Origin: an uncultured Pseudomonadota bacterium
GTDB lineage: Bacteria > Pseudomonadota > Alphaproteobacteria > RF32 > CAG-239
DNA length: 64,000 nucleotides
Reading direction: 5' to 3'
NCBI GenBank assembly: GCA_949298065.1
Contig: CASFUZ010000004.1
Span: 62,001 to 126,000 of the forward strand
In this document: in pieces, positions 1-64,000 of the stretch
Layout: the number at the start of each line of letters is the position of its first letter
Numbering within the stretch: the first letter of the stretch is position 1
The notes under the pieces: generated by a model
What the model was told of the DNA's origin: nothing
The model's database searches: none
What the model saw: the letters and a program-made list of their open reading frames with translations, nothing else
Translations under genes and position numbers: made by a program

Positions 1-333
1 CATCGGTGCCGGAGGAATTTCTGCACCATTATATTGGGCATTAGCTGCTTTATACCCATAAATCATTCCGGGGATTAGCATAAATATAATGCTGAAATAT
101 TCGCAGAAACCCAATGCCGCTAAATAATTGCTTGTTTTGGCAAATTTGTTTTGGAAACGACTGATAAAATCATATTTTTTCTTAAAACACAAAACAACAA
201 ACATTATAAAAAAGATGCTTGATATCGTAATGCTTGCAACATCTGCCCCAGCACCTTGAGGAAAGAAAGACAATAAGGAGATGATAAAGTAAAATCCACC
301 TAAAATTAAAACATGCCAAGCAAAAGTTTTCAT
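1..333 (-). CDS. Membrane protein, C-terminus cut by window edge
   Basis: An open frame runs from an ATG at 333 down to the first base of the window, giving at least 111 residues, so the C-terminus is missing. A clear AGGAGA ribosome binding site lies 8 bases upstream. The protein has about three hydrophobic segments (residues about 5-20, 28-42 and 70-85), with a basic KKKYDF stretch after the second, so it is an integral membrane protein. I do not recognise the family. It points away from the next gene and its own terminator is outside the window. Function unknown; the reading frame itself is convincing because of the ribosome binding site and unbroken hydrophobic pattern. Confidence 0.75.
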   Translation of the reverse strand, partial: MKTFAWHVLILGGFYFIISLLSFFPQGAGADVASITISSIFFIMFVVLCFKKKYDFISRFQNKFAKTSNYLAALGFCEYFSIIFMLIPGMIYGYKAANAQYNGAEIPPAPM

Positions 334-439
334 AAACATATCTCCTGTTAACTTGTTTTTATTAAATCATTTATTTTTTACGTTTGCAAGTATCGTTATA
401 TGTCTGTTTTTTATATCCTTTCATTGTTTGAAACAAAAA

Positions 440-462
440 AGCTCTACACTTGGTGTAGAGCT
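440..462 (-). terminator. Rho-independent terminator of the small membrane gene
   Basis: A perfect 10-bp stem (AGCTCTACAC / GTGTAGAGCT) with a 3-base loop is followed on the minus strand by a run of T. It closes the transcription unit of the small membrane protein ending at 483. Confidence 0.85.
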
Positions 463-482
463 GAAATTAGTAAAAAATTTGC

Positions 483-739
483 TTAGAAGATAAATATAAA
501 AGACAAAAAACATAAAATAAAATACAGTAATGTAAAATAAATAAAACTGTATTTTTTGTTTAGGTTAAAGAGTTTCCTTATTTGAGGATAAATAATATAT
601 GTTACCATATAAATAAAGAAAGCCCCCCTGATATATAAGTTTGAGGACCAGAAATTCCATTTAATATTATTAAAGCTAAAGAGCTTAATACAATACCCCA
701 AAAAACAAAATGAAAATATTTTAAAATTTGTTCTTTCAT
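483..739 (-). pseudogene. Small hydrophobic membrane protein split by a frameshift in a G6 tract (holin-like?)
   Basis: The best start is ATG 739, which has a GGAG site 6 bases upstream (GGAGATAGAATATG). Read from there, the frame gives 45 residues with one membrane helix and stops just after a run of six G (minus strand; C at 623-628). The longest frame here instead starts at an overlapping ATG at 755 and carries the second half, with two more hydrophobic segments, down to 483. One extra G in the tract would join the halves into a protein of about 84 residues made almost entirely of membrane helices. The longer frame alone has no good ribosome binding site. Size and hydrophobicity would fit a holin, but this is inference. 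It could be a pseudogene, a phase-variable gene or a sequencing error. Confidence 0.6.
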
Positions 740-806
740 ATTCTATCTCCGGCAAAATAATAAATGTAACTTACCATATCGTATCTTAATATTTTGTATA
801 TTTAGA

Positions 807-859
807 TACACTTATAGCAAGTGATGTTTGTTTTTATAAAACATCTCAACAACTTTTAG
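807..859 (-). promoter_or_regulatory. Shared promoter/operator repeat, copy 1
   Basis: Two blocks, 807-825 and about 838-859, recur at 2501-2519 and 2563-2584 in the same relative order. The inner block contains an inverted repeat CACTT-N5-AAGTG, and on the minus strand it reads TTGCTATAAG, an extended -10 (TGC-TATAAG). Downstream lies another short inverted repeat (GTATCT...AGATAC). The element sits upstream of the small membrane gene starting at 739, so it is probably that gene's promoter and operator. Confidence 0.55.
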
Positions 860-932
860 TGCCTATTATCACACTTAATCTTTTTTTCAACTTTGTGCTT
901 TATACTAAAAGGCAAAGTTGGGAGTTTGTGCG

Positions 933-1421
933 ATGAAAAAGATTGCTTTTGCTTTTATTGCAACATTTTTGTTTAGTTTTAATGTTAATGCTGAAACATA
1001 TCATGGAATTGATATAGATAAAGTCTATTCTCAAAGCGATTGGAGCAGCAAAGATAAAATTAAAGAGATTATTGATGATTATTCTTTATTACTTCAGTAC
1101 AAAAATGAACTTAATGATTGTTCAACACAAAACGATGAAATATTTTTTTGCTATGATAATGTTGCTGAAAAAATATTAAAAAATTTGTATGTTTATCCTG
1201 AAAACAATATCAAAGTATATCAGCAATTCAAACAAGCGCTAACTGATGCTTATTCAATACAATCATGTTTAAATAAATATGAATGGCCTAGCGGAAATTT
1301 ATGTGAAGTAAATAGCCGGCCGGAAATATTAAAGGCATTACATTCTTATATTCAGGGTTTAATAAATAGTAGCAAAGAAAAAATGTTATCTTATTTACCT
1401 GAACTTAAAAATTATAAATAG
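933..1421 (+). CDS. Secreted small protein with four cysteines, unknown family
   Basis: The preferred start is ATG 933 (GGAG 8 bases upstream); an in-frame TTG at 918 would add five residues before the signal peptide. The 162-residue protein begins MKKIA with a hydrophobic core and a signal peptidase I site after VNA (about residue 20), so it is exported. The mature part is helical and polar and holds two cysteine pairs, C..(about 10)..C near residue 73 and a second pair near 110-125, compatible with two disulphides in the periplasm. I do not recognise a family; lysozyme-inhibitor-like proteins have a similar size but no motif confirms that. It is a single-gene unit followed by the hairpin element at 1422. 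Confidence 0.7.
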   Translation: MKKIAFAFIATFLFSFNVNAETYHGIDIDKVYSQSDWSSKDKIKEIIDDYSLLLQYKNELNDCSTQNDEIFFCYDNVAEKILKNLYVYPENNIKVYQQFKQALTDAYSIQSCLNKYEWPSGNLCEVNSRPEILKALHSYIQGLINSSKEKMLSYLPELKNYK

Positions 1422-1545
1422 ATATCCCTGGGTAAACCCAGGGTTCTAAATCAGCTACAAACCTACGGTTTGACCGCGCTCGTTGGCGTGGAGTGGTGTT
1501 GTTCCAACACCTCACAGCCCCGAGTAAACTCGGGGTTTTCTGTAA
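1422..1545. repeat. Five-hairpin repeat element, copy 1
   Basis: About 124 bases immediately after a stop codon contain five consecutive inverted repeats: CCCTGGG/CCCAGGG, CAAACC/GGTTTG, CGCGC/GCGTG, GGTGTTG/CAACACC and CCCCGA/TCGGGG. The first and last enclose a GTAAAC core. A diverged copy follows the AbiLii-like gene at 56537, where the first stem differs on both sides and still pairs. The last hairpin plus T-run can act as a terminator. I do not recognise the family. Confidence 0.7.
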
Positions 1546-1592
1546 GGCATAAATAAAAGAGAGGTTGCAAAAAAACAACCTCTCCAGCTAAG

Positions 1593-2435
1593 TTATTTTC
1601 CAAGATGAGCCCTGTTAGCTCTGTTTAGCCATCCCTCTAGGTTTTCTTTTTGTGTCGGATCCTTTTTGACAATATTATTGTAGTGTTCTAGCATATTTTG
1701 TTTATATTGTTCTAAGAATTTTTCATAGTCTTGTTGTGAAAAATTTTTTAGTTTTTCCATGGTAGCCGAGCCAATAATATTTCCATTGGGAGGAAGTCCT
1801 AGCACCTTATGAACGGTTTTTATGGCGTTAAGCGGACTGGATGGCATACCATAATCTACAACAAAACCTCTAATAGGATATGGTAATTTGTTTAATCCAT
1901 TCCATTTATAAAAATCTCTATAAATAATAGCATTTGCTCTTTCTCTAGTAAGATTTAAGATGTCTTCATTTGGGTATGTATTTTTAGAAATTCCAAACTT
2001 AGTTAGTTTTCCTCTATCATTTGGTTTATCTGATAAACCTCCTTCGTTGGGAATAATATATTCATTTAATATTTGATTATATTCTTTATCATTGGTCATT
2101 TCATCTATAAATTCTTTACTGAATCCATCTCCATAAAGAGAATAGTCAATATTATTTACTTTTGCATCATTTGCTGTATTCACCTTAGTATTTTGAGCAA
2201 TTTTATATGAAGCGGCAGTGTTTCCGATTGGTTTGGGTGTTAAATCGGCTTTTATGTTTGATGGTTCTGCTATTTGAGCTTTGTTTGCGCTTAGCCTCAT
2301 CCAACCTTTTTCTATCAGGTTTCTTGGATTATACCTATAACCTTCTTGTTGTTCTCTGAAAGTAGAGTTTTTGTTTTGCTTTTTAAGTTCTTCTTCTGGA
2401 TCTTCTTGAGCAATATACTGAATTAAATTTGTCAT
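1593..2435 (-). CDS. GH108 N-acetylmuramidase with peptidoglycan-binding domain
   Basis: Start ATG 2435 is chosen because AAAGGAC lies just upstream; the longer frame begins in non-coding sequence. In the 280-residue protein, residues about 1-105 are a low-complexity, polar extension; residues about 106-190 match glycoside hydrolase family 108 with the NEGG motif (catalytic E131) and the downstream TKFGIS; residues about 190-280 match the PG_binding_3 domain, ending in a characteristic GWLNR motif. GH108 enzymes cleave the glycan strand of peptidoglycan and are used as phage or gene-transfer-agent endolysins. No signal peptide is visible, so it would need a holin or another exit route. No phage structural genes surround it. 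The promoter repeat upstream is shared with the small membrane gene at 483-739. Confidence 0.85.
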   Translation of the reverse strand: MTNLIQYIAQEDPEEELKKQNKNSTFREQQEGYRYNPRNLIEKGWMRLSANKAQIAEPSNIKADLTPKPIGNTAASYKIAQNTKVNTANDAKVNNIDYSLYGDGFSKEFIDEMTNDKEYNQILNEYIIPNEGGLSDKPNDRGKLTKFGISKNTYPNEDILNLTRERANAIIYRDFYKWNGLNKLPYPIRGFVVDYGMPSSPLNAIKTVHKVLGLPPNGNIIGSATMEKLKNFSQQDYEKFLEQYKQNMLEHYNNIVKKDPTQKENLEGWLNRANRAHLGK

Positions 2436-2468
2436 TTGGTGTCCTTTCGTTAACAATTTAAACAAAAA

Positions 2469-2497
2469 AAATCCGAAGAACTTAATCTTCGGATTTT
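2469..2497 (-). terminator. Terminator-like hairpin in the 5' leader of the GH108 gene
   Basis: ATCCGAAG pairs with CTTCGGAT and is followed on the minus strand by a T8 run. It lies between the promoter repeat (2501-2584) and the ribosome binding site of the muramidase, so it either ends transcription from the spermidine-synthase-like gene upstream or attenuates the muramidase transcript. Confidence 0.7.
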
Positions 2498-2500
2498 GGG

Positions 2501-2584
2501 TACACTTATAGCAAGTGATAATTTTCATATAACAAAAATATATACAATTTTCAAGACACAATAAAACATATCAACAACTTTTAG
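2501..2584 (-). promoter_or_regulatory. Shared promoter/operator repeat, copy 2
   Basis: This copy carries the same CACTT-N5-AAGTG inverted repeat with embedded extended -10 (TGC-TATAAG on the minus strand) and the same second block (2563-2584) as 807-859. It lies directly upstream of the GH108 muramidase, only a few bases before the leader hairpin. Conservation of both blocks with divergent filler suggests binding sites rather than a copied gene fragment. Confidence 0.55.
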
Positions 2585-2589
2585 GACTA

Positions 2590-3969
2590 TTACATATCGT
2601 AAAAAACGGCGTTTTTGTCGGCGGTATAAATTCCGCCCTTATCCGAAACATCATAGTAAACATATATGACATTGGCGCGCTGGTGTTCCCAAGCGTTGAA
2701 ATTACCGATAACTTGTCTGGATAAGCTATGCGTAAAGACGGAACGTATGGTATTATCCAAATTTATGGCAAAGGCGTTGCTAAAATTCGGGCTGGTTAAA
2801 ATATTCATAACCACAATGCCGCCTTTTTTCAGGTTATTTTTGACACGGATAAAATATTCCTTGGTAATTAGGTCCATCGGAATAATGCCCATAGATGAAT
2901 AAGTATCTAGCACAATCAGGTCATATTTTTGTTCGCTGTCTTTTAAAAACTGGTTGGCATCTTCTACCACAAATTTTTTGTTGGCATCTAATTTGTGCTC
3001 TAAAAACTTTTCTTCCGAGATTTGCAAAAGCGACTTATCAATGTCTAAAAAGGTATAATTATGAAAAGTATCACCCTCGCCCATAGTAAAACCGCCCGCG
3101 CCCAAAATCAGAATATCTTTTTTTGTATCTTTGGGCAAGGTTTCAATAAAATTGTCCTGAACATAGCGCACATAGCCAAACCACAGGTCTTTGTCCTCTG
3201 ATATTTTGGAGGAATTGCCGCCGTTGATGACCATCGCGCGTGCTTTGCCATCATCCGTATCCAAAATGGAGATGGTGGAAACGGCGTTGTTCTCCACAAT
3301 GTCATAAAGCTCGCCCAACAAACTACTGCGGTTGAGCATATAAGCCAAAATTATTGTCAGTCCCAACCAATACCACGCGGCTCTTTTAGCTAAAATTACC
3401 GAAGCCGCAACCGCTGCCACTACAACGACAATGATTGTATGATTGACCCCGATAAAAGGCATAATAACCAAAGTGGTTAAAATTGAGCCCAGTACAGAAC
3501 CGATGGTATCTATGGCCATTATTTTTCCGGTGCAATTGCGATTATAGCGGTTCAAGCAACGACTGATTAAGGCTGTGATTTTGCCAAATAAATATGGTCC
3601 GCCCGACAAAAACACCAAAGAATAAATAAAGGTTTTGAGCACATTTGACTTTATACCCAAGGCACTCATAAAACCAAAATACATATCCAGCAAAATGTAG
3701 CTTGATGCCAAAACAACCATCAAAGCAACCGTGGCAAAATCATGCGCGGTTGTTTGTCGGACGGAATTTTGGCTTAAGGAAAGTTCGGACCCCCGCCAAT
3801 AGCCCCAAGACATAAAAGCCAGAAAGATGCCGATGATGATTGAGGTGGTGATGGCTGTTGAACCAACAAAACCGCTTAATTGGCGCAAGACAATAAGCTC
3901 TAAAGACAAAGAGGCATAGCCGCCGATGAATATCGCCAGCAACAAGATAAAACGGATACGGCGGGTCAT
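2590..3969 (-). CDS. Membrane-anchored spermidine-synthase-like protein
   Basis: The 459-residue protein has an N-terminal half with about six or seven membrane helices (residues 5-215) and a soluble C-terminal half with a Rossmann-type aminopropyl/methyltransferase fold. Visible motifs are the nucleotide-binding loop ILGAGGFTMGEGD (about 288-300), LDIDKS with the acidic D309, and a VLDTYSS loop where spermidine synthases carry the catalytic Asp. This fused architecture is a known class of predicted spermidine synthases whose substrate is usually unverified; a true polyamine role is therefore inference. It starts 10 bases after the amylase-family gene and is probably co-transcribed with it. 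Confidence 0.75.
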   Translation of the reverse strand: MTRRIRFILLLAIFIGGYASLSLELIVLRQLSGFVGSTAITTSIIIGIFLAFMSWGYWRGSELSLSQNSVRQTTAHDFATVALMVVLASSYILLDMYFGFMSALGIKSNVLKTFIYSLVFLSGGPYLFGKITALISRCLNRYNRNCTGKIMAIDTIGSVLGSILTTLVIMPFIGVNHTIIVVVVAAVAASVILAKRAAWYWLGLTIILAYMLNRSSLLGELYDIVENNAVSTISILDTDDGKARAMVINGGNSSKISEDKDLWFGYVRYVQDNFIETLPKDTKKDILILGAGGFTMGEGDTFHNYTFLDIDKSLLQISEEKFLEHKLDANKKFVVEDANQFLKDSEQKYDLIVLDTYSSMGIIPMDLITKEYFIRVKNNLKKGGIVVMNILTSPNFSNAFAINLDNTIRSVFTHSLSRQVIGNFNAWEHQRANVIYVYYDVSDKGGIYTADKNAVFYDM

Positions 3970-3979
3970 TATTTATTCC

Positions 3980-5266
3980 TTACAGCAAAAAATTTTCAAC
4001 CGAAAAAAGGCACTCTCCGCCAACATCATAAACAACCGCGGAAACGGGCGGAAGCACCAATTTGCCAAAGGGTGCGCCCAGCTCAACAGCAGAGTTACCG
4101 ATGTTAACGGCGATGTATAAATTATTGCGGAAAAAACTTAAAAACTCATTACCGAGAGCGGATTTTTGATAAGGGGCATCGGACAGATGCGGATATTTTT
4201 CCCTTAATGCGGAGAGTTTTTTGATAACCTCCGTCAGCTTGTTATCTTCCCTTAACTCCAAGCAACGGCGCAAGGCTTTGTCTCCATCGGTTTTACGGCC
4301 GCTCACACCCCATTCGCCGCCATAATAAAGCGACGGGATTCCGGGGATTGTATATAACATAGTATATAGTATCGGTAAATGGCGGCTGTCTTTTAAGTTT
4401 GAGGCAAGACGGCTGACATCGTGATTTTCGGCAAAGTTATAAAGCAGATAACCTTTATATATGCCGGCGGCGTCTTCACCAAACTGTCTGTCCAGAGAAT
4501 GGGCGATTTCAAACATATTATGTGTGTTGCACGAAGACCACAAACCTTTCCAACATTCATAATTGGTTACACTATCCACCAGCTTTGGTCTGAGCCAGCG
4601 GCGATAATTGCCCTTAATCACCTCACCCATTAGCCAAAAATCTGGCTTGAGTCTTAAAGTGAAGTCCCGCAGTTCCTGCATAAAGTCCATATTCAGGCAA
4701 TAAGCAACATCCAAGCGCAAGCCGTCTATGTCAAACTCTTTAATCCAAAATTCAACGGCTTTGAGCAGATATGCCCGAACCTCCGGATTGTTGAGGTTTA
4801 GGGTTACCAAATCATCGCAGCCTTCCCAAGCATGGTAGCTGAAACCATCGTTATGAGCATTATTTGTGCCAAAATCTATGCTGAACCAATCCTTATAAGC
4901 CGAATTTTGCTTATTCTCTTTAACATCGCGGAAAGCAAAGAAATCTCGCCCGACATGGTTAAACACGCCGTCCAAAACCAACAACATTCCGGCTTGGCGA
5001 ACAGAATCGGCAACAGCCTTAAAATCAGCATTATTTCCCAAACGTCTATCCAACGTTAAATAATCCGCCGTGTCATAGCCATGGGCGGAAGACTCCCATA
5101 TCGGCCCTAAGAGCAATGTATTGCACCCCAAGGACTTGATATGCGGCAACCAATCGGTGATTTTGTTGATGCGTGTAATCGGCTTTGCCTGAAAGTCGTT
5201 GTGTTCTTCTACAGCGCAAAAGCCCAGCGGATAAATATGATAAATAATCTTTTGGTCGGTCTGCAT
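3980..5266 (-). CDS. GH13 alpha-amylase family glycosidase
   Basis: Start ATG 5266 is preferred over an in-frame TTG at 5329, because GGAGGT lies 3 bases upstream and the TTG start would place the N-terminus inside the copper promoter. The 428-residue enzyme shows all four GH13 regions: DGVFNH (99-104), GLRLD with nucleophile D186, GEV with acid/base E215, and ENHD with H282-D283. No signal peptide is seen, so it is cytoplasmic and probably acts on short alpha-glucans such as maltodextrin or cyclodextrin (inferred from size and location). It is divergent from the metallothionein operon and upstream of the spermidine-synthase-like gene. Confidence 0.88.
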   Translation of the reverse strand: MQTDQKIIYHIYPLGFCAVEEHNDFQAKPITRINKITDWLPHIKSLGCNTLLLGPIWESSAHGYDTADYLTLDRRLGNNADFKAVADSVRQAGMLLVLDGVFNHVGRDFFAFRDVKENKQNSAYKDWFSIDFGTNNAHNDGFSYHAWEGCDDLVTLNLNNPEVRAYLLKAVEFWIKEFDIDGLRLDVAYCLNMDFMQELRDFTLRLKPDFWLMGEVIKGNYRRWLRPKLVDSVTNYECWKGLWSSCNTHNMFEIAHSLDRQFGEDAAGIYKGYLLYNFAENHDVSRLASNLKDSRHLPILYTMLYTIPGIPSLYYGGEWGVSGRKTDGDKALRRCLELREDNKLTEVIKKLSALREKYPHLSDAPYQKSALGNEFLSFFRNNLYIAVNIGNSAVELGAPFGKLVLPPVSAVVYDVGGECLFSVENFLL

Positions 5267-5322
5267 GACACCTCCGGCGTTATAAGATATAACATTAAAG
5301 TTTTTAGGCAAGCATTTTTTAT

Positions 5323-5350
5323 TTGACAATATACCCCCATAGGGTATAAT
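5323..5350 (+). promoter_or_regulatory. Copper-type promoter with CsoR operator inside the spacer
   Basis: TTGACA (5323-5328) and TATAAT (5345-5350) are separated by 16 bases. The spacer and -10 contain the near-palindrome ATACCCCCATAGGGTAT (5331-5347), the typical G/C-tract operator of CsoR-family repressors. A bound repressor would block polymerase directly. The promoter reads into the metallothionein and csoR genes. Confidence 0.9.
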
Positions 5351-5398
5351 GAAAGCACCTTTTAAGAGGTTTTAATTTTAATTTTTGGAGAATAAACA

Positions 5399-5560
5399 AT
5401 GGCTTGTAATAATCCTAAATGTAAGAATCCGAACTGCACCTGCGGCGATAACTGCAAGTGTGATGAAAATCATCAATGCGGCGAAGGCAAAGAATGCTGC
5501 AAAGATAATAAAAAAGAGAAAAAGTGCGGCGAAAAGAAATGCTGCTGCCACAAAAAGTGA
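5399..5560 (+). CDS. Metallothionein-like Cys-rich peptide (53 aa)
   Basis: ATG 5399 has GGAG 8 bases upstream. The 53-residue product contains 13 cysteines and two histidines, arranged as CxC, CxxxCxC, CC and CCCH clusters separated by Lys, Asp and Asn. That is the composition of a soluble metallothionein that sequesters soft metals in thiolate clusters. The CsoR-type operator upstream and csoR 9 bases downstream point to copper(I) as the inducer and probable ligand, which is inference. I cannot assign it to a named bacterial metallothionein family; the sequence is not an obvious SmtA or MymT. It is the first gene of a two-gene autoregulated operon. Confidence 0.85.
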   Translation: MACNNPKCKNPNCTCGDNCKCDENHQCGEGKECCKDNKKEKKCGEKKCCCHKK

Positions 5561-5569
5561 GTCAAATTT

Positions 5570-5851
5570 ATGAGCAATACAGCCCATCATCCTTGCCACA
5601 AGCAAGAGATTCCGCGACTAAACCGGATTATCGGACAGCTTGAGGGAATCAAAAAAATGATTGAGGAGCAGCGCTATTGCCCCGATATTTTGATTCAACT
5701 TCGGGCAACGCGTTCGGCAATCCGTGCGGTGGAAAGCAATATCTTAAAAACTCATTTGCAATCTTGCGTGGCGCAATCTTTTGCCTCACCCGAAGACCGA
5801 GACCAAAAGCTCAATGAGCTCAAAGAGCTTTTTGACCGCTTTGAAAGCTGA
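5570..5851 (+). CDS. csoR: CsoR-family copper-sensing repressor
   Basis: The 93-residue all-helical protein has the CsoR/RcnR/FrmR core. The ligand positions read C37, H62 and C66, matching the Cys-His-Cys set of copper sensor CsoR (C36/H61/C65 in the Mycobacterium protein) rather than the His-rich nickel/cobalt set of RcnR. The N-terminus adds HHPCH, which could supply another ligand. CsoR tetramers bind G/C-tract operators and release DNA when Cu(I) binds, matching the operator at 5331-5347. It follows the metallothionein gene by 9 bases. A formaldehyde sensor (FrmR) is the main alternative, but the neighbour argues for copper. Confidence 0.88.
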   Translation: MSNTAHHPCHKQEIPRLNRIIGQLEGIKKMIEEQRYCPDILIQLRATRSAIRAVESNILKTHLQSCVAQSFASPEDRDQKLNELKELFDRFES

Positions 5852-5862
5852 ATAAAAAAAGC

Positions 5863-5899
5863 AAAACGCCCTACGGAGATTGTCCGTGGGGCGTTTTTT
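5863..5899. terminator. Bidirectional terminator after csoR
   Basis: AAAACGCCC and GGGCGTTTT enclose a second inner stem (ACGGA/TCCGT) and are flanked by A and T runs on both sides, serving csoR on plus and the convergent gene at 5914 on minus. Confidence 0.85.
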
Positions 5900-5913
5900 A
5901 GTTTCCGGCTTCC

Positions 5914-6597
5914 TTATTGCGCTTTGCGTGAATAGCGCGCATATTCCGCTTCACGCTCGGGCGAAACATCTCGGCCTTTGCCGCTCAGCTCCTTGGTCAG
6001 TTCCGCATTGGTTGACCATGTCTGATAAAACATCGGCGTTGCTTGTGGCAAAACAGTGCGAACAGCTTTGCTCATATAGTTCTGCCAGGCTAAGGACGGA
6101 TTTCCTTCGCAGCTCAAAGGCGATGTCCCATGAACCTCACATCCGTGATCTGTCCAAACTTGAACCAGTGATGTCATAAGACCACAATGCGAACGGAAGG
6201 TTTTTAAGATTTCGGCAACCTGCTCAACCAAGATATTGCCTTCTACCAGCAAAGACTTAGTTACAAGCCCCGTACCAGCAGAAGCAACATTATTCAAAGG
6301 CACGGTATAAATCGCATTACTTAACGATATATTGCCTGTTAGATGACAGATATCATCAAGAGCGGATTTATAAGACATCTGGTTTGGTTGGTGTGGCTGG
6401 TAAAACAGCCCGAAGACCATCTTGTTATCCTCACTGCCTTGTTCGCAGGCATAATACAAATCACCACGTTGCAAAAAATAACTCTGCAAAATGTTCTTTG
6501 TTTTGCCTAACAGATGTTTAATTTCACTCTCGGCATCGTTTATAAAATCTGCCGAAAAATAAGGAATAAAAATTCCCGGAATCATTTTTGTTTTCAT
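5914..6597 (-). CDS. Uncharacterised cytoplasmic protein, 227 aa
   Basis: A clean 227-residue frame begins at ATG 6597; a second Met follows at residue 5. No Shine-Dalgarno motif is visible. The protein has no signal peptide or membrane segment. It is mixed alpha/beta with a conserved-looking WTDHGCEVHGTSPLSCEGNP stretch near residues 148-167 that has His and Cys residues able to bind metal. I do not recognise the family. It is convergent with csoR, from which a bidirectional terminator separates it, and divergent from the YqaA-type gene. Confidence 0.65.
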   Translation of the reverse strand: MKTKMIPGIFIPYFSADFINDAESEIKHLLGKTKNILQSYFLQRGDLYYACEQGSEDNKMVFGLFYQPHQPNQMSYKSALDDICHLTGNISLSNAIYTVPLNNVASAGTGLVTKSLLVEGNILVEQVAEILKTFRSHCGLMTSLVQVWTDHGCEVHGTSPLSCEGNPSLAWQNYMSKAVRTVLPQATPMFYQTWSTNAELTKELSGKGRDVSPEREAEYARYSRKAQ

Positions 6598-6724
6598 AAT
6601 GGTAGTAAATTAAATATAATGAAATTGGGTTTCAAGTTAATGCGTTTTTGTCTATCTGTCAAACATTAAATGCTTGCCAAGCGCATTTTCTTTGCATATC
6701 TTGCTAAAAAACAATGGAGATGAG

Positions 6725-7177
6725 ATGGAAGAGTTTGTTAACTATGGTTATTTTGGCTTGTTTGCCGCGGCTTTTTTGGCGGCGACCATTTTGCCCGTGG
6801 GCTCGGAGCCGTTGTTTGCAATGATGATTGCCATGGATTTTGACGTGTGGCTTTGTTTGCTGTTTGCCTCAATCGGAAACTGGCTCGGCGGAATGACAAA
6901 TTATTGGCTCGGGCGGTTGGGCAAAATTGAATGGGCCAAGAAATATCTTAAAATGAGCCCCGAGAAATTTGATAAGCTTCAACATAATTTAGCACAATAT
7001 GGCGCGGGGACTGCTTTTTTCAGCTTTTTACCGCTCATCGGAGACTTAATTGCTTTCGTCTTGGGGTATGTGCGCGCCAAGCAAAGCATTGTTGCTTTCT
7101 CTATGCTTTTGGGCAAGGTCTTTCGCTATGCGCTCATTGTTTATGCCGTTCTCTTTAGCAAAGACATCTTGTTATAA
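6725..7177 (+). CDS. YqaA/DedA-related inner-membrane protein
   Basis: Start ATG 6725 (GGAG about 6 bases upstream) gives 150 residues; an upstream in-frame codon at 6674 has no support. The protein has four to five membrane helices with the DedA-like signatures PVGSEP near the N-terminus, GNWLGGMTNYWLGR (around residues 55-68), and a re-entrant FFSFLPLIGDLIAFVLGY segment. YqaA is a short member of the VTT/SNARE-associated superfamily, members of which are linked to lipid scrambling and membrane homeostasis; a substrate is not known. It is a single gene ahead of fucO. Confidence 0.8.
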   Translation: MEEFVNYGYFGLFAAAFLAATILPVGSEPLFAMMIAMDFDVWLCLLFASIGNWLGGMTNYWLGRLGKIEWAKKYLKMSPEKFDKLQHNLAQYGAGTAFFSFLPLIGDLIAFVLGYVRAKQSIVAFSMLLGKVFRYALIVYAVLFSKDILL

Positions 7178-7236
7178 AATTTTAAACTTTTGCGACTATA
7201 TTAAAAACCGAATCATTAATTATGCAGGAGGTTGTT

Positions 7237-8397
7237 ATGGCTAATCGCTTTATCCTGAATGAAACAAGTTATCACGGACACGGCGCGGTCAACGAGCTTG
7301 TGCCCGAGGTTAAGAGCAGAGGTTTTAAGAAAGCCTTGATTGTTACCGATGCCGACCTGGTTAAGTTTAAGGTGGTTAAGAAAGTTACGGATATTTTGGA
7401 CAAGAACAAAATGTCTTATGAGATTTTTGACAAGGTTAAGGCCAACCCGAGTGTGGAGATTGTGCAAGAAGGTGTTAAGGCTTTCAAAAAAGCCAAAGCC
7501 GACTATATGATTGCCATCGGCGGAGGCTCGCCGCAAGACACGGCCAAAGGTATTGGTATTATCATTAACAACCCGGAATTTGCCGATGTGGTTTCTTTGG
7601 AAGGTGTGGCTCCGACCAAAAATAAAAGCGTGCCGGTTATCGCAATTGCCACAACAGCCGGAACAGCTGCCGAAACCACCATCAATTATGTGATTACGGA
7701 TGAAAAAAAACGCCGCAAGTTTGTTTGTGTTGACCCGCATGATATTCCGGTTGTGGCGATTGTTGACCCGGATATGATGTCCAGTATGCCTAAAGGGCTG
7801 ACCGCGGCAACGGGTATGGATGCCCTGACACATGCGATTGAGGGTTATACAACGCTCGGCGCTTGGGAGCTTGCGGATACACTCAACCTGAAAGCGATTG
7901 AGCTGATTGCAAAAAACCTGCGTAAAGCTGTTGAAAACGACCCCGACGGGCGCGAAGGTATGGCTCTGGGACAATATGTTACCGGTATGGCTTTTTCTAA
8001 TGTGGGCTTGGGTGTGGTTCATGGAATGGCGCATCCGCTCTCGGCTTTTTATGATACGCCGCATGGCGTGGCAAACGCTGTTTTGCTGCCTTATGTGATG
8101 GAATTTAACGCTCCCTACACGGGCACAAAATTCCGCGATATTGCCAAGGCAATGGGTGTGAAGAAAGTTGATGAAATGAAGCAAGCCGAATATCGGGAAG
8201 CCGCAATTAAGGCGGTTAAGAAACTTTCCAAAGATGTGGGAATTCCGAAGACGCTTAAGGAAATCGGCGTGAAGAAAGAAGACCTGGAGGCTTTGGCCGA
8301 GGCGGCAATGGCTGATGTCTGCACCGGAGGCAATCCCCGTCCCTGCAGCAAAGAGCTGGTCTTGGAGGTTTATAAAAAAGCCTTTAACGGTAAATAA
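7237..8397 (+). CDS. fucO: Lactaldehyde reductase, iron-containing alcohol dehydrogenase
   Basis: The start is ATG 7237, preceded by a near-perfect CAGGAGG site. The 386-residue protein begins MANRFILNET like E. coli FucO and aligns along its length. It has the NAD-binding GGGSPQD (96-101) and the metal ligands D195, H199, H262 and H276, one position short of the E. coli ligands. FucO reduces L-lactaldehyde to 1,2-propanediol with NADH during anaerobic fucose or rhamnose breakdown and also acts on glycolaldehyde and other short aldehydes. No fucose or rhamnose genes adjoin, so here it may be a general NADH-recycling aldehyde reductase (inference). Confidence 0.92.
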   Translation: MANRFILNETSYHGHGAVNELVPEVKSRGFKKALIVTDADLVKFKVVKKVTDILDKNKMSYEIFDKVKANPSVEIVQEGVKAFKKAKADYMIAIGGGSPQDTAKGIGIIINNPEFADVVSLEGVAPTKNKSVPVIAIATTAGTAAETTINYVITDEKKRRKFVCVDPHDIPVVAIVDPDMMSSMPKGLTAATGMDALTHAIEGYTTLGAWELADTLNLKAIELIAKNLRKAVENDPDGREGMALGQYVTGMAFSNVGLGVVHGMAHPLSAFYDTPHGVANAVLLPYVMEFNAPYTGTKFRDIAKAMGVKKVDEMKQAEYREAAIKAVKKLSKDVGIPKTLKEIGVKKEDLEALAEAAMADVCTGGNPRPCSKELVLEVYKKAFNGK

Positions 8398-8407
8398 TGC
8401 ACAACAT

Positions 8408-8440
8408 AAGAGAGGCTCTGATACGGGGTCTCTCTTCTTA
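8408..8440 (+). terminator. Terminator after fucO
   Basis: AAGAGAG pairs with CTCTCTT across a GC-rich loop about 10 bases after the fucO stop; the T-tract is weak. Confidence 0.55.
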
Positions 8441-8550
8441 TTTGGACAAAAATTTGACTTAAAGTGTAAAATATTCTTGCCATAAGGGTGATAATGAGCT
8501 ATATTAGGCGTTACAAATAACCCTATTATTCATTAAAAAAAATTACAATT

Positions 8551-9279
8551 ATGGCTTTAATTTTTTGGGAGAATGCCCTGATTAAGAAAAGTGAAAAGCC
8601 CGTTGTTGCCCTTTTACTGGGAACTGAAAACGGGTTGTATGAAACAAACGATAGCTATAACAAAGCAATAGAAGATGCCGGAGGTATCCCCGTGCAGTTT
8701 GGCTTTGATGATGTATATCATAAGCTGTCGGTATTGAAACCTGATGCTGTATTGCTCCCCGGCGGCGCTTTCAAGACCCCTGATTGCTGGTATGGGCAAT
8801 TTGAGGGTGATGATACTATTAACTCTCGTACGCAGGCATATATTGATATGCTTAAGTATGCCGAGGAGAACAAACTTCCCTTGTTAGGGATTTGCGCTGG
8901 AATGCAGCTTCTGGCGGTGAAATATTGTTCCCTGCTGCTTGCCAAAATAAACGGACACAAGCTTCCGGGGAATGATGAGGCTCACTCCATCCGCATTCAA
9001 GCAGGTTCTCTGCTCGCGGATATTGTGGGGCCGAAAGAATTAACCGTTAACTCGCGCCACAATGAAGCGGTCAACCCGAACATTCTTGGCGATGAGCTGA
9101 GAATTACGGCAATGGCGGAAGACGGAACCGTGGAAGCAATAGAACCGAAGGAGCCTTGGTGCGACTTTGTTCTGGGCGTACAATTCCACCCCGAAGATCT
9201 GGCAAATAAGGGAAATTCCAGATGTAAAAGAATATTTGAAGCATTTGTCGCTGCAGCTGCCCGACATATGTCAAAATAA
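8551..9279 (+). CDS. Gamma-glutamyl-GABA hydrolase-like class I glutamine amidotransferase
   Basis: The 242-residue protein is a C26 peptidase-type glutamine amidotransferase: LLPGG (68-72), nucleophile elbow GICAGMQ with C115, and GVQFHPE with H213 and E215 complete the triad. PuuD-type enzymes hydrolyse gamma-glutamyl-GABA in putrescine degradation, but no other puu genes are present, so substrate is uncertain. The ATG at 8551 is preceded by an A/T-rich stretch with no Shine-Dalgarno motif, unlike its neighbours fucO and hsp20. It is a stand-alone gene ended by a strong terminator. Confidence 0.82.
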   Translation: MALIFWENALIKKSEKPVVALLLGTENGLYETNDSYNKAIEDAGGIPVQFGFDDVYHKLSVLKPDAVLLPGGAFKTPDCWYGQFEGDDTINSRTQAYIDMLKYAEENKLPLLGICAGMQLLAVKYCSLLLAKINGHKLPGNDEAHSIRIQAGSLLADIVGPKELTVNSRHNEAVNPNILGDELRITAMAEDGTVEAIEPKEPWCDFVLGVQFHPEDLANKGNSRCKRIFEAFVAAAARHMSK

Positions 9280-9299
9280 AAAACTTTTCCCTTAAACAA

Positions 9300-9330
9300 A
9301 AACAGCGCCCTTTCGGAGCGCTGTTTTTTT
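9300..9330. terminator. Bidirectional terminator between amidotransferase and hsp20
   Basis: AACAGCGC and GCGCTGTT form an 8-bp stem with A-rich and T-rich flanks and serve the two convergent genes. Confidence 0.85.
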
Positions 9331-9343
9331 GTGCCGCAAAGGC

Positions 9344-9823
9344 TTATTTGCGGTTGATGGTAATTTTTTTCTTGCGGCCTTTTTCTTCCTGAGATTTCGG
9401 AATAAAGACTTTCAAAACACCGTTTTCAAAGTCAGCTTTGGCATCATCAAACTTCAAATCCCAAGGCAGAGGAATGGTTCTTTTGAATGAGCCGTAAGAA
9501 ATCTCTGAAAAATAGCTGCCTTTTGAATGTTCTTTCTTCTCTTGGTGTTTTTCACCGGACAAGGTCAAGTAGCCATCAGAAGAGATTTCCAAGTCAACAT
9601 CTTTTTCCGAGATGCCAGGAAGCTCAGCGCAGACGGTTACGTCATTTTCGTTTTCTGAGACCTCAATTTTGGGTTCCATATTCTTAAATGCAGCGTTTTC
9701 GGTCGGAAGTTCAAGCCAGCCGTTGAAAAAGCTGTTGACCAAATCATTCAAATCTTTGCGATAACCATAATGCATCGGAGTATTGTGGCTGTGTTCTTTG
9801 CGTGTAATCAGTGAATCAGACAT
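9344..9823 (-). CDS. Small heat-shock protein, Hsp20 family
   Basis: ATG 9823 follows GGAGG by 6 bases, so the 159-residue form is preferred over a start four codons upstream. The alpha-crystallin domain spans residues about 48-150: KIEVSENENDVTVCAELPGISEKDVDL at its start, then the GVLKVFIPK region near 140 that carries the I-x-I/V dimer signature. The short N-terminal arm (about 45 residues) includes FFNGW. Such proteins hold unfolding proteins in a refoldable state as large oligomers without ATP. A heat-shock sigma promoter would be expected, but I could not identify one. It is monocistronic. Confidence 0.92.
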   Translation of the reverse strand: MSDSLITRKEHSHNTPMHYGYRKDLNDLVNSFFNGWLELPTENAAFKNMEPKIEVSENENDVTVCAELPGISEKDVDLEISSDGYLTLSGEKHQEKKEHSKGSYFSEISYGSFKRTIPLPWDLKFDDAKADFENGVLKVFIPKSQEEKGRKKKITINRK

Positions 9824-9835
9824 TTTTTCCTCCAT

Positions 9836-10143
9836 TAAAAATTTATCACTTTCTAAGTTTTAGGTAAGAAACAAAAATGACGAAATCAAGAGGATATGAA
9901 AAAATTTTTATTGTCGGCTAGATTAGACAAAATTTTTTAAAACGCCCTTATTTATTGTTGTCTTCTGTCTAAAAATGTGATAGTATAAACTTCGGTATTA
10001 TAAGCTGTTGTTTATTATTTAGAGATTTGTTTTCATGGTTTTTGTTGTTATACCACTGAATTCCGCTCAGATAATAAACTTTTTTTTATGCTTATAATTT
10101 GAGTGAGAATTTAATTATTAACATAATAAATCAAAAAAAAATT
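9836..10143. other. Intergenic region without a recognisable gene
   Basis: About 308 A/T-rich bases separate divergent hsp20 and the membrane lysozyme-like gene. I see promoter-like TATAAT-type strings (for example near 10092-10100) but no convincing -35, no RNA gene and no small frame with a ribosome binding site. Confidence 0.5.
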
Positions 10144-11187
10144 ATGAAAACATTTCAAATTAAGCCGTTTGACGGCAAGTGGTATCAGGGAGAAATTAGA
10201 ATTCAGTACAATCTTTTGACTGTACTGAAAGTGTTGGTTTTGGCAGCTGCGCTTGCGTTGGTTGCCGCCATCATCTATCTGCTCTTCCAGGGAGCTTGCT
10301 GGCTTTGGGATGCTATCCTGATGCCAATGTTCTCTTGGATAGGAGATAATTGGCTATGGCTGTTGCTCAGCTTGCTGGGTATTGCAGCTGTGGTTTGGGC
10401 TTGGCTCAAGGGTTTGTTCCGCAATCTCTTTAGACGCAGATCCCCAAACCAACAGAGCAAGAAGCACAGCTGGTGGTGGATGCTTTGGGCTCTTTTGGCA
10501 TTGCTGCTCGGCCTCCTTTGCTGGAGAAGCTGTAGCGGTGATGAGAGAGAGAAAGAAGCTGAAGAAACCGTGTACACCGTATATGACTTGTCATTTGACA
10601 AAGTTATCATCGCCAGAGCTTATTTGGACGGTGTACAAGAAAAAGTAAATGAAAACTGCCCACGCGCATTGGTGGGTTTCAAATTTATTAACGACAAGTC
10701 CGTCAAGGATTACAATTTTGCAGGCCTCACTTATGAGGAATCTGTAAAAATTGTATCCAACGACTGGAAACCTTTGGTCGTTGAGAATTTGAATCCTGAA
10801 TTGCAGCTTTCTGAACAGCAGATGGCTGTGATTACCCTTGCAGCGATGCGTATGGGTAAGTACGGATTTGCCCGCTCAACCTTCTTACAGAAGGTCAACG
10901 AAGGAAACTTCGCTGAAGCCACAAATTGGCTCCTTCTGCAGAAGGCAAACGGAGAGATTAGAGAGACCCGTGACGAGCCGAAGCAGTATTTCTTTATGCT
11001 GCGCGCTCTGTGGGAGAACAAAATCTCCATTGAGGAGCTTTTGGATATGCCAATGTTCTCATACAAGGCTATCCCTGTACAGACAATGTACAACAAGGAT
11101 GGCTCGTTTGTGTGGAACGAGGCTATCAAGGAAGCGCTAAAGAGCGGCAACTTTGCCACTCCGCGGACGGCGTTGGGACTTGAATAA
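10144..11187 (+). CDS. Membrane protein with a degenerate GH24 lysozyme-like domain
   Basis: ATG 10144 is preferred to an in-frame TTG at 10099. The 347-residue protein has three membrane segments (about 24-50, 68-88 and 110-127), then a basic/acidic linker and a C-terminal domain (about 155-290) resembling GH24 phage-type lysozyme: LTYEES, the QMAVITLAAMRMGKYGFARST region, then a VNEGNFAEATNWLL helix. The N-terminal GH24 stretch that carries the catalytic Glu and the YGHT motif is not recognisable, so activity is doubtful. Upstream is a run of A with no Shine-Dalgarno motif, resembling Bacteroidota start regions, which suggests transfer (inference). It stands alone with its own terminator. 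Confidence 0.65.
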   Translation: MKTFQIKPFDGKWYQGEIRIQYNLLTVLKVLVLAAALALVAAIIYLLFQGACWLWDAILMPMFSWIGDNWLWLLLSLLGIAAVVWAWLKGLFRNLFRRRSPNQQSKKHSWWWMLWALLALLLGLLCWRSCSGDEREKEAEETVYTVYDLSFDKVIIARAYLDGVQEKVNENCPRALVGFKFINDKSVKDYNFAGLTYEESVKIVSNDWKPLVVENLNPELQLSEQQMAVITLAAMRMGKYGFARSTFLQKVNEGNFAEATNWLLLQKANGEIRETRDEPKQYFFMLRALWENKISIEELLDMPMFSYKAIPVQTMYNKDGSFVWNEAIKEALKSGNFATPRTALGLE

Positions 11188-11204
11188 AGTCCCCTAAAAT
11201 AAAA

Positions 11205-11245
11205 GGAAACCTCTTTGCTTGTGAAAAGCAGAGAGGTTTTCTTTT
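11205..11245 (+). terminator. Terminator after the GH24-like gene
   Basis: AAAACCTCT-type arms (AAACCTCT/AGAGGTTT) enclose an inner TGCTT/AAGCA stem; A and T runs on either side make it usable by both convergent genes. Confidence 0.8.
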
Positions 11246-12116
11246 ATGCGCAAAGTCCGCAGTTTGAACAGCCGTTGCAAATCAGGCGGCTGCCGCAAGT
11301 TTGGCAGCGTTCGCGAAAGAATTTTTTATAGGTGTTTTCTTCCTCAAAAAATGATGGCTGTGCTTGCCTTAATTTGAATCTTTGCGCCCTTCCCTCATAC
11401 TGCATTCCCGATTTGAAAGCCATCTCGCTTTGCAGGCGTTTGTCCGGCATATGATAAGTTTTGCCGTCTTTGATAAAATAGCTGCCCGTTTCTATAAAAC
11501 AAAAAGTTACATTCGCGGCAACGCATTCGGCATATAGCTTTTTTACCCAAGCATAATCGCAGGGGCGCGAGCCGTCATAGTTTTCGCCTCCGGCTATTAC
11601 CTGCTCTATCTGCCCCGAAGAAAGATATTCGGCAAGACTTACTTCCCCTATAAAAGGCGCAACCATAATCCCCTTATGCTTAAACGGAAGCTCCAGCAAA
11701 AGCGGTATCCGCTCATCTGCCATAGTTTGGTTCTCACAAGTAACATTAAAAAAGACGTTTTCCCAGCCATCCTGCCAATCCGGCGGGAGGCAATTTTTTA
11801 CCCGCTCAGGTCGCTTGGTCAACAAAAAGAAGATGACATCAGGTCTTTGTTTCATTATCTGCCATGCCTCTTGCCGCCAGACATCCGCCTCTGCCAGAAA
11901 AAAGTCAGAGGTCATACAAACACGCAGTTGCTCCCCGCTTTTGACCTTGTAATGTCCTTCCTTGTCTTTTTGCAAAGGATAGTCAAAATTGTTCTTTACC
12001 TTATAAATTTTACCGCCATCGCCACCGCGTTGCTTGTCTAAAAAGTACATATAACAATTTCGGCAGCCTTCGCTCTTTTTGATGCAACCATGCCACGGAT
12101 TCCATATATCATGCAT
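11244..12116 (-). CDS. DUF5131 / phage Gp37-Gp68-like Cys protein
   Basis: ATG 12116 has AGGAAG 8 bases upstream, giving 290 residues. The N-terminus WNPWHGCIKKSEGCRNCY matches the Gp37/Gp68 family, with three cysteines in a CxxxxxxCxxC arrangement typical of radical-SAM-like iron-sulphur sites. The body carries family motifs MTSDFFLAE, LLTKRPER and GGENYDGSRPCDY. The C-terminus adds CQTCGSRLICNGCSNCGLC, a zinc-ribbon-like cluster. The family is found in phages and bacteria and its reaction is not established; some members have been proposed to act in DNA or RNA base modification. It is monocistronic here and not beside phage genes. Confidence 0.8.
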   Translation of the reverse strand: MHDIWNPWHGCIKKSEGCRNCYMYFLDKQRGGDGGKIYKVKNNFDYPLQKDKEGHYKVKSGEQLRVCMTSDFFLAEADVWRQEAWQIMKQRPDVIFFLLTKRPERVKNCLPPDWQDGWENVFFNVTCENQTMADERIPLLLELPFKHKGIMVAPFIGEVSLAEYLSSGQIEQVIAGGENYDGSRPCDYAWVKKLYAECVAANVTFCFIETGSYFIKDGKTYHMPDKRLQSEMAFKSGMQYEGRAQRFKLRQAQPSFFEEENTYKKFFRERCQTCGSRLICNGCSNCGLCA

Positions 12117-12275
12117 AAATTTTTCTTCCTTTTTATGCTCAAACATAATATTATCCGTTACAAACATCAACCAAAAAACTTTCAACCTTAAGGGGATATG
12201 TTGTAAGTCATAGTTGATTTTGGTGCAATCATATTAATAATAGTAGTGTAAGAGTTTATTTTAAGGAGTGGGTGT

Positions 12276-13946
12276 ATGTTATCTGATATTGAAATTTCGC
12301 AACAAAATCAACCTGAGCCGATTTTGAATATTGCGCAAAAAGTCGGTTTATCTGAAAATGATGTGGAGCTTTACGGCAAATATAAGGCAAAAATAAGCTT
12401 TGAAAAACTTAAAGAACTTTCTAAAGCTCCGCTTAACGGAAAGCTCATTTTAGTTACGGCTATTACCCCTACTCCCGCCGGAGAAGGAAAATCCACGATA
12501 TCCATCGGTTTGGCTGATGCTTTGCAACGCAGCCGCAAAAATGTTATGCTTGCTTTGCGTGAGCCTTCGCTCGGCCCATGTTTTGGTCTTAAAGGCGGCG
12601 CAACCGGCGGCGGTTATGCCCAAATTGTGCCGATGGAAGAAATTAACTTGCATTTCACCGGTGATATTCACGCCATTACGGCCGCAAACAACCTTTTGGC
12701 TGCGATGATTGATAACCATATCAAGCAAGGTAACGAACTCAACATCAATCCGCAAAGTATTTGTTGGCGGCGTTGTCTTGACCTTAATGACCGTGCGTTG
12801 CGCGATGTGGAAATCGCTATGGGCGGCACGGCTGACGGAATGCCTCGCCGAGACGGCTTTGACATCAGCGTGGCCTCCGAGATTATGGCTATTTTGTGCT
12901 TGGCTGAAGACATAACAGACCTTAAAAGACGTTTAGCAAACATCGTTATCGGCAAAACTTATGACGGGCGCTATGTTACCGCCAAAGAGATTAAGGCTGT
13001 CGGGGCTATGGCGGCTTTGCTCAAAGATGCTATTCGCCCGAACATCGTGCAGACTTTGGAAAAAACTCCGGCTCTGGTTCATGGCGGACCTTTTGCAAAT
13101 ATTGCACATGGTTGCAACAGTATTGTTGCAACCAAAACAGCCTTACGCCTGGCTGACTATGTGGTTACGGAAGCCGGCTTCGGCGCAGACTTGGGTGCGG
13201 AAAAGTTTTTTGACATCAAATGCCAAATCGGTAATCTTAAACCCGATGCCGTAGTTGTGGTCGCCACCATCCGCGCGCTCAAAATGCACGGCGGTGTTGA
13301 AAAAGACAAACTCGGCGAAGAAAACTTGGAGGCTTTGCGCAAAGGATTTGCTAACCTTCGCGTTCATTTGGAAAATGTGGCAAAATTCGGCGTGCCGGCT
13401 ATCGTGGCCGTCAACCGCTTTGTTACCGACAGTGTATCCGAGCTTAATTTGCTCCAAGAATTATGCTCCGAAATCAGCGTTTCCGCTATTGTTACAAATT
13501 GTTGGGAGCTGGGCGGTAAAGGCGCTTTGGCACTGGCCTTTGAAGTTGTCCGCGCCGCTGATGAGCCCGAAAACTTTGGCCCTTTATATGACGCCAATTT
13601 GCCGCTGAAGGAAAAAATCTGCCGCATTGCCAAAGAAATTTATCGTGCAGGAGAAATTACCTTCTCCGAAAAAGCTTTGGCAAAGCTCGCAGAATATGAA
13701 AACAACGGTTATGCCAAACTTCCGGTTTGTATTGCAAAGACGCAAAACTCTATCTCTGATGACCCAAAGCTCAAAGGTGCGCCTCATGGCTTTAACTTTA
13801 CGGTTAATGATGTACGTCTCTCCGCCGGCGCGGGTTTTGTTGTTGCTCTAGCCGGAAATATCTTAACTATGCCGGGGTTGCCCAAACACCCTGCCGCCGA
13901 GCAGATTGATGTTGACGAGGACGGCAAAATCTCCGGTCTTTTCTGA
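12276..13946 (+). CDS. fhs: Formate-tetrahydrofolate ligase
   Basis: The start ATG 12276 follows AAGGAG. The 556-residue protein is full length for the family. It shows the P-loop TPTPAGEGKST (64-74), then LREPSLGPCFGLKGGATGGGYAQ and the HFTGD motif conserved in FTHFS enzymes. It condenses formate with tetrahydrofolate using ATP, giving 10-formyl-THF for purine and formyl-Met synthesis, and can run backwards to make ATP in fermenters. No folD adjoins it. The gene is monocistronic and closed by a strong bidirectional terminator. Confidence 0.96.
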   Translation: MLSDIEISQQNQPEPILNIAQKVGLSENDVELYGKYKAKISFEKLKELSKAPLNGKLILVTAITPTPAGEGKSTISIGLADALQRSRKNVMLALREPSLGPCFGLKGGATGGGYAQIVPMEEINLHFTGDIHAITAANNLLAAMIDNHIKQGNELNINPQSICWRRCLDLNDRALRDVEIAMGGTADGMPRRDGFDISVASEIMAILCLAEDITDLKRRLANIVIGKTYDGRYVTAKEIKAVGAMAALLKDAIRPNIVQTLEKTPALVHGGPFANIAHGCNSIVATKTALRLADYVVTEAGFGADLGAEKFFDIKCQIGNLKPDAVVVVATIRALKMHGGVEKDKLGEENLEALRKGFANLRVHLENVAKFGVPAIVAVNRFVTDSVSELNLLQELCSEISVSAIVTNCWELGGKGALALAFEVVRAADEPENFGPLYDANLPLKEKICRIAKEIYRAGEITFSEKALAKLAEYENNGYAKLPVCIAKTQNSISDDPKLKGAPHGFNFTVNDVRLSAGAGFVVALAGNILTMPGLPKHPAAEQIDVDEDGKISGLF

Positions 13947-13952
13947 CAGCCT

Positions 13953-13993
13953 GACAAAAAGGCGCACCCAAGTTTTTGAGTACGCCTTTTGTC
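13953..13993. terminator. Bidirectional terminator between fhs and the VanX-type gene
   Basis: GACAAAAAGGCG and CGCCTTTTGTC form the outer stem of a 41-base hairpin with T-rich exits on both strands. Confidence 0.85.
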
Positions 13994-14002
13994 TTTCTTT
14001 TT

Positions 14003-14626
14003 CTACCCTAACCTAATCAGCGGATATTTTTCGCTTCGGGCATCAGGAAGTTCGTAATGCCACCATTCATGCAACCTCGGAACCGCCACCAAGCCAATGT
14101 CTTCCATAAGTTTTCGCAACTCGTTGCGGTTGTTGATGGCTTCCGGCATATCTGGATTGGTATAGTTATGCGAGGCTTGTTTTAAGTAAGCAAAAAAGCC
14201 TTGCAAATTGCCCGATTGCACTTCCTTCGCAAAATGCTCGTCATAAGCATCTACCAAGGTTGGATAGACAAGCTCCTTGCCGTCTTTTTCCACCAGAGCA
14301 ACATCCACTGCCGTAGCGCGGCAATGCGGTGAACGCGAAGCATCGGCAATAAAAAAACCATCCTGCGGAATGAGCGCAAATAATTTTTCATGAGCTTCCA
14401 CCGGACGGCAAGCATCATAAATTTTGAGCTTGCGCCCCGTCTTGTCCAGATAAGGTATCAGTCTTTGCAGAGCCTGCCACAAATTCGGATGAACATAGGC
14501 TTGATTGCCCAAACCTAAATCAGCATAAACAGCAACACCTGTCATATTATGCTCTGTTCCTGCATACATTAAATCTACGATAAAATGCGGATCGGTAATT
14601 TTTACCAAGCCATCCAAATTATTCAT
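14003..14626 (-). CDS. VanX-type D-Ala-D-Ala dipeptidase (M15D)
   Basis: The 207-residue protein is a zinc dipeptidase of family M15D. The zinc site is visible: SPHCRATAVDVAL (SxHxxxxAxD type, His and Asp ligands) and HEWWHYEL with the catalytic Glu and third ligand His. YDACRPVEAH is the conserved Arg-containing substrate motif. Such enzymes hydrolyse D-alanyl-D-alanine in cell-wall recycling or, in van clusters, in glycopeptide resistance; there are no van neighbours, so recycling or dipeptide use is more likely. It lies 5 bases after the deaminase gene and is probably co-transcribed. No signal peptide is seen. Confidence 0.88.
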   Translation of the reverse strand: MNNLDGLVKITDPHFIVDLMYAGTEHNMTGVAVYADLGLGNQAYVHPNLWQALQRLIPYLDKTGRKLKIYDACRPVEAHEKLFALIPQDGFFIADASRSPHCRATAVDVALVEKDGKELVYPTLVDAYDEHFAKEVQSGNLQGFFAYLKQASHNYTNPDMPEAINNRNELRKLMEDIGLVAVPRLHEWWHYELPDARSEKYPLIRLG

Positions 14627-14631
14627 TATTC

Positions 14632-15207
14632 TTATCTCTCTGGCTTATAGATTTTGTTGCCTTCTTTAACATAGTCTTCCAAAACCTGACAACCTTTGGC
14701 TGATTCAATATTGCCATAGACCTTAATCCCGCGCTTTTTGAACTCATTGACCCAGTCCGGTTTATAGCCTTCATCAAAACCCGTAATCTGTTCAACATCT
14801 TTGGACGGCACGCTGTAAAAAACCGTCTTGACCCCTGACCACATTATCGCGCCGGTACACATAACACAGGGTTCGGCATTGACATAGATGGTCAGATTAT
14901 GTTTGGACAAGTCATATTCGCCAAACTTTTGGTGTGCCAAGCGAAGCGTGTTGACCTCGGCATGATACAAAGCGCAATTATCCTCCACCACGCTGTTTGA
15001 GGCGGCAACAACCAAATTGCCTTCCGCATCATAAATTTCGGCATAGAACGGACCTTTGCCTTTTTTTATACCCTCGGCAGTCTTATCATGAATGTTGAGC
15101 AAAATCTGTTCTGCCTTGTGTAAGTCTGCTTCGGACAATGGACTGTTGGCAATGATGTTTTTTTGTTCAAGCTCGGCAACGCTTAGCATTTTATCTTCTT
15201 TATTCAT
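14632..15207 (-). CDS. Cytidine/guanine deaminase-fold zinc hydrolase
   Basis: The 191-residue protein has the zinc deaminase motifs HAEVNTLR (His ligand, proton-shuttling Glu) and PCVMCTGAIMWSGV (two Cys ligands). The spacing and the SGVKTVFY continuation resemble guanine deaminase and tRNA adenosine deaminase relatives more than cytidine deaminase. An N-terminal extension of about 75 residues precedes the motif, longer than in TadA. Substrate is unresolved; guanine or another nucleobase is the best guess. GAGAGGAAAAATA precedes ATG 15207. The VanX-type gene follows 5 bases downstream. Confidence 0.8.
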   Translation of the reverse strand: MNKEDKMLSVAELEQKNIIANSPLSEADLHKAEQILLNIHDKTAEGIKKGKGPFYAEIYDAEGNLVVAASNSVVEDNCALYHAEVNTLRLAHQKFGEYDLSKHNLTIYVNAEPCVMCTGAIMWSGVKTVFYSVPSKDVEQITGFDEGYKPDWVNEFKKRGIKVYGNIESAKGCQVLEDYVKEGNKIYKPER

Positions 15208-15270
15208 TATTTTTCCTCTCTTATTTTTTTATTTCTTATAACATATATTTTCCGATTTTCAAAAAAATTC

Positions 15271-15298
15271 TTTACAAAGCCTGCAAAATCTGTAATAT
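15271..15298 (+). promoter_or_regulatory. Promoter for the leader ORF / acetyltransferase transcript
   Basis: TTTACA and TAATAT are separated by 16 bases. Transcription would begin near 15305, about 25 bases before the leader ORF. Confidence 0.6.
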
Positions 15299-15330
15299 TG
15301 GTTTTTAGTGTGAATTGAAGTTGGTTAAAA

Positions 15331-15387
15331 ATGAACAATTTGAGACAAACATCTCTGCGTTTGCGCAGACTGATAATGCGACGATGA
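15331..15387 (+). CDS. Arg-rich leader peptide (18 aa)
   Basis: An 18-codon frame starts at ATG 15331 and ends at TGA 15385-15387. Six of its codons encode arginine (AGA, CGT, CGC, AGA, CGA, CGA), and two of them are the last two sense codons before the stop. It sits between a promoter and a terminator hairpin upstream of a GNAT acetyltransferase, the layout of a translational attenuator. The ribosome binding site is weak (AAGTTGG). Part of the coding sequence forms its own hairpin (CTGCG/CGCAG), and TGCGAC near its end pairs with GTCGCA at 15411-15416. Function as a stalling leader is inference. Confidence 0.5.
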   Translation: MNNLRQTSLRLRRLIMRR

Positions 15388-15417
15388 CTTTACCTTTTTA
15401 GGTTTTGTCTGTCGCAA

Positions 15418-15446
15418 GGTTTGAGTTTTGCTCAAATCTTTTTTTT
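15418..15446 (+). terminator. Leader terminator upstream of the acetyltransferase (candidate attenuator)
   Basis: GGTTTGAG (15418-15425) pairs with CTCAAATC (15431-15438), followed by an eight-T run. It lies 33 bases before the acetyltransferase ATG and directly after the hairpin that overlaps the end of the leader ORF, so ribosome position could decide which structure forms. Confidence 0.75.
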
Positions 15447-15478
15447 GTGAAAAATTTATCAGTTATTCAGAGGTCTCA

Positions 15479-16252
15479 ATGAACAAAAAACATTTAACGG
15501 TCAAAAAATTAGATATCAGCAACTTGGCAGATGTTATGAAGCTGCAAGAAAAAATCATTGGCGGATTGCACCCTGATGAGCAACATTTTATTCTGCACAG
15601 AACCGCCGAAGATTATATGAAATCACTTGATGGCAAAAGCTCCAATATGCTCGGCGTTTTTGACGGAGATGTCTTAATTGCGCAAACGGTCTTTAATATG
15701 CCGCAAAACGGTGAAGAAAGAGATATGCCCGAGTTTAAACCCGACTTGGAAAACAAAGACTTGGTTTTGTATGAGGCGATTTTGGTTGATCCGGCTTATC
15801 GGGGGTCCAGCCTGATGAAAAAGATGTTGGAATATATTGAGGGACACGCTCTTGATGATGGGCGGACACACGCCATTATCCAAATTGCCGTTGATAATCC
15901 GGCAAGCTGGATTAATGCCTTACACCATGGAATGGCTATCACCAAAGTTGATCTTGACCCAAATGATGGCGCAAAAGTTATTTATTTAGAAAAGGAAATT
16001 GCTCATTCCAATACGCCAACTCTCCGGGCTGCTAACAATAATCATCAGACTTACAGTTTGTTTTTGGGTGAAAATATACATGCCAGAATTCCGTCTTTGT
16101 TTAACAAAATGCAATATCTGGTTCAAAACGGCTACAAAGGCGTTAGTCTTAACAAAGAAACCCAAAGTTTGATTTTTGAAAAACAAGCAACAAGCCGGAC
16201 AAAATCTCTTAACTTTGCTTATTTTTCAAACGACAAGGTCAGCTCTTTGTAA
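15479..16252 (+). CDS. GNAT-family N-acetyltransferase
   Basis: ATG 15479, with AGAGGT upstream, gives 257 residues. The GNAT core lies in residues about 5-170: LYEAILVDPAYRGSSLMKKML is beta4 with the acetyl-CoA pyrophosphate loop (R/Q-x-x-G-x-G/S), followed by a long helix. The C-terminal 85 residues are not part of the core fold and I do not recognise them. Substrate is unknown. Regulation is the striking point: the gene is preceded by an Arg-rich leader ORF and terminator, which suggests induction when ribosomes stall, for example by an antibiotic or low arginine supply (inference). Confidence 0.75.
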   Translation: MNKKHLTVKKLDISNLADVMKLQEKIIGGLHPDEQHFILHRTAEDYMKSLDGKSSNMLGVFDGDVLIAQTVFNMPQNGEERDMPEFKPDLENKDLVLYEAILVDPAYRGSSLMKKMLEYIEGHALDDGRTHAIIQIAVDNPASWINALHHGMAITKVDLDPNDGAKVIYLEKEIAHSNTPTLRAANNNHQTYSLFLGENIHARIPSLFNKMQYLVQNGYKGVSLNKETQSLIFEKQATSRTKSLNFAYFSNDKVSSL

Positions 16253-16347
16253 AAATCCATCTTGCTTGTTTCGGAAAAAAAATATAATATAAAAAAGTCT
16301 TTTGTATTATATTGAGATTTTATTATTAACCTAAAATATATTGCCTT

Positions 16348-16878
16348 ATGGAAGAAAAAGTACAAGCTATTTTAAGATTGATGGAAGTTATGGGGGTTAC
16401 CATAAATGATTTGCAGGTTTTTAATCGCAGTATTGAATCAACTAAAAAATTTCCATTAGAAGTTTACTATGATGATAAGACAATGTCTGACGACCTTGAG
16501 TATTATAAAAAAGGATTGGAGCGTTGTCCTATCGGAATAGTTATTGGTGATACGGTGTTTGCTCTGCCTTCTCGTATTGATAGCCCTAAATGTGGTGAAG
16601 CTTTCAAGTATTGTAAAGAAGCCTTTGGTAGAGGTATAATAGGTTCTTTGCCAATACAAAATCAGTTTGAAATGCTTAAAGAACATCTTACTGATTATGA
16701 TAAGATATCTTTTTATCTTGAGAAGAAAAGATTGGGTGATGATGACCAGTTATATCTCGCTATTGAACACCCTGGTAATAGAGAGCATTTACAATACTAT
16801 TATGATTTCAAAAGGGAGATAATTGCTTCAAATAATAGTTGGGTTCCAACACTTCCCGTTATTAATTTGAAAAATTAA
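16348..16878 (+). CDS. Uncharacterised protein, 176 aa, no Shine-Dalgarno
   Basis: A 176-residue acidic, soluble protein with no signal peptide or membrane segment. I do not recognise a domain. It is codon-A/T-rich and starts with ATG 16348 behind ATTATTAACCTAAAATA, with no Shine-Dalgarno motif; the same leader precedes the unrelated membrane gene at 17136. It is followed by a clear terminator. The start-region style resembles Bacteroidota genes and differs from most neighbours, suggesting acquisition (inference). Confidence 0.6.
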   Translation: MEEKVQAILRLMEVMGVTINDLQVFNRSIESTKKFPLEVYYDDKTMSDDLEYYKKGLERCPIGIVIGDTVFALPSRIDSPKCGEAFKYCKEAFGRGIIGSLPIQNQFEMLKEHLTDYDKISFYLEKKRLGDDDQLYLAIEHPGNREHLQYYYDFKREIIASNNSWVPTLPVINLKN

Positions 16879-16892
16879 ATTCTAAAAAACAG

Positions 16893-16927
16893 ACACTCTT
16901 AGCTTTTTAAGTTAAGGGTGTTTTTTT
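16893..16927 (+). terminator. Terminator after the 176-aa gene
   Basis: ACACTCTTA pairs with TAAGGGTGT (one G-T pair) and is followed by a seven-T run. Confidence 0.8.
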
Positions 16928-17135
16928 ATAAATTAAATCACAAAAAAATCTCGCTTTTATTATAAAATATTATATAATTCCTTAACAAATTAAAAATTAT
17001 GTCAAACTTTTATTATGAAAGATTAAATCTTTATTGTTATGTTGCTTGCGCTGCATACCTTTAATAAAATGCCTTCGGTCTTGTTGGGCTGAAAGCTATG
17101 GATTTTATTATTAACCTAAAATAATATATTGGCTT

Positions 17136-17579
17136 ATGAAAAAAACAATATTCTTACGTTCGCTGGACTATTTATGCAAAGTTCTCGAAAGAATTGGAGA
17201 CTGGATAGACTTTGATTGGCAGTTTAGGTTTCTTCGCTGCATAAATATCAGTCTTTTTATTGTTGTGCTTTTATCCGATACCTTTAATCTAAACTTTGAG
17301 ATAACAAGAATACTTTTTGGAATTTTTGGCGCAACATGGACTGCTTCAAGAAGCTATATGTATAAGAAAGCTTTGCTTGTTTCGGAACCGGAACTGAGAA
17401 AACTCCTGATTGTTTGTAATATCGGCTGTATCTGTTTCGGATGTTGTATTGTCCTCAATGTAATAGCGTTTTATTTGCCACTTATTCCTGTGCTAGCCTG
17501 CATTTTTCTGATGTTTATATGTCTGGTTATAAGTGCTGTAATGGCGGTGTGTATGGCTATTTTGATTCTTAAGCCCTAA
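17136..17579 (+). CDS. Four-helix membrane protein, unknown family
   Basis: The 147-residue protein has membrane segments at about 35-50, 55-70, 88-110 and 115-145 and a soluble N-terminus. Several cysteines lie in the third helix (CNIGCICFGCC). I do not recognise the family. The start ATG 17136 follows a leader nearly identical to that of the gene at 16348 and lacks a Shine-Dalgarno motif. A terminator follows at once, so it is monocistronic. Likely an orphan acquired gene. Confidence 0.6.
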   Translation: MKKTIFLRSLDYLCKVLERIGDWIDFDWQFRFLRCINISLFIVVLLSDTFNLNFEITRILFGIFGATWTASRSYMYKKALLVSEPELRKLLIVCNIGCICFGCCIVLNVIAFYLPLIPVLACIFLMFICLVISAVMAVCMAILILKP

Positions 17580-17585
17580 TTTTGT

Positions 17586-17620
17586 AAAAGCCGGAAGATG
17601 TTTTTTATCTTCTGGCTTTT
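17586..17620. terminator. Bidirectional terminator
   Basis: AAAAGCC...AAGAT pairs with ATCTT...GGCTTTT; it separates the convergent membrane gene and the aspartoacylase-like gene. Confidence 0.8.
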
Positions 17621-17626
17621 GCTTTT

Positions 17627-18469
17627 TTAATGCCCGAGATAATACCATTCGGTATTGATATCTGCTTGGCTGTTGGGAAGCAGGATAAAACCATCTGCCG
17701 GCGCATATAGTTCCTCTCCGTCTGCATAAACGGCGATTTTTTCTCCACAGCTTATCGGGTCCAGATGTTTGTAATTTTTGCAAAGCTTGCCTTCTTTTGT
17801 TTTGAGTACGTAGCCATCCATCTGAATATGCTTTTTGGGGTGGTTTTTGATCTGATTATGCTCTATCAACCCAAATACAGCTAAGGTGCTTTTAATCGCC
17901 TTATAAGCTAAATCCACCGCCGCGGGGGACTTGTGGTAACCGCATTCAACCGTTGTGCCCGTATTGCCCAAAATATGTGCGCATTGCTCGGTGGAGAAAT
18001 CCTGAATGGCACTTTCCCCACTATAGATTTTCGGCCAACCTTCCAAAACAAAATCTACTTCCAGCGCGGAAATGAGCTTTTGATTATCTTCATTCGGATA
18101 GTCGCAAAAAGCAAAAGGGACATCGCCCTCACAATGGGTGGAATGCAGGTCTAACATAATCTGATGATTTTGAATCAGAGGGTAAATCTCGTTGGCTAAT
18201 TTTTGTTCATAAGTCTTTGGATTGGCGTGATAAGTTATTACCCTATTCAAGTTTTCTTCCACGCAGCGCTCATCTTTTTTATAAGCCTCGGGGTTGCATA
18301 TCGGGACCAAGGTTAAGCGTCCGCTTTTAAGCTTGAGTGCGCCACTGTTTAATTCCTTAATTACCTTAAATGCGGCATTGGTTCCCGCGGTTTCGTTGCC
18401 ATGGATGGCGGCTAAAACCAAAAGGCTTATGCCCTCATCTTCCCCATTAAACTCATATTTTTCAATCAT
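17627..18469 (-). CDS. Aspartoacylase/succinylglutamate desuccinylase-type M14 metallohydrolase
   Basis: ATG 18469 follows AAGGAG by 7 bases and gives 280 residues. The zinc site is visible as AAIHGNETAG (His and Glu ligands) and DLHSTHCEGD (third ligand His), with NPEAY and ENLNR substrate motifs between. AspA/AstE enzymes release an acyl group from N-acyl aspartate or glutamate; here the arginine-succinyltransferase pathway neighbours of astE are absent, so the substrate is open. The last 70 residues form the beta-rich domain expected for the family. A terminator separates it from the upstream PEP-binding gene. Confidence 0.85.
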   Translation of the reverse strand: MIEKYEFNGEDEGISLLVLAAIHGNETAGTNAAFKVIKELNSGALKLKSGRLTLVPICNPEAYKKDERCVEENLNRVITYHANPKTYEQKLANEIYPLIQNHQIMLDLHSTHCEGDVPFAFCDYPNEDNQKLISALEVDFVLEGWPKIYSGESAIQDFSTEQCAHILGNTGTTVECGYHKSPAAVDLAYKAIKSTLAVFGLIEHNQIKNHPKKHIQMDGYVLKTKEGKLCKNYKHLDPISCGEKIAVYADGEELYAPADGFILLPNSQADINTEWYYLGH

Positions 18470-18524
18470 CAAAATTCTCCTTGAGCAAAATAATAACCTC
18501 ATCTTGCAAGTTTACAAGCAAAAA

Positions 18525-18557
18525 ACAAAATCCCCTCCTTGACGGACGAGGTTTTGT
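18525..18557 (-). terminator. Terminator after the PEP/pyruvate-binding gene
   Basis: On the minus strand ACAAAACCTC pairs with GAGGGGATTTTGT, followed by T6. It lies between two same-strand genes and indicates separate units. Confidence 0.75.
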
Positions 18558-18573
18558 TGTCTTTTTATCTATT

Positions 18574-19869
18574 CTATTTTTCTTTTTGATTCATCAGCCA
18601 CTGAAGTCGGGCGGCATTATTTTCATTCTGCGGGCGGGTCTGAAATTTTCCGCTTACGAGATTTACGCACATATAATCACCTTCCTTAATATGCTCAAAT
18701 TCTTTGCCGCGTCCAAAGGTTTCCAAAACCGTGAAGTCCAGATTCTCACGCGACATATTGCCCATGTGATTATATTGTGCCGAAAAAGGCGAGTGTTCAC
18801 GAAAAAAACCCTCAAAAGCAAGATAGACGCCAACCGAATCCTTGGTAAAAACATGCACCGCATCTCCATCCCTTGACTTCCAAATATTTATATCAAAATC
18901 TTTTTTAGCACAATATGGTTGCGGATAGCGTACAAAACCAACTCTGCCTTCAATAATCGGTTTTCGCAGCGAAAAAACCGAAGTTGTTTTTCGGTCTATA
19001 TTTTTTATAAGGAACTCCGGCAAGCAGTATGGGCGTTGCTGCAAAATATTAATCTGCCCCGTTTGCGAAACCGCAAACTCCATATCCACCGGATAATCCA
19101 AGTCTTTTTCCAATGAAGTTATTAGTGCGGCCAAGCTAAACTGTGCCTTATATTTTTGTCTGTCTTCCGGTGTAGCCAATCTGATATCACGGAACTTTGG
19201 GGACCAATAGGTTAGTTTTTTATCATTGTCATTAATTGAATTAAAACTTATGCGCTGAATATTGTTTTCTTCATCCGAATAAAATTTGCCGACCGCAAAT
19301 AAATGTCCTTCATCCCCGCCTTGAGCAACCAATTTATCCGCAAATTTGTTTTTGGTATAATTTAAGACTACAAAAGGGTCGCCGTACCAACTTTCAGAAT
19401 AAGCCACACCGGCGATTTTTGGCGTATCAACCATCTTTTGCAAGATGACTGCCATTTTGCTGTCTTCAACATTCTTTGCCGAGGCATAAACCTCTCTTAG
19501 AGCCTGATACATCTGGCTTTTGTTTTTTACGGACAAGACAGAGGCAAATTGGCCTGAATAAGTTTTGCCCATTCCGTCCTCAACATCGGCCGAAGACCGA
19601 ACCGCCACATTGCCGCCCAGCTTAACGACATATTCCATCGCCTTATTAACCAACTCCTCCGGAACGCCTTTATGCAGAATATCATACCGGTCAAAAACCT
19701 CGGATGATATGGCATAAGTTTCCGGAATAGCAATATCTAAGCCAAATTTTTGGTTATATTTATCAACCAGCTTTTTAAGTTTTACCAAACCTTTGAATTT
19801 GCCGCCGCTAAAAGGTGCGTAACTATTCTCGGCATCTTCTAAAGAAAGTATGTCGTATTCTCTTATCAT
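18574..19869 (-). CDS. PEP/pyruvate-binding (PPDK N-terminal type) domain protein
   Basis: The 431-residue protein corresponds to the ATP-grasp PEP/pyruvate-binding domain of pyruvate phosphate dikinase and PEP synthase. It shows GGKFKGLVKL near residue 22, the VAVRSSADVEDG motif near 90-101 that binds the nucleotide phosphates, and QRPYCLPEF near 278. The phosphohistidine swivel domain and the C-terminal TIM barrel of full enzymes are missing, so it cannot run the whole PPDK reaction alone. Stand-alone proteins of this type are common and poorly understood. It is monocistronic with a terminator downstream. Confidence 0.75.
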   Translation of the reverse strand: MIREYDILSLEDAENSYAPFSGGKFKGLVKLKKLVDKYNQKFGLDIAIPETYAISSEVFDRYDILHKGVPEELVNKAMEYVVKLGGNVAVRSSADVEDGMGKTYSGQFASVLSVKNKSQMYQALREVYASAKNVEDSKMAVILQKMVDTPKIAGVAYSESWYGDPFVVLNYTKNKFADKLVAQGGDEGHLFAVGKFYSDEENNIQRISFNSINDNDKKLTYWSPKFRDIRLATPEDRQKYKAQFSLAALITSLEKDLDYPVDMEFAVSQTGQINILQQRPYCLPEFLIKNIDRKTTSVFSLRKPIIEGRVGFVRYPQPYCAKKDFDINIWKSRDGDAVHVFTKDSVGVYLAFEGFFREHSPFSAQYNHMGNMSRENLDFTVLETFGRGKEFEHIKEGDYMCVNLVSGKFQTRPQNENNAARLQWLMNQKEK

Positions 19870-19939
19870 CTTCTTTACTTAATATTTTAGTGAATGGTTT
19901 GGTTTTATTCCATTTTCAGCCTTTTGTCAATTTTTTATA

Positions 19940-20269
19940 TCAAAGTCTTTTCCAAGTGCGTTGCTTGTTTTTCTCTTCCTTATCCCGAAAGGCTTGCTCC
20001 AAATCAATGTTATGCATATTGGCCAAAGAGCAGAGATAAATAAAAACATCGGCTAATTCTTCTGCCACATTGCCTACGGTTGAGCCGGAGCCGATGCTAC
20101 CTGTTTTTGAATTTTTACGCACGGCGGAAATTACCTCACCGCATTCTTCCGCAAATAAGCAACATTCATAAAACTTATCTGTCGTATTAAAGCCTCTTTC
20201 CTGCTTCATCTTTAGGACATATTCCTGAAAATCTTTAAGGGTCGGCTCTTTTTTTAGCTCCAAGGTCAT
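19940..20269 (-). CDS. MazG-type nucleotide pyrophosphohydrolase
   Basis: The 109-residue single-domain all-alpha NTP pyrophosphatase carries the EECGE and EELADVFIY motifs (ExxE-12-28-ExxD) that bind the catalytic magnesium ions. It hydrolyses NTPs or dNTPs to monophosphates, commonly as house-cleaning of non-canonical nucleotides. It is half the length of E. coli MazG. It precedes the PEP-binding gene by about 70 bases on the same strand and may share its transcript. Confidence 0.88.
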   Translation of the reverse strand: MTLELKKEPTLKDFQEYVLKMKQERGFNTTDKFYECCLFAEECGEVISAVRKNSKTGSIGSGSTVGNVAEELADVFIYLCSLANMHNIDLEQAFRDKEEKNKQRTWKRL

Positions 20270-20366
20270 CTCTTACTCCTTTGCTTGTTTTCTTTTTATT
20301 GAATTAGAAAACGGCGACAAAGGCAAGAAAATATTTTACCTTTCTATCTTTCTCTTTCTTCGCAAT

Positions 20367-20400
20367 AAAAAAACCCTCCGCTTTGGGAGGGAACTTTTTT
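20367..20400 (-). terminator. Terminator after the MBL-fold gene
   Basis: CCCTCC/GGGAGG stem with A7 and T6 flanks between the MBL-fold hydrolase and mazG; usable on the minus strand. Confidence 0.75.
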
Positions 20401-20402
20401 GT

Positions 20403-21170
20403 TTAATATTGCAAAACCTCGTTATCGTCAGGAACTACAACATTTTTTAACTTTAGTTTTTTGACGTCATCTCTTGTAACTGTCAAATGGCTGACTGTGT
20501 CCATATGGCTGGCAACAATAATCGCTGAAGGAGCGTAGGCTGCTATGGTCTTGACATCTTCATCATTCATAATGATTCTTTCACCATTAAGCAAAGTTGC
20601 ACCACAAGCATTAACAACAATCACATCAGGCGTGAACTTATTGATTGCCGCAATCACTTCATCGCACCAAATTGTGTCTCCGGCAAGGTATAGTGTTTTT
20701 TCTGTCTTCGCTTTAAAAACCACACCCATAGCATCATAAGGCATATTGATTTGTTCACATAGGGGTTTAATGATTTCTCTTTTTCCGTGTTGTCCACCGG
20801 TTTTATAAAGCATGCTACCTTCAAAACTTGTTCCATCTTCAGATATGATGTTTACATTCTTAAAACCTAAGGATTTGATTTTATTTAAATCTTCCTCACT
20901 TTGCACAAAGAAAGGCAAGTTTTTATCAATATTTTCAACCGCAAAATCATCCCAATGGTCTGGATGAAAATGGGTTAAAATCACGGCATCAACATCAACA
21001 ATATCTGCAATCGGCAGAGGTAAATCTACTCTGGGTTGACGCACATTGGCATTTACGGCCACGTCAAAGCCCGCCATATAGCCTTTGGGCATAAGCCATG
21101 GATCAATCAAAAATCTCGTTTTGTTATAGGTGATTATGAGTGTGGCATTGCGTATTTGATGTATTTGCAT
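20403..21170 (-). CDS. MBL-fold metal-dependent hydrolase (UlaG-like)
   Basis: ATG 21170 (GGAG 8 bases upstream, inside the end of the marR-type gene) gives 255 residues. The metallo-beta-lactamase fold is clear from LTHFHPDHWDD (HxHxDH), then LAGDTIWCDE, and the C-terminal VASHMDTVSH. The closest well-known group is the UlaG/YycJ-like hydrolases acting on lactones or phosphodiesters; substrate here is unknown. The gene starts 1 base after the MarR-type regulator ends, so the two are co-transcribed and probably the regulator controls the hydrolase in response to a small molecule. Confidence 0.83.
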   Translation of the reverse strand: MQIHQIRNATLIITYNKTRFLIDPWLMPKGYMAGFDVAVNANVRQPRVDLPLPIADIVDVDAVILTHFHPDHWDDFAVENIDKNLPFFVQSEEDLNKIKSLGFKNVNIISEDGTSFEGSMLYKTGGQHGKREIIKPLCEQINMPYDAMGVVFKAKTEKTLYLAGDTIWCDEVIAAINKFTPDVIVVNACGATLLNGERIIMNDEDVKTIAAYAPSAIIVASHMDTVSHLTVTRDDVKKLKLKNVVVPDDNEVLQY

Positions 21171-21171
21171 A

Positions 21172-21639
21172 TTATTTACTCCAATCAAAATCAGTTAATG
21201 TTTTTTTCAGATGTTGGGTATAATCACGAATAAAATTGACGGCAAAAACAACTTCTTTTTCATTATAACGGCTTAAAAATTTTAAGTCTTTTTTATGCCA
21301 TTTTTGGTGAATATTTTCGTGCGCTTGAAAGACCTCTTTGCCATGTTCCGTCAGTTTGTAATAAATCTCTTTTTTGTTGTTGGGCGTTTGATAAGGTATA
21401 ATTGCGTTTTTGGAAATAAGTTTTTTTATTAACTTACTAATTCCGCCGCGGGTGATGTTCAAATCCTGTGAGATTTTGGTTACATTTGAATCTTCTATTT
21501 TGCCTATATGTTCTATACAATGCAGTTCTGTAATTGTATAATTTTGCAAAACTGATTCAGCTTTATCCTTGAACGAGTTTTGCATAAGCTCAAAGGTATT
21601 AAGAAGCACTGAAAGAAGCGTATTTAAATCTTTTTCCAT
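21172..21639 (-). CDS. MarR-family transcriptional regulator
   Basis: The 155-residue protein has the winged helix of the MarR family: YTITELHCIEHIG, then SNVTKISQDLNITRGGISKLIKKLISKN as the recognition helix-turn-helix and a KKEIYYKLTEHGKE wing. MarR dimers repress their own operons and are released by ligands. It is the first gene of a two-gene operon with an MBL-fold hydrolase. An inverted repeat TATTTTGTT-N8-AACAAAATA at 21689-21714 just upstream is its probable operator. Confidence 0.9.
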   Translation of the reverse strand: MEKDLNTLLSVLLNTFELMQNSFKDKAESVLQNYTITELHCIEHIGKIEDSNVTKISQDLNITRGGISKLIKKLISKNAIIPYQTPNNKKEIYYKLTEHGKEVFQAHENIHQKWHKKDLKFLSRYNEKEVVFAVNFIRDYTQHLKKTLTDFDWSK

Positions 21640-21688
21640 AATTTAGCCTTTAAGGATTATTCTGACATTACAACAAATTTATATAAGA

Positions 21689-21714
21689 TATTTTGTTTCC
21701 TTGTCAACAAAATA
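21689..21714 (-). promoter_or_regulatory. Probable MarR operator
   Basis: A perfect 9-bp inverted repeat (TATTTTGTT / AACAAAATA) with an 8-base spacer lies about 50 bases before the marR-type start. The spacing of half-site centres, 17 bases, suits a MarR dimer on one face of DNA. Confidence 0.6.
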
Positions 21715-21755
21715 CAAGCTAAAAATTTAGTTTTCTGCATAAAGAGTAGAAACAA

Positions 21756-22283
21756 TCAGGCAAGATGAGACAGAATAAAGCTCTTCCATTCATCAAGCTT
21801 TTCTTTCGGGCTTTTGCGCGCGTTGGCAGAACTTGTGGACGGCAAGACATTATTTCCGTTATTGGTTCGTGTTAACAGCCAATTTTTTAAATCTTCGTTT
21901 TTTTCTTGCTTGATATATTTGTCAAACAGCTTTTTGGCATTATGACTATTAAAAACAATATATTTAATTTTCGGGCAATTTTGCTTTATGATAGAAAAAT
22001 CGTTATATTCCTGCTTGGTTATGGTGTTATCACTGCTTCCTTGAATATGACAAGTTTTTATAACATCCCACAAACCGACACCATTTTTCAATAAGCAAGC
22101 ATAACGCTCAGTGCTATTACCGTTTATGACTTCCTCCGCGTTAAAAATATCAGCGATGATTTTCCAAAACTGGTTTTGCGGATTGTTATAATAACACTTG
22201 TTTCTTGATTTTTTACTTGGAAAAGTCCCTAAGATGATTAACTTTGTTTCCTTATCAAAAACATAATCCAGACCTTTTTCCAT
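21756..22283 (-). CDS. DNA-deoxyinosine glycosylase (UDG superfamily)
   Basis: The 175-residue protein has UDG-superfamily motif 1 as LGTFPSKKSRNKCYYNNPQNQFWKI (near 18-42) and motif 2 as LPSTSSANA (near 147-155), matching the hypoxanthine-DNA glycosylase family, which removes deaminated adenine and sometimes uracil from DNA. N40 in the NPQNQFW stretch is conserved in the family. It is cytoplasmic. It lies upstream of the small membrane gene cluster's direction of transcription only by chance; spacing of 21 bases to the next gene leaves co-transcription possible. Confidence 0.85.
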   Translation of the reverse strand: MEKGLDYVFDKETKLIILGTFPSKKSRNKCYYNNPQNQFWKIIADIFNAEEVINGNSTERYACLLKNGVGLWDVIKTCHIQGSSDNTITKQEYNDFSIIKQNCPKIKYIVFNSHNAKKLFDKYIKQEKNEDLKNWLLTRTNNGNNVLPSTSSANARKSPKEKLDEWKSFILSHLA

Positions 22284-22304
22284 TTTATACCTCTATGTTT
22301 AGCC

Positions 22305-22622
22305 CTATATATTATAAAAATTAGTAAAATAGATATATCTCGCCAAATAAACAAGAACCGGAATGGATAGAATTATATAGGCTTTTTTGAGATTTGTTTT
22401 ACGCTTTTTCCAAGCATAAATCGTAGGTGCAATTATTATGAGCAATATTGTCAATGTCATTATGGTATAGTTAAACCTATTTTCATATGCCCAACCACAA
22501 CCTTCATATCCCCAATGCATATCATAGCTCATCGTACTAGGATAGTCCGTAGCCACAACAACACTTGCCAAAAAATTTATAATTGACAATAGATAAAAAG
22601 GTATTAGTTTGATTTTTTTCAT
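22305..22622 (-). CDS. Small membrane protein, duplicate A
   Basis: ATG 22622 gives 105 residues; the frame's earlier Met has no support. There is an N-terminal membrane helix (5-25), an aromatic loop with HWGYEGCGWAYENRF (about 37-51), and two further helices (52-70 and 80-100). It differs from the copy at 23062-23379 by six residues, so the pair arose by recent duplication. I do not recognise the family. The intervening gene at 22637 has a similar layout but unrelated sequence. Confidence 0.75.
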   Translation of the reverse strand: MKKIKLIPFYLLSIINFLASVVVATDYPSTMSYDMHWGYEGCGWAYENRFNYTIMTLTILLIIIAPTIYAWKKRKTNLKKAYIILSIPVLVYLARYIYFTNFYNI

Positions 22623-22636
22623 AATTGCACCTTCGG

Positions 22637-23032
22637 TTAAAGCGGAATACATTTTTGAACTTTATTCCAACTCAAGCAATCGTTTCTGCAAATGTGTTGG
22701 TCATAGTCCCATACCAAGCCATTATCAAGACAAGAATCTAATTGGTGTGCTCGCTTGATATTTGCATTGAATAAAAACATTTGAAGAAAAGCTAAAAAAA
22801 TGAGCATTATAAAAATATAATGTTTTTGTTTATATGTATTAAACACCCAAAAGATTAACCCCCAACACAATGTTGTGATGATTGCAACATATGGAATATG
22901 CGCCATAGAGGCTTCTTCATTTTCCGTAATATAGGCTTCATAAATCAGAAACAAGACAATAGGTGTAATCAAAATTCCTTTAACAATTATATGCATTGCT
23001 TTAAGAAATAACTCTTTGGTTTGTTTTTTCAT
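22637..23032 (-). CDS. Membrane protein with Cys-rich tail, unknown
   Basis: The 131-residue protein has three membrane segments (about 13-32, 45-65 and 70-90) and a C-terminal tail with cysteines at CLDNGLVW, HICRNDC and KCIPL, likely disulphide-bonded outside the membrane. It lies between the two near-identical small membrane genes, on the same strand, with a 15-base overlap into the leader of the downstream copy. The family is not recognised. Confidence 0.65.
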   Translation of the reverse strand: MKKQTKELFLKAMHIIVKGILITPIVLFLIYEAYITENEEASMAHIPYVAIITTLCWGLIFWVFNTYKQKHYIFIMLIFLAFLQMFLFNANIKRAHQLDSCLDNGLVWDYDQHICRNDCLSWNKVQKCIPL

Positions 23033-23061
23033 ATATGTTTCTCCTTAAAGTTATTTCAAAA

Positions 23062-23379
23062 TTATATATTATAAAAGTTGGTAAAATAGACATATCTTGC
23101 CAAATAAACAAGAGCCGGGATGGATAGAATTATATAGGCTTTTTTGAGATTTGTTTTACGCTTTTTCCAAGCATAAACCGTAGGTGCAATTATTATCAAC
23201 AATATTGTTAATGTCATTATGGTATAGTTAAACCTATTTTCATATGCCCAACCACAACCTTCATATCCCCAATGCATATCATAGCGCATCGTGCTAGGAT
23301 AGTCCGTAGCTACAACAACACTTGCAAAAAAATTTATAATCAACAATAGATAAAAAGGTATGAGCTTGATTTTTTTCAT
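23062..23379 (-). CDS. Small membrane protein, duplicate B
   Basis: The 105-residue near-copy of the protein at 22305-22622 (six substitutions: S13L, L18F, S32R, I68V, V89A, I96V). The ATG is followed by the same MKKIKLIPFYLL N-terminus, and the similarity extends about 17 bases upstream of the ATG and to the end of the gene. Membrane topology and the central Trp/Tyr/Cys-rich loop are unchanged, so both copies seem to be under constraint. Function unknown. Confidence 0.75.
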   Translation of the reverse strand: MKKIKLIPFYLLLIINFFASVVVATDYPSTMRYDMHWGYEGCGWAYENRFNYTIMTLTILLIIIAPTVYAWKKRKTNLKKAYIILSIPALVYLARYVYFTNFYNI

Positions 23380-23468
23380 AATTGCACCTTCGGTTAAATT
23401 TGTTCAAAGTATATTCAGCATTTACCTTAAATACAATAAAAATCACCAACAATCTTTTATAACAAAAA

Positions 23469-23489
23469 CACCCTCCGCAAGGGAGGGAC
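23469..23489. terminator. Hairpin at the start of the palindrome array, locus 1
   Basis: CCCTCC/GGAGGG stem with an A-rich left flank, about 90 bases upstream of duplicate B on plus coordinates. It is the first of four hairpins in this intergenic array. Confidence 0.6.
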
Positions 23490-23985
23490 GTGCCTGTTTC
23501 ATTTCGCAACAAGACTAAAGACAATGAGAATGGCTAGCTCCTCGTTTTGTTCCTCATATACACCCGCTCCGAACTCTACGAGTTCAAATCTCGGGGATGA
23601 CAGCAATACAAAAAAGGCTTCCATAAAGGAAGCCTGATTGGTGTCTTGCTCCGTAAGGTTTGCCTTATAAGGCAAACCAACTTCGCTTCGGGCACTTGAC
23701 TTGTAACACCGCTTACGGATTGCTGTCGCATTCCTCAGCGTTTAACAAGTCGGCGCATCACCATTAAAAAAAAGCGCCATCAAGGCGCTTTTTTTTAATG
23801 GTGATCCCAACGAGATTGTCCGCGACATTGCTTCGCAATGCTTGTTCCTCTGCGCTCATTCGCAATTGCTCACCGGCGTTCTCCCGCCCGCCTTTCGCTT
23901 GTAGTCAAACTCGTCTCTACGAGTTCGTATCTCGGGAATGACTATAATACAAAAACACCCTCCATAAGGGAGGGTGTTTTTGTAT
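23490..23985. repeat. Alternating repeat modules separated by long palindromes, locus 1
   Basis: No gene is seen in this stretch. It holds, in order: a partial A-type end with a T-arm-like string (23579-23593); a palindrome at 23615-23635 (8-bp stem); module B (about 23636-23756); a perfect 22-bp-stem palindrome at 23757-23805; module A (about 23799-23945), which opens with 19 bases identical to the 3' end of the adjacent tRNA-Glu (23799-23817 versus 23986-24004) and closes with a T-arm-like string in the opposite orientation (23919-23935); and an 18-bp-stem palindrome at 23946-23986. The same module order recurs at 51.3-51.9 kb. Confidence 0.7.
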
Positions 23986-23986
23986 T
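23946..23986 (-). terminator. Terminator of tRNA-Glu (18-bp palindrome)
   Basis: An 18-bp perfect stem (AATACAAAAACACCCTCC and complement) with a 5-base loop directly abuts the encoded CCA end of tRNA-Glu on the minus strand and ends in a T5 tract. Confidence 0.85.
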
Positions 23987-24060
23987 GGTGATCCCAACGA
24001 GATTCGAACTCGTATCGCCACCGTGAAAGGGTGGTGTCCTAACCATTAGACGATGGGACC
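23986..24060 (-). tRNA. tRNA-Glu (UUC)
   Basis: A 75-base tRNA with encoded CCA. The acceptor stem GGTCCCA pairs with TGGGATC; the anticodon arm is CCACC-CTTTCAC-GGTGG with anticodon TTC, and the T-arm is ACGAG-TTCGAATC-TCGT type. All arms pair. Its 3' end has a second, partial copy at 23799-23817. Confidence 0.97.
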
Positions 24061-24158
24061 AATAGGACATTTTTGCGTGCTTTTGCAAAAACTATCGTTT
24101 GTATATATGTAAATATCGTTTAGGTCAAGAGATATTTTTAAAAATTTTAAACTTTTTT

Positions 24159-25508
24159 TTATTCTGCTGAATTTTCTTCAAATGAAGCTCTCAATTGCGG
24201 GTTTAAAACCTTAACTATCTCGCTCATATGCACCAATTTGATATTCTTCTCTTTCAAGCTTGGCAACCACTCTTTTAATGCCTTAAAAGTCGCGCTTTTT
24301 GGGTGCCCTATCGCCACAGCATAACCATTTTTGCGAGCTATTCTTTCCGCTGCTCTTAACTGCCTGTTGATATAGTCAACCTTATTTTCATTGTCCAAAA
24401 AGACATGGCGATGTGCATAAGCAACCCTTTTGTCCTTAGCAACACTTCTTCCGACAGATTTTGCCGAAGTCTTAGAATCTACAAAAAACATATTATGCTC
24501 TTTCAAGACATCCATAACATAATTCATTCTTTGCTTGTCTTCCGTAAATTCAGAACCCATGTGATTATTGATACCACGAACATTCTTAAACTTACTCAGC
24601 ATTTTACTTAATTCTCTCTTAATGTCTTGCTCATTCATCTGAGTGGTTAGGGTATCCGGTGTCAGATTAACCTTACTTTTGGGTTCCATCGGGACGTGTA
24701 TCATTATCTCATGTCCGGCTTGGCTCGCTTTTTTTACCTGTTTTGCCAAACCTGTTCCATAAGTCAAAAAAGATGATGTCAGAGGCGCATTCAAACTACT
24801 GATGTCTGCGGTACGGCGATGGTTAATTCCCATATCGTCAATAATAACCGCAATCACCGGTTTATCACCGAAATAATAGGGCTTGCGGCTCAAATCAACG
24901 TGCATATTCTTTATGCTTTTGCGATGATGTTTGACTGCCGGCGTGGAAAACTCGTCTTTTACCTCATTTTCAGGCAAAGCCTCCTCATAAAGCTCATAAG
25001 ATTTATGCTCGGGAACATCGTCTCTTTCCAAATGTTGCAATTTATCCCAAACATTATTGGGGGCTTGCACTCCGGTGGATACACCATCATCAACCATTCC
25101 TGCTATTTGATAAGATATATCTGTCGTTTCCTCGTCCATAAACAAAACCTGCGACAGATACTCGGTATCAATTTCTTCCGCTGTCGCAATATTTACATTA
25201 TCCGGAGAATCGTTATACAGAAAATCATCATCTCTTTGCGGAGATAAACTTTGTTGCAGACTTGGGCGATAACACAAAGCTTGCTCCACCATTTTATCTA
25301 TTGGCTTAGCCTCTTCCAAGACCAAAACTGCTTCAGGTGCATGACCTCTTAAATTTTTATTTCTGTATCTGCTATAAAAGGAAATTTCTGCAGCAAAGAC
25401 CGCTACCAACAAAGCAGCAAAGACAAAAAAAACTCTCGCCGTCGGCCATTTTAACCGACGGGGAGAATTTTTCTTTTTACGCTTTATTTTTTTTGCGGCT
25501 TTGGTCAA
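24159..25508 (-). CDS. Divergent polysaccharide deacetylase, YibQ family
   Basis: The 449-residue protein has a basic N-terminus, one membrane anchor (about 24-42), a long polar linker (about 45-215) and a C-terminal divergent polysaccharide deacetylase domain: VIAVIIDDMG (about 220-229), EIMIHVPMEP, GINNHMGSEF and the VAIGHPKSATFKAL stretch. YibQ proteins are often encoded beside cell-envelope amidase activators such as EnvC and are thought to act on peptidoglycan; chemistry is unproven. The start is a TTG 3 bases after the lysS stop with no good ribosome binding site, so translation is probably coupled to lysS. Confidence 0.82.
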   Translation of the reverse strand: MTKAAKKIKRKKKNSPRRLKWPTARVFFVFAALLVAVFAAEISFYSRYRNKNLRGHAPEAVLVLEEAKPIDKMVEQALCYRPSLQQSLSPQRDDDFLYNDSPDNVNIATAEEIDTEYLSQVLFMDEETTDISYQIAGMVDDGVSTGVQAPNNVWDKLQHLERDDVPEHKSYELYEEALPENEVKDEFSTPAVKHHRKSIKNMHVDLSRKPYYFGDKPVIAVIIDDMGINHRRTADISSLNAPLTSSFLTYGTGLAKQVKKASQAGHEIMIHVPMEPKSKVNLTPDTLTTQMNEQDIKRELSKMLSKFKNVRGINNHMGSEFTEDKQRMNYVMDVLKEHNMFFVDSKTSAKSVGRSVAKDKRVAYAHRHVFLDNENKVDYINRQLRAAERIARKNGYAVAIGHPKSATFKALKEWLPSLKEKNIKLVHMSEIVKVLNPQLRASFEENSAE

Positions 25509-25511
25509 GTT

Positions 25512-26984
25512 TTAGTCTTTCTTACGCAAGGTCGGGAAAGCGATTACATCACGGATGGTATCAGCTCCTGTCAACAAAATTGCCAGACGGTCAATACCCA
25601 TACCCATTCCGCCGGTAGGAGGCAAACCATTTTCCAAGGCGATGACATAATCTTCGTCCAGCATCTGAGCCTCATCGTCTCCGGCCTCACGTGCGGCGCA
25701 CTGAGCATCAAAACGTTCCTTTTGCTCCAGAGGGTTGGATAACTCAGAATAAGCACAGCCTATTTCCATTCCGGCAATATAGGCATCAAAATGCTCTACC
25801 AAGCGCGGATTGGAGCGATGTGTCTTAGCCAAAGGAGAAACATCTCGCGGCATATCCATCACCAGAATCGGCTGGATTAAATTATGTTCAACTTTTTCAT
25901 CAAAAACTTCCTGCACAACTTTACCCCAGCAAGTGCAAGATGAAGCATCTACGCCTGCTGATTTTGCCATTTCTTTAGCTTCCTCTAAGGTTTCAGCCTG
26001 CATTAGGTCAATGCCGGCATATTCTTTGACCAAATCTACAATAGATTTGCGGGCAAAACCTTTGGACAAGTCAATCTCATGCTCACCAAACTTGATAACT
26101 TTTGTGCCAAGAACTTTCTCCGCGACATAAGGAATCAGGTCTGCAAACAAATCGGCCATATCATTGTAATCCGCATAGGCCTGATAAGCTTCCAAGCCCG
26201 TGAACTCTGGGTTGTGGCTTTTATCAATGCCTTCATTGCGGAAGTTGCGGCCGATTTCAAATACGCGGTCAAAGCCACCGACAACCAAGCGCTTCAAATA
26301 CAACTCAGGAGCAATACGCAGGTATAAATCCATATCCAATGTATTGTGGTGCGTGATGAACGGCTTCGCATTTGCACCGCCCATAATCGGGTGAAGCATC
26401 GGGGTTTCAACCTCAAGGAAATTATTTTCTTCAAACCAGCGGCGGATGGCCGAAGTTATCTGACAACGCTTTTTATAAATTTCTTTACTGTCATCATTCA
26501 TAATGAAGTCAACATAGCGCTGACGATAGCGAGCATCAATATCCGTTAAGCCATGGAACTTCTCCGGCAAGGTTTGCAGAGATTTTGAAATGATATCAAA
26601 CTTTTCTGCGGCAATAGAGAGTTCTCCGCGCGGTGTACGACGAATATACCCCGAGATACCGACCATATCTCCAACATCCAAACATTTGAGGCGATCAAGA
26701 TCTTCTTCGCTCAAGTGGTTTTTGTGGCAGAAGGCCTGAATTTTGCCACTCATATCCTTAACATCAATAAACATTCCGTTATTGCGTACAGCCATAGCGC
26801 GGCCGGCGATGGTAACTCTGTCTTCCGTATCTGTGCCTGCTTCCAAGTCCTTATATTTTTCCTGCAAGTCTGCGGCAAAAGCATTGGGACGAAAACGGTA
26901 AGGATACGGGTTGTACCCCTTGTCCTGCAAGGTCTTTAATTTAGCCAAGCGGGACTCACGATGAATATTGGTTTCAATTGTCAT
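25512..26984 (-). CDS. lysS: Lysyl-tRNA synthetase, class II
   Basis: The 490-residue enzyme has the N-terminal OB-fold anticodon-binding domain (about 55-165) and the class II core with motif 1, motif 2 ([21 protein letters not shown]) and motif 3 ([15 protein letters not shown], near the C-terminus). It charges tRNA-Lys. The ATG at 26984 follows AGGAAC. A YibQ-type gene follows 3 bases downstream. Confidence 0.98.
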
Positions 26985-27126
26985 TTTTGTTCCTATTTTT
27001 TGATTTTTATTTACGTTTTGTGCAAACTATAAACTTTAGCGAATATTTTTTCAAGAAAATTTGCAAAAGATGCTGGACGCTGAGGAATAAAAATACTATA
27101 TTATTGTTGAATAAACGGAGATTGAG

Positions 27127-28248
27127 ATGAAAAAAGATTTGAAACAAGATGCCAAAGGGGCATCTCTTAAATTGTGGCATAAATTTGTGGATAGTGTTAA
27201 AAAAATTCCGGCAAAGTATAAGACTTTGGCCGGTGTTGGCTTGTTTGCTCTTTCTTCTACCGCTGCCGAATCCTCTGCATTACAAAATGCAGAAAAAGAC
27301 GATACTCACAGCGAAATGCATACAGATGTGAGCTCTGTTGTTAATGATGATAAAACCATAACTTTTGCTGATGCGACAAAATCCTTAAATGTTAAAGCCG
27401 GAGATAAATATAAAGGCGTAAATATGAAGTTTGCCAAGATGGATGCTCCCGATTTGGGACATTTGTTTGAATCCGGCATGGACCCTTATGTTATGGGAAA
27501 AAACAGTAAAGGGGTTCGCCAATATTTGGGCTTATACCAAATGGATATCGGCGGAACAATGCAAACCTTTTTATTTGGCTTAAAAAATAAGGATAAGACC
27601 GTCTGGAAAGGCGTTGCCAAAGATTATCCCAAACTTGCTGCTTTAGGGAAAACTGAAGCCGCCCGCAGGAACTCCGGCTTTACTAAAATGTTCGGCGACT
27701 TATCCAAAACAAAAGACTTCCGCCACAAAATGGATGAATATATGCGGATTGTTAAATATGAGCCGGTTTATGAAGCTTTGCGCCAAATTGAAGATTTGGA
27801 TTTTGATAAGCGCGGCAAAGTCTTTTTGGGAACGGTTATGTCTGCCGCTAACCAAAGCCCCTCGCCTAAAGTTATCAGCGCTATTTATAAGCAAGCTCTC
27901 GTCAGAGCAAAAGCTGAAGCTTCCAAACATAAACGTCAGGTTACAACGGCTGATATTATCAAACAATCATATGAAGTCAGAAAAGAAAAATGGGGGCTGA
28001 AATCTCGCTATACCGAAGAGTGCCGTCTTGCTCTTGATTGGCAAAAATTTGAAGATGTTATGGGTAAAATTCATAAAGAGCGCGAAAAGCACATGAAAAA
28101 AACTGCTGAACTTCGTAACTCTCTTAAAGAAATGACTCCTTTTACGCCGGTTAGCACTTTGGTGGCTCATAAGCCTGAAAAAATTAAGATTGCTAAAATA
28201 CCGCCTCAGATGATGAAAAAGGTTAAGGAGAAAAAAGGGCGCGGATAA
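27127..28248 (+). CDS. Secreted or periplasmic lysozyme-like protein, unassigned
   Basis: The 373-residue basic protein begins with a charged N-terminus and a hydrophobic stretch (about 30-48) that may be an anchor or atypical signal. Residues about 110-150 read HLFESGMDPYVMGKNSKG, then YLGLYQMDIGGTMQTFL, resembling the E-S-G...S-Y-G-x-Y-Q pattern of transglycosylase-like domains, with E115 as candidate catalytic residue. The C-terminal 200 residues are helical and strongly basic. I cannot name the family. ATG 27127 follows GGAGATTGAG. A hairpin between it and lexA may terminate its transcript. Confidence 0.6.
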   Translation: MKKDLKQDAKGASLKLWHKFVDSVKKIPAKYKTLAGVGLFALSSTAAESSALQNAEKDDTHSEMHTDVSSVVNDDKTITFADATKSLNVKAGDKYKGVNMKFAKMDAPDLGHLFESGMDPYVMGKNSKGVRQYLGLYQMDIGGTMQTFLFGLKNKDKTVWKGVAKDYPKLAALGKTEAARRNSGFTKMFGDLSKTKDFRHKMDEYMRIVKYEPVYEALRQIEDLDFDKRGKVFLGTVMSAANQSPSPKVISAIYKQALVRAKAEASKHKRQVTTADIIKQSYEVRKEKWGLKSRYTEECRLALDWQKFEDVMGKIHKEREKHMKKTAELRNSLKEMTPFTPVSTLVAHKPEKIKIAKIPPQMMKKVKEKKGRG

Positions 28249-28255
28249 AAACCCC

Positions 28256-28284
28256 TTGACAGAAGAAAAGAACTAAAGTAGAAC
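28256..28284 (+). promoter_or_regulatory. lexA promoter with alphaproteobacterial SOS box
   Basis: TTGACA (28256-28261), a 17-base spacer and TAGAAC (28279-28284) form the promoter. GAAC-N7-GAAC (28270-28284) overlaps the -10; this is the reverse complement of the GTTC-N7-GTTC box that alphaproteobacterial LexA binds. It implies autorepression. Confidence 0.85.
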
Positions 28285-28312
28285 ATTTTGTAGAGTGTTC
28301 TACTTTTTTTCT
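28278..28312 (+). terminator. Hairpin overlapping the SOS box, before lexA
   Basis: GTAGAACA (28278-28285) pairs with TGTTCTAC (28296-28303), followed by T7. It could end the upstream transcript, and it also lies at the transcription start of lexA. Confidence 0.6.
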
Positions 28313-28326
28313 AAGGGGTTTGCCAG

Positions 28327-28983
28327 ATGCTTACTCAGAAACAATATCAGCTTTTGATGTTTATTAACAAGGTATTGAAAGAAACCGGTTGCTCTCCGTC
28401 TTTTGAGGAGATGAAAGCAGCTGTCGGCCTAAAGTCTAAGTCAGGCATTCATGCTTTGATTGAAGCCTTGGTGGAGCGTGAGTTTATCCGTAAACTTCCA
28501 CACAAGGCTCGCGCACTTGAAGTTATCCGACTCCCCAAATTTAAACCCAAGGCAATTATTGAAGAAGAGAAAAAACGCGAAATCGCTTTGCAAAACAGCG
28601 CCGCACAAATTCCTCTTTACGGCAAAATTGCGGCCGGAACTCCGATTGAGGCTATTGCTAACGAAAGTGAGCAAATCTCCGTTCCCTTTGAAATGGTTAA
28701 TCGCGGACAGTTTTATGCCCTGACCATTGAGGGCGACTCTATGGTTGAGGCCGGAATTTTGGACGGGGATACCGTTATCATCAAAAAAGCAGACACTGCC
28801 AATAATGGTGAAATTGTTGTCGCTTTGGTTGATGAAAGTGAGGCAACCCTCAAAATTCTGCGCAAAGAAGGAAATGAGGTTGTACTCATTCCCTGCAACA
28901 GCGCTTATCAACCTCGCCGTCTTCCCGCTCAACGTGTTCGGGTACAAGGTGTTTTAGCCGGATTAATGCGTACCTATCACTAA
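28327..28983 (+). CDS. lexA: LexA repressor
   Basis: The 218-residue protein has the N-terminal winged helix (residues 1-68, GCSPSFEEMKAAVGLKSKSGIHALI) and a C-terminal S24 protease domain. The cleavage site is A103-G104 (IAAGTPI), the Ser/Lys dyad S138 (GDSM) and K176 (TLKIL). With RecA it self-cleaves on DNA damage and releases SOS genes. The GAAC-N7-GAAC box in its promoter indicates autoregulation. uvrB at 31633-33615 is a classical SOS gene but I did not find a box before its operon. Confidence 0.97.
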   Translation: MLTQKQYQLLMFINKVLKETGCSPSFEEMKAAVGLKSKSGIHALIEALVEREFIRKLPHKARALEVIRLPKFKPKAIIEEEKKREIALQNSAAQIPLYGKIAAGTPIEAIANESEQISVPFEMVNRGQFYALTIEGDSMVEAGILDGDTVIIKKADTANNGEIVVALVDESEATLKILRKEGNEVVLIPCNSAYQPRRLPAQRVRVQGVLAGLMRTYH

Positions 28984-29565
28984 CACAAGCTGTTGCCACA
29001 AGCTGTTGCCAGCTTGACCGCCTCATTGGCTGTGGCGCGAACCTTTGTTATACCGCGTTGCTTCCTAAGTGCATATCTATCTTTCGTGCCCTATGTCTTT
29101 ATGGATTCTTCGTCGTTTCACTCCTCAGAATGACGAGCTGTTGCCAGCTTGACCGCGGCACTGGCTGCGGCGCGAACCATTGTTGAACCGCGATGCTTCC
29201 AATGTACATATCTATCTTTTGCGCCCTGTATCTTTATGGATTCTTCGTCGTTTCACTCCTCAGAATGACGAGCTGTTGCCAGCTTGACCGCGGCACTGGC
29301 TGCGGCGGCAATCATTGTTATATCGCGTTGCTTCCAGAGTGCATATCTATCTTTCGTGCCTTGTTTCTTTGTGGATTCTTCGGGACAAAGTCCCTCAGAA
29401 TGACGGGGAAGAGAAGTGCCTTATGTCTTTATGGATTCTTCGGAGCAAGCTCCTCAGAATGACAAGCTGTTGCCAGCTTGACCGCGGCACTGGCTGCGGC
29501 GCGAACCATTGTTGAACCGCGATGCTTCCTTTGTACATATCTTGCTTGCATGCCTTATGTCTTTT
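28984..29565. repeat. Tandem repeat array, about 135-base units
   Basis: Four full or near-full units (about 29002-29133, 29134-29268, 29269-29403, 29463-29565) and one half unit (29404-29462). Each starts with GCTGTTGCCAGCTTGACCGC and ends with GATTCTTCG...CTCAGAATGAC. In the third and half unit the middle of that end motif is a different perfect hairpin (GGAC/GTCC and GGAGC/GCTCC). No coding potential is convincing. Confidence 0.85.
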
Positions 29566-29595
29566 AGTGAAAAAAATATATCCTTTCAATAGGGG

Positions 29596-29624
29596 TTGAC
29601 ATACCCCCTAATTTAAGTTATTAT
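29596..29624 (+). promoter_or_regulatory. Strong sigma-70-type promoter
   Basis: TTGACA (29596-29601), 17-base spacer and TATTAT (29619-29624). It precedes the Cys-rich secreted protein by about 115 bases; the 5' leader is unassigned. Confidence 0.8.
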
Positions 29625-29739
29625 ACCTCTTAATAGGTGTGTTGTTTTCGTGTGCGTGAAGTAATCTTACTTCCGTTTCTTTTGACGCATACCTTATATT
29701 TATCGCAGGCTTTGTCTTGATTATTGTTTGAGGTGTGCT

Positions 29740-31539
29740 ATGTCTGATACTCGTTTTATTTTCGCCACGGCTCTTTTGAGCTCTGTTTGTTTTTCGGCTC
29801 AAGCTTTGGCTTTAACAATGTCTGATGTTGCTGCCTCAAACTTAATTCACACAGACACATACACATCCACACCATCGGCAGAGCCTGCGGCCTCTTTTGC
29901 TCAGTTAGATAAAACCTACAAACTTGCCGGTGTTTGCTTCTTGGGTCACGGAGACTGTGGCGGAGCCGGAGGCGGAGAATATGATTCCTTTGGCGAAGGT
30001 TTGGATGTTCCGGGCTCTTATCTGTGTCAAAATGCCGGATATAAAACTTGTTCTGCCGGCCAAATAGGTAATCCGGCAACGGTTTGCCCCGATGACGAAA
30101 ATTATTTCAAAGAATGCAAATGTAATTATGCCGAAATGACCCCCGGAACTTATAATAACAACTGCGGTCCATTGGCTACCGTTTCCGATAGTATGACAAA
30201 GTGTAATCAGAGCAACGAGTTGCTTCTTGATAAATCGCAATATTGTCAAAATCCGAAAGAAGGTACGAGATGGTATGGCAAAGGAGCTTGTTTAGTTTGT
30301 ACAGCCCCAAAAGTTCCGAATAGTTCTACCAAAACTTGTTCTTGTCCAACAAATTATAAAGTTTGTACATCACCTTCTGTCGGTGTGGGTGCCGGTTGTG
30401 AAGATAATGGTGTGATGAAATATACTTCTTGTGAATGTCCGGCTGATTATGTTACTTGTACCTGGGGACCAGCTCCCGGAAGTGCTTCTTGCAATACCGG
30501 AAGCGGTATGAGATATAAGAGTTGTAAACCCGATCCTAAAACTTGTGATGAATGGATTCAATATAAATATGGTACACCTCGCGATGTAGATGCCTCATCT
30601 AGTTCTGGAAAAGTTATTGTATTTAAGGATACGAATCTTTCAGATTTTGCAATAACATCTACTAAAGAGATAGAGTTTGTTAATTATGATTATGCGCCGG
30701 AAGGTTTGTGTACGGGGAGGACAAATCCTGTTTTATCGGTGGATACATTGACAAGATTAAATGTGAATTATTGTTCCGGAGAAGGTAAAATCAATGTAAA
30801 ACAGGCATCTTTGCCTTATGGCGCAACTTTTGACGGAAAATATGGAGGGTTTTCTTTTTCGTGTCATTTGATTGTTGATAATGTGTATGCCGGAGGCAGT
30901 ATGCGTATGGATTCTTATGGAGATATGGTTGTTAATGATACCATGGTTCTTAAGGATGGAGGTAAAATTTATATGGATACAAATATCAAAAATCTTGTAG
31001 TTGAGAATGGAAATCTTACTTTTGGTGGATATACCGGAGGTGGCAATATAAAAATAGATAATATTTCTTATAATACTAGCGGTGAAATTTCTCTTGATAG
31101 GGTACGCTATCCGTTGTCAATAGGTTCTTTAAATGTAAATGTTCCCTCTGGGGAGTTTATGCTTGATATTGATTTTACCTCAATAAATATAACAAAAGGG
31201 ATATTTATTAACTCAAGCGGGAATGGAACGGCTAAAATAATAATGTTTCAGACTAATGATGAATTTGTTGAAATGAATAATACTCCATTGGAAATGAATG
31301 TTCCGGGTTCGATAACTATTGATAGTCAGCTAAAACATCCATCTAAGATTGTTATGACAAAGGGTGATTTAGTAGTAGACGGTGGCGCATGTATTACTAT
31401 GGATGGGCATATTTGTTGTGCTAAAATGTTTTCATCAGGTGGTTCATCTACTACTGTTGGTAAGAAAACATTTTCTACCCGAACGGAGATTACTTCTGCT
31501 AGTCAGTTATCTGATTTCTTAACTTGTATTCCAGAGTAA
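29740..31539 (+). CDS. Secreted Cys-rich protein with beta-solenoid-like C-terminus
   Basis: ATG 29740 has GAGGTG just upstream; the earlier in-frame TTG (29728) is not needed. The 599-residue product has a signal peptide ending near residue 25 (AQALA). Residues about 85-275 hold repeated cysteine modules (CPTNYKVC, CECPADYVTC, SCKPDPKTC) rich in Gly and Tyr. The rest, about 280-599, is a regular succession of short beta strands resembling a parallel beta-helix. The cysteine module recurs in the 116-residue protein at 48594-48944. Probably a surface or secreted protein; the specific function is unknown. Promoter at 29596. Confidence 0.7.
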   Translation: MSDTRFIFATALLSSVCFSAQALALTMSDVAASNLIHTDTYTSTPSAEPAASFAQLDKTYKLAGVCFLGHGDCGGAGGGEYDSFGEGLDVPGSYLCQNAGYKTCSAGQIGNPATVCPDDENYFKECKCNYAEMTPGTYNNNCGPLATVSDSMTKCNQSNELLLDKSQYCQNPKEGTRWYGKGACLVCTAPKVPNSSTKTCSCPTNYKVCTSPSVGVGAGCEDNGVMKYTSCECPADYVTCTWGPAPGSASCNTGSGMRYKSCKPDPKTCDEWIQYKYGTPRDVDASSSSGKVIVFKDTNLSDFAITSTKEIEFVNYDYAPEGLCTGRTNPVLSVDTLTRLNVNYCSGEGKINVKQASLPYGATFDGKYGGFSFSCHLIVDNVYAGGSMRMDSYGDMVVNDTMVLKDGGKIYMDTNIKNLVVENGNLTFGGYTGGGNIKIDNISYNTSGEISLDRVRYPLSIGSLNVNVPSGEFMLDIDFTSINITKGIFINSSGNGTAKIIMFQTNDEFVEMNNTPLEMNVPGSITIDSQLKHPSKIVMTKGDLVVDGGACITMDGHICCAKMFSSGGSSTTVGKKTFSTRTEITSASQLSDFLTCIPE

Positions 31540-31592
31540 TCCTAAAAAGTGAAGGCAAAGGGTATCTTAATATGATTTTGGTGGGCTATATT

Positions 31593-31634
31593 AAACAAAA
31601 TGGTACCGGCATTTAGGTCGGTATCATTTTGTTT
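31593..31634. terminator. Bidirectional terminator after the Cys-rich gene and uvrB
   Basis: AAACAAAATG(G)TACCG pairs with CGGTA(T)CATTTTGTTT in a 42-base hairpin between convergent genes. Confidence 0.85.
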
Positions 31635-33615
31635 ATAAGTTTTTCATGGCCAGAAATTCAAGTTCTTTAATCTTATCACGATAAATTACTGCGGTTTCAA
31701 ATTCCAGATTGGCGGCAGCATCTTTCATCAGTTTGGTATATTCTTTTATCTTTTTATCAATATTCTTTATTTCTTCAACGTCTTTGCAGTCATCTTTGAC
31801 AAAGTCGGTTTCGGTCATTTCTTTTAGGGTTGAAGAAATGCTCTTTTTGATGGTTTTTGGTGTAATGCCGTGTTCGGCATTATAATTCATTTGTTTCTCT
31901 CTGCGGCGTTGGGTTTCTTCCAAAGCCTGCTTTATAGAACCGGTTATTTTGTCGGCATACAGAATAACTTTTCCTTCCGCATTTCTTGCGGCACGGCCGA
32001 TGGTTTGAATCAATGACCTTGTAGAACGCAAAAAGCCTTCTTTATCCGCATCTAAAATAGCTACAAGCGAGCATTCAGGAATATCCAAGCCTTCTCTTAA
32101 CAAGTTGATGCCGACCAAAACATCAAAAATGCCTAATCTTAAGTCTCGGATGATTTCTATACGCTCCAAAGTATCAATATCAGAGTGCAGGTATCGTACT
32201 TTTATGCCGTTATCATTGAGATATTCGGTTAAGTCTTCCGCCATCTTTTTGGTCAGAGTTGTTACCAAAACGCGTTCGCCTTTGGCGATGACTTTGCGGC
32301 ATTCTTCCATTAAGTCATCAATTTGGTTTTCTACCGGACGAACAACACAAACAGGGTCAGCCAAGCCTGTCGGACGGATGACTTGCTCTACAAAGCTTCC
32401 GCCGCTTTGTTCCAACTCCCAGTCTCCTGGGGTGGCGGAAACAAAAATTGTTTGTCCGCGCATCGCATCCCATTCGGCAAACTTCAAAGGTCTGTTATCA
32501 ACGCAAGAGGGCAACCTGAAACCATAGTTGGCCAGAGTTGATTTTCTATTATAGTCGCCTCTATACATGCCACCGATTTGCGGTACGGAAATATGACTCT
32601 CGTCAATAAAGATGATAGCATTGGGCGGCAGATATTCAAACAATGTCGGTGGCGGGGCTCCTGCCGGTCTGCCGGTCAGGTAACGCGAATAGTTCTCAAT
32701 TCCCTTACAATGTCCTGTTGCTTCCAGCATTTCTAAGTCAAAACGCGTACGTTGTTCCAGCCTTTGAGCTTCCACTAGTTTATTTTGACTTTTTAATTCT
32801 TCCAAACGGTCTTTCAGTTCTTCCTTGATATGCACAATAGCTTGAGAAAGAGCAGGGCGCGGTGTTACATAATGGTTGGCCGGATAAACAGTTACTTCTT
32901 TTAATTCGGCTGTTTTTTTTCCGGTTAGAGAATCGAACTCGCAGATACTTTCAATTTCATCCCCGAAAAAGGAAATCCGCCAGGCTCGGTCTTCGTAGTG
33001 TGCAGGAAAAATATCCAAAACATCGCCTTGTACGCGGAAGGTGCTGCGGACAAAGTTTTGTTGATTGCGTTCATACTGCAACTCTGCCAAACGATGATAA
33101 ACTTCTTTGGGCTCTATCTCATCTCCAACCTTGAGCGGAATCGTCATTTGAGAATAAGATTCCACATCGCCCAAACCATAAATGCAGGAAACGGAAGCGA
33201 CAATAATTACATCGTTGCTTTCCAAAATGTTGCGTGTGGCGGCGTTGCGCATTCGGTCTATTTGCTCATTGATTGCCGAATCTTTTTCAATGTAAGTGTC
33301 GGTTTTGGGCACATAGGCTTCCGGCTGATAATAATCATAGTAGGAAACAAAATATTCTACATGGTTATTGGGAAAAAATTCTTTCATCTCAGAATAAAGC
33401 TGTGCGGCCAAAATCTTGTTCGGAGCCATTATCAGAGCCGGGCGTTTGCTTTGTTCTATAACCTTGGCCATGGTAAAGGTTTTTCCACTTCCCGTAACGC
33501 CTAATAAAACTTGATTCTTTTCGCCGTTTGCGATGCCTTCGCAAAGCTCTTTAATGGCTTGCGGTTGGTCGCCTGCCGGAGCAAATGGGCTTTCTATTTT
33601 GAAATCTTGTGCCAT
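31633..33615 (-). CDS. uvrB: Excinuclease ABC subunit B
   Basis: ATG 33615 (GGTGAGG directly upstream) gives 660 residues, the normal UvrB length. Visible are the Walker [11 protein letters not shown] (about 38-47), the beta-hairpin [16 protein letters not shown], and the C-terminal UVR coiled-coil motif ([25 protein letters not shown]). It verifies DNA damage after UvrA loading and recruits UvrC. It follows the flagellar TPR gene by 13 bases, so it is the last gene of, or overlaps, the fliL operon, an unusual place for a repair gene. Confidence 0.97.
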
Positions 33616-33628
33616 CCTCACCCCCATC

Positions 33629-36208
33629 TTATTTTTTCTCGGGTCCTTGGGTATCACCTTGTTTTAGCGAATCGGCATAAATTTTGGTAAAGTTACTGAA
33701 AGCGGCAACATCATTTATCATTTTGTTAATAGAGTTAATATCTATTTTATCTTCTTCCAACTGTCCGGTTAAAATATTGAAAACGCTATAATATTTTGTA
33801 TCTTTAAAATAGGGCATAAATTTGTTCCTTAAGCGGACAATGACCGTTTCTTTTCCTGATTTCTTCAATGCGGTAGCCCAATCTAAAATGTAACCAATCT
33901 GCTCTTCACTTAAGGGCTGCCCCGGAATCGGCTTTTCTATCAGGTATTTAATATTATCAGAAGCTGGTCCCCACAGCCCTGCGTTCCAGAATATTTCACT
34001 CTTCAGTAAAATGGCGTTTTTGCTGTAGTCATCTTTTAATAAATCCAGAGCTTCCTGTTGTTTGCCCATGGAGGATAGCGCCTTAGCTCGGATAATTTTG
34101 CGTTGTAATGATAATGTTTCAGGAAGATCTTTATATTCGGTGTCGTCTAGCTGATGTATCGCATCCCCTTCTTTTGCATTGAAAAGGTAAATAAGGGCCA
34201 ATCTTGAACCGATTTTGGCTCTGTCTAGGGGAGTCATCGGAATATTTTTTATTTGATTACTTAAAAGATTTTCAGCTCTGTCTAATAAATCAACAGCTAC
34301 CAAACGGTCGCTTAATTTTTGTACTATTGTATTATATTGACTACTTTTGGCTGCAAGCCATTCATAATCATCATAAAGTGCAAGCGCTTTTAAGGCGGAC
34401 ATATTGTCTGCTTCATTGTGAATATATATGTTTTCAAACAAGCGAACCATGCGGTTTTCTACTAGTGCTTTCTCTTCATAATCAACATAATCTCGTAGTT
34501 CTTGTAATGTTCGTAAGGCATTGCTATAGTCTTTCTTTCGGGCATACATTTCGGCTAAACCATCAAGCAAACTTAATTTAAATGTCTTTTCTCCCCAGGC
34601 ATAACGTAATCGTTCAAATTCTTCTATGGCTTTGTCTAATGGAAATAAGTTGAGCTTTAAGCCTAATGTTACAATCTCTTTGCGAGCAAGTGATGTGTAT
34701 TTTAATGAATCTAAAGGAAGAATCCTTTTATATTCATTAACCGCACTCATTGGGGAACCTTGCAATACAAGTTTTTTACCTGTTAAATAGTGGACTGCCG
34801 GAACTAGTCTTTCGGGATGTTTGCTGTTCTTTAGAATATCAATGAAGTTTTGGGTGGAAAGGTCATCTCCGGCATTTAGTGCTACATTGGCTCCTACTAG
34901 TGCTATGCGGTCTTTGACTTCATCCGGATAATCTCTGATTAGCGAGATGAAGGATAATAAAACTCCGCTGTATTCATCTTTATATTCTAATGCAGCTTCT
35001 GAAAGTGTACGCCAAAAAACCGCCTCATTAATCGTTGGTAATTTGCCATAAGAAAAATCTTCTACCGCTTCTTTATAACGATTGGCTAAAAAGTTGGCTA
35101 CTCCAGATAAGCCATGCAGACGTTCACTTCTTGCTTCCGGAGTATCTGAGGTTTTTATGGGATTGATAATACTTAAAGCGTTTGTGCCTAATCCCTTCAT
35201 AACATAATATCTGGCTAACTCCAGTCGGGCTTTGTTTTTTTGTTCTTCCGGGGCTTGTGCTATGTCATTCTTTAGTTGTTCTTCCGCTTCAAGAAATGGC
35301 ATACTCATTAGTTCTGCTCTTTCTGTTCCCGTTAGCGGGGATAGTTCGGTGTCCTCCTGATTGAGCAGGGCTTGTCTTTTTAATATTTCTAGATTGTGAG
35401 ATATATTTAATCCCCTGTTGTAGCCTTGAATGGATATTCCGGTCGTGGCTCGGTTTACTGAAATATCATTCGTTTTAGATACAATAACAATTCCTTGATA
35501 AGTGCTTAGAATGTCTAAGTCCGGATATGTATAGGGTTTTTCTGTTCCTACTCCTAAATCTATGCTAGGGGCTATTATTAGAGTATCTCCTATTTCCGGA
35601 TCTAGCGTGGAAACTATATTTCCAGTGTTGGGAATTGGAACAAAAAGATAGGGTTGCTTCCTGCTATCATATTGGGTGAAGGCTTGAACGTATTTATGTT
35701 GTTCATCGGGAAAGGGGGTGCTTAATAAATCTACTACCCACAATAAACCTTCTTTACGAACAGTATAAAAAGTGCCTTCTTTAAGATGAAGACGTAAGAT
35801 AAGCGCTTGATAATTCGGTATTTGAATCAACTCATCGGCTAGCGGTGCTGCTTCCTTTGCAAGATCATCTGTATTGATGTTTTGAGAATGATCAAAAACT
35901 ATCCATAAATAATTTCCTCTCTGAAAAACTGATAAACCTACGGGTATGTTCCACGGAAAACTTAAACTTATGCTTTTGTTCATTCGTGGCGTGATTTGTG
36001 GCGTTGCTAGCTCACTCATGTTGCTGATCTTTGCTGTGCTTGCCGTTTCTATAGGCTTTATTTGGGCCGTGGAAATTGGGGATATACTGGCGGTGCTTTC
36101 TATCTTCGCAAAAACCGGAAAAGCATAGATGAAGTATGCAAACAGAAATGTACAAATTATAATTTGCCATTTCTTTTGTCCTGTTTTTTTTGGCTGTATA
36201 TTGCTCAC
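33629..36208 (-). CDS. TPR-repeat protein of the flagellar operon
   Basis: The start is GTG 36208 behind a GGAAG site. The 859-residue protein has an N-terminal membrane anchor or signal (about 14-34), a beta-rich region (about 80-260, [19 protein letters not shown]), then tetratricopeptide-like helices to the end (about 300-845). Large TPR proteins at this position follow MotE in Rhodospirillales-type flagellar operons; the role is not established, possibly assembly or gliding of motor parts in the periplasm. It sits 12 bases after motE and 13 before uvrB, so all are probably one transcript. Confidence 0.75.
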
Positions 36209-36220
36209 TTCTTGCTTCCG

Positions 36221-36874
36221 TTAAATACTGTTGCCAATAATTTGATCCGTTACGGCTTTGGCTTGCTTGGCTTCCATTTGTGAAACAATTGCCGAAGCCG
36301 AAGATGGTTTCATTTCTCGTAGTAAATAGGCCGCCGTTTCTATATCTAGGGTATTAAATATCTTGGCTGCACTTTGAGGCTTCATGCTGGCGTACATCTT
36401 AACCAATGCTGCAATCTTTTCTTTTTCTTTTTCGTTGTATTCATTAATGAGTTTTTTTAATTTGCTTTCATACTCTCGCAGCTGAGCTAACTTTTTCTCA
36501 ATCTCTTCTTCTGCCACTTTTAGTTGAACGGCTTTCTTGTCTATTTCGCGACTCCTTATGTCTAGGGCTTCACGTCGTTCGGCTAGTTCTTGGAGTATCA
36601 TTACCTCTGATTGGGTGAATGTGTTGTTATTTTTTTCTCCGTGTGTTTGATGTGATTTGCCTTCTTCGCTTTGCGCCAAAACTTTGCTTAAATCCGTTGC
36701 TTCTTGTGAGGTGTTCTCTTCTGCCCAGGCATCGCTTTGGCTGATAACAAAAATACGGTTATCCGAATGTTTTAGCGAATCAAATACATTGTTAATGCGA
36801 ATTGATAGGGTCAAAACTGCCAGAAAGATAAATATAGGTAAAATGCGAAAATTGTTTTTTAGCTTGATAATCAT
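36221..36874 (-). CDS. motE: MotE-family flagellar protein
   Basis: The 217-residue protein has one N-terminal membrane anchor (about 11-27), a polar linker, a long coiled coil (about 85-150) and a C-terminal MgtE_N-like domain (about 155-205) with VKMYASMKPQSAAKIFNTLDIETAAYLLREM. MotE in rhizobia acts as a chaperone of MotC in the periplasm and is needed for motility. Its place between the DUF6468-like gene and the TPR gene supports that role. ATG 36874 follows AAGGAACAACA. Confidence 0.82.
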   Translation of the reverse strand: MIIKLKNNFRILPIFIFLAVLTLSIRINNVFDSLKHSDNRIFVISQSDAWAEENTSQEATDLSKVLAQSEEGKSHQTHGEKNNNTFTQSEVMILQELAERREALDIRSREIDKKAVQLKVAEEEIEKKLAQLREYESKLKKLINEYNEKEKEKIAALVKMYASMKPQSAAKIFNTLDIETAAYLLREMKPSSASAIVSQMEAKQAKAVTDQIIGNSI

Positions 36875-36883
36875 TGTTGTTCC

Positions 36884-37366
36884 TTATTTTATCGCTCTTA
36901 GGGCTTTTAATAGTTCCATCTCTGCTTCTGAGCGTGAATCTGAAATATTTATCGTTTCTTCTTCACTCTTATCTTTGGCTGATGTCTTTTTTATCCCTAA
37001 ATTACTTATAGGGCTCTTCAAAGGAGTGTCTTCACGGATGTTTCTTCCGTCTTTTATCATAATTTCTAGTCTGTCAGCCAGATTGTCGGCTCGTTCGTTG
37101 ATAAATGTTAGGTCATCTTTTAAGGTCTTGGCACTGTCTACAACTTCTTTTAAGCCCTCTGAGGAGTGCTCTGTTACTGATTTTAGCTTCGGAATGGAGT
37201 TTTCCGCTTTGAATGTGGCTTCGTTAAGAGATTGGACCAGTTCTGACAGACTTTTTTGATTTTGCCTCAGAATACTTAAGTTCTTGTTGAGACGATACGC
37301 AAAAATAATTGTCGGAATCAACAGACAGATAATGGTAATATTTATGATTAATTCAAAACTATCCAT
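36884..37366 (-). CDS. DUF6468-like flagellar-operon membrane protein
   Basis: The 160-residue protein has one membrane helix (5-25) and a cytoplasmic or periplasmic coiled coil (about 30-110), then a disordered tail and a short conserved EMELLKALRAIK C-terminus. Proteins of this layout lie directly after fliM in many alphaproteobacteria and match DUF6468 in my recollection; function is unknown. Its start overlaps the fliM stop by 8 bases, so translation is coupled. Confidence 0.7.
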   Translation of the reverse strand: MDSFELIINITIICLLIPTIIFAYRLNKNLSILRQNQKSLSELVQSLNEATFKAENSIPKLKSVTEHSSEGLKEVVDSAKTLKDDLTFINERADNLADRLEIMIKDGRNIREDTPLKSPISNLGIKKTSAKDKSEEETINISDSRSEAEMELLKALRAIK

Positions 37367-38450
37367 TGCGATTGGCCTTATCTTTTACTTTTATAACTAT
37401 TTGATCTGATTTGCGACCCATATTTCCTTTAATGAGAGGAACATCCCCACAAATTAATGTTATGTCATCCGTTCCTGTCATCTCTAAAGGAAGAAATGAG
37501 CCTTTTTCCCATTTTGCTATCTCTCCCAAGCTTATCATTTTTTCTTTTAATATGGCTTTTATTTCAATATCTGTTTCCCAGAGTTGTTCCATTAGGTGAT
37601 TCTCCCAAATGGTGTCTCTTCCGTACCTTTCTCCCATGAACATTTGGAGTAACAAATCTCGTACAGGTTCCAATGTCGCATAAGGAATCATTAAATCTAT
37701 TCTTCCTCCGCGATCTTCCATGTCTATACGCAGATGGGCTACTATGACTGCATTGGATAGTCTGGTAATCGTTGCAAATCTGGGGTTGGTTTCCAGTCTG
37801 TCATAGGCAAAATTGACAGAAGTTACAGGGTCAAAAGAAGTGGAGAGATCTGATAGAATCAGCTCTATCATATCTTTTACCAGATTTAATTCAATCGTGG
37901 TATAGGGACGACCTTCTATTCTCATTGCCGCCGTACCGCGCCGTCCTCCGAGTAGAACATCTACTATAGAATAAACTAAAGATGAATCTACGGACATTAG
38001 CCCGTAATTGTCCCATTCCTCGGCTTTGAATACGGCAAGTAAGGTGGGGAGGGTTAATGAATCTATGTACTCACCAAAGCGCATGGACTCTATGTTTTCT
38101 AATGACACTTCAACATTGTCTTGGGTGAAGTTTCTAAGTGATGTGGCCATCATACGAATTAGACGATCAAAAACAATGTCTAACATCGGCAGACGTTCGT
38201 AGGAAACCATTGAGGCATTTAAAATCGCACGAACCCCTGTCTTCATTTCATAGCTGTCTTCTTCTTCATCCGGAGTGTAGCCAAATAATGAATCTATCTC
38301 TTCTTGATTGAGAATTTTGGAATCTGCTCCTTCACTTGTTGCTAAAGGGCTTTCTTCTTCGTTCCGAACTTTAATGGCATCTGTCCAGTTCTTGTTCTCC
38401 GGACTTTCTGCTGTTGGGGTTTGCGTATTTGGTGTATTTTCTTCTGCCAC
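37359..38450 (-). CDS. fliM: Flagellar motor switch protein FliM
   Basis: The 363-residue protein has an N-terminal segment with LNQEEIDSLFGY (the CheY-P-binding EIDALL-type peptide, near 47-58), a central CheC-like domain with the GEY(I)DSLTLPTLL and DRLETNPRFA motifs, and a C-terminal SpoA domain with the KGSFLPLE-GD pattern. FliM forms the C-ring with FliN and FliG and sets rotation direction. The extra acidic N-terminal 45 residues ahead of the CheY-binding peptide are unusual. It follows fliL by 21 bases. Confidence 0.93.
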   Translation of the reverse strand: MAEENTPNTQTPTAESPENKNWTDAIKVRNEEESPLATSEGADSKILNQEEIDSLFGYTPDEEEDSYEMKTGVRAILNASMVSYERLPMLDIVFDRLIRMMATSLRNFTQDNVEVSLENIESMRFGEYIDSLTLPTLLAVFKAEEWDNYGLMSVDSSLVYSIVDVLLGGRRGTAAMRIEGRPYTTIELNLVKDMIELILSDLSTSFDPVTSVNFAYDRLETNPRFATITRLSNAVIVAHLRIDMEDRGGRIDLMIPYATLEPVRDLLLQMFMGERYGRDTIWENHLMEQLWETDIEIKAILKEKMISLGEIAKWEKGSFLPLEMTGTDDITLICGDVPLIKGNMGRKSDQIVIKVKDKANRNG

Positions 38451-38471
38451 TGTTTGTGTCCTTGTCTTGAT

Positions 38472-39008
38472 TTACTTTCCCTGATCAAAAGCTTTAAAAT
38501 TAAGGTTTGTTACTACTACCGGACTTACTATCAGATTTATCCTATATAAAAGTTCTTCCTTAAGCCAATATAGACCATTTGAGCCTTTAATTTCGTCCGG
38601 CGTGAGTTCTATGGTGTGTGCTATTAAGGCATCTACAATTTTGGGCATCAGACCCTCTACAATTTGAACATCCTCTACATTGTTTAATTCTAAATTAATT
38701 TTGAAACTTATATCTTGAGGCGTGCCAACTTCATCTGTTATGCGAACGTTTATTTCGGGAACATCATAAAGAATAGTAACTTTGTTTTGGGCTGTCCCGT
38801 CTTCACTATTAAGCGGTCGTTCTACTATAGAATAAGACATGTTTTTATTTTGGGAGCTCGTTTGGTTTAAAACAGAGTAAAAGCTAACCACCAGCCCGAT
38901 TGCTATTAGTGCGGGCAATAAAAATATCAATATTTTTTTGCGGGTGAGCTTTGTCTTGTTTTCATCCGCTTCTGCGTCAGCCTCAAAATCATCGTCTAAA
39001 TTTACCAT
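38472..39008 (-). CDS. fliL: Flagellar basal body-associated protein FliL
   Basis: The 178-residue protein has an acidic N-terminus, one membrane helix (about 25-45) and a periplasmic domain with the FliL-type strand ILYDVPEINVRI. FliL surrounds the stator units and modulates motor torque. It is the first gene of the fliL-fliM-DUF6468-motE-TPR-uvrB set. AAGGCGCAAAG precedes ATG 39008. No sigma-28-type promoter was recognised upstream. Confidence 0.85.
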   Translation of the reverse strand: MVNLDDDFEADAEADENKTKLTRKKILIFLLPALIAIGLVVSFYSVLNQTSSQNKNMSYSIVERPLNSEDGTAQNKVTILYDVPEINVRITDEVGTPQDISFKINLELNNVEDVQIVEGLMPKIVDALIAHTIELTPDEIKGSNGLYWLKEELLYRINLIVSPVVVTNLNFKAFDQGK

Positions 39009-39268
39009 CTTTGCGCCTTAACAATATTTATTTGCTGATATTTTATAATATTTTTTTTAGAATTAAACCCTAAAAACATACTTATTAAACGTATTTGTAA
39101 TTTTAACCATTATTTCAGCTTTTGTGTGTATAAATTTGTTTAGTATATTAGCTTTTTTTGATTGTTACAAATATGTTAAGTTTGTGTGCTTTTGGCGCTT
39201 TAACATAGAAAATACGCTGCTTTTATGCTACGATGTAAAATGAGGTAATTTTTGAAACGGAATCTGCT
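39009..39268. promoter_or_regulatory. Divergent intergenic region between fliL and the pilin-like genes
   Basis: An A/T-rich region of about 260 bases. It must contain promoters for both sides; I see -10-like TATGCT and TTTAAC strings near 39200-39230 toward plus but no convincing pair. No RNA gene seen. Confidence 0.4.
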
Positions 39269-40039
39269 ATGTATATTTGGGTGATACTGGCAACTTTTAT
39301 AGCTATTTTGTATTCTTTTAATCTGGCCACAAGGTCGGATATGCGCGAAATTTATGTTGAACCTCAGGCAGAAGCTATTGTCAGTAAAATATTGTTGCAG
39401 CATCGTGCCGCTGAAAATTATGCTCGTGATTTAGGCTATACTTCCTATTATCCGGGCGAAGTTGATTTTAATCTCTTGTGCCAAAAAAATTATTTGCCCT
39501 ATGGCTTGGAGGGATGTGACCCCGCAGATGTGTCTAAAATTCAACGCCGTCAGGAGATTCATTCCCGTATCTATTGTCTAGATAAGACTTCTTCAGCTTA
39601 TTCAAACACTGTTTCGGGATGTCCGGGAAGTCCTAGTTGTTGTAGTCAGTCCAATGCGTATAATTATGTTGTTACTTATGCTTGCGTTCCGCCTAAATGG
39701 CGAAATATTAAAACCGGAAAGCCTAATAATGACTTGTTAAATGCTATTAAAAATACTGTTGGTGTCGGTGTTAATATCGGTTATGCGGAATTTGAGGAAA
39801 AATCTTTTTTACGCGTTTATAATGAAGCTGATGCTGCAAGCGTTCAAGATAATTATACAATGCGACTGGTGGGGCGTGAAACAGAATGGATCGGTATTCC
39901 CGAGTATGTCGTGAATGATACTACTGGCGGTGAAGATTCTTTTAATCGGATGTGTGTGGAGCCCTTAAAAGATGATGAGGGTAATGTTGTAGATCCGAAA
40001 ATTTGTTCTTATTGCATGGTCTATATTACTCGGATTTAG
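39269..40039 (+). CDS. Pilin-operon membrane-anchored Cys protein
   Basis: The 256-residue protein starts with one hydrophobic helix (residues 1-17) directly at the N-terminus, as in PilM-like or minor-pilin-like proteins, and continues with a soluble domain with ten or more cysteines (CPGSPSCCSQS, CVEPLK, CSYCMVY), likely disulphide-bonded outside. PilM of type IVb pilus systems has a similar shape, but sequence similarity is not decisive. It is 21 bases upstream of the prepilin-like adhesin and almost certainly co-transcribed. Confidence 0.6.
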   Translation: MYIWVILATFIAILYSFNLATRSDMREIYVEPQAEAIVSKILLQHRAAENYARDLGYTSYYPGEVDFNLLCQKNYLPYGLEGCDPADVSKIQRRQEIHSRIYCLDKTSSAYSNTVSGCPGSPSCCSQSNAYNYVVTYACVPPKWRNIKTGKPNNDLLNAIKNTVGVGVNIGYAEFEEKSFLRVYNEADAASVQDNYTMRLVGRETEWIGIPEYVVNDTTGGEDSFNRMCVEPLKDDEGNVVDPKICSYCMVYITRI

Positions 40040-40060
40040 GTGAAGATGAGGAGAATAATA

Positions 40061-43000
40061 ATGGTTAAAAGCAAAGTTTCTAAGTTAAATGAACTCGGTA
40101 GCCTGATGGTGGAAGCCATGGCTATGCTTGCCCTCATCTCTATGGTTACTCCTATATTGTATCGTAAAGCGGCTGAGAGAACAACCGAACTTCAAGATAT
40201 TAATGCTGCCGGACAGATGCGTAGCTTGATTAAATCCGTGGATGATTATGTGCGGGATAATTATAATGATATTGTTGCCGGTAATCAGGTTAAAAATAGC
40301 GTGGATAATCAGGTAGATTATAGTGACTTGGTTAGCAATGGTAAAAAAACGATTGATATGAAGCATTTTAGAGATTACTTGCCCTATGGATTTCTTGATG
40401 CTTCTGGTGAAGTTCAAGATACTAAAACTTTCAGCAAAGATTATAAAGTTGTTTTTAAATATACTGACGCTAGCGGCAGAAAGGCGGTTACGGCTTTCGT
40501 GGTTGCTGAACCTAAAGAAAAAAATGATTTTTCTATGCTTAGGGCTTCCCGTATTGCTTCTATGGTAGGTACTAACGGCGGTTATGCTCAGGTAAGCGGC
40601 GGTAAAGTTCAAGTTAATGGTGTACAGGGTATTTGGTCTATTGATAATATGAATAATGAGTTGGGTGTTACTACAACTAATGGTTCTATTGTTACATCTT
40701 CCGTACAGCCCATTGTGGAAGCCGGTGGCGGAGGAAATAGCGAAAACTATTTGTATCGTATTGATATGAGCGGAAATCCTTCTACGGCAAAACTTAATCA
40801 GATGGAGGCAAACTTAAAATTGGGCGCAGATGCCGGTACGCATCATAATATTACAAATGTTAATCAGCTTATTGTTTCTGCTCAAAATCAGGCTAATTTT
40901 TCTGATCAGAGTAAGGGAGCCGATGGGGCTTTGTTGATTGAAGGTACTGGTGGTGCTACAATCGGGGGCAATACCATTATCGGCGGTGCTTTATCTGCTT
41001 TGGCTGATAAGTTTAAAGTTAATGATGCTGGTTTGCAATATGGAACTTTATTTACTGTTACTGATAGTGAGTTAAAATATGGTACAGACGGTAGTGTGAT
41101 TAATGCAAGTGCTACCGATTTGAATTTGTTAAACGGAAAAATTACGGTTAATACAAATGGTACAAAAATTAATAGCAAAACAAATATTGCCGGAGATACG
41201 GTTATCGGTGATTTGAATGCGTCTGTTAACTCTACAGATGGTACGCCTAATAAATTAACTGTTCAGGGAAATGCTGATGTTACAGGTATTTTTACTGCCG
41301 GAGAAGTCCGGACACCAAATTTTAAATCCTTAACTCTTGATGCGGGTGCTGCTTCTTATTCTGGACCTTGGAATTTGCATGTGGAGTCAAGTAAGGCTAG
41401 TTTGGCTCAGCCTGATTTTAATGTGGCTACGGATAAGTTAAAAATTACCTCCGCTGAATCAAGTATGAAAAATGCTTCCGTTATTCTTAACGCTAACGAT
41501 GTTGCTAAAACAGTTCTTGATTCTAACGGCGCGGAAATTAGCGCTACAAGTAATGTCAAAATTCATGGCAATAATAGCGTACATTTATATACTGGAGCTC
41601 TTACCCCCACTCTTACCGCCAATGAGGTAAGCATTCAAGATACTATGTTTAGAGCTAATCGTGCAAATATTGATATTAATTCCATTGTGAATAGTTTTAC
41701 CATTAAAAATTCGGATGCAAGTAAAATGCAGCAAGCTGATATTGCAAATGCTGTCAGTCGGGTGCGTAATATGAATCTTCAAGTGGAAAATCCTAGCGGA
41801 AGTTCTGTCTTTACTGTTAATCCTCGTACGGAAGGTTCTGAAACATTTGATGCTAATGTGCAAAATTTTGATGTGCGTTCTGCCGGTTTGGTTATTGATT
41901 CTTCTGACTCAAATGCTAATCGTAGTGTAAATGCTAAAAATGGTGGAACTGCAACAACCCAAGCTTATACTTATATTGGTAAAGGGCGGATTGACGTGAA
42001 AGATAATGCGGCAAATAGAGTGTTTGTTGTAGATGCTCGTGATGTTGATAAAAGCGTTGATGGCAGAGGAAGTGTTTATGTTCGTAGAGGCGTTCTAGAA
42101 CTTGAATCCCCATATTCTAGTCAATTGACTTCCACTGCAGTGCAGTCTCAAGCAACTTCAGAGGCTAATGATAAGGGATATGTTCGGGCTGATCGTTTCG
42201 TGTCTAACAGAGGATGGACTAATCCTATTACAGGGGGAGTTGTTGCCGGTTTTGATCGTGGTACTGTTTATGATGCTTATCAAGTTAATCCTGCTTATAC
42301 GTCTGTGATGCACGATATTAAATTGACATCTCGCGGTGGCGCACGATTGAGTGATATTTTGCCGGATTTTATTAATAAAGGTATTTATGTCGTGGATAAT
42401 ACTTATCTTGAGAGTTTCGGAAGTTGGGAAAACTCTTCAGGATGCCCAAGCAAAACAAGTGGGGCTAGTTGTCAGACGGTTAGTAACAGTTATGTGGCTA
42501 CAAACCATACCGATTGGACTTCTCCGTGGTTGGGCGTTGTTCCTGCGCCAATGTGTCCTCCCGGATATGCTAAAGTTATTACAATTACTCCTGCCGGTTT
42601 TGCTATGGCTCAAGCAGGTATTCCCGGAACAAGACAGCCGGGTAGAAAGCAAGATATTGTGATTGTTAATTATCCTAAGAATCCGAATGATGATTATACG
42701 GCTAACCCTTCAGAAGCTCCTACTCCATTGTATTTTCAAAAAAGTACTTGGTTGCGTGCTAAAGTTTATACACATGGCTCTGATAATAATTTTAAGGGCT
42801 GGAGTGCTATTATGGGATTTATGTATCCTTATACTTATTACAAACAATATATGGATGATTTGGGACTGGGTTTAAGCGGAAATGATGCTATTGCTTGGAA
42901 TTTGTTTCCTGTCTTTAGAAAACAACTTGAGGCCTATGCTACAGTATATTGTTATTTTGACAGAAAAGGTGGATTGGGTACAACATTTGATTCTAATTTA

Positions 43001-43135
43001 GTTGATACTACTTATGATCAATTATCAAATTTCAGAGCTCCGATGAGTGGAAAAAGTTCAAGTGCTACGGGTAATGATAGTGGTTACTTTAATCGCTTGA
43101 ATGATCCGAATCTTAAATATACTGAACCATGGTAA
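40061..43135 (+). CDS. Giant prepilin-like adhesin (PilV-type N-terminus), 1024 aa
   Basis: ATG 40061 follows GAGGAG. Residues about 8-30 read ELG-SLMVEAMAMLALIS, a type IV prepilin signal: Gly before the cut, Glu at +5 of the mature protein, then a hydrophobic helix. The next 60 residues resemble PilV of type IVb pili. The bulk, about 200-750, is repetitive beta-strand sequence with many Asn/Asp/Ser/Val, like a beta-solenoid; the C-terminal 270 residues are richer in Trp/Tyr/Cys and could be a receptor-binding tip. No shufflon-type invertible segments or recombinase adjoin. Probably a tip adhesin carried by a pilus or pseudopilus whose other genes lie elsewhere. Confidence 0.72.
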   Translation: MVKSKVSKLNELGSLMVEAMAMLALISMVTPILYRKAAERTTELQDINAAGQMRSLIKSVDDYVRDNYNDIVAGNQVKNSVDNQVDYSDLVSNGKKTIDMKHFRDYLPYGFLDASGEVQDTKTFSKDYKVVFKYTDASGRKAVTAFVVAEPKEKNDFSMLRASRIASMVGTNGGYAQVSGGKVQVNGVQGIWSIDNMNNELGVTTTNGSIVTSSVQPIVEAGGGGNSENYLYRIDMSGNPSTAKLNQMEANLKLGADAGTHHNITNVNQLIVSAQNQANFSDQSKGADGALLIEGTGGATIGGNTIIGGALSALADKFKVNDAGLQYGTLFTVTDSELKYGTDGSVINASATDLNLLNGKITVNTNGTKINSKTNIAGDTVIGDLNASVNSTDGTPNKLTVQGNADVTGIFTAGEVRTPNFKSLTLDAGAASYSGPWNLHVESSKASLAQPDFNVATDKLKITSAESSMKNASVILNANDVAKTVLDSNGAEISATSNVKIHGNNSVHLYTGALTPTLTANEVSIQDTMFRANRANIDINSIVNSFTIKNSDASKMQQADIANAVSRVRNMNLQVENPSGSSVFTVNPRTEGSETFDANVQNFDVRSAGLVIDSSDSNANRSVNAKNGGTATTQAYTYIGKGRIDVKDNAANRVFVVDARDVDKSVDGRGSVYVRRGVLELESPYSSQLTSTAVQSQATSEANDKGYVRADRFVSNRGWTNPITGGVVAGFDRGTVYDAYQVNPAYTSVMHDIKLTSRGGARLSDILPDFINKGIYVVDNTYLESFGSWENSSGCPSKTSGASCQTVSNSYVATNHTDWTSPWLGVVPAPMCPPGYAKVITITPAGFAMAQAGIPGTRQPGRKQDIVIVNYPKNPNDDYTANPSEAPTPLYFQKSTWLRAKVYTHGSDNNFKGWSAIMGFMYPYTYYKQYMDDLGLGLSGNDAIAWNLFPVFRKQLEAYATVYCYFDRKGGLGTTFDSNLVDTTYDQLSNFRAPMSGKSSSATGNDSGYFNRLNDPNLKYTEPW

Positions 43136-43143
43136 ATCCTTTT

Positions 43144-43178
43144 GCTAAAAAGCTTCGCTTATGCGAAGCTTTTTTTTT
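43144..43178 (+). terminator. Terminator after the prepilin-like gene
   Basis: AAAAGCTTCGC and GCGAAGCTTTT pair across TTAT, with a T9 run. Confidence 0.9.
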
Positions 43179-43275
43179 GAGATGGAGGGGGGAAAAGTTG
43201 CGGATTTTTGATGTAATAAATTTTTTTATTTAATATTATATCTAATGAAATTAAAGAGATTTTGGGAGATGTTTA

Positions 43276-44013
43276 ATGAAATTTGCAATGTTGTTGATTG
43301 TGGCTTTTTCTTTGACTATGATTGCTCCTGTCGTTGCTCAAAACCAAAGAGGCGGAGTGCAGTCTTTTCAGCAAAGTAATGATGCTTGGCGCAGAAATGG
43401 AACGGGAAATCAATCTCCCGTGATTAGTCAAAATATTGTTGATGCTTTGGGAAATAGTGCAACAACTAATATTGCTGAGGCTGAAGCGGTGTTTTGTTAT
43501 CAGATAGCCTCTAAACCTGCTGGTTATAAGGGATATACAATTGATAATATGGCTGTTACCGGTTTTTGCGGAATTGTGGAAGATAATCTGAAAAATATGA
43601 TTGTTCAGCAGTTCTTGGCAACGCCTGAAAATATTTCAAATGAGGTTGCACAATGTGTAATTAAGCCAAGGCTTATGTTGCGTTTCGTTCGCGGCGTGGA
43701 TTATACGGATATGTTGATTTCTTCTCCTTGTCATTCTTTTTCTCTCTTTTATGGCGGGAAGCTTAAGACTTATAACTTTAGTCCTGCTGCTGAAATTATT
43801 GATGTGATGGTTGAATCTTTTCGCTCAAAAACCGTACCTTTTGTTTCTCCGGCTATGTTAAAGCAGCTCTTGCCTATTGGGGTGGCTCAGACACAGGCTC
43901 AAAAAGATATTGTGGCGAAGCAGAGCGGACCCATTCGTAATTGGGATACGCAAAAAGATGCTCCGAAAAAAACAGAACCTAAAAAGAGTGGTTGGAATAA
44001 TTTGAAGTTATAA
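43276..44013 (+). CDS. Secreted protein, unknown family, 245 aa
   Basis: A signal peptide ends near residue 21 (VVAQ). The mature protein has cysteines near 75, 97, 128 and 150 and a C-terminal Lys/Trp-rich tail. I do not recognise the domain. It follows the pilus-like genes after a terminator, so it is a separate unit, but its secretion and location suggest a link to the pilus system. GGGAGATGTTTA precedes ATG 43276. Confidence 0.6.
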   Translation: MKFAMLLIVAFSLTMIAPVVAQNQRGGVQSFQQSNDAWRRNGTGNQSPVISQNIVDALGNSATTNIAEAEAVFCYQIASKPAGYKGYTIDNMAVTGFCGIVEDNLKNMIVQQFLATPENISNEVAQCVIKPRLMLRFVRGVDYTDMLISSPCHSFSLFYGGKLKTYNFSPAAEIIDVMVESFRSKTVPFVSPAMLKQLLPIGVAQTQAQKDIVAKQSGPIRNWDTQKDAPKKTEPKKSGWNNLKL

Positions 44014-44033
44014 GGCAATGGGGGCAAAAAGGA

Positions 44034-44056
44034 GCTGATGGCAGCTCCTTTTTTAG
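44034..44056 (+). terminator. Terminator after the secreted protein
   Basis: GGAGCTG pairs with CAGCTCC, followed by T6; it overlaps the end of the convergent phosphate transporter gene. Confidence 0.8.
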
Positions 44057-45108
44057 GAAATATAAACAATTTGGTTAAAGACATTTTCCAAAAAGAATAA
44101 TGAAATAAAACAGACCAAAGCGGCAATAATAGGGGTTAAAATCCAACCGAGCGCAATGTGTCCTAAAATGCTCCAATTAATGTTGCTTCCTCCTTTGGCA
44201 ATACCAATTCCAATGATGGCTCCAATAACGGCTTGGGAACTGGAAACGGGAACCAGAGGTAATGCGGGTAAATCGTGTGATAATAGAAAATGTTGTAGGC
44301 CCTGTGAAGCAAATAGGAAAAGGACTAAGGCCTGTGAAACAACAACAATCCATGCTACCATCGGAGACATATGCATAAGATTGTCTCCTACGGTATTGAT
44401 AACCTTATGGGAATAGGTGTAAACACCAAAACTGATGGCAAGTCCGCCGATAAGGAAGAGAACTTGCGTCTTATCTAAGTGTAAAATGTTTCCCAAACTA
44501 ATTTCATGAAAAGGAGCGGATTCAACAAAAACGCCCATAACATTGGCAATGTTATTAGCTCCGAGAGCATAAGCCCCAAAAGCTCCGGCAATAATAAGGC
44601 CGATGCGGGTATATAAATCTTGACGAATCAAATGTATTTTGGAATGTCTTACTATATTTTTGATAATGTAGTATATAATTATGGCTATTATGCCGGCAAG
44701 AATCGGACAAATTACCCATGTCCCGGTAATTTGGAAAAATAAATCTATTTCTGTGGGTTTGCCGCTGTAGAGGTTCCAACCAATGATGGCTCCGACTATG
44801 GCTTGAGATGTGGAAACAGGCAGAGCGGATTGAACCATCCAATAAATACTTAGGGCAGCAGCAAGAGCAACCATGAAGGCTCCGGCTAATGTATTGATGT
44901 GTCCGAGTTTTCCTAAAGTTTCACTAGCACCTTCTCCGGCATAGACGGCTCCAATGATAATAAATAAGGAAGAGATGAAGGCCGCTGTGCGAAATTTTAC
45001 CATTTTGGTTCCCACAGCCGTTCCAAAAACATTGGCGGCATCATTAGCCCCTAATGACCATCCCAAAAATAAGCCACTGCTTAAAAATATGAAATAGCTC
45101 AAATCCAT
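44053..45108 (-). CDS. Low-affinity inorganic phosphate transporter (PiT)
   Basis: The 351-residue polytopic protein has the duplicated PiT signature: GANDAANVFGTAVG near residues 20-33 and GANNIANVMG near 180, plus the SQAIVGAIIGW and SSQAVIGAIIGIG repeats. It imports phosphate as a metal complex with protons. Its ATG overlaps the TGA of the DUF47 gene (TGATG), so translation is coupled. This pairing with a PhoU-like protein is common. Confidence 0.92.
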   Translation of the reverse strand: MDLSYFIFLSSGLFLGWSLGANDAANVFGTAVGTKMVKFRTAAFISSLFIIIGAVYAGEGASETLGKLGHINTLAGAFMVALAAALSIYWMVQSALPVSTSQAIVGAIIGWNLYSGKPTEIDLFFQITGTWVICPILAGIIAIIIYYIIKNIVRHSKIHLIRQDLYTRIGLIIAGAFGAYALGANNIANVMGVFVESAPFHEISLGNILHLDKTQVLFLIGGLAISFGVYTYSHKVINTVGDNLMHMSPMVAWIVVVSQALVLFLFASQGLQHFLLSHDLPALPLVPVSSSQAVIGAIIGIGIAKGGSNINWSILGHIALGWILTPIIAALVCFISLFFLENVFNQIVYIS

Positions 45109-45767
45109 CAGATATCTCTTTTAATGGTGAAAATAAGCAGTTCATCAACGCAATCTTCCGCAATATCGGCAATGTCTGCTACTTCGGTAATGAGCGAATC
45201 TAGTTGAAGTTTGTTGGCTAAAGGTAAATCCGAATCAAAAATAGCTTGCAACATACGTCCGGAGGTTAAATCTGATTCATGCTCAATGAAATATACTTTT
45301 TGGGAATAATCCCGCACGGTAGTGAAGTCACGAAAAAAGGCTCGTGATGCTATGGCCATATTTTCCGCACAGTCTGAAACTTGTTCACATAAATCTAAAA
45401 CGCGTTCATGATATTCTTTGGGTATGTCTGGTTGTTCTATGTAAAATTTGTAGGTTACTTCATCAAATTTGTTGATAATTTTATCTAGATTTTCAACCAG
45501 ATGCAAGACATCTCCACGAAGATCGGGAATGAGGTTTTGGACATAGAGTTTATTTTCAATGTCTCGTCGTAATGCGTCTGCATCATGTTCAATGGTTTTG
45601 ATTTGTTTGCTCAGTTTACGATAGTTATCACTTCTCTTCTCATTTAAAAAAACATGAATGGCTTTTTTAAATGTCATGGCGGCATCTATCAACTTGTCAT
45701 GAAACAAATCTATTTTGTTTTCAAGGGATTTAGTACGAGCAAAAAGTGAAACTTTTATATGAAACAT
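45108..45767 (-). CDS. DUF47 (PhoU-like) Pit accessory protein
   Basis: The 219-residue all-helical cytoplasmic protein belongs to the DUF47/TIGR00153 family, related to PhoU, with the paired ExxxxD metal-binding helices (for example EHDADALRRDIE and EHESDLTSG). It is encoded beside PiT in most genomes and is thought to regulate transport. ATG 45767 follows AAGGAAGCCAAG. The PiT gene overlaps its stop. Confidence 0.9.
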   Translation of the reverse strand: MFHIKVSLFARTKSLENKIDLFHDKLIDAAMTFKKAIHVFLNEKRSDNYRKLSKQIKTIEHDADALRRDIENKLYVQNLIPDLRGDVLHLVENLDKIINKFDEVTYKFYIEQPDIPKEYHERVLDLCEQVSDCAENMAIASRAFFRDFTTVRDYSQKVYFIEHESDLTSGRMLQAIFDSDLPLANKLQLDSLITEVADIADIAEDCVDELLIFTIKRDI

Positions 45768-45937
45768 CTTGGCTTCCTTGCGCTAGGTTTTTTATCTTAT
45801 CTTAGCCTTAATTTATGAATAAATATTTAGCAATTTTAATTAAAAGTGCAAATTATCTTATAAAATTTGGCTTGTAAATATATTTTAGATTGAGTAAATT
45901 AGGAAGTGTTTTATTATAATAATTTAAGGATACTATG

Positions 45938-46660
45938 ATGAGTAAATTGAATTCACTTTACGTTTCTTTCTTGGCCTTGATTATGGCCGGTGTTGCTCTG
46001 GGTTTGAGTATTCATAATGGTGCACAAAAGCAAGCAGCCAGTGTTGAAGAAACTTTAAATAATAATCCCGAAATCATTATTAATGCTATGCAGAATTATG
46101 AACAGAAATTGAGAGAACAAGCTATTGCTGAAGCTCAAAAATTGGTTGAAGAAAATCTGCCTGCTTTGAATAATGATGCCAATACTCCTTTTATTGGTGC
46201 TGTTGATGCTCCGGTTGTCTTGGTTGAGTTTTTTGACTTTTCTTGCCATTATTGCCATAAGGTTTATCCGGCTATCAAACAGATTGCTGAAGCTAACCCT
46301 GATATTAAGATTGTGTTCAAACCTTTGACATTCGTTGCTCCGATTTCTCAATATGCTGCTAAGGCCGCTTTGGCTGCAAACGAACAGGGTAAGTTCTTTG
46401 AAGCTTATAATGCAATCTTTGGCTTTGAGGGAAGACCGGATGAAGCAAAAATTGATGAATTGCTTGCTTCTACGGGTGTTGATATGGAAAAACTTAAGGC
46501 TGATATGAATTCTGACAAAGTTAAGGATACTTTGAATGGTATTAATGACTTGGCTGCAAAAATTCAGGTTAATGGTGTGCCGGCTCTGTTCGTAAATGGA
46601 AAACCTCTTCAAACTATTGACGGGGCTGAAATCCAAAAACAAATTGATGCTGCAAAATAA
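45938..46660 (+). CDS. DsbA-family thiol-disulphide oxidoreductase
   Basis: Two adjacent ATGs are possible (45935 and 45938); the second has better spacing from AAGGA. The 240-residue protein has a signal anchor (about 8-26), a helical linker and a thioredoxin fold with active site CHYC (C103-C106) and the cis-Pro loop NGVPALFVNG. It is exported and probably forms or shuffles disulphides in the many cysteine-rich secreted proteins of this window. It is BdbD-like or Com1-like rather than classical DsbA. Confidence 0.9.
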   Translation: MSKLNSLYVSFLALIMAGVALGLSIHNGAQKQAASVEETLNNNPEIIINAMQNYEQKLREQAIAEAQKLVEENLPALNNDANTPFIGAVDAPVVLVEFFDFSCHYCHKVYPAIKQIAEANPDIKIVFKPLTFVAPISQYAAKAALAANEQGKFFEAYNAIFGFEGRPDEAKIDELLASTGVDMEKLKADMNSDKVKDTLNGINDLAAKIQVNGVPALFVNGKPLQTIDGAEIQKQIDAAK

Positions 46661-46679
46661 GTCATAATTTGTTGAAAAA

Positions 46680-46712
46680 TAAAAAAGCAGTCTTTTTTAG
46701 GCTGCTTTTTTA
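46680..46712 (+). terminator. Terminator after the DsbA-like gene
   Basis: AAAAAAGCAG pairs with CTGCTTTTTT. Confidence 0.8.
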
Positions 46713-46719
46713 GTTTAAA

Positions 46720-46746
46720 AAAAAGCTCCCCGAAGGGAGCTTTGGT
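46720..46746 (-). terminator. Terminator after pfkA
   Basis: On the minus strand AAGCTCCC/GGGAGCTT pairs with a TTCG loop and T8 run. Confidence 0.85.
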
Positions 46747-46768
46747 TTGGAAATAGGCGATTAGAAAT

Positions 46769-47854
46769 TTAGGCTTTGATTTCGCCAACATACATACCAA
46801 TCTTTTGGGCCGCTCTAACATAATCTCCGTGAACATCCAAAAGTGTGGTGCCTTTTTTGACAACTTCTTCCAAAGAATAAGCTTTAGCTTCACCGTCTTC
46901 CCAAACAACCATTTTGTTAGTTTCGCCTTTTTCAAGTAATTCAACAGCTTTGGCACCGAAGATTGCTGCCAACATGCGGTCAAAAGCTGTCGGAATGCCG
47001 GAACGTTGTAAGTGGCCTAAGGTGGTAACACGAGTCTGGAAGTCGGGTAGGCGTTTGTTGAGTTCGCTACTCAAATATTGTCCGACACCGCCGTAAACAT
47101 TTTCACCAATGAGGTTTTTAGCGCCGATGATATGTTCTCCATTTTCGGTTTTAATCCCTTCTGAAACAACCAAAACAGCATGGTTGCGTCCGGATACCTT
47201 AATTTCTTTTAATTTTTCAACAATAGCATCAATCTTATAGGGAATCTCAGGAACCAAACATACATCAGCGCCTCCGGCTAAGGCTGAGTGCATCGCTAAA
47301 TGGCCTGCATCGCGTCCCATAACCTCCAGAATGAGTGCGCGGGAGTGTGAACGTGCGGTGGCATCCAAGCTGTCAATGGCTGCGGTACAAACTTGGCAAG
47401 CAGAGTTGAAACCAACTGAAAATTCGGTAATCGGGGTGTCATTATCAATGGTTTTCGGAATGCCAACCATTTTAACTCCGGCATTTTTGCAGTAATTGCT
47501 GACAATATTCATGCTGCCATCGCCGCCAACAACAACAATGGCATCTAAACCAAGAGTCTTAACACCTTCTCCGAATCGTTTGGATACTTCTTCCAATGAT
47601 TCCATTTTGACACCTTTATTTAAGGAACCTAGGTATGAGCCACTGATTCTCGGCCATGGTGTGTCTGAAAAATTGTGAACAGTCAAAATTTCGTAGGCGA
47701 GGGGCTTCTCGGTTAAGCCATCCGTTCCATTCTTGATTCCGTAAACTTCCCAGCCCAGTCTGCTGGCAGAATTAACCACGGCTCTGATGACCGCATTTAA
47801 GCCGGCGCAGTCGCCGCCGCTGGTTAAAATACCAATTTTCTTTGTATTGCTCAT
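46769..47854 (-). CDS. pfkA: 6-phosphofructokinase
   Basis: The 361-residue protein shows GILTSGGDCAGLNAVIR (residues 8-24), GGDGSMN and GIPKTIDNDTPITEFSVGF. The combination of Gly in GGDGS with Lys in PKTIDND fits the group of ATP-dependent enzymes with mixed signature rather than pyrophosphate enzymes, which have Asp in place of that Gly. It phosphorylates fructose 6-phosphate. ATG 47854 follows AGGAG. Monocistronic. Confidence 0.93.
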   Translation of the reverse strand: MSNTKKIGILTSGGDCAGLNAVIRAVVNSASRLGWEVYGIKNGTDGLTEKPLAYEILTVHNFSDTPWPRISGSYLGSLNKGVKMESLEEVSKRFGEGVKTLGLDAIVVVGGDGSMNIVSNYCKNAGVKMVGIPKTIDNDTPITEFSVGFNSACQVCTAAIDSLDATARSHSRALILEVMGRDAGHLAMHSALAGGADVCLVPEIPYKIDAIVEKLKEIKVSGRNHAVLVVSEGIKTENGEHIIGAKNLIGENVYGGVGQYLSSELNKRLPDFQTRVTTLGHLQRSGIPTAFDRMLAAIFGAKAVELLEKGETNKMVVWEDGEAKAYSLEEVVKKGTTLLDVHGDYVRAAQKIGMYVGEIKA

Positions 47855-47987
47855 ATAAAAACTCCTAGTTTTTCTTTATTGTTGATTTTTTTTCAAATAT
47901 GCTGTATAATCTAATACAAATTTTGAGGAATTATTTCCAGCAAAAATTTTTGTTTTCATCGTTTTTTTTTCGGGAAGGGACTATTTA

Positions 47988-48200
47988 ATGTTAAATAACG
48001 ACAATTTAGGCAAACTTCAGCACCAGCTTTGTGAACTGAGACTAGAGGAACGCCGCGTTTGTTCGGATATAAGACATTTAGTTGCCAAAAATCAGACGAT
48101 TGATTTTTTTCAGGCAAAACAGCTTAATACGCTTCGCTCCGGTTTGAAGAAAAAAATTAAGACTGTTGAAGCTCGGATTATGCCAAATATTATTGCTTAA
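47988..48200 (+). CDS. YdcH/DUF465-family small helical protein
   Basis: The 70-residue highly charged protein forms a helical hairpin and ends in PNIIA, like the LPDIIA-type ends of alphaproteobacterial DUF465 proteins. AAGGGA precedes ATG 47988. Function of the family is unknown. A second, more typical member is encoded at 49059-49238. It is followed by a terminator (48216-48250). Confidence 0.65.
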   Translation: MLNNDNLGKLQHQLCELRLEERRVCSDIRHLVAKNQTIDFFQAKQLNTLRSGLKKKIKTVEARIMPNIIA

Positions 48201-48215
48201 AGCAAGTTTTGATTT

Positions 48216-48252
48216 GTGCGAAAAAAAAGCCTATGTTTTTTTTTAGGCTTTT
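48216..48252 (+). terminator. Terminator after the DUF465 gene
   Basis: AAAAGCCTA pairs with TAGGCTTTT around a long T-rich loop, with T6 after. Confidence 0.75.
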
Positions 48253-48332
48253 TTGCTTGCATATTCTGAAGGCCTGTGATAAAAAGCAATTCAATGTTTA
48301 ACCTTTAGATAAGTTGAAAAGGGGTGATTTAA

Positions 48333-48539
48333 GTGGTTCAGGTTACTGTTATCGGTAATGACGTAGCTCAGTCTTTGAAAGTTTTGAAGAAGAAAATGCA
48401 ACGTGAAGGTATTTTCCGCGAAATGAAGCTGAGACGGCATCATGAAAAAAACTCTGAGAAAAAAGCTCGCCGTCAGGCCGAAGCTATCAGACGTGCCCGT
48501 AAGCAGCTGCGGAAGCGCTTAGATACTGAAGGATTCTAA
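48333..48539 (+). CDS. rpsU: Ribosomal protein bS21
   Basis: The 68-residue strongly basic protein matches bS21 ([22 protein letters not shown]-type core, [19 protein letters not shown]). It starts with GTG at 48333 behind AAGGGGTGAT. bS21 binds the 30S platform near the anti-Shine-Dalgarno end. This is an independent unit closed by a strong terminator. Confidence 0.95.
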
Positions 48540-48561
48540 GAATTTTTTAGAATTGGAAGTT

Positions 48562-48594
48562 AAAAAAAACCGTTGTTTAACAACGGTTTTTTTT
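48562..48594. terminator. Bidirectional terminator between rpsU and the Cys-rich gene
   Basis: AAAAAAACCGTTGTT pairs with AACAACGGTTTTTTT, serving both convergent genes. Confidence 0.95.
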
Positions 48595-48944
48595 TATTCG
48601 CATTTGTAATAACCTCCACAGGAATATATTCCGGGGTCTTTTCCCATGGCTTGACATTCGGATGCCGTGTAACGGTATGTGTCTGGACAACAATTGGCAT
48701 AGTAACTGCTGTCGTAGGGACAAGGATCTGCTAAGAGCATGTCTGATGCACAGGAGGTGTATGTATAGCCTTCGGCATTGCAGCGTTGTGCGTTATCTAG
48801 TGTATAGTTTTCTACAGAGGGAGAAGATTGGTTTAGTTCTTGGAATCTTTTGTATTCCGCTGTGTTTTCGGTTTCGGTGATGAAGCGTACATCGGCTGAA
48901 ACGGGAAAGCTATAGAGTAAAAATATTAAAAATAAGAATTTCAT
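48594..48944 (-). CDS. Secreted Cys-rich module protein (116 aa)
   Basis: A signal peptide (about 1-17, ending VSA) is followed by a module with cysteines at GYTYTSC, CPYDSSYYANCC, ECQAMG and SCGGYYKC. This pattern is repeated in the long secreted protein at 29740 and marks a domain family seen in related host-associated alphaproteobacteria as far as I recall. Function is unknown. The DsbA-like protein in this window could oxidise it. It is monocistronic. Confidence 0.7.
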   Translation of the reverse strand: MKFLFLIFLLYSFPVSADVRFITETENTAEYKRFQELNQSSPSVENYTLDNAQRCNAEGYTYTSCASDMLLADPCPYDSSYYANCCPDTYRYTASECQAMGKDPGIYSCGGYYKCE

Positions 48945-49005
48945 GGGTTTTTCCTTAGATAATGATTATTATTTAATATAACATTGAAAGCATTAAATAA
49001 CCATA

Positions 49006-49041
49006 AAAAAACGATTGTATTTTTTACAATCGTTTTTTTAT
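49006..49041. terminator. Bidirectional terminator
   Basis: AAAAAAACGATTGTA pairs with TACAATCGTTTTTTT around a T-rich loop, between the Cys-rich gene and the small YdcH gene. Confidence 0.9.
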
Positions 49042-49058
49042 ATGTGAAAAAGTTTTTC

Positions 49059-49238
49059 TTATATTTGGGTATGCATGATCCGGCGGAGCATTTCGTCTTT
49101 TTTTCTGAGCTTTTGTTTCTTGAGTTCTTCAATTTTAATGCAGTTTTTCCAGATATGGGATTCTTCCTCTTTTATGATAGCGTCAAGATGAGCATGTTGA
49201 ATACGCAAGTTTTCGATAGTTATGGTTTCTACTTCCAT
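49059..49238 (-). CDS. YdcH/DUF465-family peptide, 59 aa
   Basis: ATG 49238 has GGGAGG 6 bases upstream. The 59-residue product fits the DUF465 pattern: an N-terminal LRIQHAHLD stretch, a charged KEEESH linker and the ELKKQKLRKKDEMLRRI helix close to the family consensus LKKxKLxLKDxI. It is a helical hairpin protein of unknown function. A terminator follows. This is the second DUF465-like gene in the window. Confidence 0.8.
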   Translation of the reverse strand: MEVETITIENLRIQHAHLDAIIKEEESHIWKNCIKIEELKKQKLRKKDEMLRRIMHTQI

Positions 49239-49385
49239 GCGAGCCTCCCTTAGGTATGAACAATATAATTATAATGTTTTTAACTGACTATTTCTACAGT
49301 TATAAATCATTTATAACTATATTTTAGTTTAGCTCATTAATATTGCAATAAAAAATATATACTTTCAGGTATGTATGTTGAAAAC

Positions 49386-50387
49386 TTATGATTTTTTTAG
49401 CCAGATGTTTATTACTTTTTTCATCAAGGTAGAGAGGGGATAATTTGACAGTTCGCTTATATCAACAAAAATTCCTCTTGTCGGAGAGGTGTTTTTATGA
49501 AGGGTTTGGATGTTCAAGCTGAGTTTGATATGGGTAAAAATATGTGAGATATTTAGCCCTGTATCCTCAGCCTCAGGGTAAAGCGGTGTTTCGCTCCACG
49601 GAAATTCGTATAAACCGGTTAGGAGTCCTGGCTCAGTGCGTTTGCGAATGAGAATTTGGTTTTTATTATTGAAAACCAGATATACGAATCCGTTTTTTTC
49701 GGATTTGGCTATTTGGGTTTTGTAGGGTATCTTTTCCAAATCAGGAAGATTTTTGCTTTGGCAAAAATCAGTCCATGGGCATTGGTTACAGTGGGGATTT
49801 TTCGGGGTACAAACAAGAGCGCCTAAATCCATTATTGCAGATGCGTAATCGGAAGAGTGAACGGAATCGGTTAGTTCTTCGGCAAGTTTGCGAATCTTAT
49901 CCGTAATTTTGTCAGTTGGTTGCGTGAGATGATATAATCGGCAGATGATGCGGGTTACATTGCCGTCAATAACTGTTTCCGGTTGGTTAAAAGCCAAAGC
50001 CAGAAAACTCGCTACCGTGTATGGACCGAAACCTTTGAGCTTAAGAATTTCGGTTTTGGTTTGCGGAAATTTGCCGTTATAATCATTCATAATTATTTGT
50101 GCCGTAGTATGCAGTGAGCGTGCACGCGTATAGTAACCCAGACCTTGCCAATAAAGATAAACCTCTTCTTGGTCTGCTTGGGCTAAAGATTCAATATTGG
50201 GAAAACGTTGCATAAAACGCTCAAAATAAGGTATGACGGTTTTAACGGTGGTTTGTTGTAACATAAATTCGGATACCAAAATCACATAAGGATTAGGGTG
50301 CGCGCCACCTTTGATACGCCAAGGAAGGTCGCGTCCGTTGTGTTGGTACCATTTAAGAAGCAATGTAGATAAATCTGTTTTTGACAT
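49386..50387 (-). CDS. mutY: A/G-specific adenine glycosylase MutY
   Basis: The 333-residue protein has the helix-hairpin-helix and catalytic region (LPWR, MLQQTTVKTVIPYF, LKGFGPYTVASFLALAFN, VIDGNVTRI with the catalytic Asp) and the iron-sulphur loop C-x6-C-x2-C-x5-C (CTPKNPHCNQCPWTDFC). The C-terminal NUDIX-like domain that reads 8-oxoG is present (about 225-333). It removes adenine mispaired with 8-oxoguanine. Monocistronic. Confidence 0.95.
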   Translation of the reverse strand: MSKTDLSTLLLKWYQHNGRDLPWRIKGGAHPNPYVILVSEFMLQQTTVKTVIPYFERFMQRFPNIESLAQADQEEVYLYWQGLGYYTRARSLHTTAQIIMNDYNGKFPQTKTEILKLKGFGPYTVASFLALAFNQPETVIDGNVTRIICRLYHLTQPTDKITDKIRKLAEELTDSVHSSDYASAIMDLGALVCTPKNPHCNQCPWTDFCQSKNLPDLEKIPYKTQIAKSEKNGFVYLVFNNKNQILIRKRTEPGLLTGLYEFPWSETPLYPEAEDTGLNISHIFTHIKLSLNIQTLHKNTSPTRGIFVDISELSNYPLSTLMKKVINIWLKKS

Positions 50388-50430
50388 AAGGCGAGTATAA
50401 TAAAAAATATGAAAAAGTCTATGGATAAAG

Positions 50431-50464
50431 AAACAGGGTTTCTGATAAATCAGAAGCCCTGTTT
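50431..50464 (-). terminator. Terminator after the 95-aa gene
   Basis: AAACAGGG...TTCTGA pairs with TCAGAAG...CCCTGTTT, an almost fully paired 34-base hairpin. Confidence 0.8.
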
Positions 50465-50485
50465 GCAGTTGTGATTTTAAGCTCT

Positions 50486-50773
50486 TTATTTCTTTGATTT
50501 TTTGGGTTTGGCAAGTTTTTTTCTTTCCAAGCCCATAATTTTGCTGGTTGTCTGCCTTGTTTTTTGTTTCAGGACAGCGCTTTGTTGTGATTGTCCACAG
50601 TGTCTGCGATTCAAAGCATCAGTCTGAGATGGATTGCTTGCGGGCAATCTTTCAGCAGAGTGTCTTTTGTCCGGTGAAGATTTTTTCCACGCAGGAACAA
50701 GCGTACAGATTGTAGGCGGAATGGTAATTCGCTCAACAAAGTTTAACAGAAAGAGAAGATTAAAAAGCTTCAT
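50486..50773 (-). CDS. Hypothetical basic protein, 95 aa
   Basis: A hydrophobic N-terminus (residues 1-12) is followed by a Ser/Gln/Lys-rich, basic, probably disordered region. The ATG at 50773 is preceded by A/T-rich sequence with no Shine-Dalgarno motif, like the genes at 10144, 16348 and 17136. A strong terminator follows, which supports a real transcript. No family recognised; the coding status is moderate. Confidence 0.5.
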   Translation of the reverse strand: MKLFNLLFLLNFVERITIPPTICTLVPAWKKSSPDKRHSAERLPASNPSQTDALNRRHCGQSQQSAVLKQKTRQTTSKIMGLERKKLAKPKKSKK

Positions 50774-50980
50774 AATTTAATAATTTTTAGTTAGACAATA
50801 TAGTTAGTAATCTCAATAATATTTAAAAAGTTTTCAAATTATATGCGTATTGTTGAGATATTCAAGAATAAATTGGTATTTAATGAAAGAAGAATTTGTT
50901 TTTGTCTAATATGTTGACAAATAATGTGAGGGTGATATTTTAAGGGCAATTAAAATATTTATTCTAAAAATTTAAAGATT

Positions 50981-51316
50981 ATGTGGTTTATTGCTATTTT
51001 TATTGTCTTGTGCCTAGGTATCCAGATTTATGCCTTTAGGCAAATGTCAAAACTCCAAAGCAGAGTAGAGTATACGAAAAAACTTTCACACCGAGTTACT
51101 GATAAAGTAGTTTGTGAAAAAAAGGTTATAGAACTACAGTGTCTTTTGAGTTTTGCGTTTTTTGTTTCTTTGGGGGTAATATTTATGCATTTTTGCATGG
51201 AAGAGCAAAATGTATGGTATTTCATTTGTGCAGCGGGGTTGCTTTGGGTGCAGCTTTTGTTTACGGTGCTCTTGGTTAAGTCAATCAAGATATCTCAAAG
51301 AGTTTCAGATTTGTGA
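50981..51316 (+). CDS. Two- to three-helix membrane protein, 111 aa, no Shine-Dalgarno
   Basis: Membrane helices lie at about 3-17, 55-75 and 82-100, with a basic loop between. The family is not recognised. ATG 50981 follows AAATTTAAAGATT with no Shine-Dalgarno motif, and the gene is divergent from the 95-residue frame. A good terminator (51333-51367) follows. Probably acquired with the neighbouring orphan. Confidence 0.6.
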   Translation: MWFIAIFIVLCLGIQIYAFRQMSKLQSRVEYTKKLSHRVTDKVVCEKKVIELQCLLSFAFFVSLGVIFMHFCMEEQNVWYFICAAGLLWVQLLFTVLLVKSIKISQRVSDL

Positions 51317-51332
51317 AAAATGGTTAAGATAA

Positions 51333-51367
51333 AAACTCGTTGCTTTATGAAAAGTAACGAGTTTTTT
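51333..51367 (+). terminator. Terminator after the 111-aa gene
   Basis: AAACTCGTTGCTT pairs with AAGTAACGAGTTT with one G-T pair, followed by T7. Confidence 0.85.
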
Positions 51368-51890
51368 TGTGGGCGGAGAAGACTGTCCGCGACAATGCTG
51401 TCGCATTGCTTGTCAGGCTAAAGCCACCGGCATACTTCCGTCTGCCTGCCGCTTGTAGTCAAACTTCCATCTGGAAGTTCGAGAAGCTTATCTAAAAAAC
51501 ACCATAAAAAAACCACCCATTAAGGGTGGTTTTTTGATTGGTCTTACTTTGTAGGTTTCGCTTATTAAATAAGCTCAACAACTTCGTTTCGGTCAAAGTA
51601 CTTGTAACATTTGTTTTGCACGCTGTCGCGGCTTCACAAATTAACAAGTTCTTTTCACCATACAAAAAAAGGCTCCGTTGGGAGCTTTTTTTTGTATGGT
51701 GCCCTGGAGAAGACTGTCCGCGACAATGCTGTTGCATTGCTTGTTCCACTGCGCGGCTGGCTAAAGCCACCGGCATACTCCCGTCTGCCTGCCGCTTGTA
51801 GTCAAACTTCCATCTGGAAGTTCGAGAAGCTTATCTAAAAAACACCATAAAAAAACCACCCATTAAGGGTGGATTTTTTTATGGTGCACC
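51368..51890. repeat. Alternating repeat modules separated by long palindromes, locus 2
   Basis: No gene is seen. Order: module A (51376-51500), palindrome 51507-51535 (12-bp stem), module B (51536-51655), palindrome 51656-51701 (21-bp stem with one G-T), module A again (51697-51842), palindrome 51843-51886. The two A copies share a right end that is the same for over 70 bases, including the CCACCC/GGGTGG hairpin. The second A opens with TGGTGCCCTGGAGAAGACT, which looks like the complement of a tRNA 3' end. The B and A modules match locus 1 at 23.5-24.0 kb. Confidence 0.7.
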
Positions 51891-52066
51891 AGAGTTGACG
51901 AATTGCTGAACTCTATTGTTGATGAAACTTCTGATATAAACGGGTGGAAATAGATAAAGTATAACAACTTTTCTAAAATAAAAACGCTAAAAATACTGGA
52001 CATTTAAATAATATTAGATAAAATAAAAGAAGATTAAAGAAAATAAAATGTATTTGGAGAAGACTG
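51891..52066. other. A/T-rich leader before the first Fic gene
   Basis: A stretch of about 175 A/T-rich bases. GGAGAAG just before 52067 is the ribosome binding site of the fic gene; I see no clear promoter pair or small gene. Confidence 0.4.
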
Positions 52067-53107
52067 ATGTTCAGTTTGAATGATATTCATATTTCTACCG
52101 AAATGCTAGGGATTATTGCTCAAATTGATGAGTTTAAAGGTTCTTGGAATGCTTATTTACGGTCTCCTGAAAAACTGTCATCCTTGAAAAAAATTGCAAC
52201 GATTGAAAGTATTGGTTCATCAAACCGTATAGAGGGCAATACTCTGACAGATAAACAGGTAGAAACAATTCTATCCAATATCAAAAAGCAATCTTTTACG
52301 ACCAGAGATGAACAAGAAGTCGCGGGATATGCTGATTTAATGGAAAATATCTTTGATAATTATGAGATTATCCCTTTTACTGAAAATTATATCAAGCAGC
52401 TTCATAAGATTTTGCTTTCATATTCGAGCAAAGATGAGAGTCATCGAGGAGAATATAAGAAGTTATCAAATAGTGTTGCCGCATTTGACGCAGACGGCAA
52501 AGAAATCGGGATTATCTTTGAGACTGCGACACCTTTTGAAACGCCAAAATTGATGAGAGATTTGGTTCAGGAAACAAAGGAATTGTTAGAAGACAAGGCT
52601 TTGCATCCTTTAATTTTAATTGGCTTGTTTGTGGTCCATTTCTTGGCAATACATCCTTTTCAGGATGGTAATGGCAGAATGTCCAGAGCCTTAACGACAT
52701 TATTGCTTCTGAAAAGTGGTTATTCTTATGTGCCATATTCTTCAATGGAAACGATTATTGAAGAGAATAAAAACACTTATTATAAAGCGTTACGAAATAG
52801 TCAGAAAACATTTAAGACAAACAGTATAAATTATGATGCTTGGTTAAATTTTTTTCTGCAAACTGTTTTAAAACAAAAAACAAGACTGGAAAAGAAAATA
52901 TCTGGCAGCCAAACATCAGGATATTCCTTAACTGCCTCAAAGATTATGGCTTTGTTTGAAGAAAAGAACCAATGGACAAGCGCAGAAATAGCACAAATAA
53001 CAGGGATTAAGCTTGCAACAGTAAAGAAAGCTCTGGCTGAACTTGTTAAAGCAGGAAATCTTATCAAAAACGGTTCAACCCGAGGTGCCTGGTACGAGAA
53101 AAATTGA
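52067..53107 (+). CDS. Fic-family AMPylase-type protein 1
   Basis: ATG 52067 follows GGAGAAG. The 346-residue protein has the Fic core with HPFQDGNGRMSR (H196 catalytic) and, N-terminal to it, SNRIEGN (52-58), the S/T-x-x-x-E-G/N inhibitory motif whose Glu blocks ATP binding. It is therefore a class II, self-inhibited Fic protein. The C-terminal 90 residues form a winged helix (WTSAEIAQITGIKLATVKKALAELV). Fic proteins transfer AMP or related groups to target proteins; the target is unknown. It heads the island, followed by a HipB-like gene after 80 bases. Confidence 0.88.
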   Translation: MFSLNDIHISTEMLGIIAQIDEFKGSWNAYLRSPEKLSSLKKIATIESIGSSNRIEGNTLTDKQVETILSNIKKQSFTTRDEQEVAGYADLMENIFDNYEIIPFTENYIKQLHKILLSYSSKDESHRGEYKKLSNSVAAFDADGKEIGIIFETATPFETPKLMRDLVQETKELLEDKALHPLILIGLFVVHFLAIHPFQDGNGRMSRALTTLLLLKSGYSYVPYSSMETIIEENKNTYYKALRNSQKTFKTNSINYDAWLNFFLQTVLKQKTRLEKKISGSQTSGYSLTASKIMALFEEKNQWTSAEIAQITGIKLATVKKALAELVKAGNLIKNGSTRGAWYEKN

Positions 53108-53117
53108 TTTTCAATAA

Positions 53118-53188
53118 TTTTACCGAGAGGGAAATTTTTAACTCAAAAGACATTTAAAAAATCAAAAATTTACCGATGAGGAAATTTA
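53118..53188 (+). promoter_or_regulatory. Two direct operator-like repeats before the HipB-like gene
   Basis: TTTACCGAGAGGGAAATTTTT (53118) and TTTACCGATGAGGAAATTT (53168) are near-identical, and each is an imperfect palindrome of the TTTACC-N4-GGTAAA type used by HipB regulators. The second overlaps the ribosome binding site, so binding would block translation or transcription of its own gene. Confidence 0.6.
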
Positions 53189-53391
53189 TGAAGACAAAAG
53201 ATTTGGCTGATATTATAAAAAAGAAACGTAAGGAACAAAAATTAACCCAACCACAATTGGCTGGATTGTGCAATGTGGGTGTGCGTTTTATTGTTGATTT
53301 GGAGGCAGGCAAGGAAACCTGTCAGGTTGGCAAGGTTTTATATGTTTTGGATATGCTGGGAATTAAGTTAAAGATTGACGGGAATTGTTAA
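53188..53391 (+). CDS. Orphan HipB-like XRE regulator (67 aa)
   Basis: ATG 53188 follows GAGGAA. The 67-residue protein is a minimal XRE helix-turn-helix, LADIIKKKRKEQKLTQPQLAGLCNVGVRFIVDLEAGK, ending in a short GIKLKID strand, like HipB antitoxins. HipB normally precedes hipA; here the next gene is a Fic protein and no hipA kinase is found, so it is either an orphan or the antitoxin partner of a Fic toxin (inference). Two operator-like repeats precede it. Confidence 0.82.
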   Translation: MKTKDLADIIKKKRKEQKLTQPQLAGLCNVGVRFIVDLEAGKETCQVGKVLYVLDMLGIKLKIDGNC

Positions 53392-53421
53392 TATGATGAG
53401 AATTGAGCCGATATTTTCTCA

Positions 53422-53451
53422 TTGACTTTTGCGGTGAATAGCGACTATAAT
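53422..53451 (+). promoter_or_regulatory. Promoter of the second Fic gene
   Basis: TTGACT (53422-53427), 18-base spacer, TATAAT (53446-53451). A TTTGCGG half-site lies in the spacer and a full palindrome lies just downstream. Confidence 0.7.
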
Positions 53452-53452
53452 A

Positions 53453-53469
53453 TCCGCATAATTTGCGGA
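53453..53469 (+). promoter_or_regulatory. Operator palindrome before Fic 2
   Basis: TCCGCA-TAATT-TGCGGA, a perfect 6-bp inverted repeat over a 5-base spacer, between the -10 and the ribosome binding site. A similar site recurs after the gene at 54590-54606. Confidence 0.6.
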
Positions 53470-53477
53470 GATTTATG

Positions 53478-54578
53478 ATGTATATTTATGAACAAAATAA
53501 TTGGCCAGACTTTATTTGGAATAATGACGAGCTTTTTGAGATTATAACAAAAGTATCCTTCAAACAAGGACAATTACTTGGAAAGATGCAAAGTCTTGGC
53601 TTTGATTTTAGACAAGAAGCCCTTTTGAACAACTTGACCGAAGAGATAACCAAATCAAGCGAAATTGAAGGTGAATTGTTGAATAAGGACGAAGTTCGTT
53701 CTTCTATTGCCAGAAGATTAAACATACATAATGAGAAATCTGTCAACAGCAGTCATCATGTTGATGGGGTGGTTGAAATTATGATTGATGCAACACATAA
53801 TTTTGAAAATTCCTTAACCTATGAGAGATTGTGCGGCTGGCATGCTGCATTGTTTCCTACAGGATACAGTGGAATGTATAAAATAAAAACAGCTTGTTAT
53901 AGAGACGATAAAGAAGGACCGATGCAAGTTGTTTCCCATAACAGAGGACGGGAAATTGTCTATTATGAAGCCCCTAAGGCTTCTCTTATAAAAAAATATA
54001 TGGATGAATTTTTAGGATGGATTAATAAAACTGATGACACAAATCTTTTGATTAAAGCCGCTATAAGTCATTTATGGTTTATAACAATTCATCCGTTTGA
54101 AGACGGCAACGGGCGTATTGCACGAGCCATTACAGAATTTATGCTGGCAAGAGCTGAAAAATCATCTTATAGATTTTATAGTATGTCAGCTCAAATCCAA
54201 AAACAAAAAAATGAATACTATAAGGTATTGGAAAACACACAAAAAGGAACGCTTGATATTACAAGTTGGATAAAATGGTTTTTAGAAACAATGTTACAAG
54301 CGTTAGAAACTTCGGAAACAATGGTTGGTAAGATTATAGCAAAAGCCGAACATTGGATGGAATTTAATAAATTTCCATTAGATGAAAATCAGAAAAAGAT
54401 GATTAATATGCTTTTTGATGGTTTTGAGGGTAATCTGACATCAAGCAAATGGGCGAAAATATGCAAATGCTCGCAAGATACGGCAAGCCGCTCCATTAAA
54501 CAGCTTGTAGAATATGGAATATTAAAACAACAAGGAAGTGGTCGCAGCACACATTATGTTTTGACTTACGGAGAATAA
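53478..54578 (+). CDS. Fic-family protein 2 (DUF4172 type)
   Basis: Of two neighbouring ATGs (53475, 53478) the second has the better spacing from GGAG. The 366-residue protein has an N-terminal DUF4172-like region (about 1-85) with the inhibitory motif SSEIEGE (60-66), the Fic core HPFEDGNGRIAR (H205), and a C-terminal winged helix. It is a second, distinct class II Fic protein. Operator palindromes lie on both sides, so it is probably autoregulated. Target unknown. Confidence 0.86.
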   Translation: MYIYEQNNWPDFIWNNDELFEIITKVSFKQGQLLGKMQSLGFDFRQEALLNNLTEEITKSSEIEGELLNKDEVRSSIARRLNIHNEKSVNSSHHVDGVVEIMIDATHNFENSLTYERLCGWHAALFPTGYSGMYKIKTACYRDDKEGPMQVVSHNRGREIVYYEAPKASLIKKYMDEFLGWINKTDDTNLLIKAAISHLWFITIHPFEDGNGRIARAITEFMLARAEKSSYRFYSMSAQIQKQKNEYYKVLENTQKGTLDITSWIKWFLETMLQALETSETMVGKIIAKAEHWMEFNKFPLDENQKKMINMLFDGFEGNLTSSKWAKICKCSQDTASRSIKQLVEYGILKQQGSGRSTHYVLTYGE

Positions 54579-54589
54579 GTGTATTAATA

Positions 54590-54606
54590 TCCGCAATTTT
54601 TGCGTA
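54590..54606 (+). promoter_or_regulatory. Second copy of the Fic 2 operator palindrome
   Basis: TCCGCA-ATTTT-TGCGTA, same half-site and same 5-base spacer as 53453-53469, with one mismatch. It lies 12 bases after the fic 2 stop and about 110 bases before the AbiL promoter. Confidence 0.55.
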
Positions 54607-54718
54607 GTTTAATTTTTGTAGATAAAGGTTATATAAAAAATTCTTGCTTCTATTTTAGATTTTTACCAATATTGGTCATTTTCTAAAATGACTTTTGAGT
54701 GATAAAATAAGGTATTTA

Positions 54719-54747
54719 TTGACTTATTTTAAGGTTTTATCTATATT
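54719..54747 (+). promoter_or_regulatory. Promoter of the AbiL-type operon
   Basis: TTGACT (54719-54724), a 17-base spacer and TATATT (54742-54747), 43 bases before ATG 54791. Confidence 0.65.
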
Positions 54748-54790
54748 ATCCATAAATCTGTGTAAAATTTATGCAAAGAAAGGCTGTTCT

Positions 54791-55945
54791 ATGCTTATAA
54801 GTTTCAAGTTTAGTAACTATAAAAGCTTTAAAGATAAGGCTGAATTTTCAATGGAACCGTTAACAAATAATGGTTCCATTAGCAATGCTATTGAAACTGG
54901 TTATAGAAAAGCACCTTGTGTTTACAGGACATCAGCCATTTTTGGCGCTAATGCTTCTGGCAAGTCAAGCTTCATACATGCAATATCTTATTTTCAAGGC
55001 TTAATGGAAGTAAGTTATCTAAAAAGATTTAATGAACAGATGGAAGTTCCATCATATAAATTGTCAGATACTCAAAAAAATTCAACCTTTGAGATTGAGT
55101 TTTTAAAGAATCAAACAGTATATAGATATTTCATTGAATTAAATAATGATGAGATTGTTAAAGAAGAGGCTTATTATACCGAACTAGAAGAAGGTAAAAA
55201 AGAAAAGTGTTTGTTCAAAAGGAATCTTACAGAATTTAATAGTCCCTATGGTATAGATAAAGAATTGGCCAAACAAACAACCAAAACAAGACTTTTGGTT
55301 AGTGAATTAATTAATAACAGAAACAATCAAGACCAACATATTCTGGATATATATAACTGGATTATGGATATAGATATTCTATGTGGTGATTATAAAGAAA
55401 TTTTAAAAGATAAAGTTGCTTTATCTAAATCTGATTTGTCAAAAAAAGTTGAATTTCTGAGAAATGCAGACATTCCAATCACAAAATTAATTGTTAATAG
55501 AGATGGGCTGTTTTCTACGCATAAAAATGAAAATGGACAGGAAATTACTTTTGACTTTATGTTAGAAGAATCGGATGGAACCCAAATGCTGTTGTGTTTA
55601 TCAGAAGATATTTTTTGGGTTTTAGAAAAGGGTAGCGTCCTTTTTGTTGATGAATTTGATAATTCTTTACATCCACATTTAGTAAGATATTTGGTTAGTC
55701 TTTTTAATAATCCTAAGACAAATCCCAAAGGGGCTCAGCTTATCTTTACTTCTCATGCACATTATTTGATGGATGGAGAACATCTGACTAGAGACCAGAT
55801 TTGGTTTACATCTAAAGAAAATGGATATTCTAGTGATTTGTATTCTTTGAGCGATTTCAAACAAATCAAGAGGAAAAAAGGTGCTTTTTATAATGAATAT
55901 ATGTATGGCATCTTTGGTGCTGTTCCAAATATTAGCGAGAATTAG
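54791..55945 (+). CDS. AAA15-type ATPase of AbiL/RloA family
   Basis: ATG 54791 is preferred to an upstream in-frame start, which would overlap the promoter. The 384-residue protein is an ABC/SMC-type ATPase of the AAA_15/21 group: FKFSNYKSFKDKAEF start, Walker A GANASGKSS (52-60), Walker B SVLFVDEFDNSLHPHLV and the H-loop LIFTSHAHYLM. A short coiled insert takes the place of the long arms. With the downstream RloB-like protein it forms the two-gene AbiL-type abortive infection system as I recall it. The downstream gene starts 3 bases after its stop. Confidence 0.82.
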   Translation: MLISFKFSNYKSFKDKAEFSMEPLTNNGSISNAIETGYRKAPCVYRTSAIFGANASGKSSFIHAISYFQGLMEVSYLKRFNEQMEVPSYKLSDTQKNSTFEIEFLKNQTVYRYFIELNNDEIVKEEAYYTELEEGKKEKCLFKRNLTEFNSPYGIDKELAKQTTKTRLLVSELINNRNNQDQHILDIYNWIMDIDILCGDYKEILKDKVALSKSDLSKKVEFLRNADIPITKLIVNRDGLFSTHKNENGQEITFDFMLEESDGTQMLLCLSEDIFWVLEKGSVLFVDEFDNSLHPHLVRYLVSLFNNPKTNPKGAQLIFTSHAHYLMDGEHLTRDQIWFTSKENGYSSDLYSLSDFKQIKRKKGAFYNEYMYGIFGAVPNISEN

Positions 55946-55948
55946 ATA

Positions 55949-56536
55949 ATGGCACGAGCTCAAAGAAATAGGCAATTACGACCGCTGCATTTGTTTATTT
56001 GTGAAGATAGCAAATCTTCAAAATACTATATGCAAGGTTTGGGACGGGCTAAAGGTATTAATATCAAAGCAGAGAATGCCGATGGCACAAGCCCAGAAAA
56101 TGTTCTAAAAAGTGCAGAAGAACGGTTAAAGTCTTTTACAGATAGGGAATTTGTACAGATTTATTGCCTTTTCGATAAAGATGACTGTGCTGATGATAAA
56201 TTTAATCAAGTTATTCAAAAATGCAAAGAAGCTGGATTTATTGATGCAGTTTCTGTACCTTGTTATGAATATTGGCTTTTACTGCATTTGAAAAGAACCA
56301 ATCAGCCGTTTAAGGATGCTAAAGAATGCTGTGAAGCTTTTAGAACAGAATATAATAAGAAATTCGACACAAAGCATACTGTAAAATATTTGAAAGCAAA
56401 AACGGATATTTTTGAGGATTTGAAAAATAATCTAGATGTAGCGCTTGCTAATGCTGATAGTTTAGAGTTAGAAGAAACAAGCTGTCCTTATACAAATATG
56501 CATAAGGTGATTAAAGGGGTTTTGGGCAGAGAATAG
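55949..56536 (+). CDS. RloB-like TOPRIM-family effector of AbiL type
   Basis: The 195-residue protein matches the RloB family: LHLFICEDSKSSKYYMQGL with an early Glu, then IYCLFDKDDC, a DxD-type motif, and VPCYEYWLLLHL. These acidic residues suit a TOPRIM-like nuclease. In AbiL-type and PARIS-like systems an AAA ATPase partners such an effector to abort infection. It begins 3 bases after the ATPase gene and is certainly co-transcribed. The five-hairpin element follows the stop directly. Confidence 0.82.
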   Translation: MARAQRNRQLRPLHLFICEDSKSSKYYMQGLGRAKGINIKAENADGTSPENVLKSAEERLKSFTDREFVQIYCLFDKDDCADDKFNQVIQKCKEAGFIDAVSVPCYEYWLLLHLKRTNQPFKDAKECCEAFRTEYNKKFDTKHTVKYLKAKTDIFEDLKNNLDVALANADSLELEETSCPYTNMHKVIKGVLGRE

Positions 56537-56660
56537 ATATTCTCCAGTAAACTGGGGCTTCTATTGAGGATACAAACCTTCGGTTTTACCACGCTCGTTG
56601 GCGTGGAGCGATGTTGTTCTAATACCTTGGCATTCACTCGGGGTTTTTTGTAAGGATTGT
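56537..56660. repeat. Five-hairpin repeat element, copy 2
   Basis: Directly after the stop codon. It keeps ACAAACCTTCGGTTT, CCACGCTCGTTGGCGTGG, the GATGTTGTTCTAATACC region and ACTCGGGG-T6, diverged from copy 1 at 1422-1545. The first stem reads CTCCAG/CTGGGG instead of CCCTGGG/CCCAGGG, differing on both sides while still pairing. One hairpin arm has been lost before the final one. Confidence 0.65.
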
Positions 56661-56721
56661 AATAAACAAGGATTATATGGAAAAATTTTTTTAAGATTAT
56701 CCTTATGGCTAATTAGTCTTT

Positions 56722-59316
56722 TTATGCTATTTTTAGTGTTTTTATTTCTTTTATGACATGTTCAGGTAAACCGACGCTTTCAGGTGGAAATCTTACTAAC
56801 CAGCTTTTAATTTCTTGTTCCGACATGTTGCTACTAGGTATTTTCTCTCTAATTATGCTTGCAGATAATCGGGATAAACCTAATGAAAGTAAATTCAATG
56901 TAGTTTTGGATGCGGCTCCCATTTCTAAGAATAATGGTAAATTAGGGATAGACTCTATATAATCAATAAGATTTAAATCTACCAAAACTTGTTTTAAAAT
57001 TGAAATATAGCATGAAGTTAGATTAACATACTCAAATCTTACATCTTGTTCAATGGTTTCTAAGGTATCTCTGATAACAACAGCAATATTAGGTTGACCA
57101 CGCTTAGTTTTTGTTTTTTTATAGTCATATGCATTCTGTATCAATTGCGGCAAGGGCATTCCTTTCATCCATAATAAAGCTGTTGCAGATAATGGTGTCG
57201 CAACCGAAAATGCTGTATTTCTCTTGAAACCCTTTATACACATGAGAGCTCTGGCAAATGTGGATTTTAGACTTTCTCTCGAAATGTCAAATTCGCTAAG
57301 AGGATGTATTGGGATATATCTTTCGACACCTTTATTGGTTATGTTCTTGTATAGATAATCATAAAGGCTCTGTTGTTTATTTGGTGAAATTGTATTGTTT
57401 GTTTCAGTTATTTCCTTTGGTAAAGTAATGGTTTCTGCAATTTCTTTAACTAAGATTTTTATGCCATTTTTACTTTCAGTATCATTTTGAATAGGTGATT
57501 TAAGCAGAGTATCATCAAGACAGCCATTCCTATAATCATTGAACAATTTTACAGCAGCAGCTTCTATATCTGGTTCATTATCTAATTTACTTGTTTCGTT
57601 TCTCATATATCGTATTAAATCATTCATATGTTCTTTAAGAACATTGTTAATTGAAGAATCTACGGTTTTAGTTTTTCCTTCTTCTAATGGTTTTGCTAGC
57701 CAACCATCATAATTAATAATATAAATGTTTCCACAGAACTCTTTCCCAAGCCGTCCAGCTCTTCCTGCAAGATTCCAGAAATCAAAGCTGTTCATAGGAA
57801 TATCTCTATGAGTATTATCTTCCTTTTTAGTGTAAATGTTTCTGCCTATTGTAGGATTCAATATGAACATGTTTTTTGCAGGTAAGTTAACACCATGTAA
57901 TAATGTCGGGGTACATACTAGAAATTTTAAATCTCCGTTTTCAAAGGCATTTTCAATACTCTTTCTAATAATTGACGGCATTGTGCCGTAATGAAAACCA
58001 ACGCCTAATTCAACAGTTTTAGCTAGTATATAATGTTCATGTACATGATACTTTATTAATTCAGATAGTTCTTTTAAATTTTTCTTATTAAGATTTTCGG
58101 GATTCATGTGGTAAGATATTTTTAGTGCAATATCTTCTGCCGATGCTTTTCCTGCTGCATAAACAATTGATTGTCCGTTAGAGCCCAATAAATATGCAAT
58201 ATTTGCTAAATAATCTTTTTCTGATGATAAATCTAAATTTGATTCTAAGGTGCCAATATTTTCGATATTTCCCTCATTATATGTTTTAATTGATAATTTT
58301 TGGGGTAAAATAGGATTTGTATCAACCATAATTATATTTTGAGCTACTGTGGCTTCTGGTTTCTTTGGTACGTCAAAGTTTGAAATATTAAAAATTACTT
58401 TAAAAATGTCTGGATTAGTTATATAAGGTGCAGCAAAGATATATTGTGGCTTTTTCCTTTTTTGTATTTTCTCAATAACTGTTTCAAGTTTTATTCCTCT
58501 TGCGCCACTGGAAATAAGGTGAGCCTCGTCAATAACTATAATATCAGCACATAAATCGGGATTAGGATTGATTAGAAGTTCAAGGCGTTCTTGAGTAAGT
58601 ATAAATAATTTTTTCTTTGCAGTTAAATCTTCTGGCAAATTAGGTATTGTACTTATAAATAAGTCAAAAATATTAGCCTTTTCAACCATATTTTGAAATT
58701 CAGTCTGAACTTGGTTTATTAAAGCTCTGGTAGGTACAATGTAAATGGCACAGATTTCTTCATTATTGACCAACTGTGATAGAATATACTCTTTGATAAT
58801 AAAAGATTTCCCAGCTGATGTTGGAGCACTTATAGCAACAGATTGTCCTGTATTAAGTGTTTTCCATAAATCTGTTTGAAAATCTGTAAGTACCAGTTCT
58901 TTGTTCAATGCGGAATTTACCGTATTGCATTCTTTATGGTCTAATAAGGAATAGCATAATAAAGTGGGGATACCTTCGGGTAGATTGTATTCTCCATTAA
59001 ACATTTTTATTGCAGGGAAATTACCTAGTTTTGTCAGAATGATATATAGAATATTATGTAATCCATTATGTGTTTGAGAACATATATGATATAATTCTGT
59101 AATAATTCTATATGCTAATAATCTCATTTTTACATCATCAATATCAGCAAGAATGCTAGCACTTTCAACTAATTGACAGATTTCGTCATCATTAAGTTTC
59201 AGGTTATTTAATTTCATGCCGATGCTTTTTGCCAAAGAAAGCTTATGAAGCCTACTTATTTGTTCTTGAAATTTATTATTATTTACAATTCTGTCTTTGA
59301 GCTCAGTTAAAATCAT
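56722..59316 (-). CDS. hamB: Hachiman helicase HamB
   Basis: The 864-residue superfamily 2 helicase shows SAPTSAGKSF (Walker A, K170), VPTRALINQ (motif Ia), VIDEAHLIS (DEAH, 263-266) and the later NLAGRAGRLGKEFCG (motif VI, Ski2-like). Long N-terminal helices precede the core and a helical region follows. With the DUF1837 protein just upstream it makes the Hachiman antiphage system, in which HamB scans DNA and releases HamA when damaged or phage DNA is met. Its ATG overlaps the end of hamA by 14 bases. Confidence 0.92.
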   Translation of the reverse strand: MILTELKDRIVNNNKFQEQISRLHKLSLAKSIGMKLNNLKLNDDEICQLVESASILADIDDVKMRLLAYRIITELYHICSQTHNGLHNILYIILTKLGNFPAIKMFNGEYNLPEGIPTLLCYSLLDHKECNTVNSALNKELVLTDFQTDLWKTLNTGQSVAISAPTSAGKSFIIKEYILSQLVNNEEICAIYIVPTRALINQVQTEFQNMVEKANIFDLFISTIPNLPEDLTAKKKLFILTQERLELLINPNPDLCADIIVIDEAHLISSGARGIKLETVIEKIQKRKKPQYIFAAPYITNPDIFKVIFNISNFDVPKKPEATVAQNIIMVDTNPILPQKLSIKTYNEGNIENIGTLESNLDLSSEKDYLANIAYLLGSNGQSIVYAAGKASAEDIALKISYHMNPENLNKKNLKELSELIKYHVHEHYILAKTVELGVGFHYGTMPSIIRKSIENAFENGDLKFLVCTPTLLHGVNLPAKNMFILNPTIGRNIYTKKEDNTHRDIPMNSFDFWNLAGRAGRLGKEFCGNIYIINYDGWLAKPLEEGKTKTVDSSINNVLKEHMNDLIRYMRNETSKLDNEPDIEAAAVKLFNDYRNGCLDDTLLKSPIQNDTESKNGIKILVKEIAETITLPKEITETNNTISPNKQQSLYDYLYKNITNKGVERYIPIHPLSEFDISRESLKSTFARALMCIKGFKRNTAFSVATPLSATALLWMKGMPLPQLIQNAYDYKKTKTKRGQPNIAVVIRDTLETIEQDVRFEYVNLTSCYISILKQVLVDLNLIDYIESIPNLPLFLEMGAASKTTLNLLSLGLSRLSASIIREKIPSSNMSEQEIKSWLVRFPPESVGLPEHVIKEIKTLKIA

Positions 59317-60274
59317 ATGGCATTCCTAATTTATCATAAAAAGCTTTTCTAAAATCCATTACAGAAGGAAACGGGAGTAAAAAGAACTGAATATTAATAT
59401 CATGAGCATTATAATTTTTTATTCCATTTTCTATATAGTTGCATATTACTTTGGTGTGTTCTTTATATTCTTTTTCAAAATAATCTTTAACTTCTTCTGG
59501 GGGAAGTGTCTGTATTTTTTCATACTTATTGAAGTCAAAACCAATGAAACAGCTAAATATAATTTTCATATTTTTGCTTTTAATTGAATATGGGTCTAAA
59601 TATTCTAGTATTCCTTTTTTTAGCTTTTCATCTTCTATATTTATAAAACTTCTTATAAGCCGTATTTCATTTTCTTTTTTGCTGTTATCTTTTGCAATAG
59701 AACAAATTGAATCAAAAGCTTCGGATACAGCATTGGAACATTGTTGATATAATTTGGCTTCTCCGAGATAAATTGATAAAGTTCCATCACTATACCCAAT
59801 ATGAATTCCATCGGCCCCATGAACAGGCATCTGCGAGTTTGTTTTTAATTCCATCTTGGCTACAATTTGAGGAGCTTTCATTATTGTTTCTAAAAATACA
59901 AATAGCAACAATTCTGCTGGCTCTCCTGATGTTTTTGCTTTTTGAATTCTTAATTTATGAACTTGTATAAATAAATTTTTAGCTCGTTCATTTAATTCTA
60001 GAACAGCAGAAGTTATCTCTTCATGAGTTTTTGCTTTCTGTATTGTTTCAGAGATTTCTTTTTTGCTTAAACAAAAATAAATTAATTTTTTAGTTAGATA
60101 ATCTATTAAATGACTATCTTCGTAACGTCCATCAGTAAAGTCCCAGTAAAAAAACTCACTTTTAGTTCTTGCACTACAAAAATTAAAATCACAATCGACT
60201 TTTTTTATTTGCCACTCGATTTTACTATTGTCTGTAAGCAATTTTAGTATGTCTTCTTCATTAAAAGAGGTCAT
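59303..60274 (-). CDS. hamA: Hachiman nuclease HamA (DUF1837)
   Basis: The 323-residue DUF1837 protein has a PD-(D/E)XK-like active site: GEPAELLLFVFLE (E118/E121), HGADGIHIG with D155, then YLGEAKLY with E172 and K174. HamA is the effector that degrades DNA once freed from HamB. The start ATG 60274 follows AAGGTAAGAGA. It is the first gene of the hamAB operon, divergent from a serine recombinase. No third Hachiman-associated gene is present. Confidence 0.92.
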   Translation of the reverse strand: MTSFNEEDILKLLTDNSKIEWQIKKVDCDFNFCSARTKSEFFYWDFTDGRYEDSHLIDYLTKKLIYFCLSKKEISETIQKAKTHEEITSAVLELNERAKNLFIQVHKLRIQKAKTSGEPAELLLFVFLETIMKAPQIVAKMELKTNSQMPVHGADGIHIGYSDGTLSIYLGEAKLYQQCSNAVSEAFDSICSIAKDNSKKENEIRLIRSFINIEDEKLKKGILEYLDPYSIKSKNMKIIFSCFIGFDFNKYEKIQTLPPEEVKDYFEKEYKEHTKVICNYIENGIKNYNAHDINIQFFLLPFPSVMDFRKAFYDKLGMPYDFN

Positions 60275-60313
60275 TCTCTTACCTTAAACTGTCTTAAATT
60301 ATCTTAATAATAG

Positions 60314-60335
60314 CTTGTAAAAAACATAATACAAG
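60314..60335. promoter_or_regulatory. Inverted repeat upstream of hamA
   Basis: CTTGTA-N10-TACAAG, 40-60 bases before hamA on its strand. The 10-base spacer matches the one in the site at 60403-60428, suggesting a dimer with that geometry. Confidence 0.4.
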
Positions 60336-60402
60336 TATTTAATGAAATAAAGCAGATAAGTTTATAATTCTTTATTTATATATTAAATCCACCTATACCC
60401 AG

Positions 60403-60428
60403 ATTTTACATTCGCAAAACTGTAAAAT
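60403..60428. promoter_or_regulatory. Inverted repeat in the hamA-recombinase intergenic region
   Basis: ATTTTACA-N10-TGTAAAAT, a perfect 8-bp palindrome. Another TTTACA-TC-TGTAAA lies in the recombinase promoter 20 bases on. Confidence 0.6.
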
Positions 60429-60442
60429 CGAAGTTGTTTTTC

Positions 60443-60471
60443 TTGACAATTTTACATCTGTAAAGTATATT
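60443..60471 (+). promoter_or_regulatory. Recombinase promoter with internal operator
   Basis: TTGACA (60443-60448), a 17-base spacer and TATATT (60466-60471); the spacer contains TTTACA-TC-TGTAAA (60451-60464), so a repressor can occupy the promoter itself. Confidence 0.75.
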
Positions 60472-60506
60472 TTCAAATTCTAATTTTACGCATATAGGAA
60501 TATACA

Positions 60507-61064
60507 ATGATTTTTAATTATATACGGGTTTCTACTGTTGAGCAAAATACTGAACGTCAATTAAGAGATGTCGTTTGTGATAGGGTGTATGAGGAAAAAA
60601 TTAGTGGTAAGGATACAAATCGTCCCCAATTACAGGCGATGCTCTCAAATATTCGTTTTGGCGACATTGTCAACATTCATGAAATGAGTCGTCTCGCTAG
60701 AAATACCAGAGATTTGCTGAATTTGGTTGAAGATATTACTTCCAAGGGAGCAACTATTGTTTTTCATAAAGAAAATCTGACCTTTAAAGGTGATGGAAAG
60801 CAAGACCCATATCAAAAAATGATGATGACAATGTTGGGGGCTGTGGCAGAATTAGAGCGTTCTATTTTATTGGAAAGGCAGCGTGAAGGCATTGCGATTG
60901 CTAAAGCAAAAGGAAAATATAAAGGAGGCAAAAATAAATTGTCAGATGAACAAGTTGTTGAATTGAATACCCTTCATAAGCAAGGAATACCAATAGCTCG
61001 TATAGCCAAGCAATTTAAAATAACTCGCCCAACTGTATATAGCTATTTGAAAGACAAGATGTGA
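60507..61064 (+). CDS. Serine recombinase, resolvase/invertase family
   Basis: The 185-residue protein has the resolvase catalytic domain: YIRVSTVEQNTERQL with nucleophile S9, GDIVNIHEMSRLARN (Arg pair), and the long E-helix AELERSILLERQREG, then a C-terminal helix-turn-helix (ITRPTVYSYLK). Small serine recombinases resolve cointegrates or invert segments. No transposase or inverted segment is seen nearby. It may have brought or still mobilises the defence island. The intergenic repeats with hamA look like regulatory or recombination sites. Confidence 0.92.
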   Translation: MIFNYIRVSTVEQNTERQLRDVVCDRVYEEKISGKDTNRPQLQAMLSNIRFGDIVNIHEMSRLARNTRDLLNLVEDITSKGATIVFHKENLTFKGDGKQDPYQKMMMTMLGAVAELERSILLERQREGIAIAKAKGKYKGGKNKLSDEQVVELNTLHKQGIPIARIAKQFKITRPTVYSYLKDKM

Positions 61065-61120
61065 TATTGGCCATACAATTAACTTGATGGTAAAATTATT
61101 CAAGTACTTTATGTTGCTCT

Positions 61121-62341
61121 TTAATTATCTTCCAACAGCCAATCAATAAGATTTACAATTTTAATACCATCTTCGGTTGTGCCTATTTGTAAAATATCTG
61201 TTGTCAGAATAACTTTCGGATAACTGTCGCCAATATCTCTCAATGCTTCTATTTCGCGCTTGCGAGTATCTTCATTAGTTATCAATTCACTAACTTGATA
61301 ATATATTTTTTCCTCACCTTTTAAAGCGATGAAATCAATTTCTTTATCACCTATTTTGCCAATATAAACCCTATAGCCTCTTCTTAACAGTTCAAAATAA
61401 ACGATATTTTCAAGGATTCTTCCTGTATCACTTATTCTTCCTAATATGAAATATCTTAATCCCATATCAACCATATAATATTTTTCAAGGCTCCGCAGAA
61501 GTTCTTTGCCTTTTATGTCATACCGTTGAGCCGAATAGAAAATAAATGATTTTTCAAGCGCTGTTAGATATTCTTCAACCAAGGCATTATTTTTGCTCGC
61601 AATACTTTTTTCATTATAGAGCGTATTGGTTATGCTATTGGTGCTGCTTTTATTAGCAATATTATCTGCCAAAAATCGGATAATTTTTTGAACGGTTCTT
61701 ACATCTTTGCCCCCCAGATGAGTAAGCACATCTTTTACCAGAACGGTATTATAGATGCCATCCAAGGTTTCAAGAATACTTTTTTCATCAAAATCGGTAT
61801 CTGTTAACACGGATGGCATTCCGCCAAAATCCATATATTGAGAAAATTTTCGTTCAATGCTTAAATTATCAGGAACAGCGTAAAATGTTAGAAATTCCTT
61901 GAAAGACAAAGGATACATTTTAATTTCAACATATCTTCCTGATAGAAATGTTGCTAATTCAGATGAAAGCATATAGGCGTTAGAACCTGTTAAATATATA
62001 TCAGTATTAGGTTTTAGGCGTAATGAAGCGACAACCTTTTCCCAAGCTTCAACCTTTTGTATCTCATCTAAAAATATATAAGTGTTCTGCCCTGAATTAT
62101 TAGCTATCTGTTTTTCCAGCATCTGATTAAGAGTTTGGGCATCCATATTGTCATATTTCATATCTTCAAAATTTATTTGAATAATGTTCTTTGGATTTAC
62201 TCCATCTGCCCTTAATTTGTCCGCAAAACACTCCAAAAGTTTAGATTTACCGCAACGTCTGATACCTGTGATAACCTTAACGGTATCAAACTTGTCTTTC
62301 CAAGCGTTTAATCTTTTCAGATATAAAGGTCTATCTATCAT
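61121..62341 (-). CDS. ATPase with DUF4143 domain
   Basis: The 406-residue protein belongs to the AAA_14/DUF4143 group: GIRRCGKSK (Walker A, 26-34), YIFLDEIQKV (Walker B), LTGSNAYML, then a C-terminal DUF4143 domain with the PD-(D/E)XK-like EIDFIAL and YQVSEL strands. Such ATPases are common in gut bacteria, often several per genome; their role is unclear, although some are linked to defence or nucleotide sensing. ATG 62341 follows AGGAGGAAA. Single gene. Confidence 0.85.
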   Translation of the reverse strand: MIDRPLYLKRLNAWKDKFDTVKVITGIRRCGKSKLLECFADKLRADGVNPKNIIQINFEDMKYDNMDAQTLNQMLEKQIANNSGQNTYIFLDEIQKVEAWEKVVASLRLKPNTDIYLTGSNAYMLSSELATFLSGRYVEIKMYPLSFKEFLTFYAVPDNLSIERKFSQYMDFGGMPSVLTDTDFDEKSILETLDGIYNTVLVKDVLTHLGGKDVRTVQKIIRFLADNIANKSSTNSITNTLYNEKSIASKNNALVEEYLTALEKSFIFYSAQRYDIKGKELLRSLEKYYMVDMGLRYFILGRISDTGRILENIVYFELLRRGYRVYIGKIGDKEIDFIALKGEEKIYYQVSELITNEDTRKREIEALRDIGDSYPKVILTTDILQIGTTEDGIKIVNLIDWLLEDN

Positions 62342-62462
62342 ATTTCCTCCTTTTTATCTAAATATAACTTAAAAAAGTTTTGTTTTCAATAAGTTTTTGA
62401 GAAAAATCTAAAAAACTTGTTGAAAATGCTGTTTTCTAAAGAGAAAGTTAGAAACTTTTTAC

Positions 62463-63770
62463 CTAAATAGCTTTTTTCTTTTTAGATGGGATTAGTTTCA
62501 AAAATTCATCAATAGAGGATTTATAATAAAAAACGCGATTTCCTCTTTTAACAAATTTGATTTTATCAGGAAATTGGCTTCTCATTGTACGTAATGACGC
62601 TTCAGAATACCCTAAAATTGCAGCTGTAGCTCTTGGAGATAGTAATTCGCCTTTTTCATCATCAATAATTGTTTGAGTGCTTAATTCATGGGCTTTTTGC
62701 TCCCACATTTGCAGTTCATTTTTAGCACGTGTGCAATAACATTGCTCAAGTGCAGCTATTAACGTTCTGATTGAAATTTCAAAATCTGGTATTCTTTGAG
62801 GAGAAAAATCAAAATGTTCAGCATCCATCTTTAAGGGAAATTTGCAATCGGTAAAATAAAAGGTATTGTTGAACGTAATATAAGAAAAATTTACTCGTTC
62901 AGGAAAGACTCTTCTAAAAAAGGCTACTTTGCTATTAAATTGAGCCCCTTTGAAACTCCATACATAGCGAAACCAATCATCATTTTTAGAGATGTCTAAT
63001 GTATATTGATTAAATAAGAAAGCATATCCATATGTTTTGATGTGTTCAAAATTGGCATTTTTTAAGAAATTAGTATCTTCAAAATGTGTGGTGCCATTAA
63101 AATGAGAGCCTTTAAATGAGACATCATTTTCAAAAACAGAATTTCTAAAATCAGTATTTCCGATGAATAAGCATTCTTTGAAAGAGACGTTAGATTTAAA
63201 ATGCATATTTGATAAATTTAAATTATGAAATGTACAGCGATAAAATGTTATATCTCGATATTGGTATTCACCATTGTTTTCCCGATACCTTGATTTTCCA
63301 AATAGAAGTTTAATATTCGCTAAGAAAATATCTGTAAAATCTTTTTCATTGAATTCTATAGGTGTATTTTTTTGTTCTTGTGCTATATTTTTAACCTCAG
63401 TATTCGTAATTTGAGAAGGATTATTAAATTTGCTTTCAATATAAGTATCTATATTTTCAAAAGGACGTTTAGGCATAGTAAAACGTCGTTCAAAAAATTT
63501 TTCTGCGGAAGTATCATTATTGAGCATCTGGGTTAAATCATCTTGAATATGTGATAATTCCAAATGTTCTTGTTCTTTTAAGTAGGTAATTGCATTTTGT
63601 ATTTTTTGTTTTTCTTGATTAGTAAAATAGCTCCTCAATCCTCGATGAGTTATTTTACGAGCAAGTTCAATTATCAGATTAATATCTTCATTAGGATTTT
63701 GAGCAGCAAGCTTGGTTAAAGTGCTTTGTAAAATTAGAATTTCTCGGTAATATGGAGTGTCTGGAGCCAT
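62463..63770 (-). CDS. Pentapeptide-repeat protein fused to a helix-turn-helix
   Basis: The 435-residue protein has a helical N-terminus (about 1-165), a pentapeptide-repeat-like beta-helix (about 165-330; F-centred repeats such as CTFHNLNLSNMHFKSNVSFKECLF and later FKGSHF, FEDTNF), a helical linker and a C-terminal MerR/excisionase-type helix-turn-helix (LLSPRATAAILGYSEASLRTMRSQFPDKI, about 378-406). Pentapeptide helices can mimic DNA and bind gyrase, but the DNA-binding end suggests a regulator. I know no named family with this order. AGGAAATAG precedes ATG 63770. Confidence 0.72.
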   Translation of the reverse strand: MAPDTPYYREILILQSTLTKLAAQNPNEDINLIIELARKITHRGLRSYFTNQEKQKIQNAITYLKEQEHLELSHIQDDLTQMLNNDTSAEKFFERRFTMPKRPFENIDTYIESKFNNPSQITNTEVKNIAQEQKNTPIEFNEKDFTDIFLANIKLLFGKSRYRENNGEYQYRDITFYRCTFHNLNLSNMHFKSNVSFKECLFIGNTDFRNSVFENDVSFKGSHFNGTTHFEDTNFLKNANFEHIKTYGYAFLFNQYTLDISKNDDWFRYVWSFKGAQFNSKVAFFRRVFPERVNFSYITFNNTFYFTDCKFPLKMDAEHFDFSPQRIPDFEISIRTLIAALEQCYCTRAKNELQMWEQKAHELSTQTIIDDEKGELLSPRATAAILGYSEASLRTMRSQFPDKIKFVKRGNRVFYYKSSIDEFLKLIPSKKKKAI

Positions 63771-64000
63771 TTTATACTATTTCCTATGATATTTATTATA
63801 AGATATCGAGTCATATCGTTGGAATCAAGCCATAAAATGAACAAAGGAAAATATTATATCAAATCTCTAGCATCCATTGTTGTCTCAAGGATTGGCAAAC
63901 ATTGTTCAAAGTTTGCAAAAGGTTGGAATTATTAGCCTTTATAAAACTTTGCAGAATGTTAGAAAACTTTCTAAAATAAAAGTCATTACAAGAGCTCTTC
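63771..64000. other. Right-edge sequence without a recognised gene
   Basis: About 230 A/T-rich bases. On the minus strand TATAAT (63795-63800) is a probable -10 for the pentapeptide-repeat gene. Short GCAAA/TTTGC repeats occur but no gene or RNA is recognised before the window ends. Confidence 0.4.

Follow-up and report, generated by a model that had tools for sequence, protein, structure and literature searches.

The window (the whole stretch of 64,000 nucleotides that was analyzed) belongs to contig C4 in a genome of 1.62 Mb, which is kin to MAGs of uncultured Alphaproteobacteria from gut and rumen. It carries tRNA-Glu(ttc) on the minus strand, and the DNA behind the 3' end of this gene (locus 1) is a series of alternating modules with palindromes between them, in the order A-T-B-T-A-T. 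Reading outward from tRNA-Glu, a terminator is followed by an inverted T-arm, a loop, the 5' strand of the T-stem, a core, a tail, and a second terminator. Further out come a B-type core and a third terminator, then another unit, now decayed, and finally what is left of a last terminator. Two in-house covariance models, whose E-values are rough, were searched: R1, built from seven A-type units of the genus, and R2, built from A-type units with no enterobacterial sequence. The features of locus 1 are as follows.

23986..24060, minus strand: tRNA-Glu(ttc), host of the array (ARAGORN; Rfam tRNA)
23946..23986: terminator palindrome between tRNA-Glu and the first unit, perfect 18-bp stem (arms 23946-23963 and 23969-23986)
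23919..23935, minus strand: inverted copy of the tRNA-Glu T-arm (reverse complement of nt 49-57 at 23919-23927, 9/9)
23906..23914, minus strand: sense copy of nt 49-57, T-stem 5' strand plus GTTTG (8/9 identical)
23818..23905, minus strand: core of the first A-type unit, hairpins, 88 bp (its end, TCGCGGAC followed by A58, is also present in locus 2 of the window)
23799..23936, minus strand: complete A-type unit (covariance models, rough E-values: R1 1.8e-5; R2 5.2e-12)
23799..23817, minus strand: tail, exact 19-nt copy of tRNA-Glu nt 58-76 (sequence identity)
23757..23805: terminator palindrome, perfect 22-bp stem (arms 23757-23778 and 23784-23805), taking in the tRNA-end CACCAT/ATGGTG
23639..23756, minus strand: B-type unit, core in opposite orientation, CACCA at its end
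23602..23638: third terminator (AATACAAAAAAGGCTTCC...GGAAGCCTGATT; repeat analysis)
23522..23601, minus strand: decayed third unit, with inverted T-arm (23574-23601), core, and tail remnant ATTCTCATTG (23522-23531)
23461..23487: outermost terminator remnant (repeat analysis)

The preliminary description of this DNA had reported the alternating modules, both perfect stems, a 19-base identity with the 3' end of tRNA-Glu, and T-arm-like strings on the other strand. All of these are present: the identity is exact, and the strings at 23919-23935 and 23577-23597 match the T-arm of tRNA-Glu. Its coordinates were correct except for the left edge, as the array runs on to the terminator remnant. Module A does start with a tRNA tail and end with a T-arm string, but it is itself a split T-arm copy that encloses a hairpin core. 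Similarly, the proposed duplication of tRNA tails with their terminators holds insofar as these occur in tandem, in multiple copies, and next to tRNA genes, but the tRNA-derived parts are only a frame. They enclose a conserved hairpin core, which is common to several tRNAs and is not tRNA-derived. Within the frame, helix P2 is formed by the sense copy of nt 49-57 together with its inverted counterpart. The B-type unit is found in other MAGs (L074 and L093) exactly between CCA and the native terminator, in L074 with a terminator of its own.

Occurrence at tRNA genes and the building rule

The genome has 39 tRNA genes, and about 25 of them (counted by eye) carry units in their 3' flank. The occupied hosts include Glu (two), Ser, His, Lys (two), Gly (two), Thr (three), Asn, Phe, Ala, Arg (four), Val, Pro (two), Met (two), Gln, and Asp; tRNAs without units mostly have another tRNA directly behind them or are of the Leu, Ser, and Gln groups. 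The general unit, 170-340 bp in size and often in tandem, reads tRNA, terminator, inverted T-arm, short loop, T-stem 5' strand (nt 49-57), hairpin core (80-150 bp), nt 58-76, and terminator, and one and the same terminator often follows both the tRNA and the tail. In A-type units, nt 49-57 are copied before the core and nt 58-76 after it, so that the core formally splits the T-arm at a constant position, between G57 and A58, and an inverted copy of the same T-arm lies directly ahead of the sense T-stem copy. Several core families are present in both orientations. Several contigs start within cores, the kind of assembly break that repeats are expected to cause.

The large number of copies permits the building rule to be read: the ends of a unit are those of the neighboring tRNA, and the A-type join is G57/A58. 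Direct copies of the own tRNA (at least 12 nt of nt 49-73) were found in the 3' flank of 33 of the 99 tRNAs of five genomes of the genus and in the 5' flank of none. When direct copies of at least 12 nt or inverted copies of at least 10 nt within 500 nt downstream were counted, 48 of these 99 tRNAs had one, and the upstream control gave no direct and one inverted match. Pairings with foreign tRNAs gave 0-0.4% direct and about 1-2% inverted matches, and two genomes of other families had own-tRNA copies at 0/10. Own-tRNA copies in 3' flanks are far above chance. Six tRNAs of the genome have a direct copy of precisely their final 19 nt (A58-A76). Among 54 units of the genus, other MAGs, and E. 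coli, 22 have tails of exactly 19 nt, with secondary modes of 15 and 25 nt. A modified A58 that stops reverse transcriptase was considered as the source of the 19-nt tail and set aside: 15- and 25-nt tails exist, and E. coli, which to our knowledge is without m1A58, also has 19 nt.

Cores at different tRNAs of this genome are closely similar (Gly/Met 92%, His/Lys 90%, and Pro/Asn 85% identity), and the tRNA pieces around near-identical cores differ, each matching its own neighbor. Nearly all of the 31 core places in the genome are in tRNA arrays or at contig ends. The place behind tRNA-Ala(cgc) is empty in one congener (G001) and occupied in another (G004) with the same downstream DNA, and tRNA-Glu in various MAGs is followed by different core types or by none; all these relatives are MAGs, in which array lengths may be collapsed by assembly. 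Presence and absence by itself could be deletion between direct repeats, but the shared cores could not. The same core families behind different tRNAs, with re-tailored ends, very probably reflect spread between tRNA genes, which loss alone does not explain. Plain local tandem duplication with template switching at the tRNA and terminator hairpins, and with no mobile core, would produce the sense-antisense-sense order that is expected from fold-back copying, and post-tRNA and post-tail terminators that are often the same. This reading is very improbable, as it leaves unexplained the 85-92% identical cores behind different tRNAs with the same 57/58 junction and the end motifs held in common with E. 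coli.

Full-length matches to R1, which models one core type and was used with strict filters, were found in 130 of 153 genomes and 14 of 17 genera of the order, with 1 to 16 copies in each (0-16 per genome across the order). Under the same limits of one core type and strict filters, there were no matches in 396 other sampled Pseudomonadota (397 searched, with matches in this genome only). The preliminary description had proposed a check of whether copies adjoin tRNA genes, and in a wide set drawn from these genomes they do: 63 of the 69 A-type units have a same-strand tRNA at most 900 nt ahead of them, and 15 tRNA kinds are represented. The six exceptions are three units at contig starts, locus 2 of the window, and two with no tRNA in the available flank. 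The tails of 36 of the 63 match the neighboring tRNA at 19/19 positions (mean 16.3, versus 10.5 for foreign tails), and the T-stem copies match their own tRNA at 8.5 (sense) and 8.0 (inverted) of 9 positions, versus 6.5 and 5.8 for foreign tRNAs. Tails in older units have decayed, with 10-16 of 19 positions left. The modules are not single-copy and the T-arm strings do match a tRNA, the two points on which the earlier tRNA-derived model had been staked.

Movement of a REP/BIME- or PATE-like hairpin element by a Y1 transposase of IS200/RAYT type would agree with hairpin-rich units that have no target duplication at the core and an insertion always 3' of a conserved GTTCG. Nevertheless, Y1 genes are present in 53 of the 153 genomes of the order as against 130 with the element, the genome with 16 copies (G435) has no Y1 gene, and the sole Y1 gene of the present genome belongs to an ordinary IS200-type element with different ends. 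The Y1 transposase was rejected as the mover of the units because it has no association with them across the 153 genomes, and this explanation is scarcely credible. REP/BIME elements are also short intergenic palindromes in mosaics with other motifs, but they are not tied to tRNA genes, have no tRNA-derived ends, and are tied to a Y1 enzyme. Integron attC sites resemble the present hairpins in separating the members of arrays, but the units have tRNA pieces at their ends, no cassette ORFs were seen, and no integron integrase was identified. The single Y1 gene of the genome lies at L157:366-815 (G000:C33) and is flanked by CCGGCCTAGCCGG hairpins.

Mirror cases on the 5' side were also observed, in which exact copies of the first 16-25 nt of a tRNA, with their end inside the D-loop, stand upstream of the intact tRNA and are separated from it by hairpin-rich, core-like sequence. 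They concern Ala-cgc, Glu-ctc, Pro-tgg (twice, in tandem), and Pro-ggg, at L228 (G003:C61:1-410), at L022 (G000:C28:1-9000), and at L038 and L057 upstream of their Pro tRNAs.

The second array of the window and tRNA-integrating elements

Locus 2 of the window repeats the module order of locus 1.

51331..51886, minus strand: second array, A-T-B-T-A-T, no adjoining tRNA (R2 matches 51715-51833 and 51410-51490)
51697..51715, minus strand: exact 19-nt copy of nt 58-76 of tRNA-Leu(cag), the gene of which lies 22 kb off (C4:136367-136449)

Its core ends in TCGCGGAC, as does the core of the tRNA-Glu unit. A 22-kb island (C4:113886-136367, window 51886 to beyond 64000) separates tRNA-Leu(cag) from locus 2 and holds a large serine-recombinase ORF of 537 aa (C4:134873-136486) that ends over tRNA-Leu(cag). 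Because of the exact 19-nt tail and the island between tRNA and array, locus 2 is the array of tRNA-Leu(cag), pushed off by a later insertion. The island sits between the tRNA and the array; therefore, the array is the older of the two. Two small resolvase-like ORFs are also present in the island.

This locus bears on the reading of the units as attachment-site remnants, left by phages or islands that integrate at tRNAs with a crossover in the T-loop, in which the tails are displaced att halves. tRNA-integrating elements leave the same displaced 3' fragments, with a sharp start in the T-loop, and restore an intact tRNA, and a displaced tRNA fragment is found at the far end of the present units; furthermore, an island with a large serine-recombinase ORF lies between tRNA-Leu(cag) and its array. 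In contrast to such elements, the units of 170-340 bp have no integrase or recombinase gene, no other genes, and no cargo, they contain an inverted T-arm copy, and the same cores are common to many tRNAs. The integrases of the genome lie elsewhere, it has three tyrosine recombinases only, two of them XerC/D-sized, and the island between tRNA and array makes the array older. Phages, plasmids, and IMG/VR contained nothing similar to the units. Neither a transposase or other enzyme that moves them nor a phage that carries them was found, and none of the units was caught in the act of moving. An origin as attachment-site remnants is improbable. One phage hit, MT837473, was rejected as a carrier, being a bacterial scaffold. 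This record (MT837473.1, L253; 6.8 kb), filed as a bacteriophage, has an mnmA-like ORF, other housekeeping-type ORFs, and tRNA-Met with a unit behind it.

Relation to RtT RNA

The tyrT repeats of E. coli were found in the 1970s, and we know of no explanation of their origin. The preliminary description knew of no named element with the present layout, but these repeats, known as RtT RNA (Rfam RF00391), are a named relative. At curated thresholds, Rfam gave only the tRNA over the window and nothing above the RtT cut-off in the genome. Searched against the whole genome, RF00391 gave a single match, to the full length of the tRNA-Ser(cga) unit (E 0.0065), and its score of 25.6 bits, the best of any unit, lies below the curated gathering score of 45 bits. 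In the other direction, R2 was run over 361 kb including two E. coli regions, and all seven tyrT RtT copies ranked first among eight matches, with rough E-values of 0.0016-0.18, the next match having 5.5. The covariance models are thus reciprocal best matches, and homology was found in both directions.

The anatomy is also the same. At tyrT/tyrV of E. coli K-12, an inverted T-arm, a sense T-stem ending GGTTCGACT, a core, and GCTGAGT with an exact 19-nt tail are repeated. The units here likewise have the inverted T-arm, a loop, the sense T-stem with this ending, a hairpin core, and the 19-nt 3' end of the adjacent tRNA joined directly after GAGT, as at tyrT/tyrV and proK, and both occur in tandem (about 170-180 bp in E. 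coli; the tyrT repeats, rttR, have 178 bp). In Salmonella Infantis, two annotated RtT copies follow tRNA-Pro; their tails and T-stems are those of Pro, each unit includes a terminator, and R2 detects each with a rough E-value of 8e-5. At the proK locus of E. coli the layout is the same, the units having proline-tRNA ends and a terminator each. A full and an interrupted unit (both unannotated) are present there in K-12, and BL21(DE3) has two full and one interrupted unit in flanks identical to those of K-12 over 749/750 nt; the difference is exactly one 168-bp unit, BL21 being the longer. Among 5426 E. coli genomes, those with any RtT have 1 to 14 places (median 3), and 731 were without a match at the sensitivity used. 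The two systems differ in that two tRNA loci (Tyr and Pro) were observed in E. coli but most tRNAs are occupied in this genome, which has several core families in both orientations and scores below the curated RtT threshold. In K-12, the second proK unit (L308, NC_000913.3:3707600-3709600) is interrupted by a REP-like palindrome directly after GGTTCGACTCGA.

The identical anatomy, with modest scores (25.6 versus the curated 45 bits), suggests a link to the E. coli repeats. The stretch behind tRNA-Glu is read as an array of RtT-like, tRNA-tailored repeat units (probability about 0.6), and the units very probably belong to an RtT-like, tRNA-tailored class, one that has spread from tRNA gene to tRNA gene. 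The occurrence of the same design behind two tRNA genes of E. coli suggests that the oddity of this species is one case of a widespread type of repeat that moves from one tRNA gene to another. RtT copies adjoin Asn and Lys tRNA genes in Actinobacillus pleuropneumoniae, where Northern blots gave signals (PMC4986893), and the same paper cites, for E. coli RtT, a role under amino-acid limitation and in the stringent response. For RtT, expression and a link with several tRNAs are therefore already known; no report of the tailoring rule or of genome-wide occupation was found in the open-access literature. In the present genomes, the construction of the tyrT repeats is found at most tRNA genes, and with the rule, movement from one tRNA gene to another can be tested directly, including in laboratory strains of E. 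coli, where BL21 has one proK unit more than K-12. The repeats explain why the assemblies of these MAGs break at tRNA genes, and stray tRNA-fragment annotations could have the same cause.

Helices, function, and a possible mode of spread

In the unprompted RNAalifold prediction, each half of the split T-arm is paired with the inverted T-arm (helices P1 and P2), and the core is folded into hairpins. In 85 aligned units, 90.6% of cells are in standard pairs (25-43% in slid controls), and 405 cells are changed on both sides versus 97 in shuffles. P1 and P2 covary because they follow the tRNA, and the core helices covary independently and strongly, a point that the preliminary description had left to be checked. 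In non-redundant units, the core helices have 1007 Watson-Crick cells with 38 G-U versus 26 A-C cells. Core helix 5, which is hypervariable, shows a single G-U cell against 141 in which both sides have changed. This pattern may be read as that of DNA hairpins or template-corrected palindromes rather than of a pure RNA-level constraint. The substitution pattern of P1 and P2 leans the opposite way, with 58 G-U versus 4 A-C cells, mostly in two columns (P2 48:0, mostly two columns; P1 10:4). A reading of the unit as a tRNA-like minihelix was weakened, since P1 seldom reaches the acceptor part outside E. coli.

The main rival is a functional noncoding RNA of RtT type, in which the transcript released with the tRNA has a job, such as that proposed for E. 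coli RtT in amino-acid limitation or the stringent response, and the tRNA-derived ends serve processing. The covarying core helices, the excess of G-U over A-C in the tRNA-derived helices, and the Northern signals, Asn and Lys neighbors, and stringent-response role reported for RtT (PMC4986893) agree with it, and it could explain part of the conservation. On the other hand, the decay of tails in older units makes a need for the tail unlikely, the near balance of G-U and A-C in the core and the single G-U cell against 141 double changes in helix 5 speak against it, and copies vary from 0 to 16 per genome and in unit number among E. coli strains. A functional RNA is a serious but rather unlikely explanation of the units as a whole.

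The RtT-like repeat class is the preferred reading. Its anatomy, tRNA-specific ends, fixed junction, shared cores, orthologous presence and absence, one-unit change in E. coli, and covarying core helices are established, and the steps that would produce them are proposed as follows. Each unit probably duplicates the 3' part of the neighboring tRNA gene, with an inverted T-arm ahead and the T-loop interrupted by a mobile core (57/58 in A-type). Cores would reach new tRNAs at the DNA level, either by recombination at the short stretch that all T-loops share (GTTCGA...AATC) or through some recombinase. Fold-back copying at the target, on the hairpins of terminator and T-arm, may give the inverted and the direct tRNA pieces. 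Recombination between repeated segments of tail and terminator, or slippage there, would lengthen and shorten the arrays and leave an intact tRNA each time, and the units may be transcribed along with the tRNA, as reported for RtT RNA in E. coli and Actinobacillus. This mechanism of spreading is tentative. Equally tentative is the wider proposal that gene-less mobile repeats put a hairpin core into tRNA loops (the T-loop at 57/58 and, it appears, also the D-loop around nt 16-25, where a 5' fragment is displaced), regenerate the tRNA, copy the target for their own ends, and have colonized most tRNA genes of the order, with RtT as the best-known member.

Tandem paralogous small membrane proteins (MKKIKLIPFYLL...) adjoin both tRNA-Glu arrays of the genome (window 22305-23379 and L022:5830-6605). 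At C28, these genes sit between two unit fragments, as if they were captured cargo.
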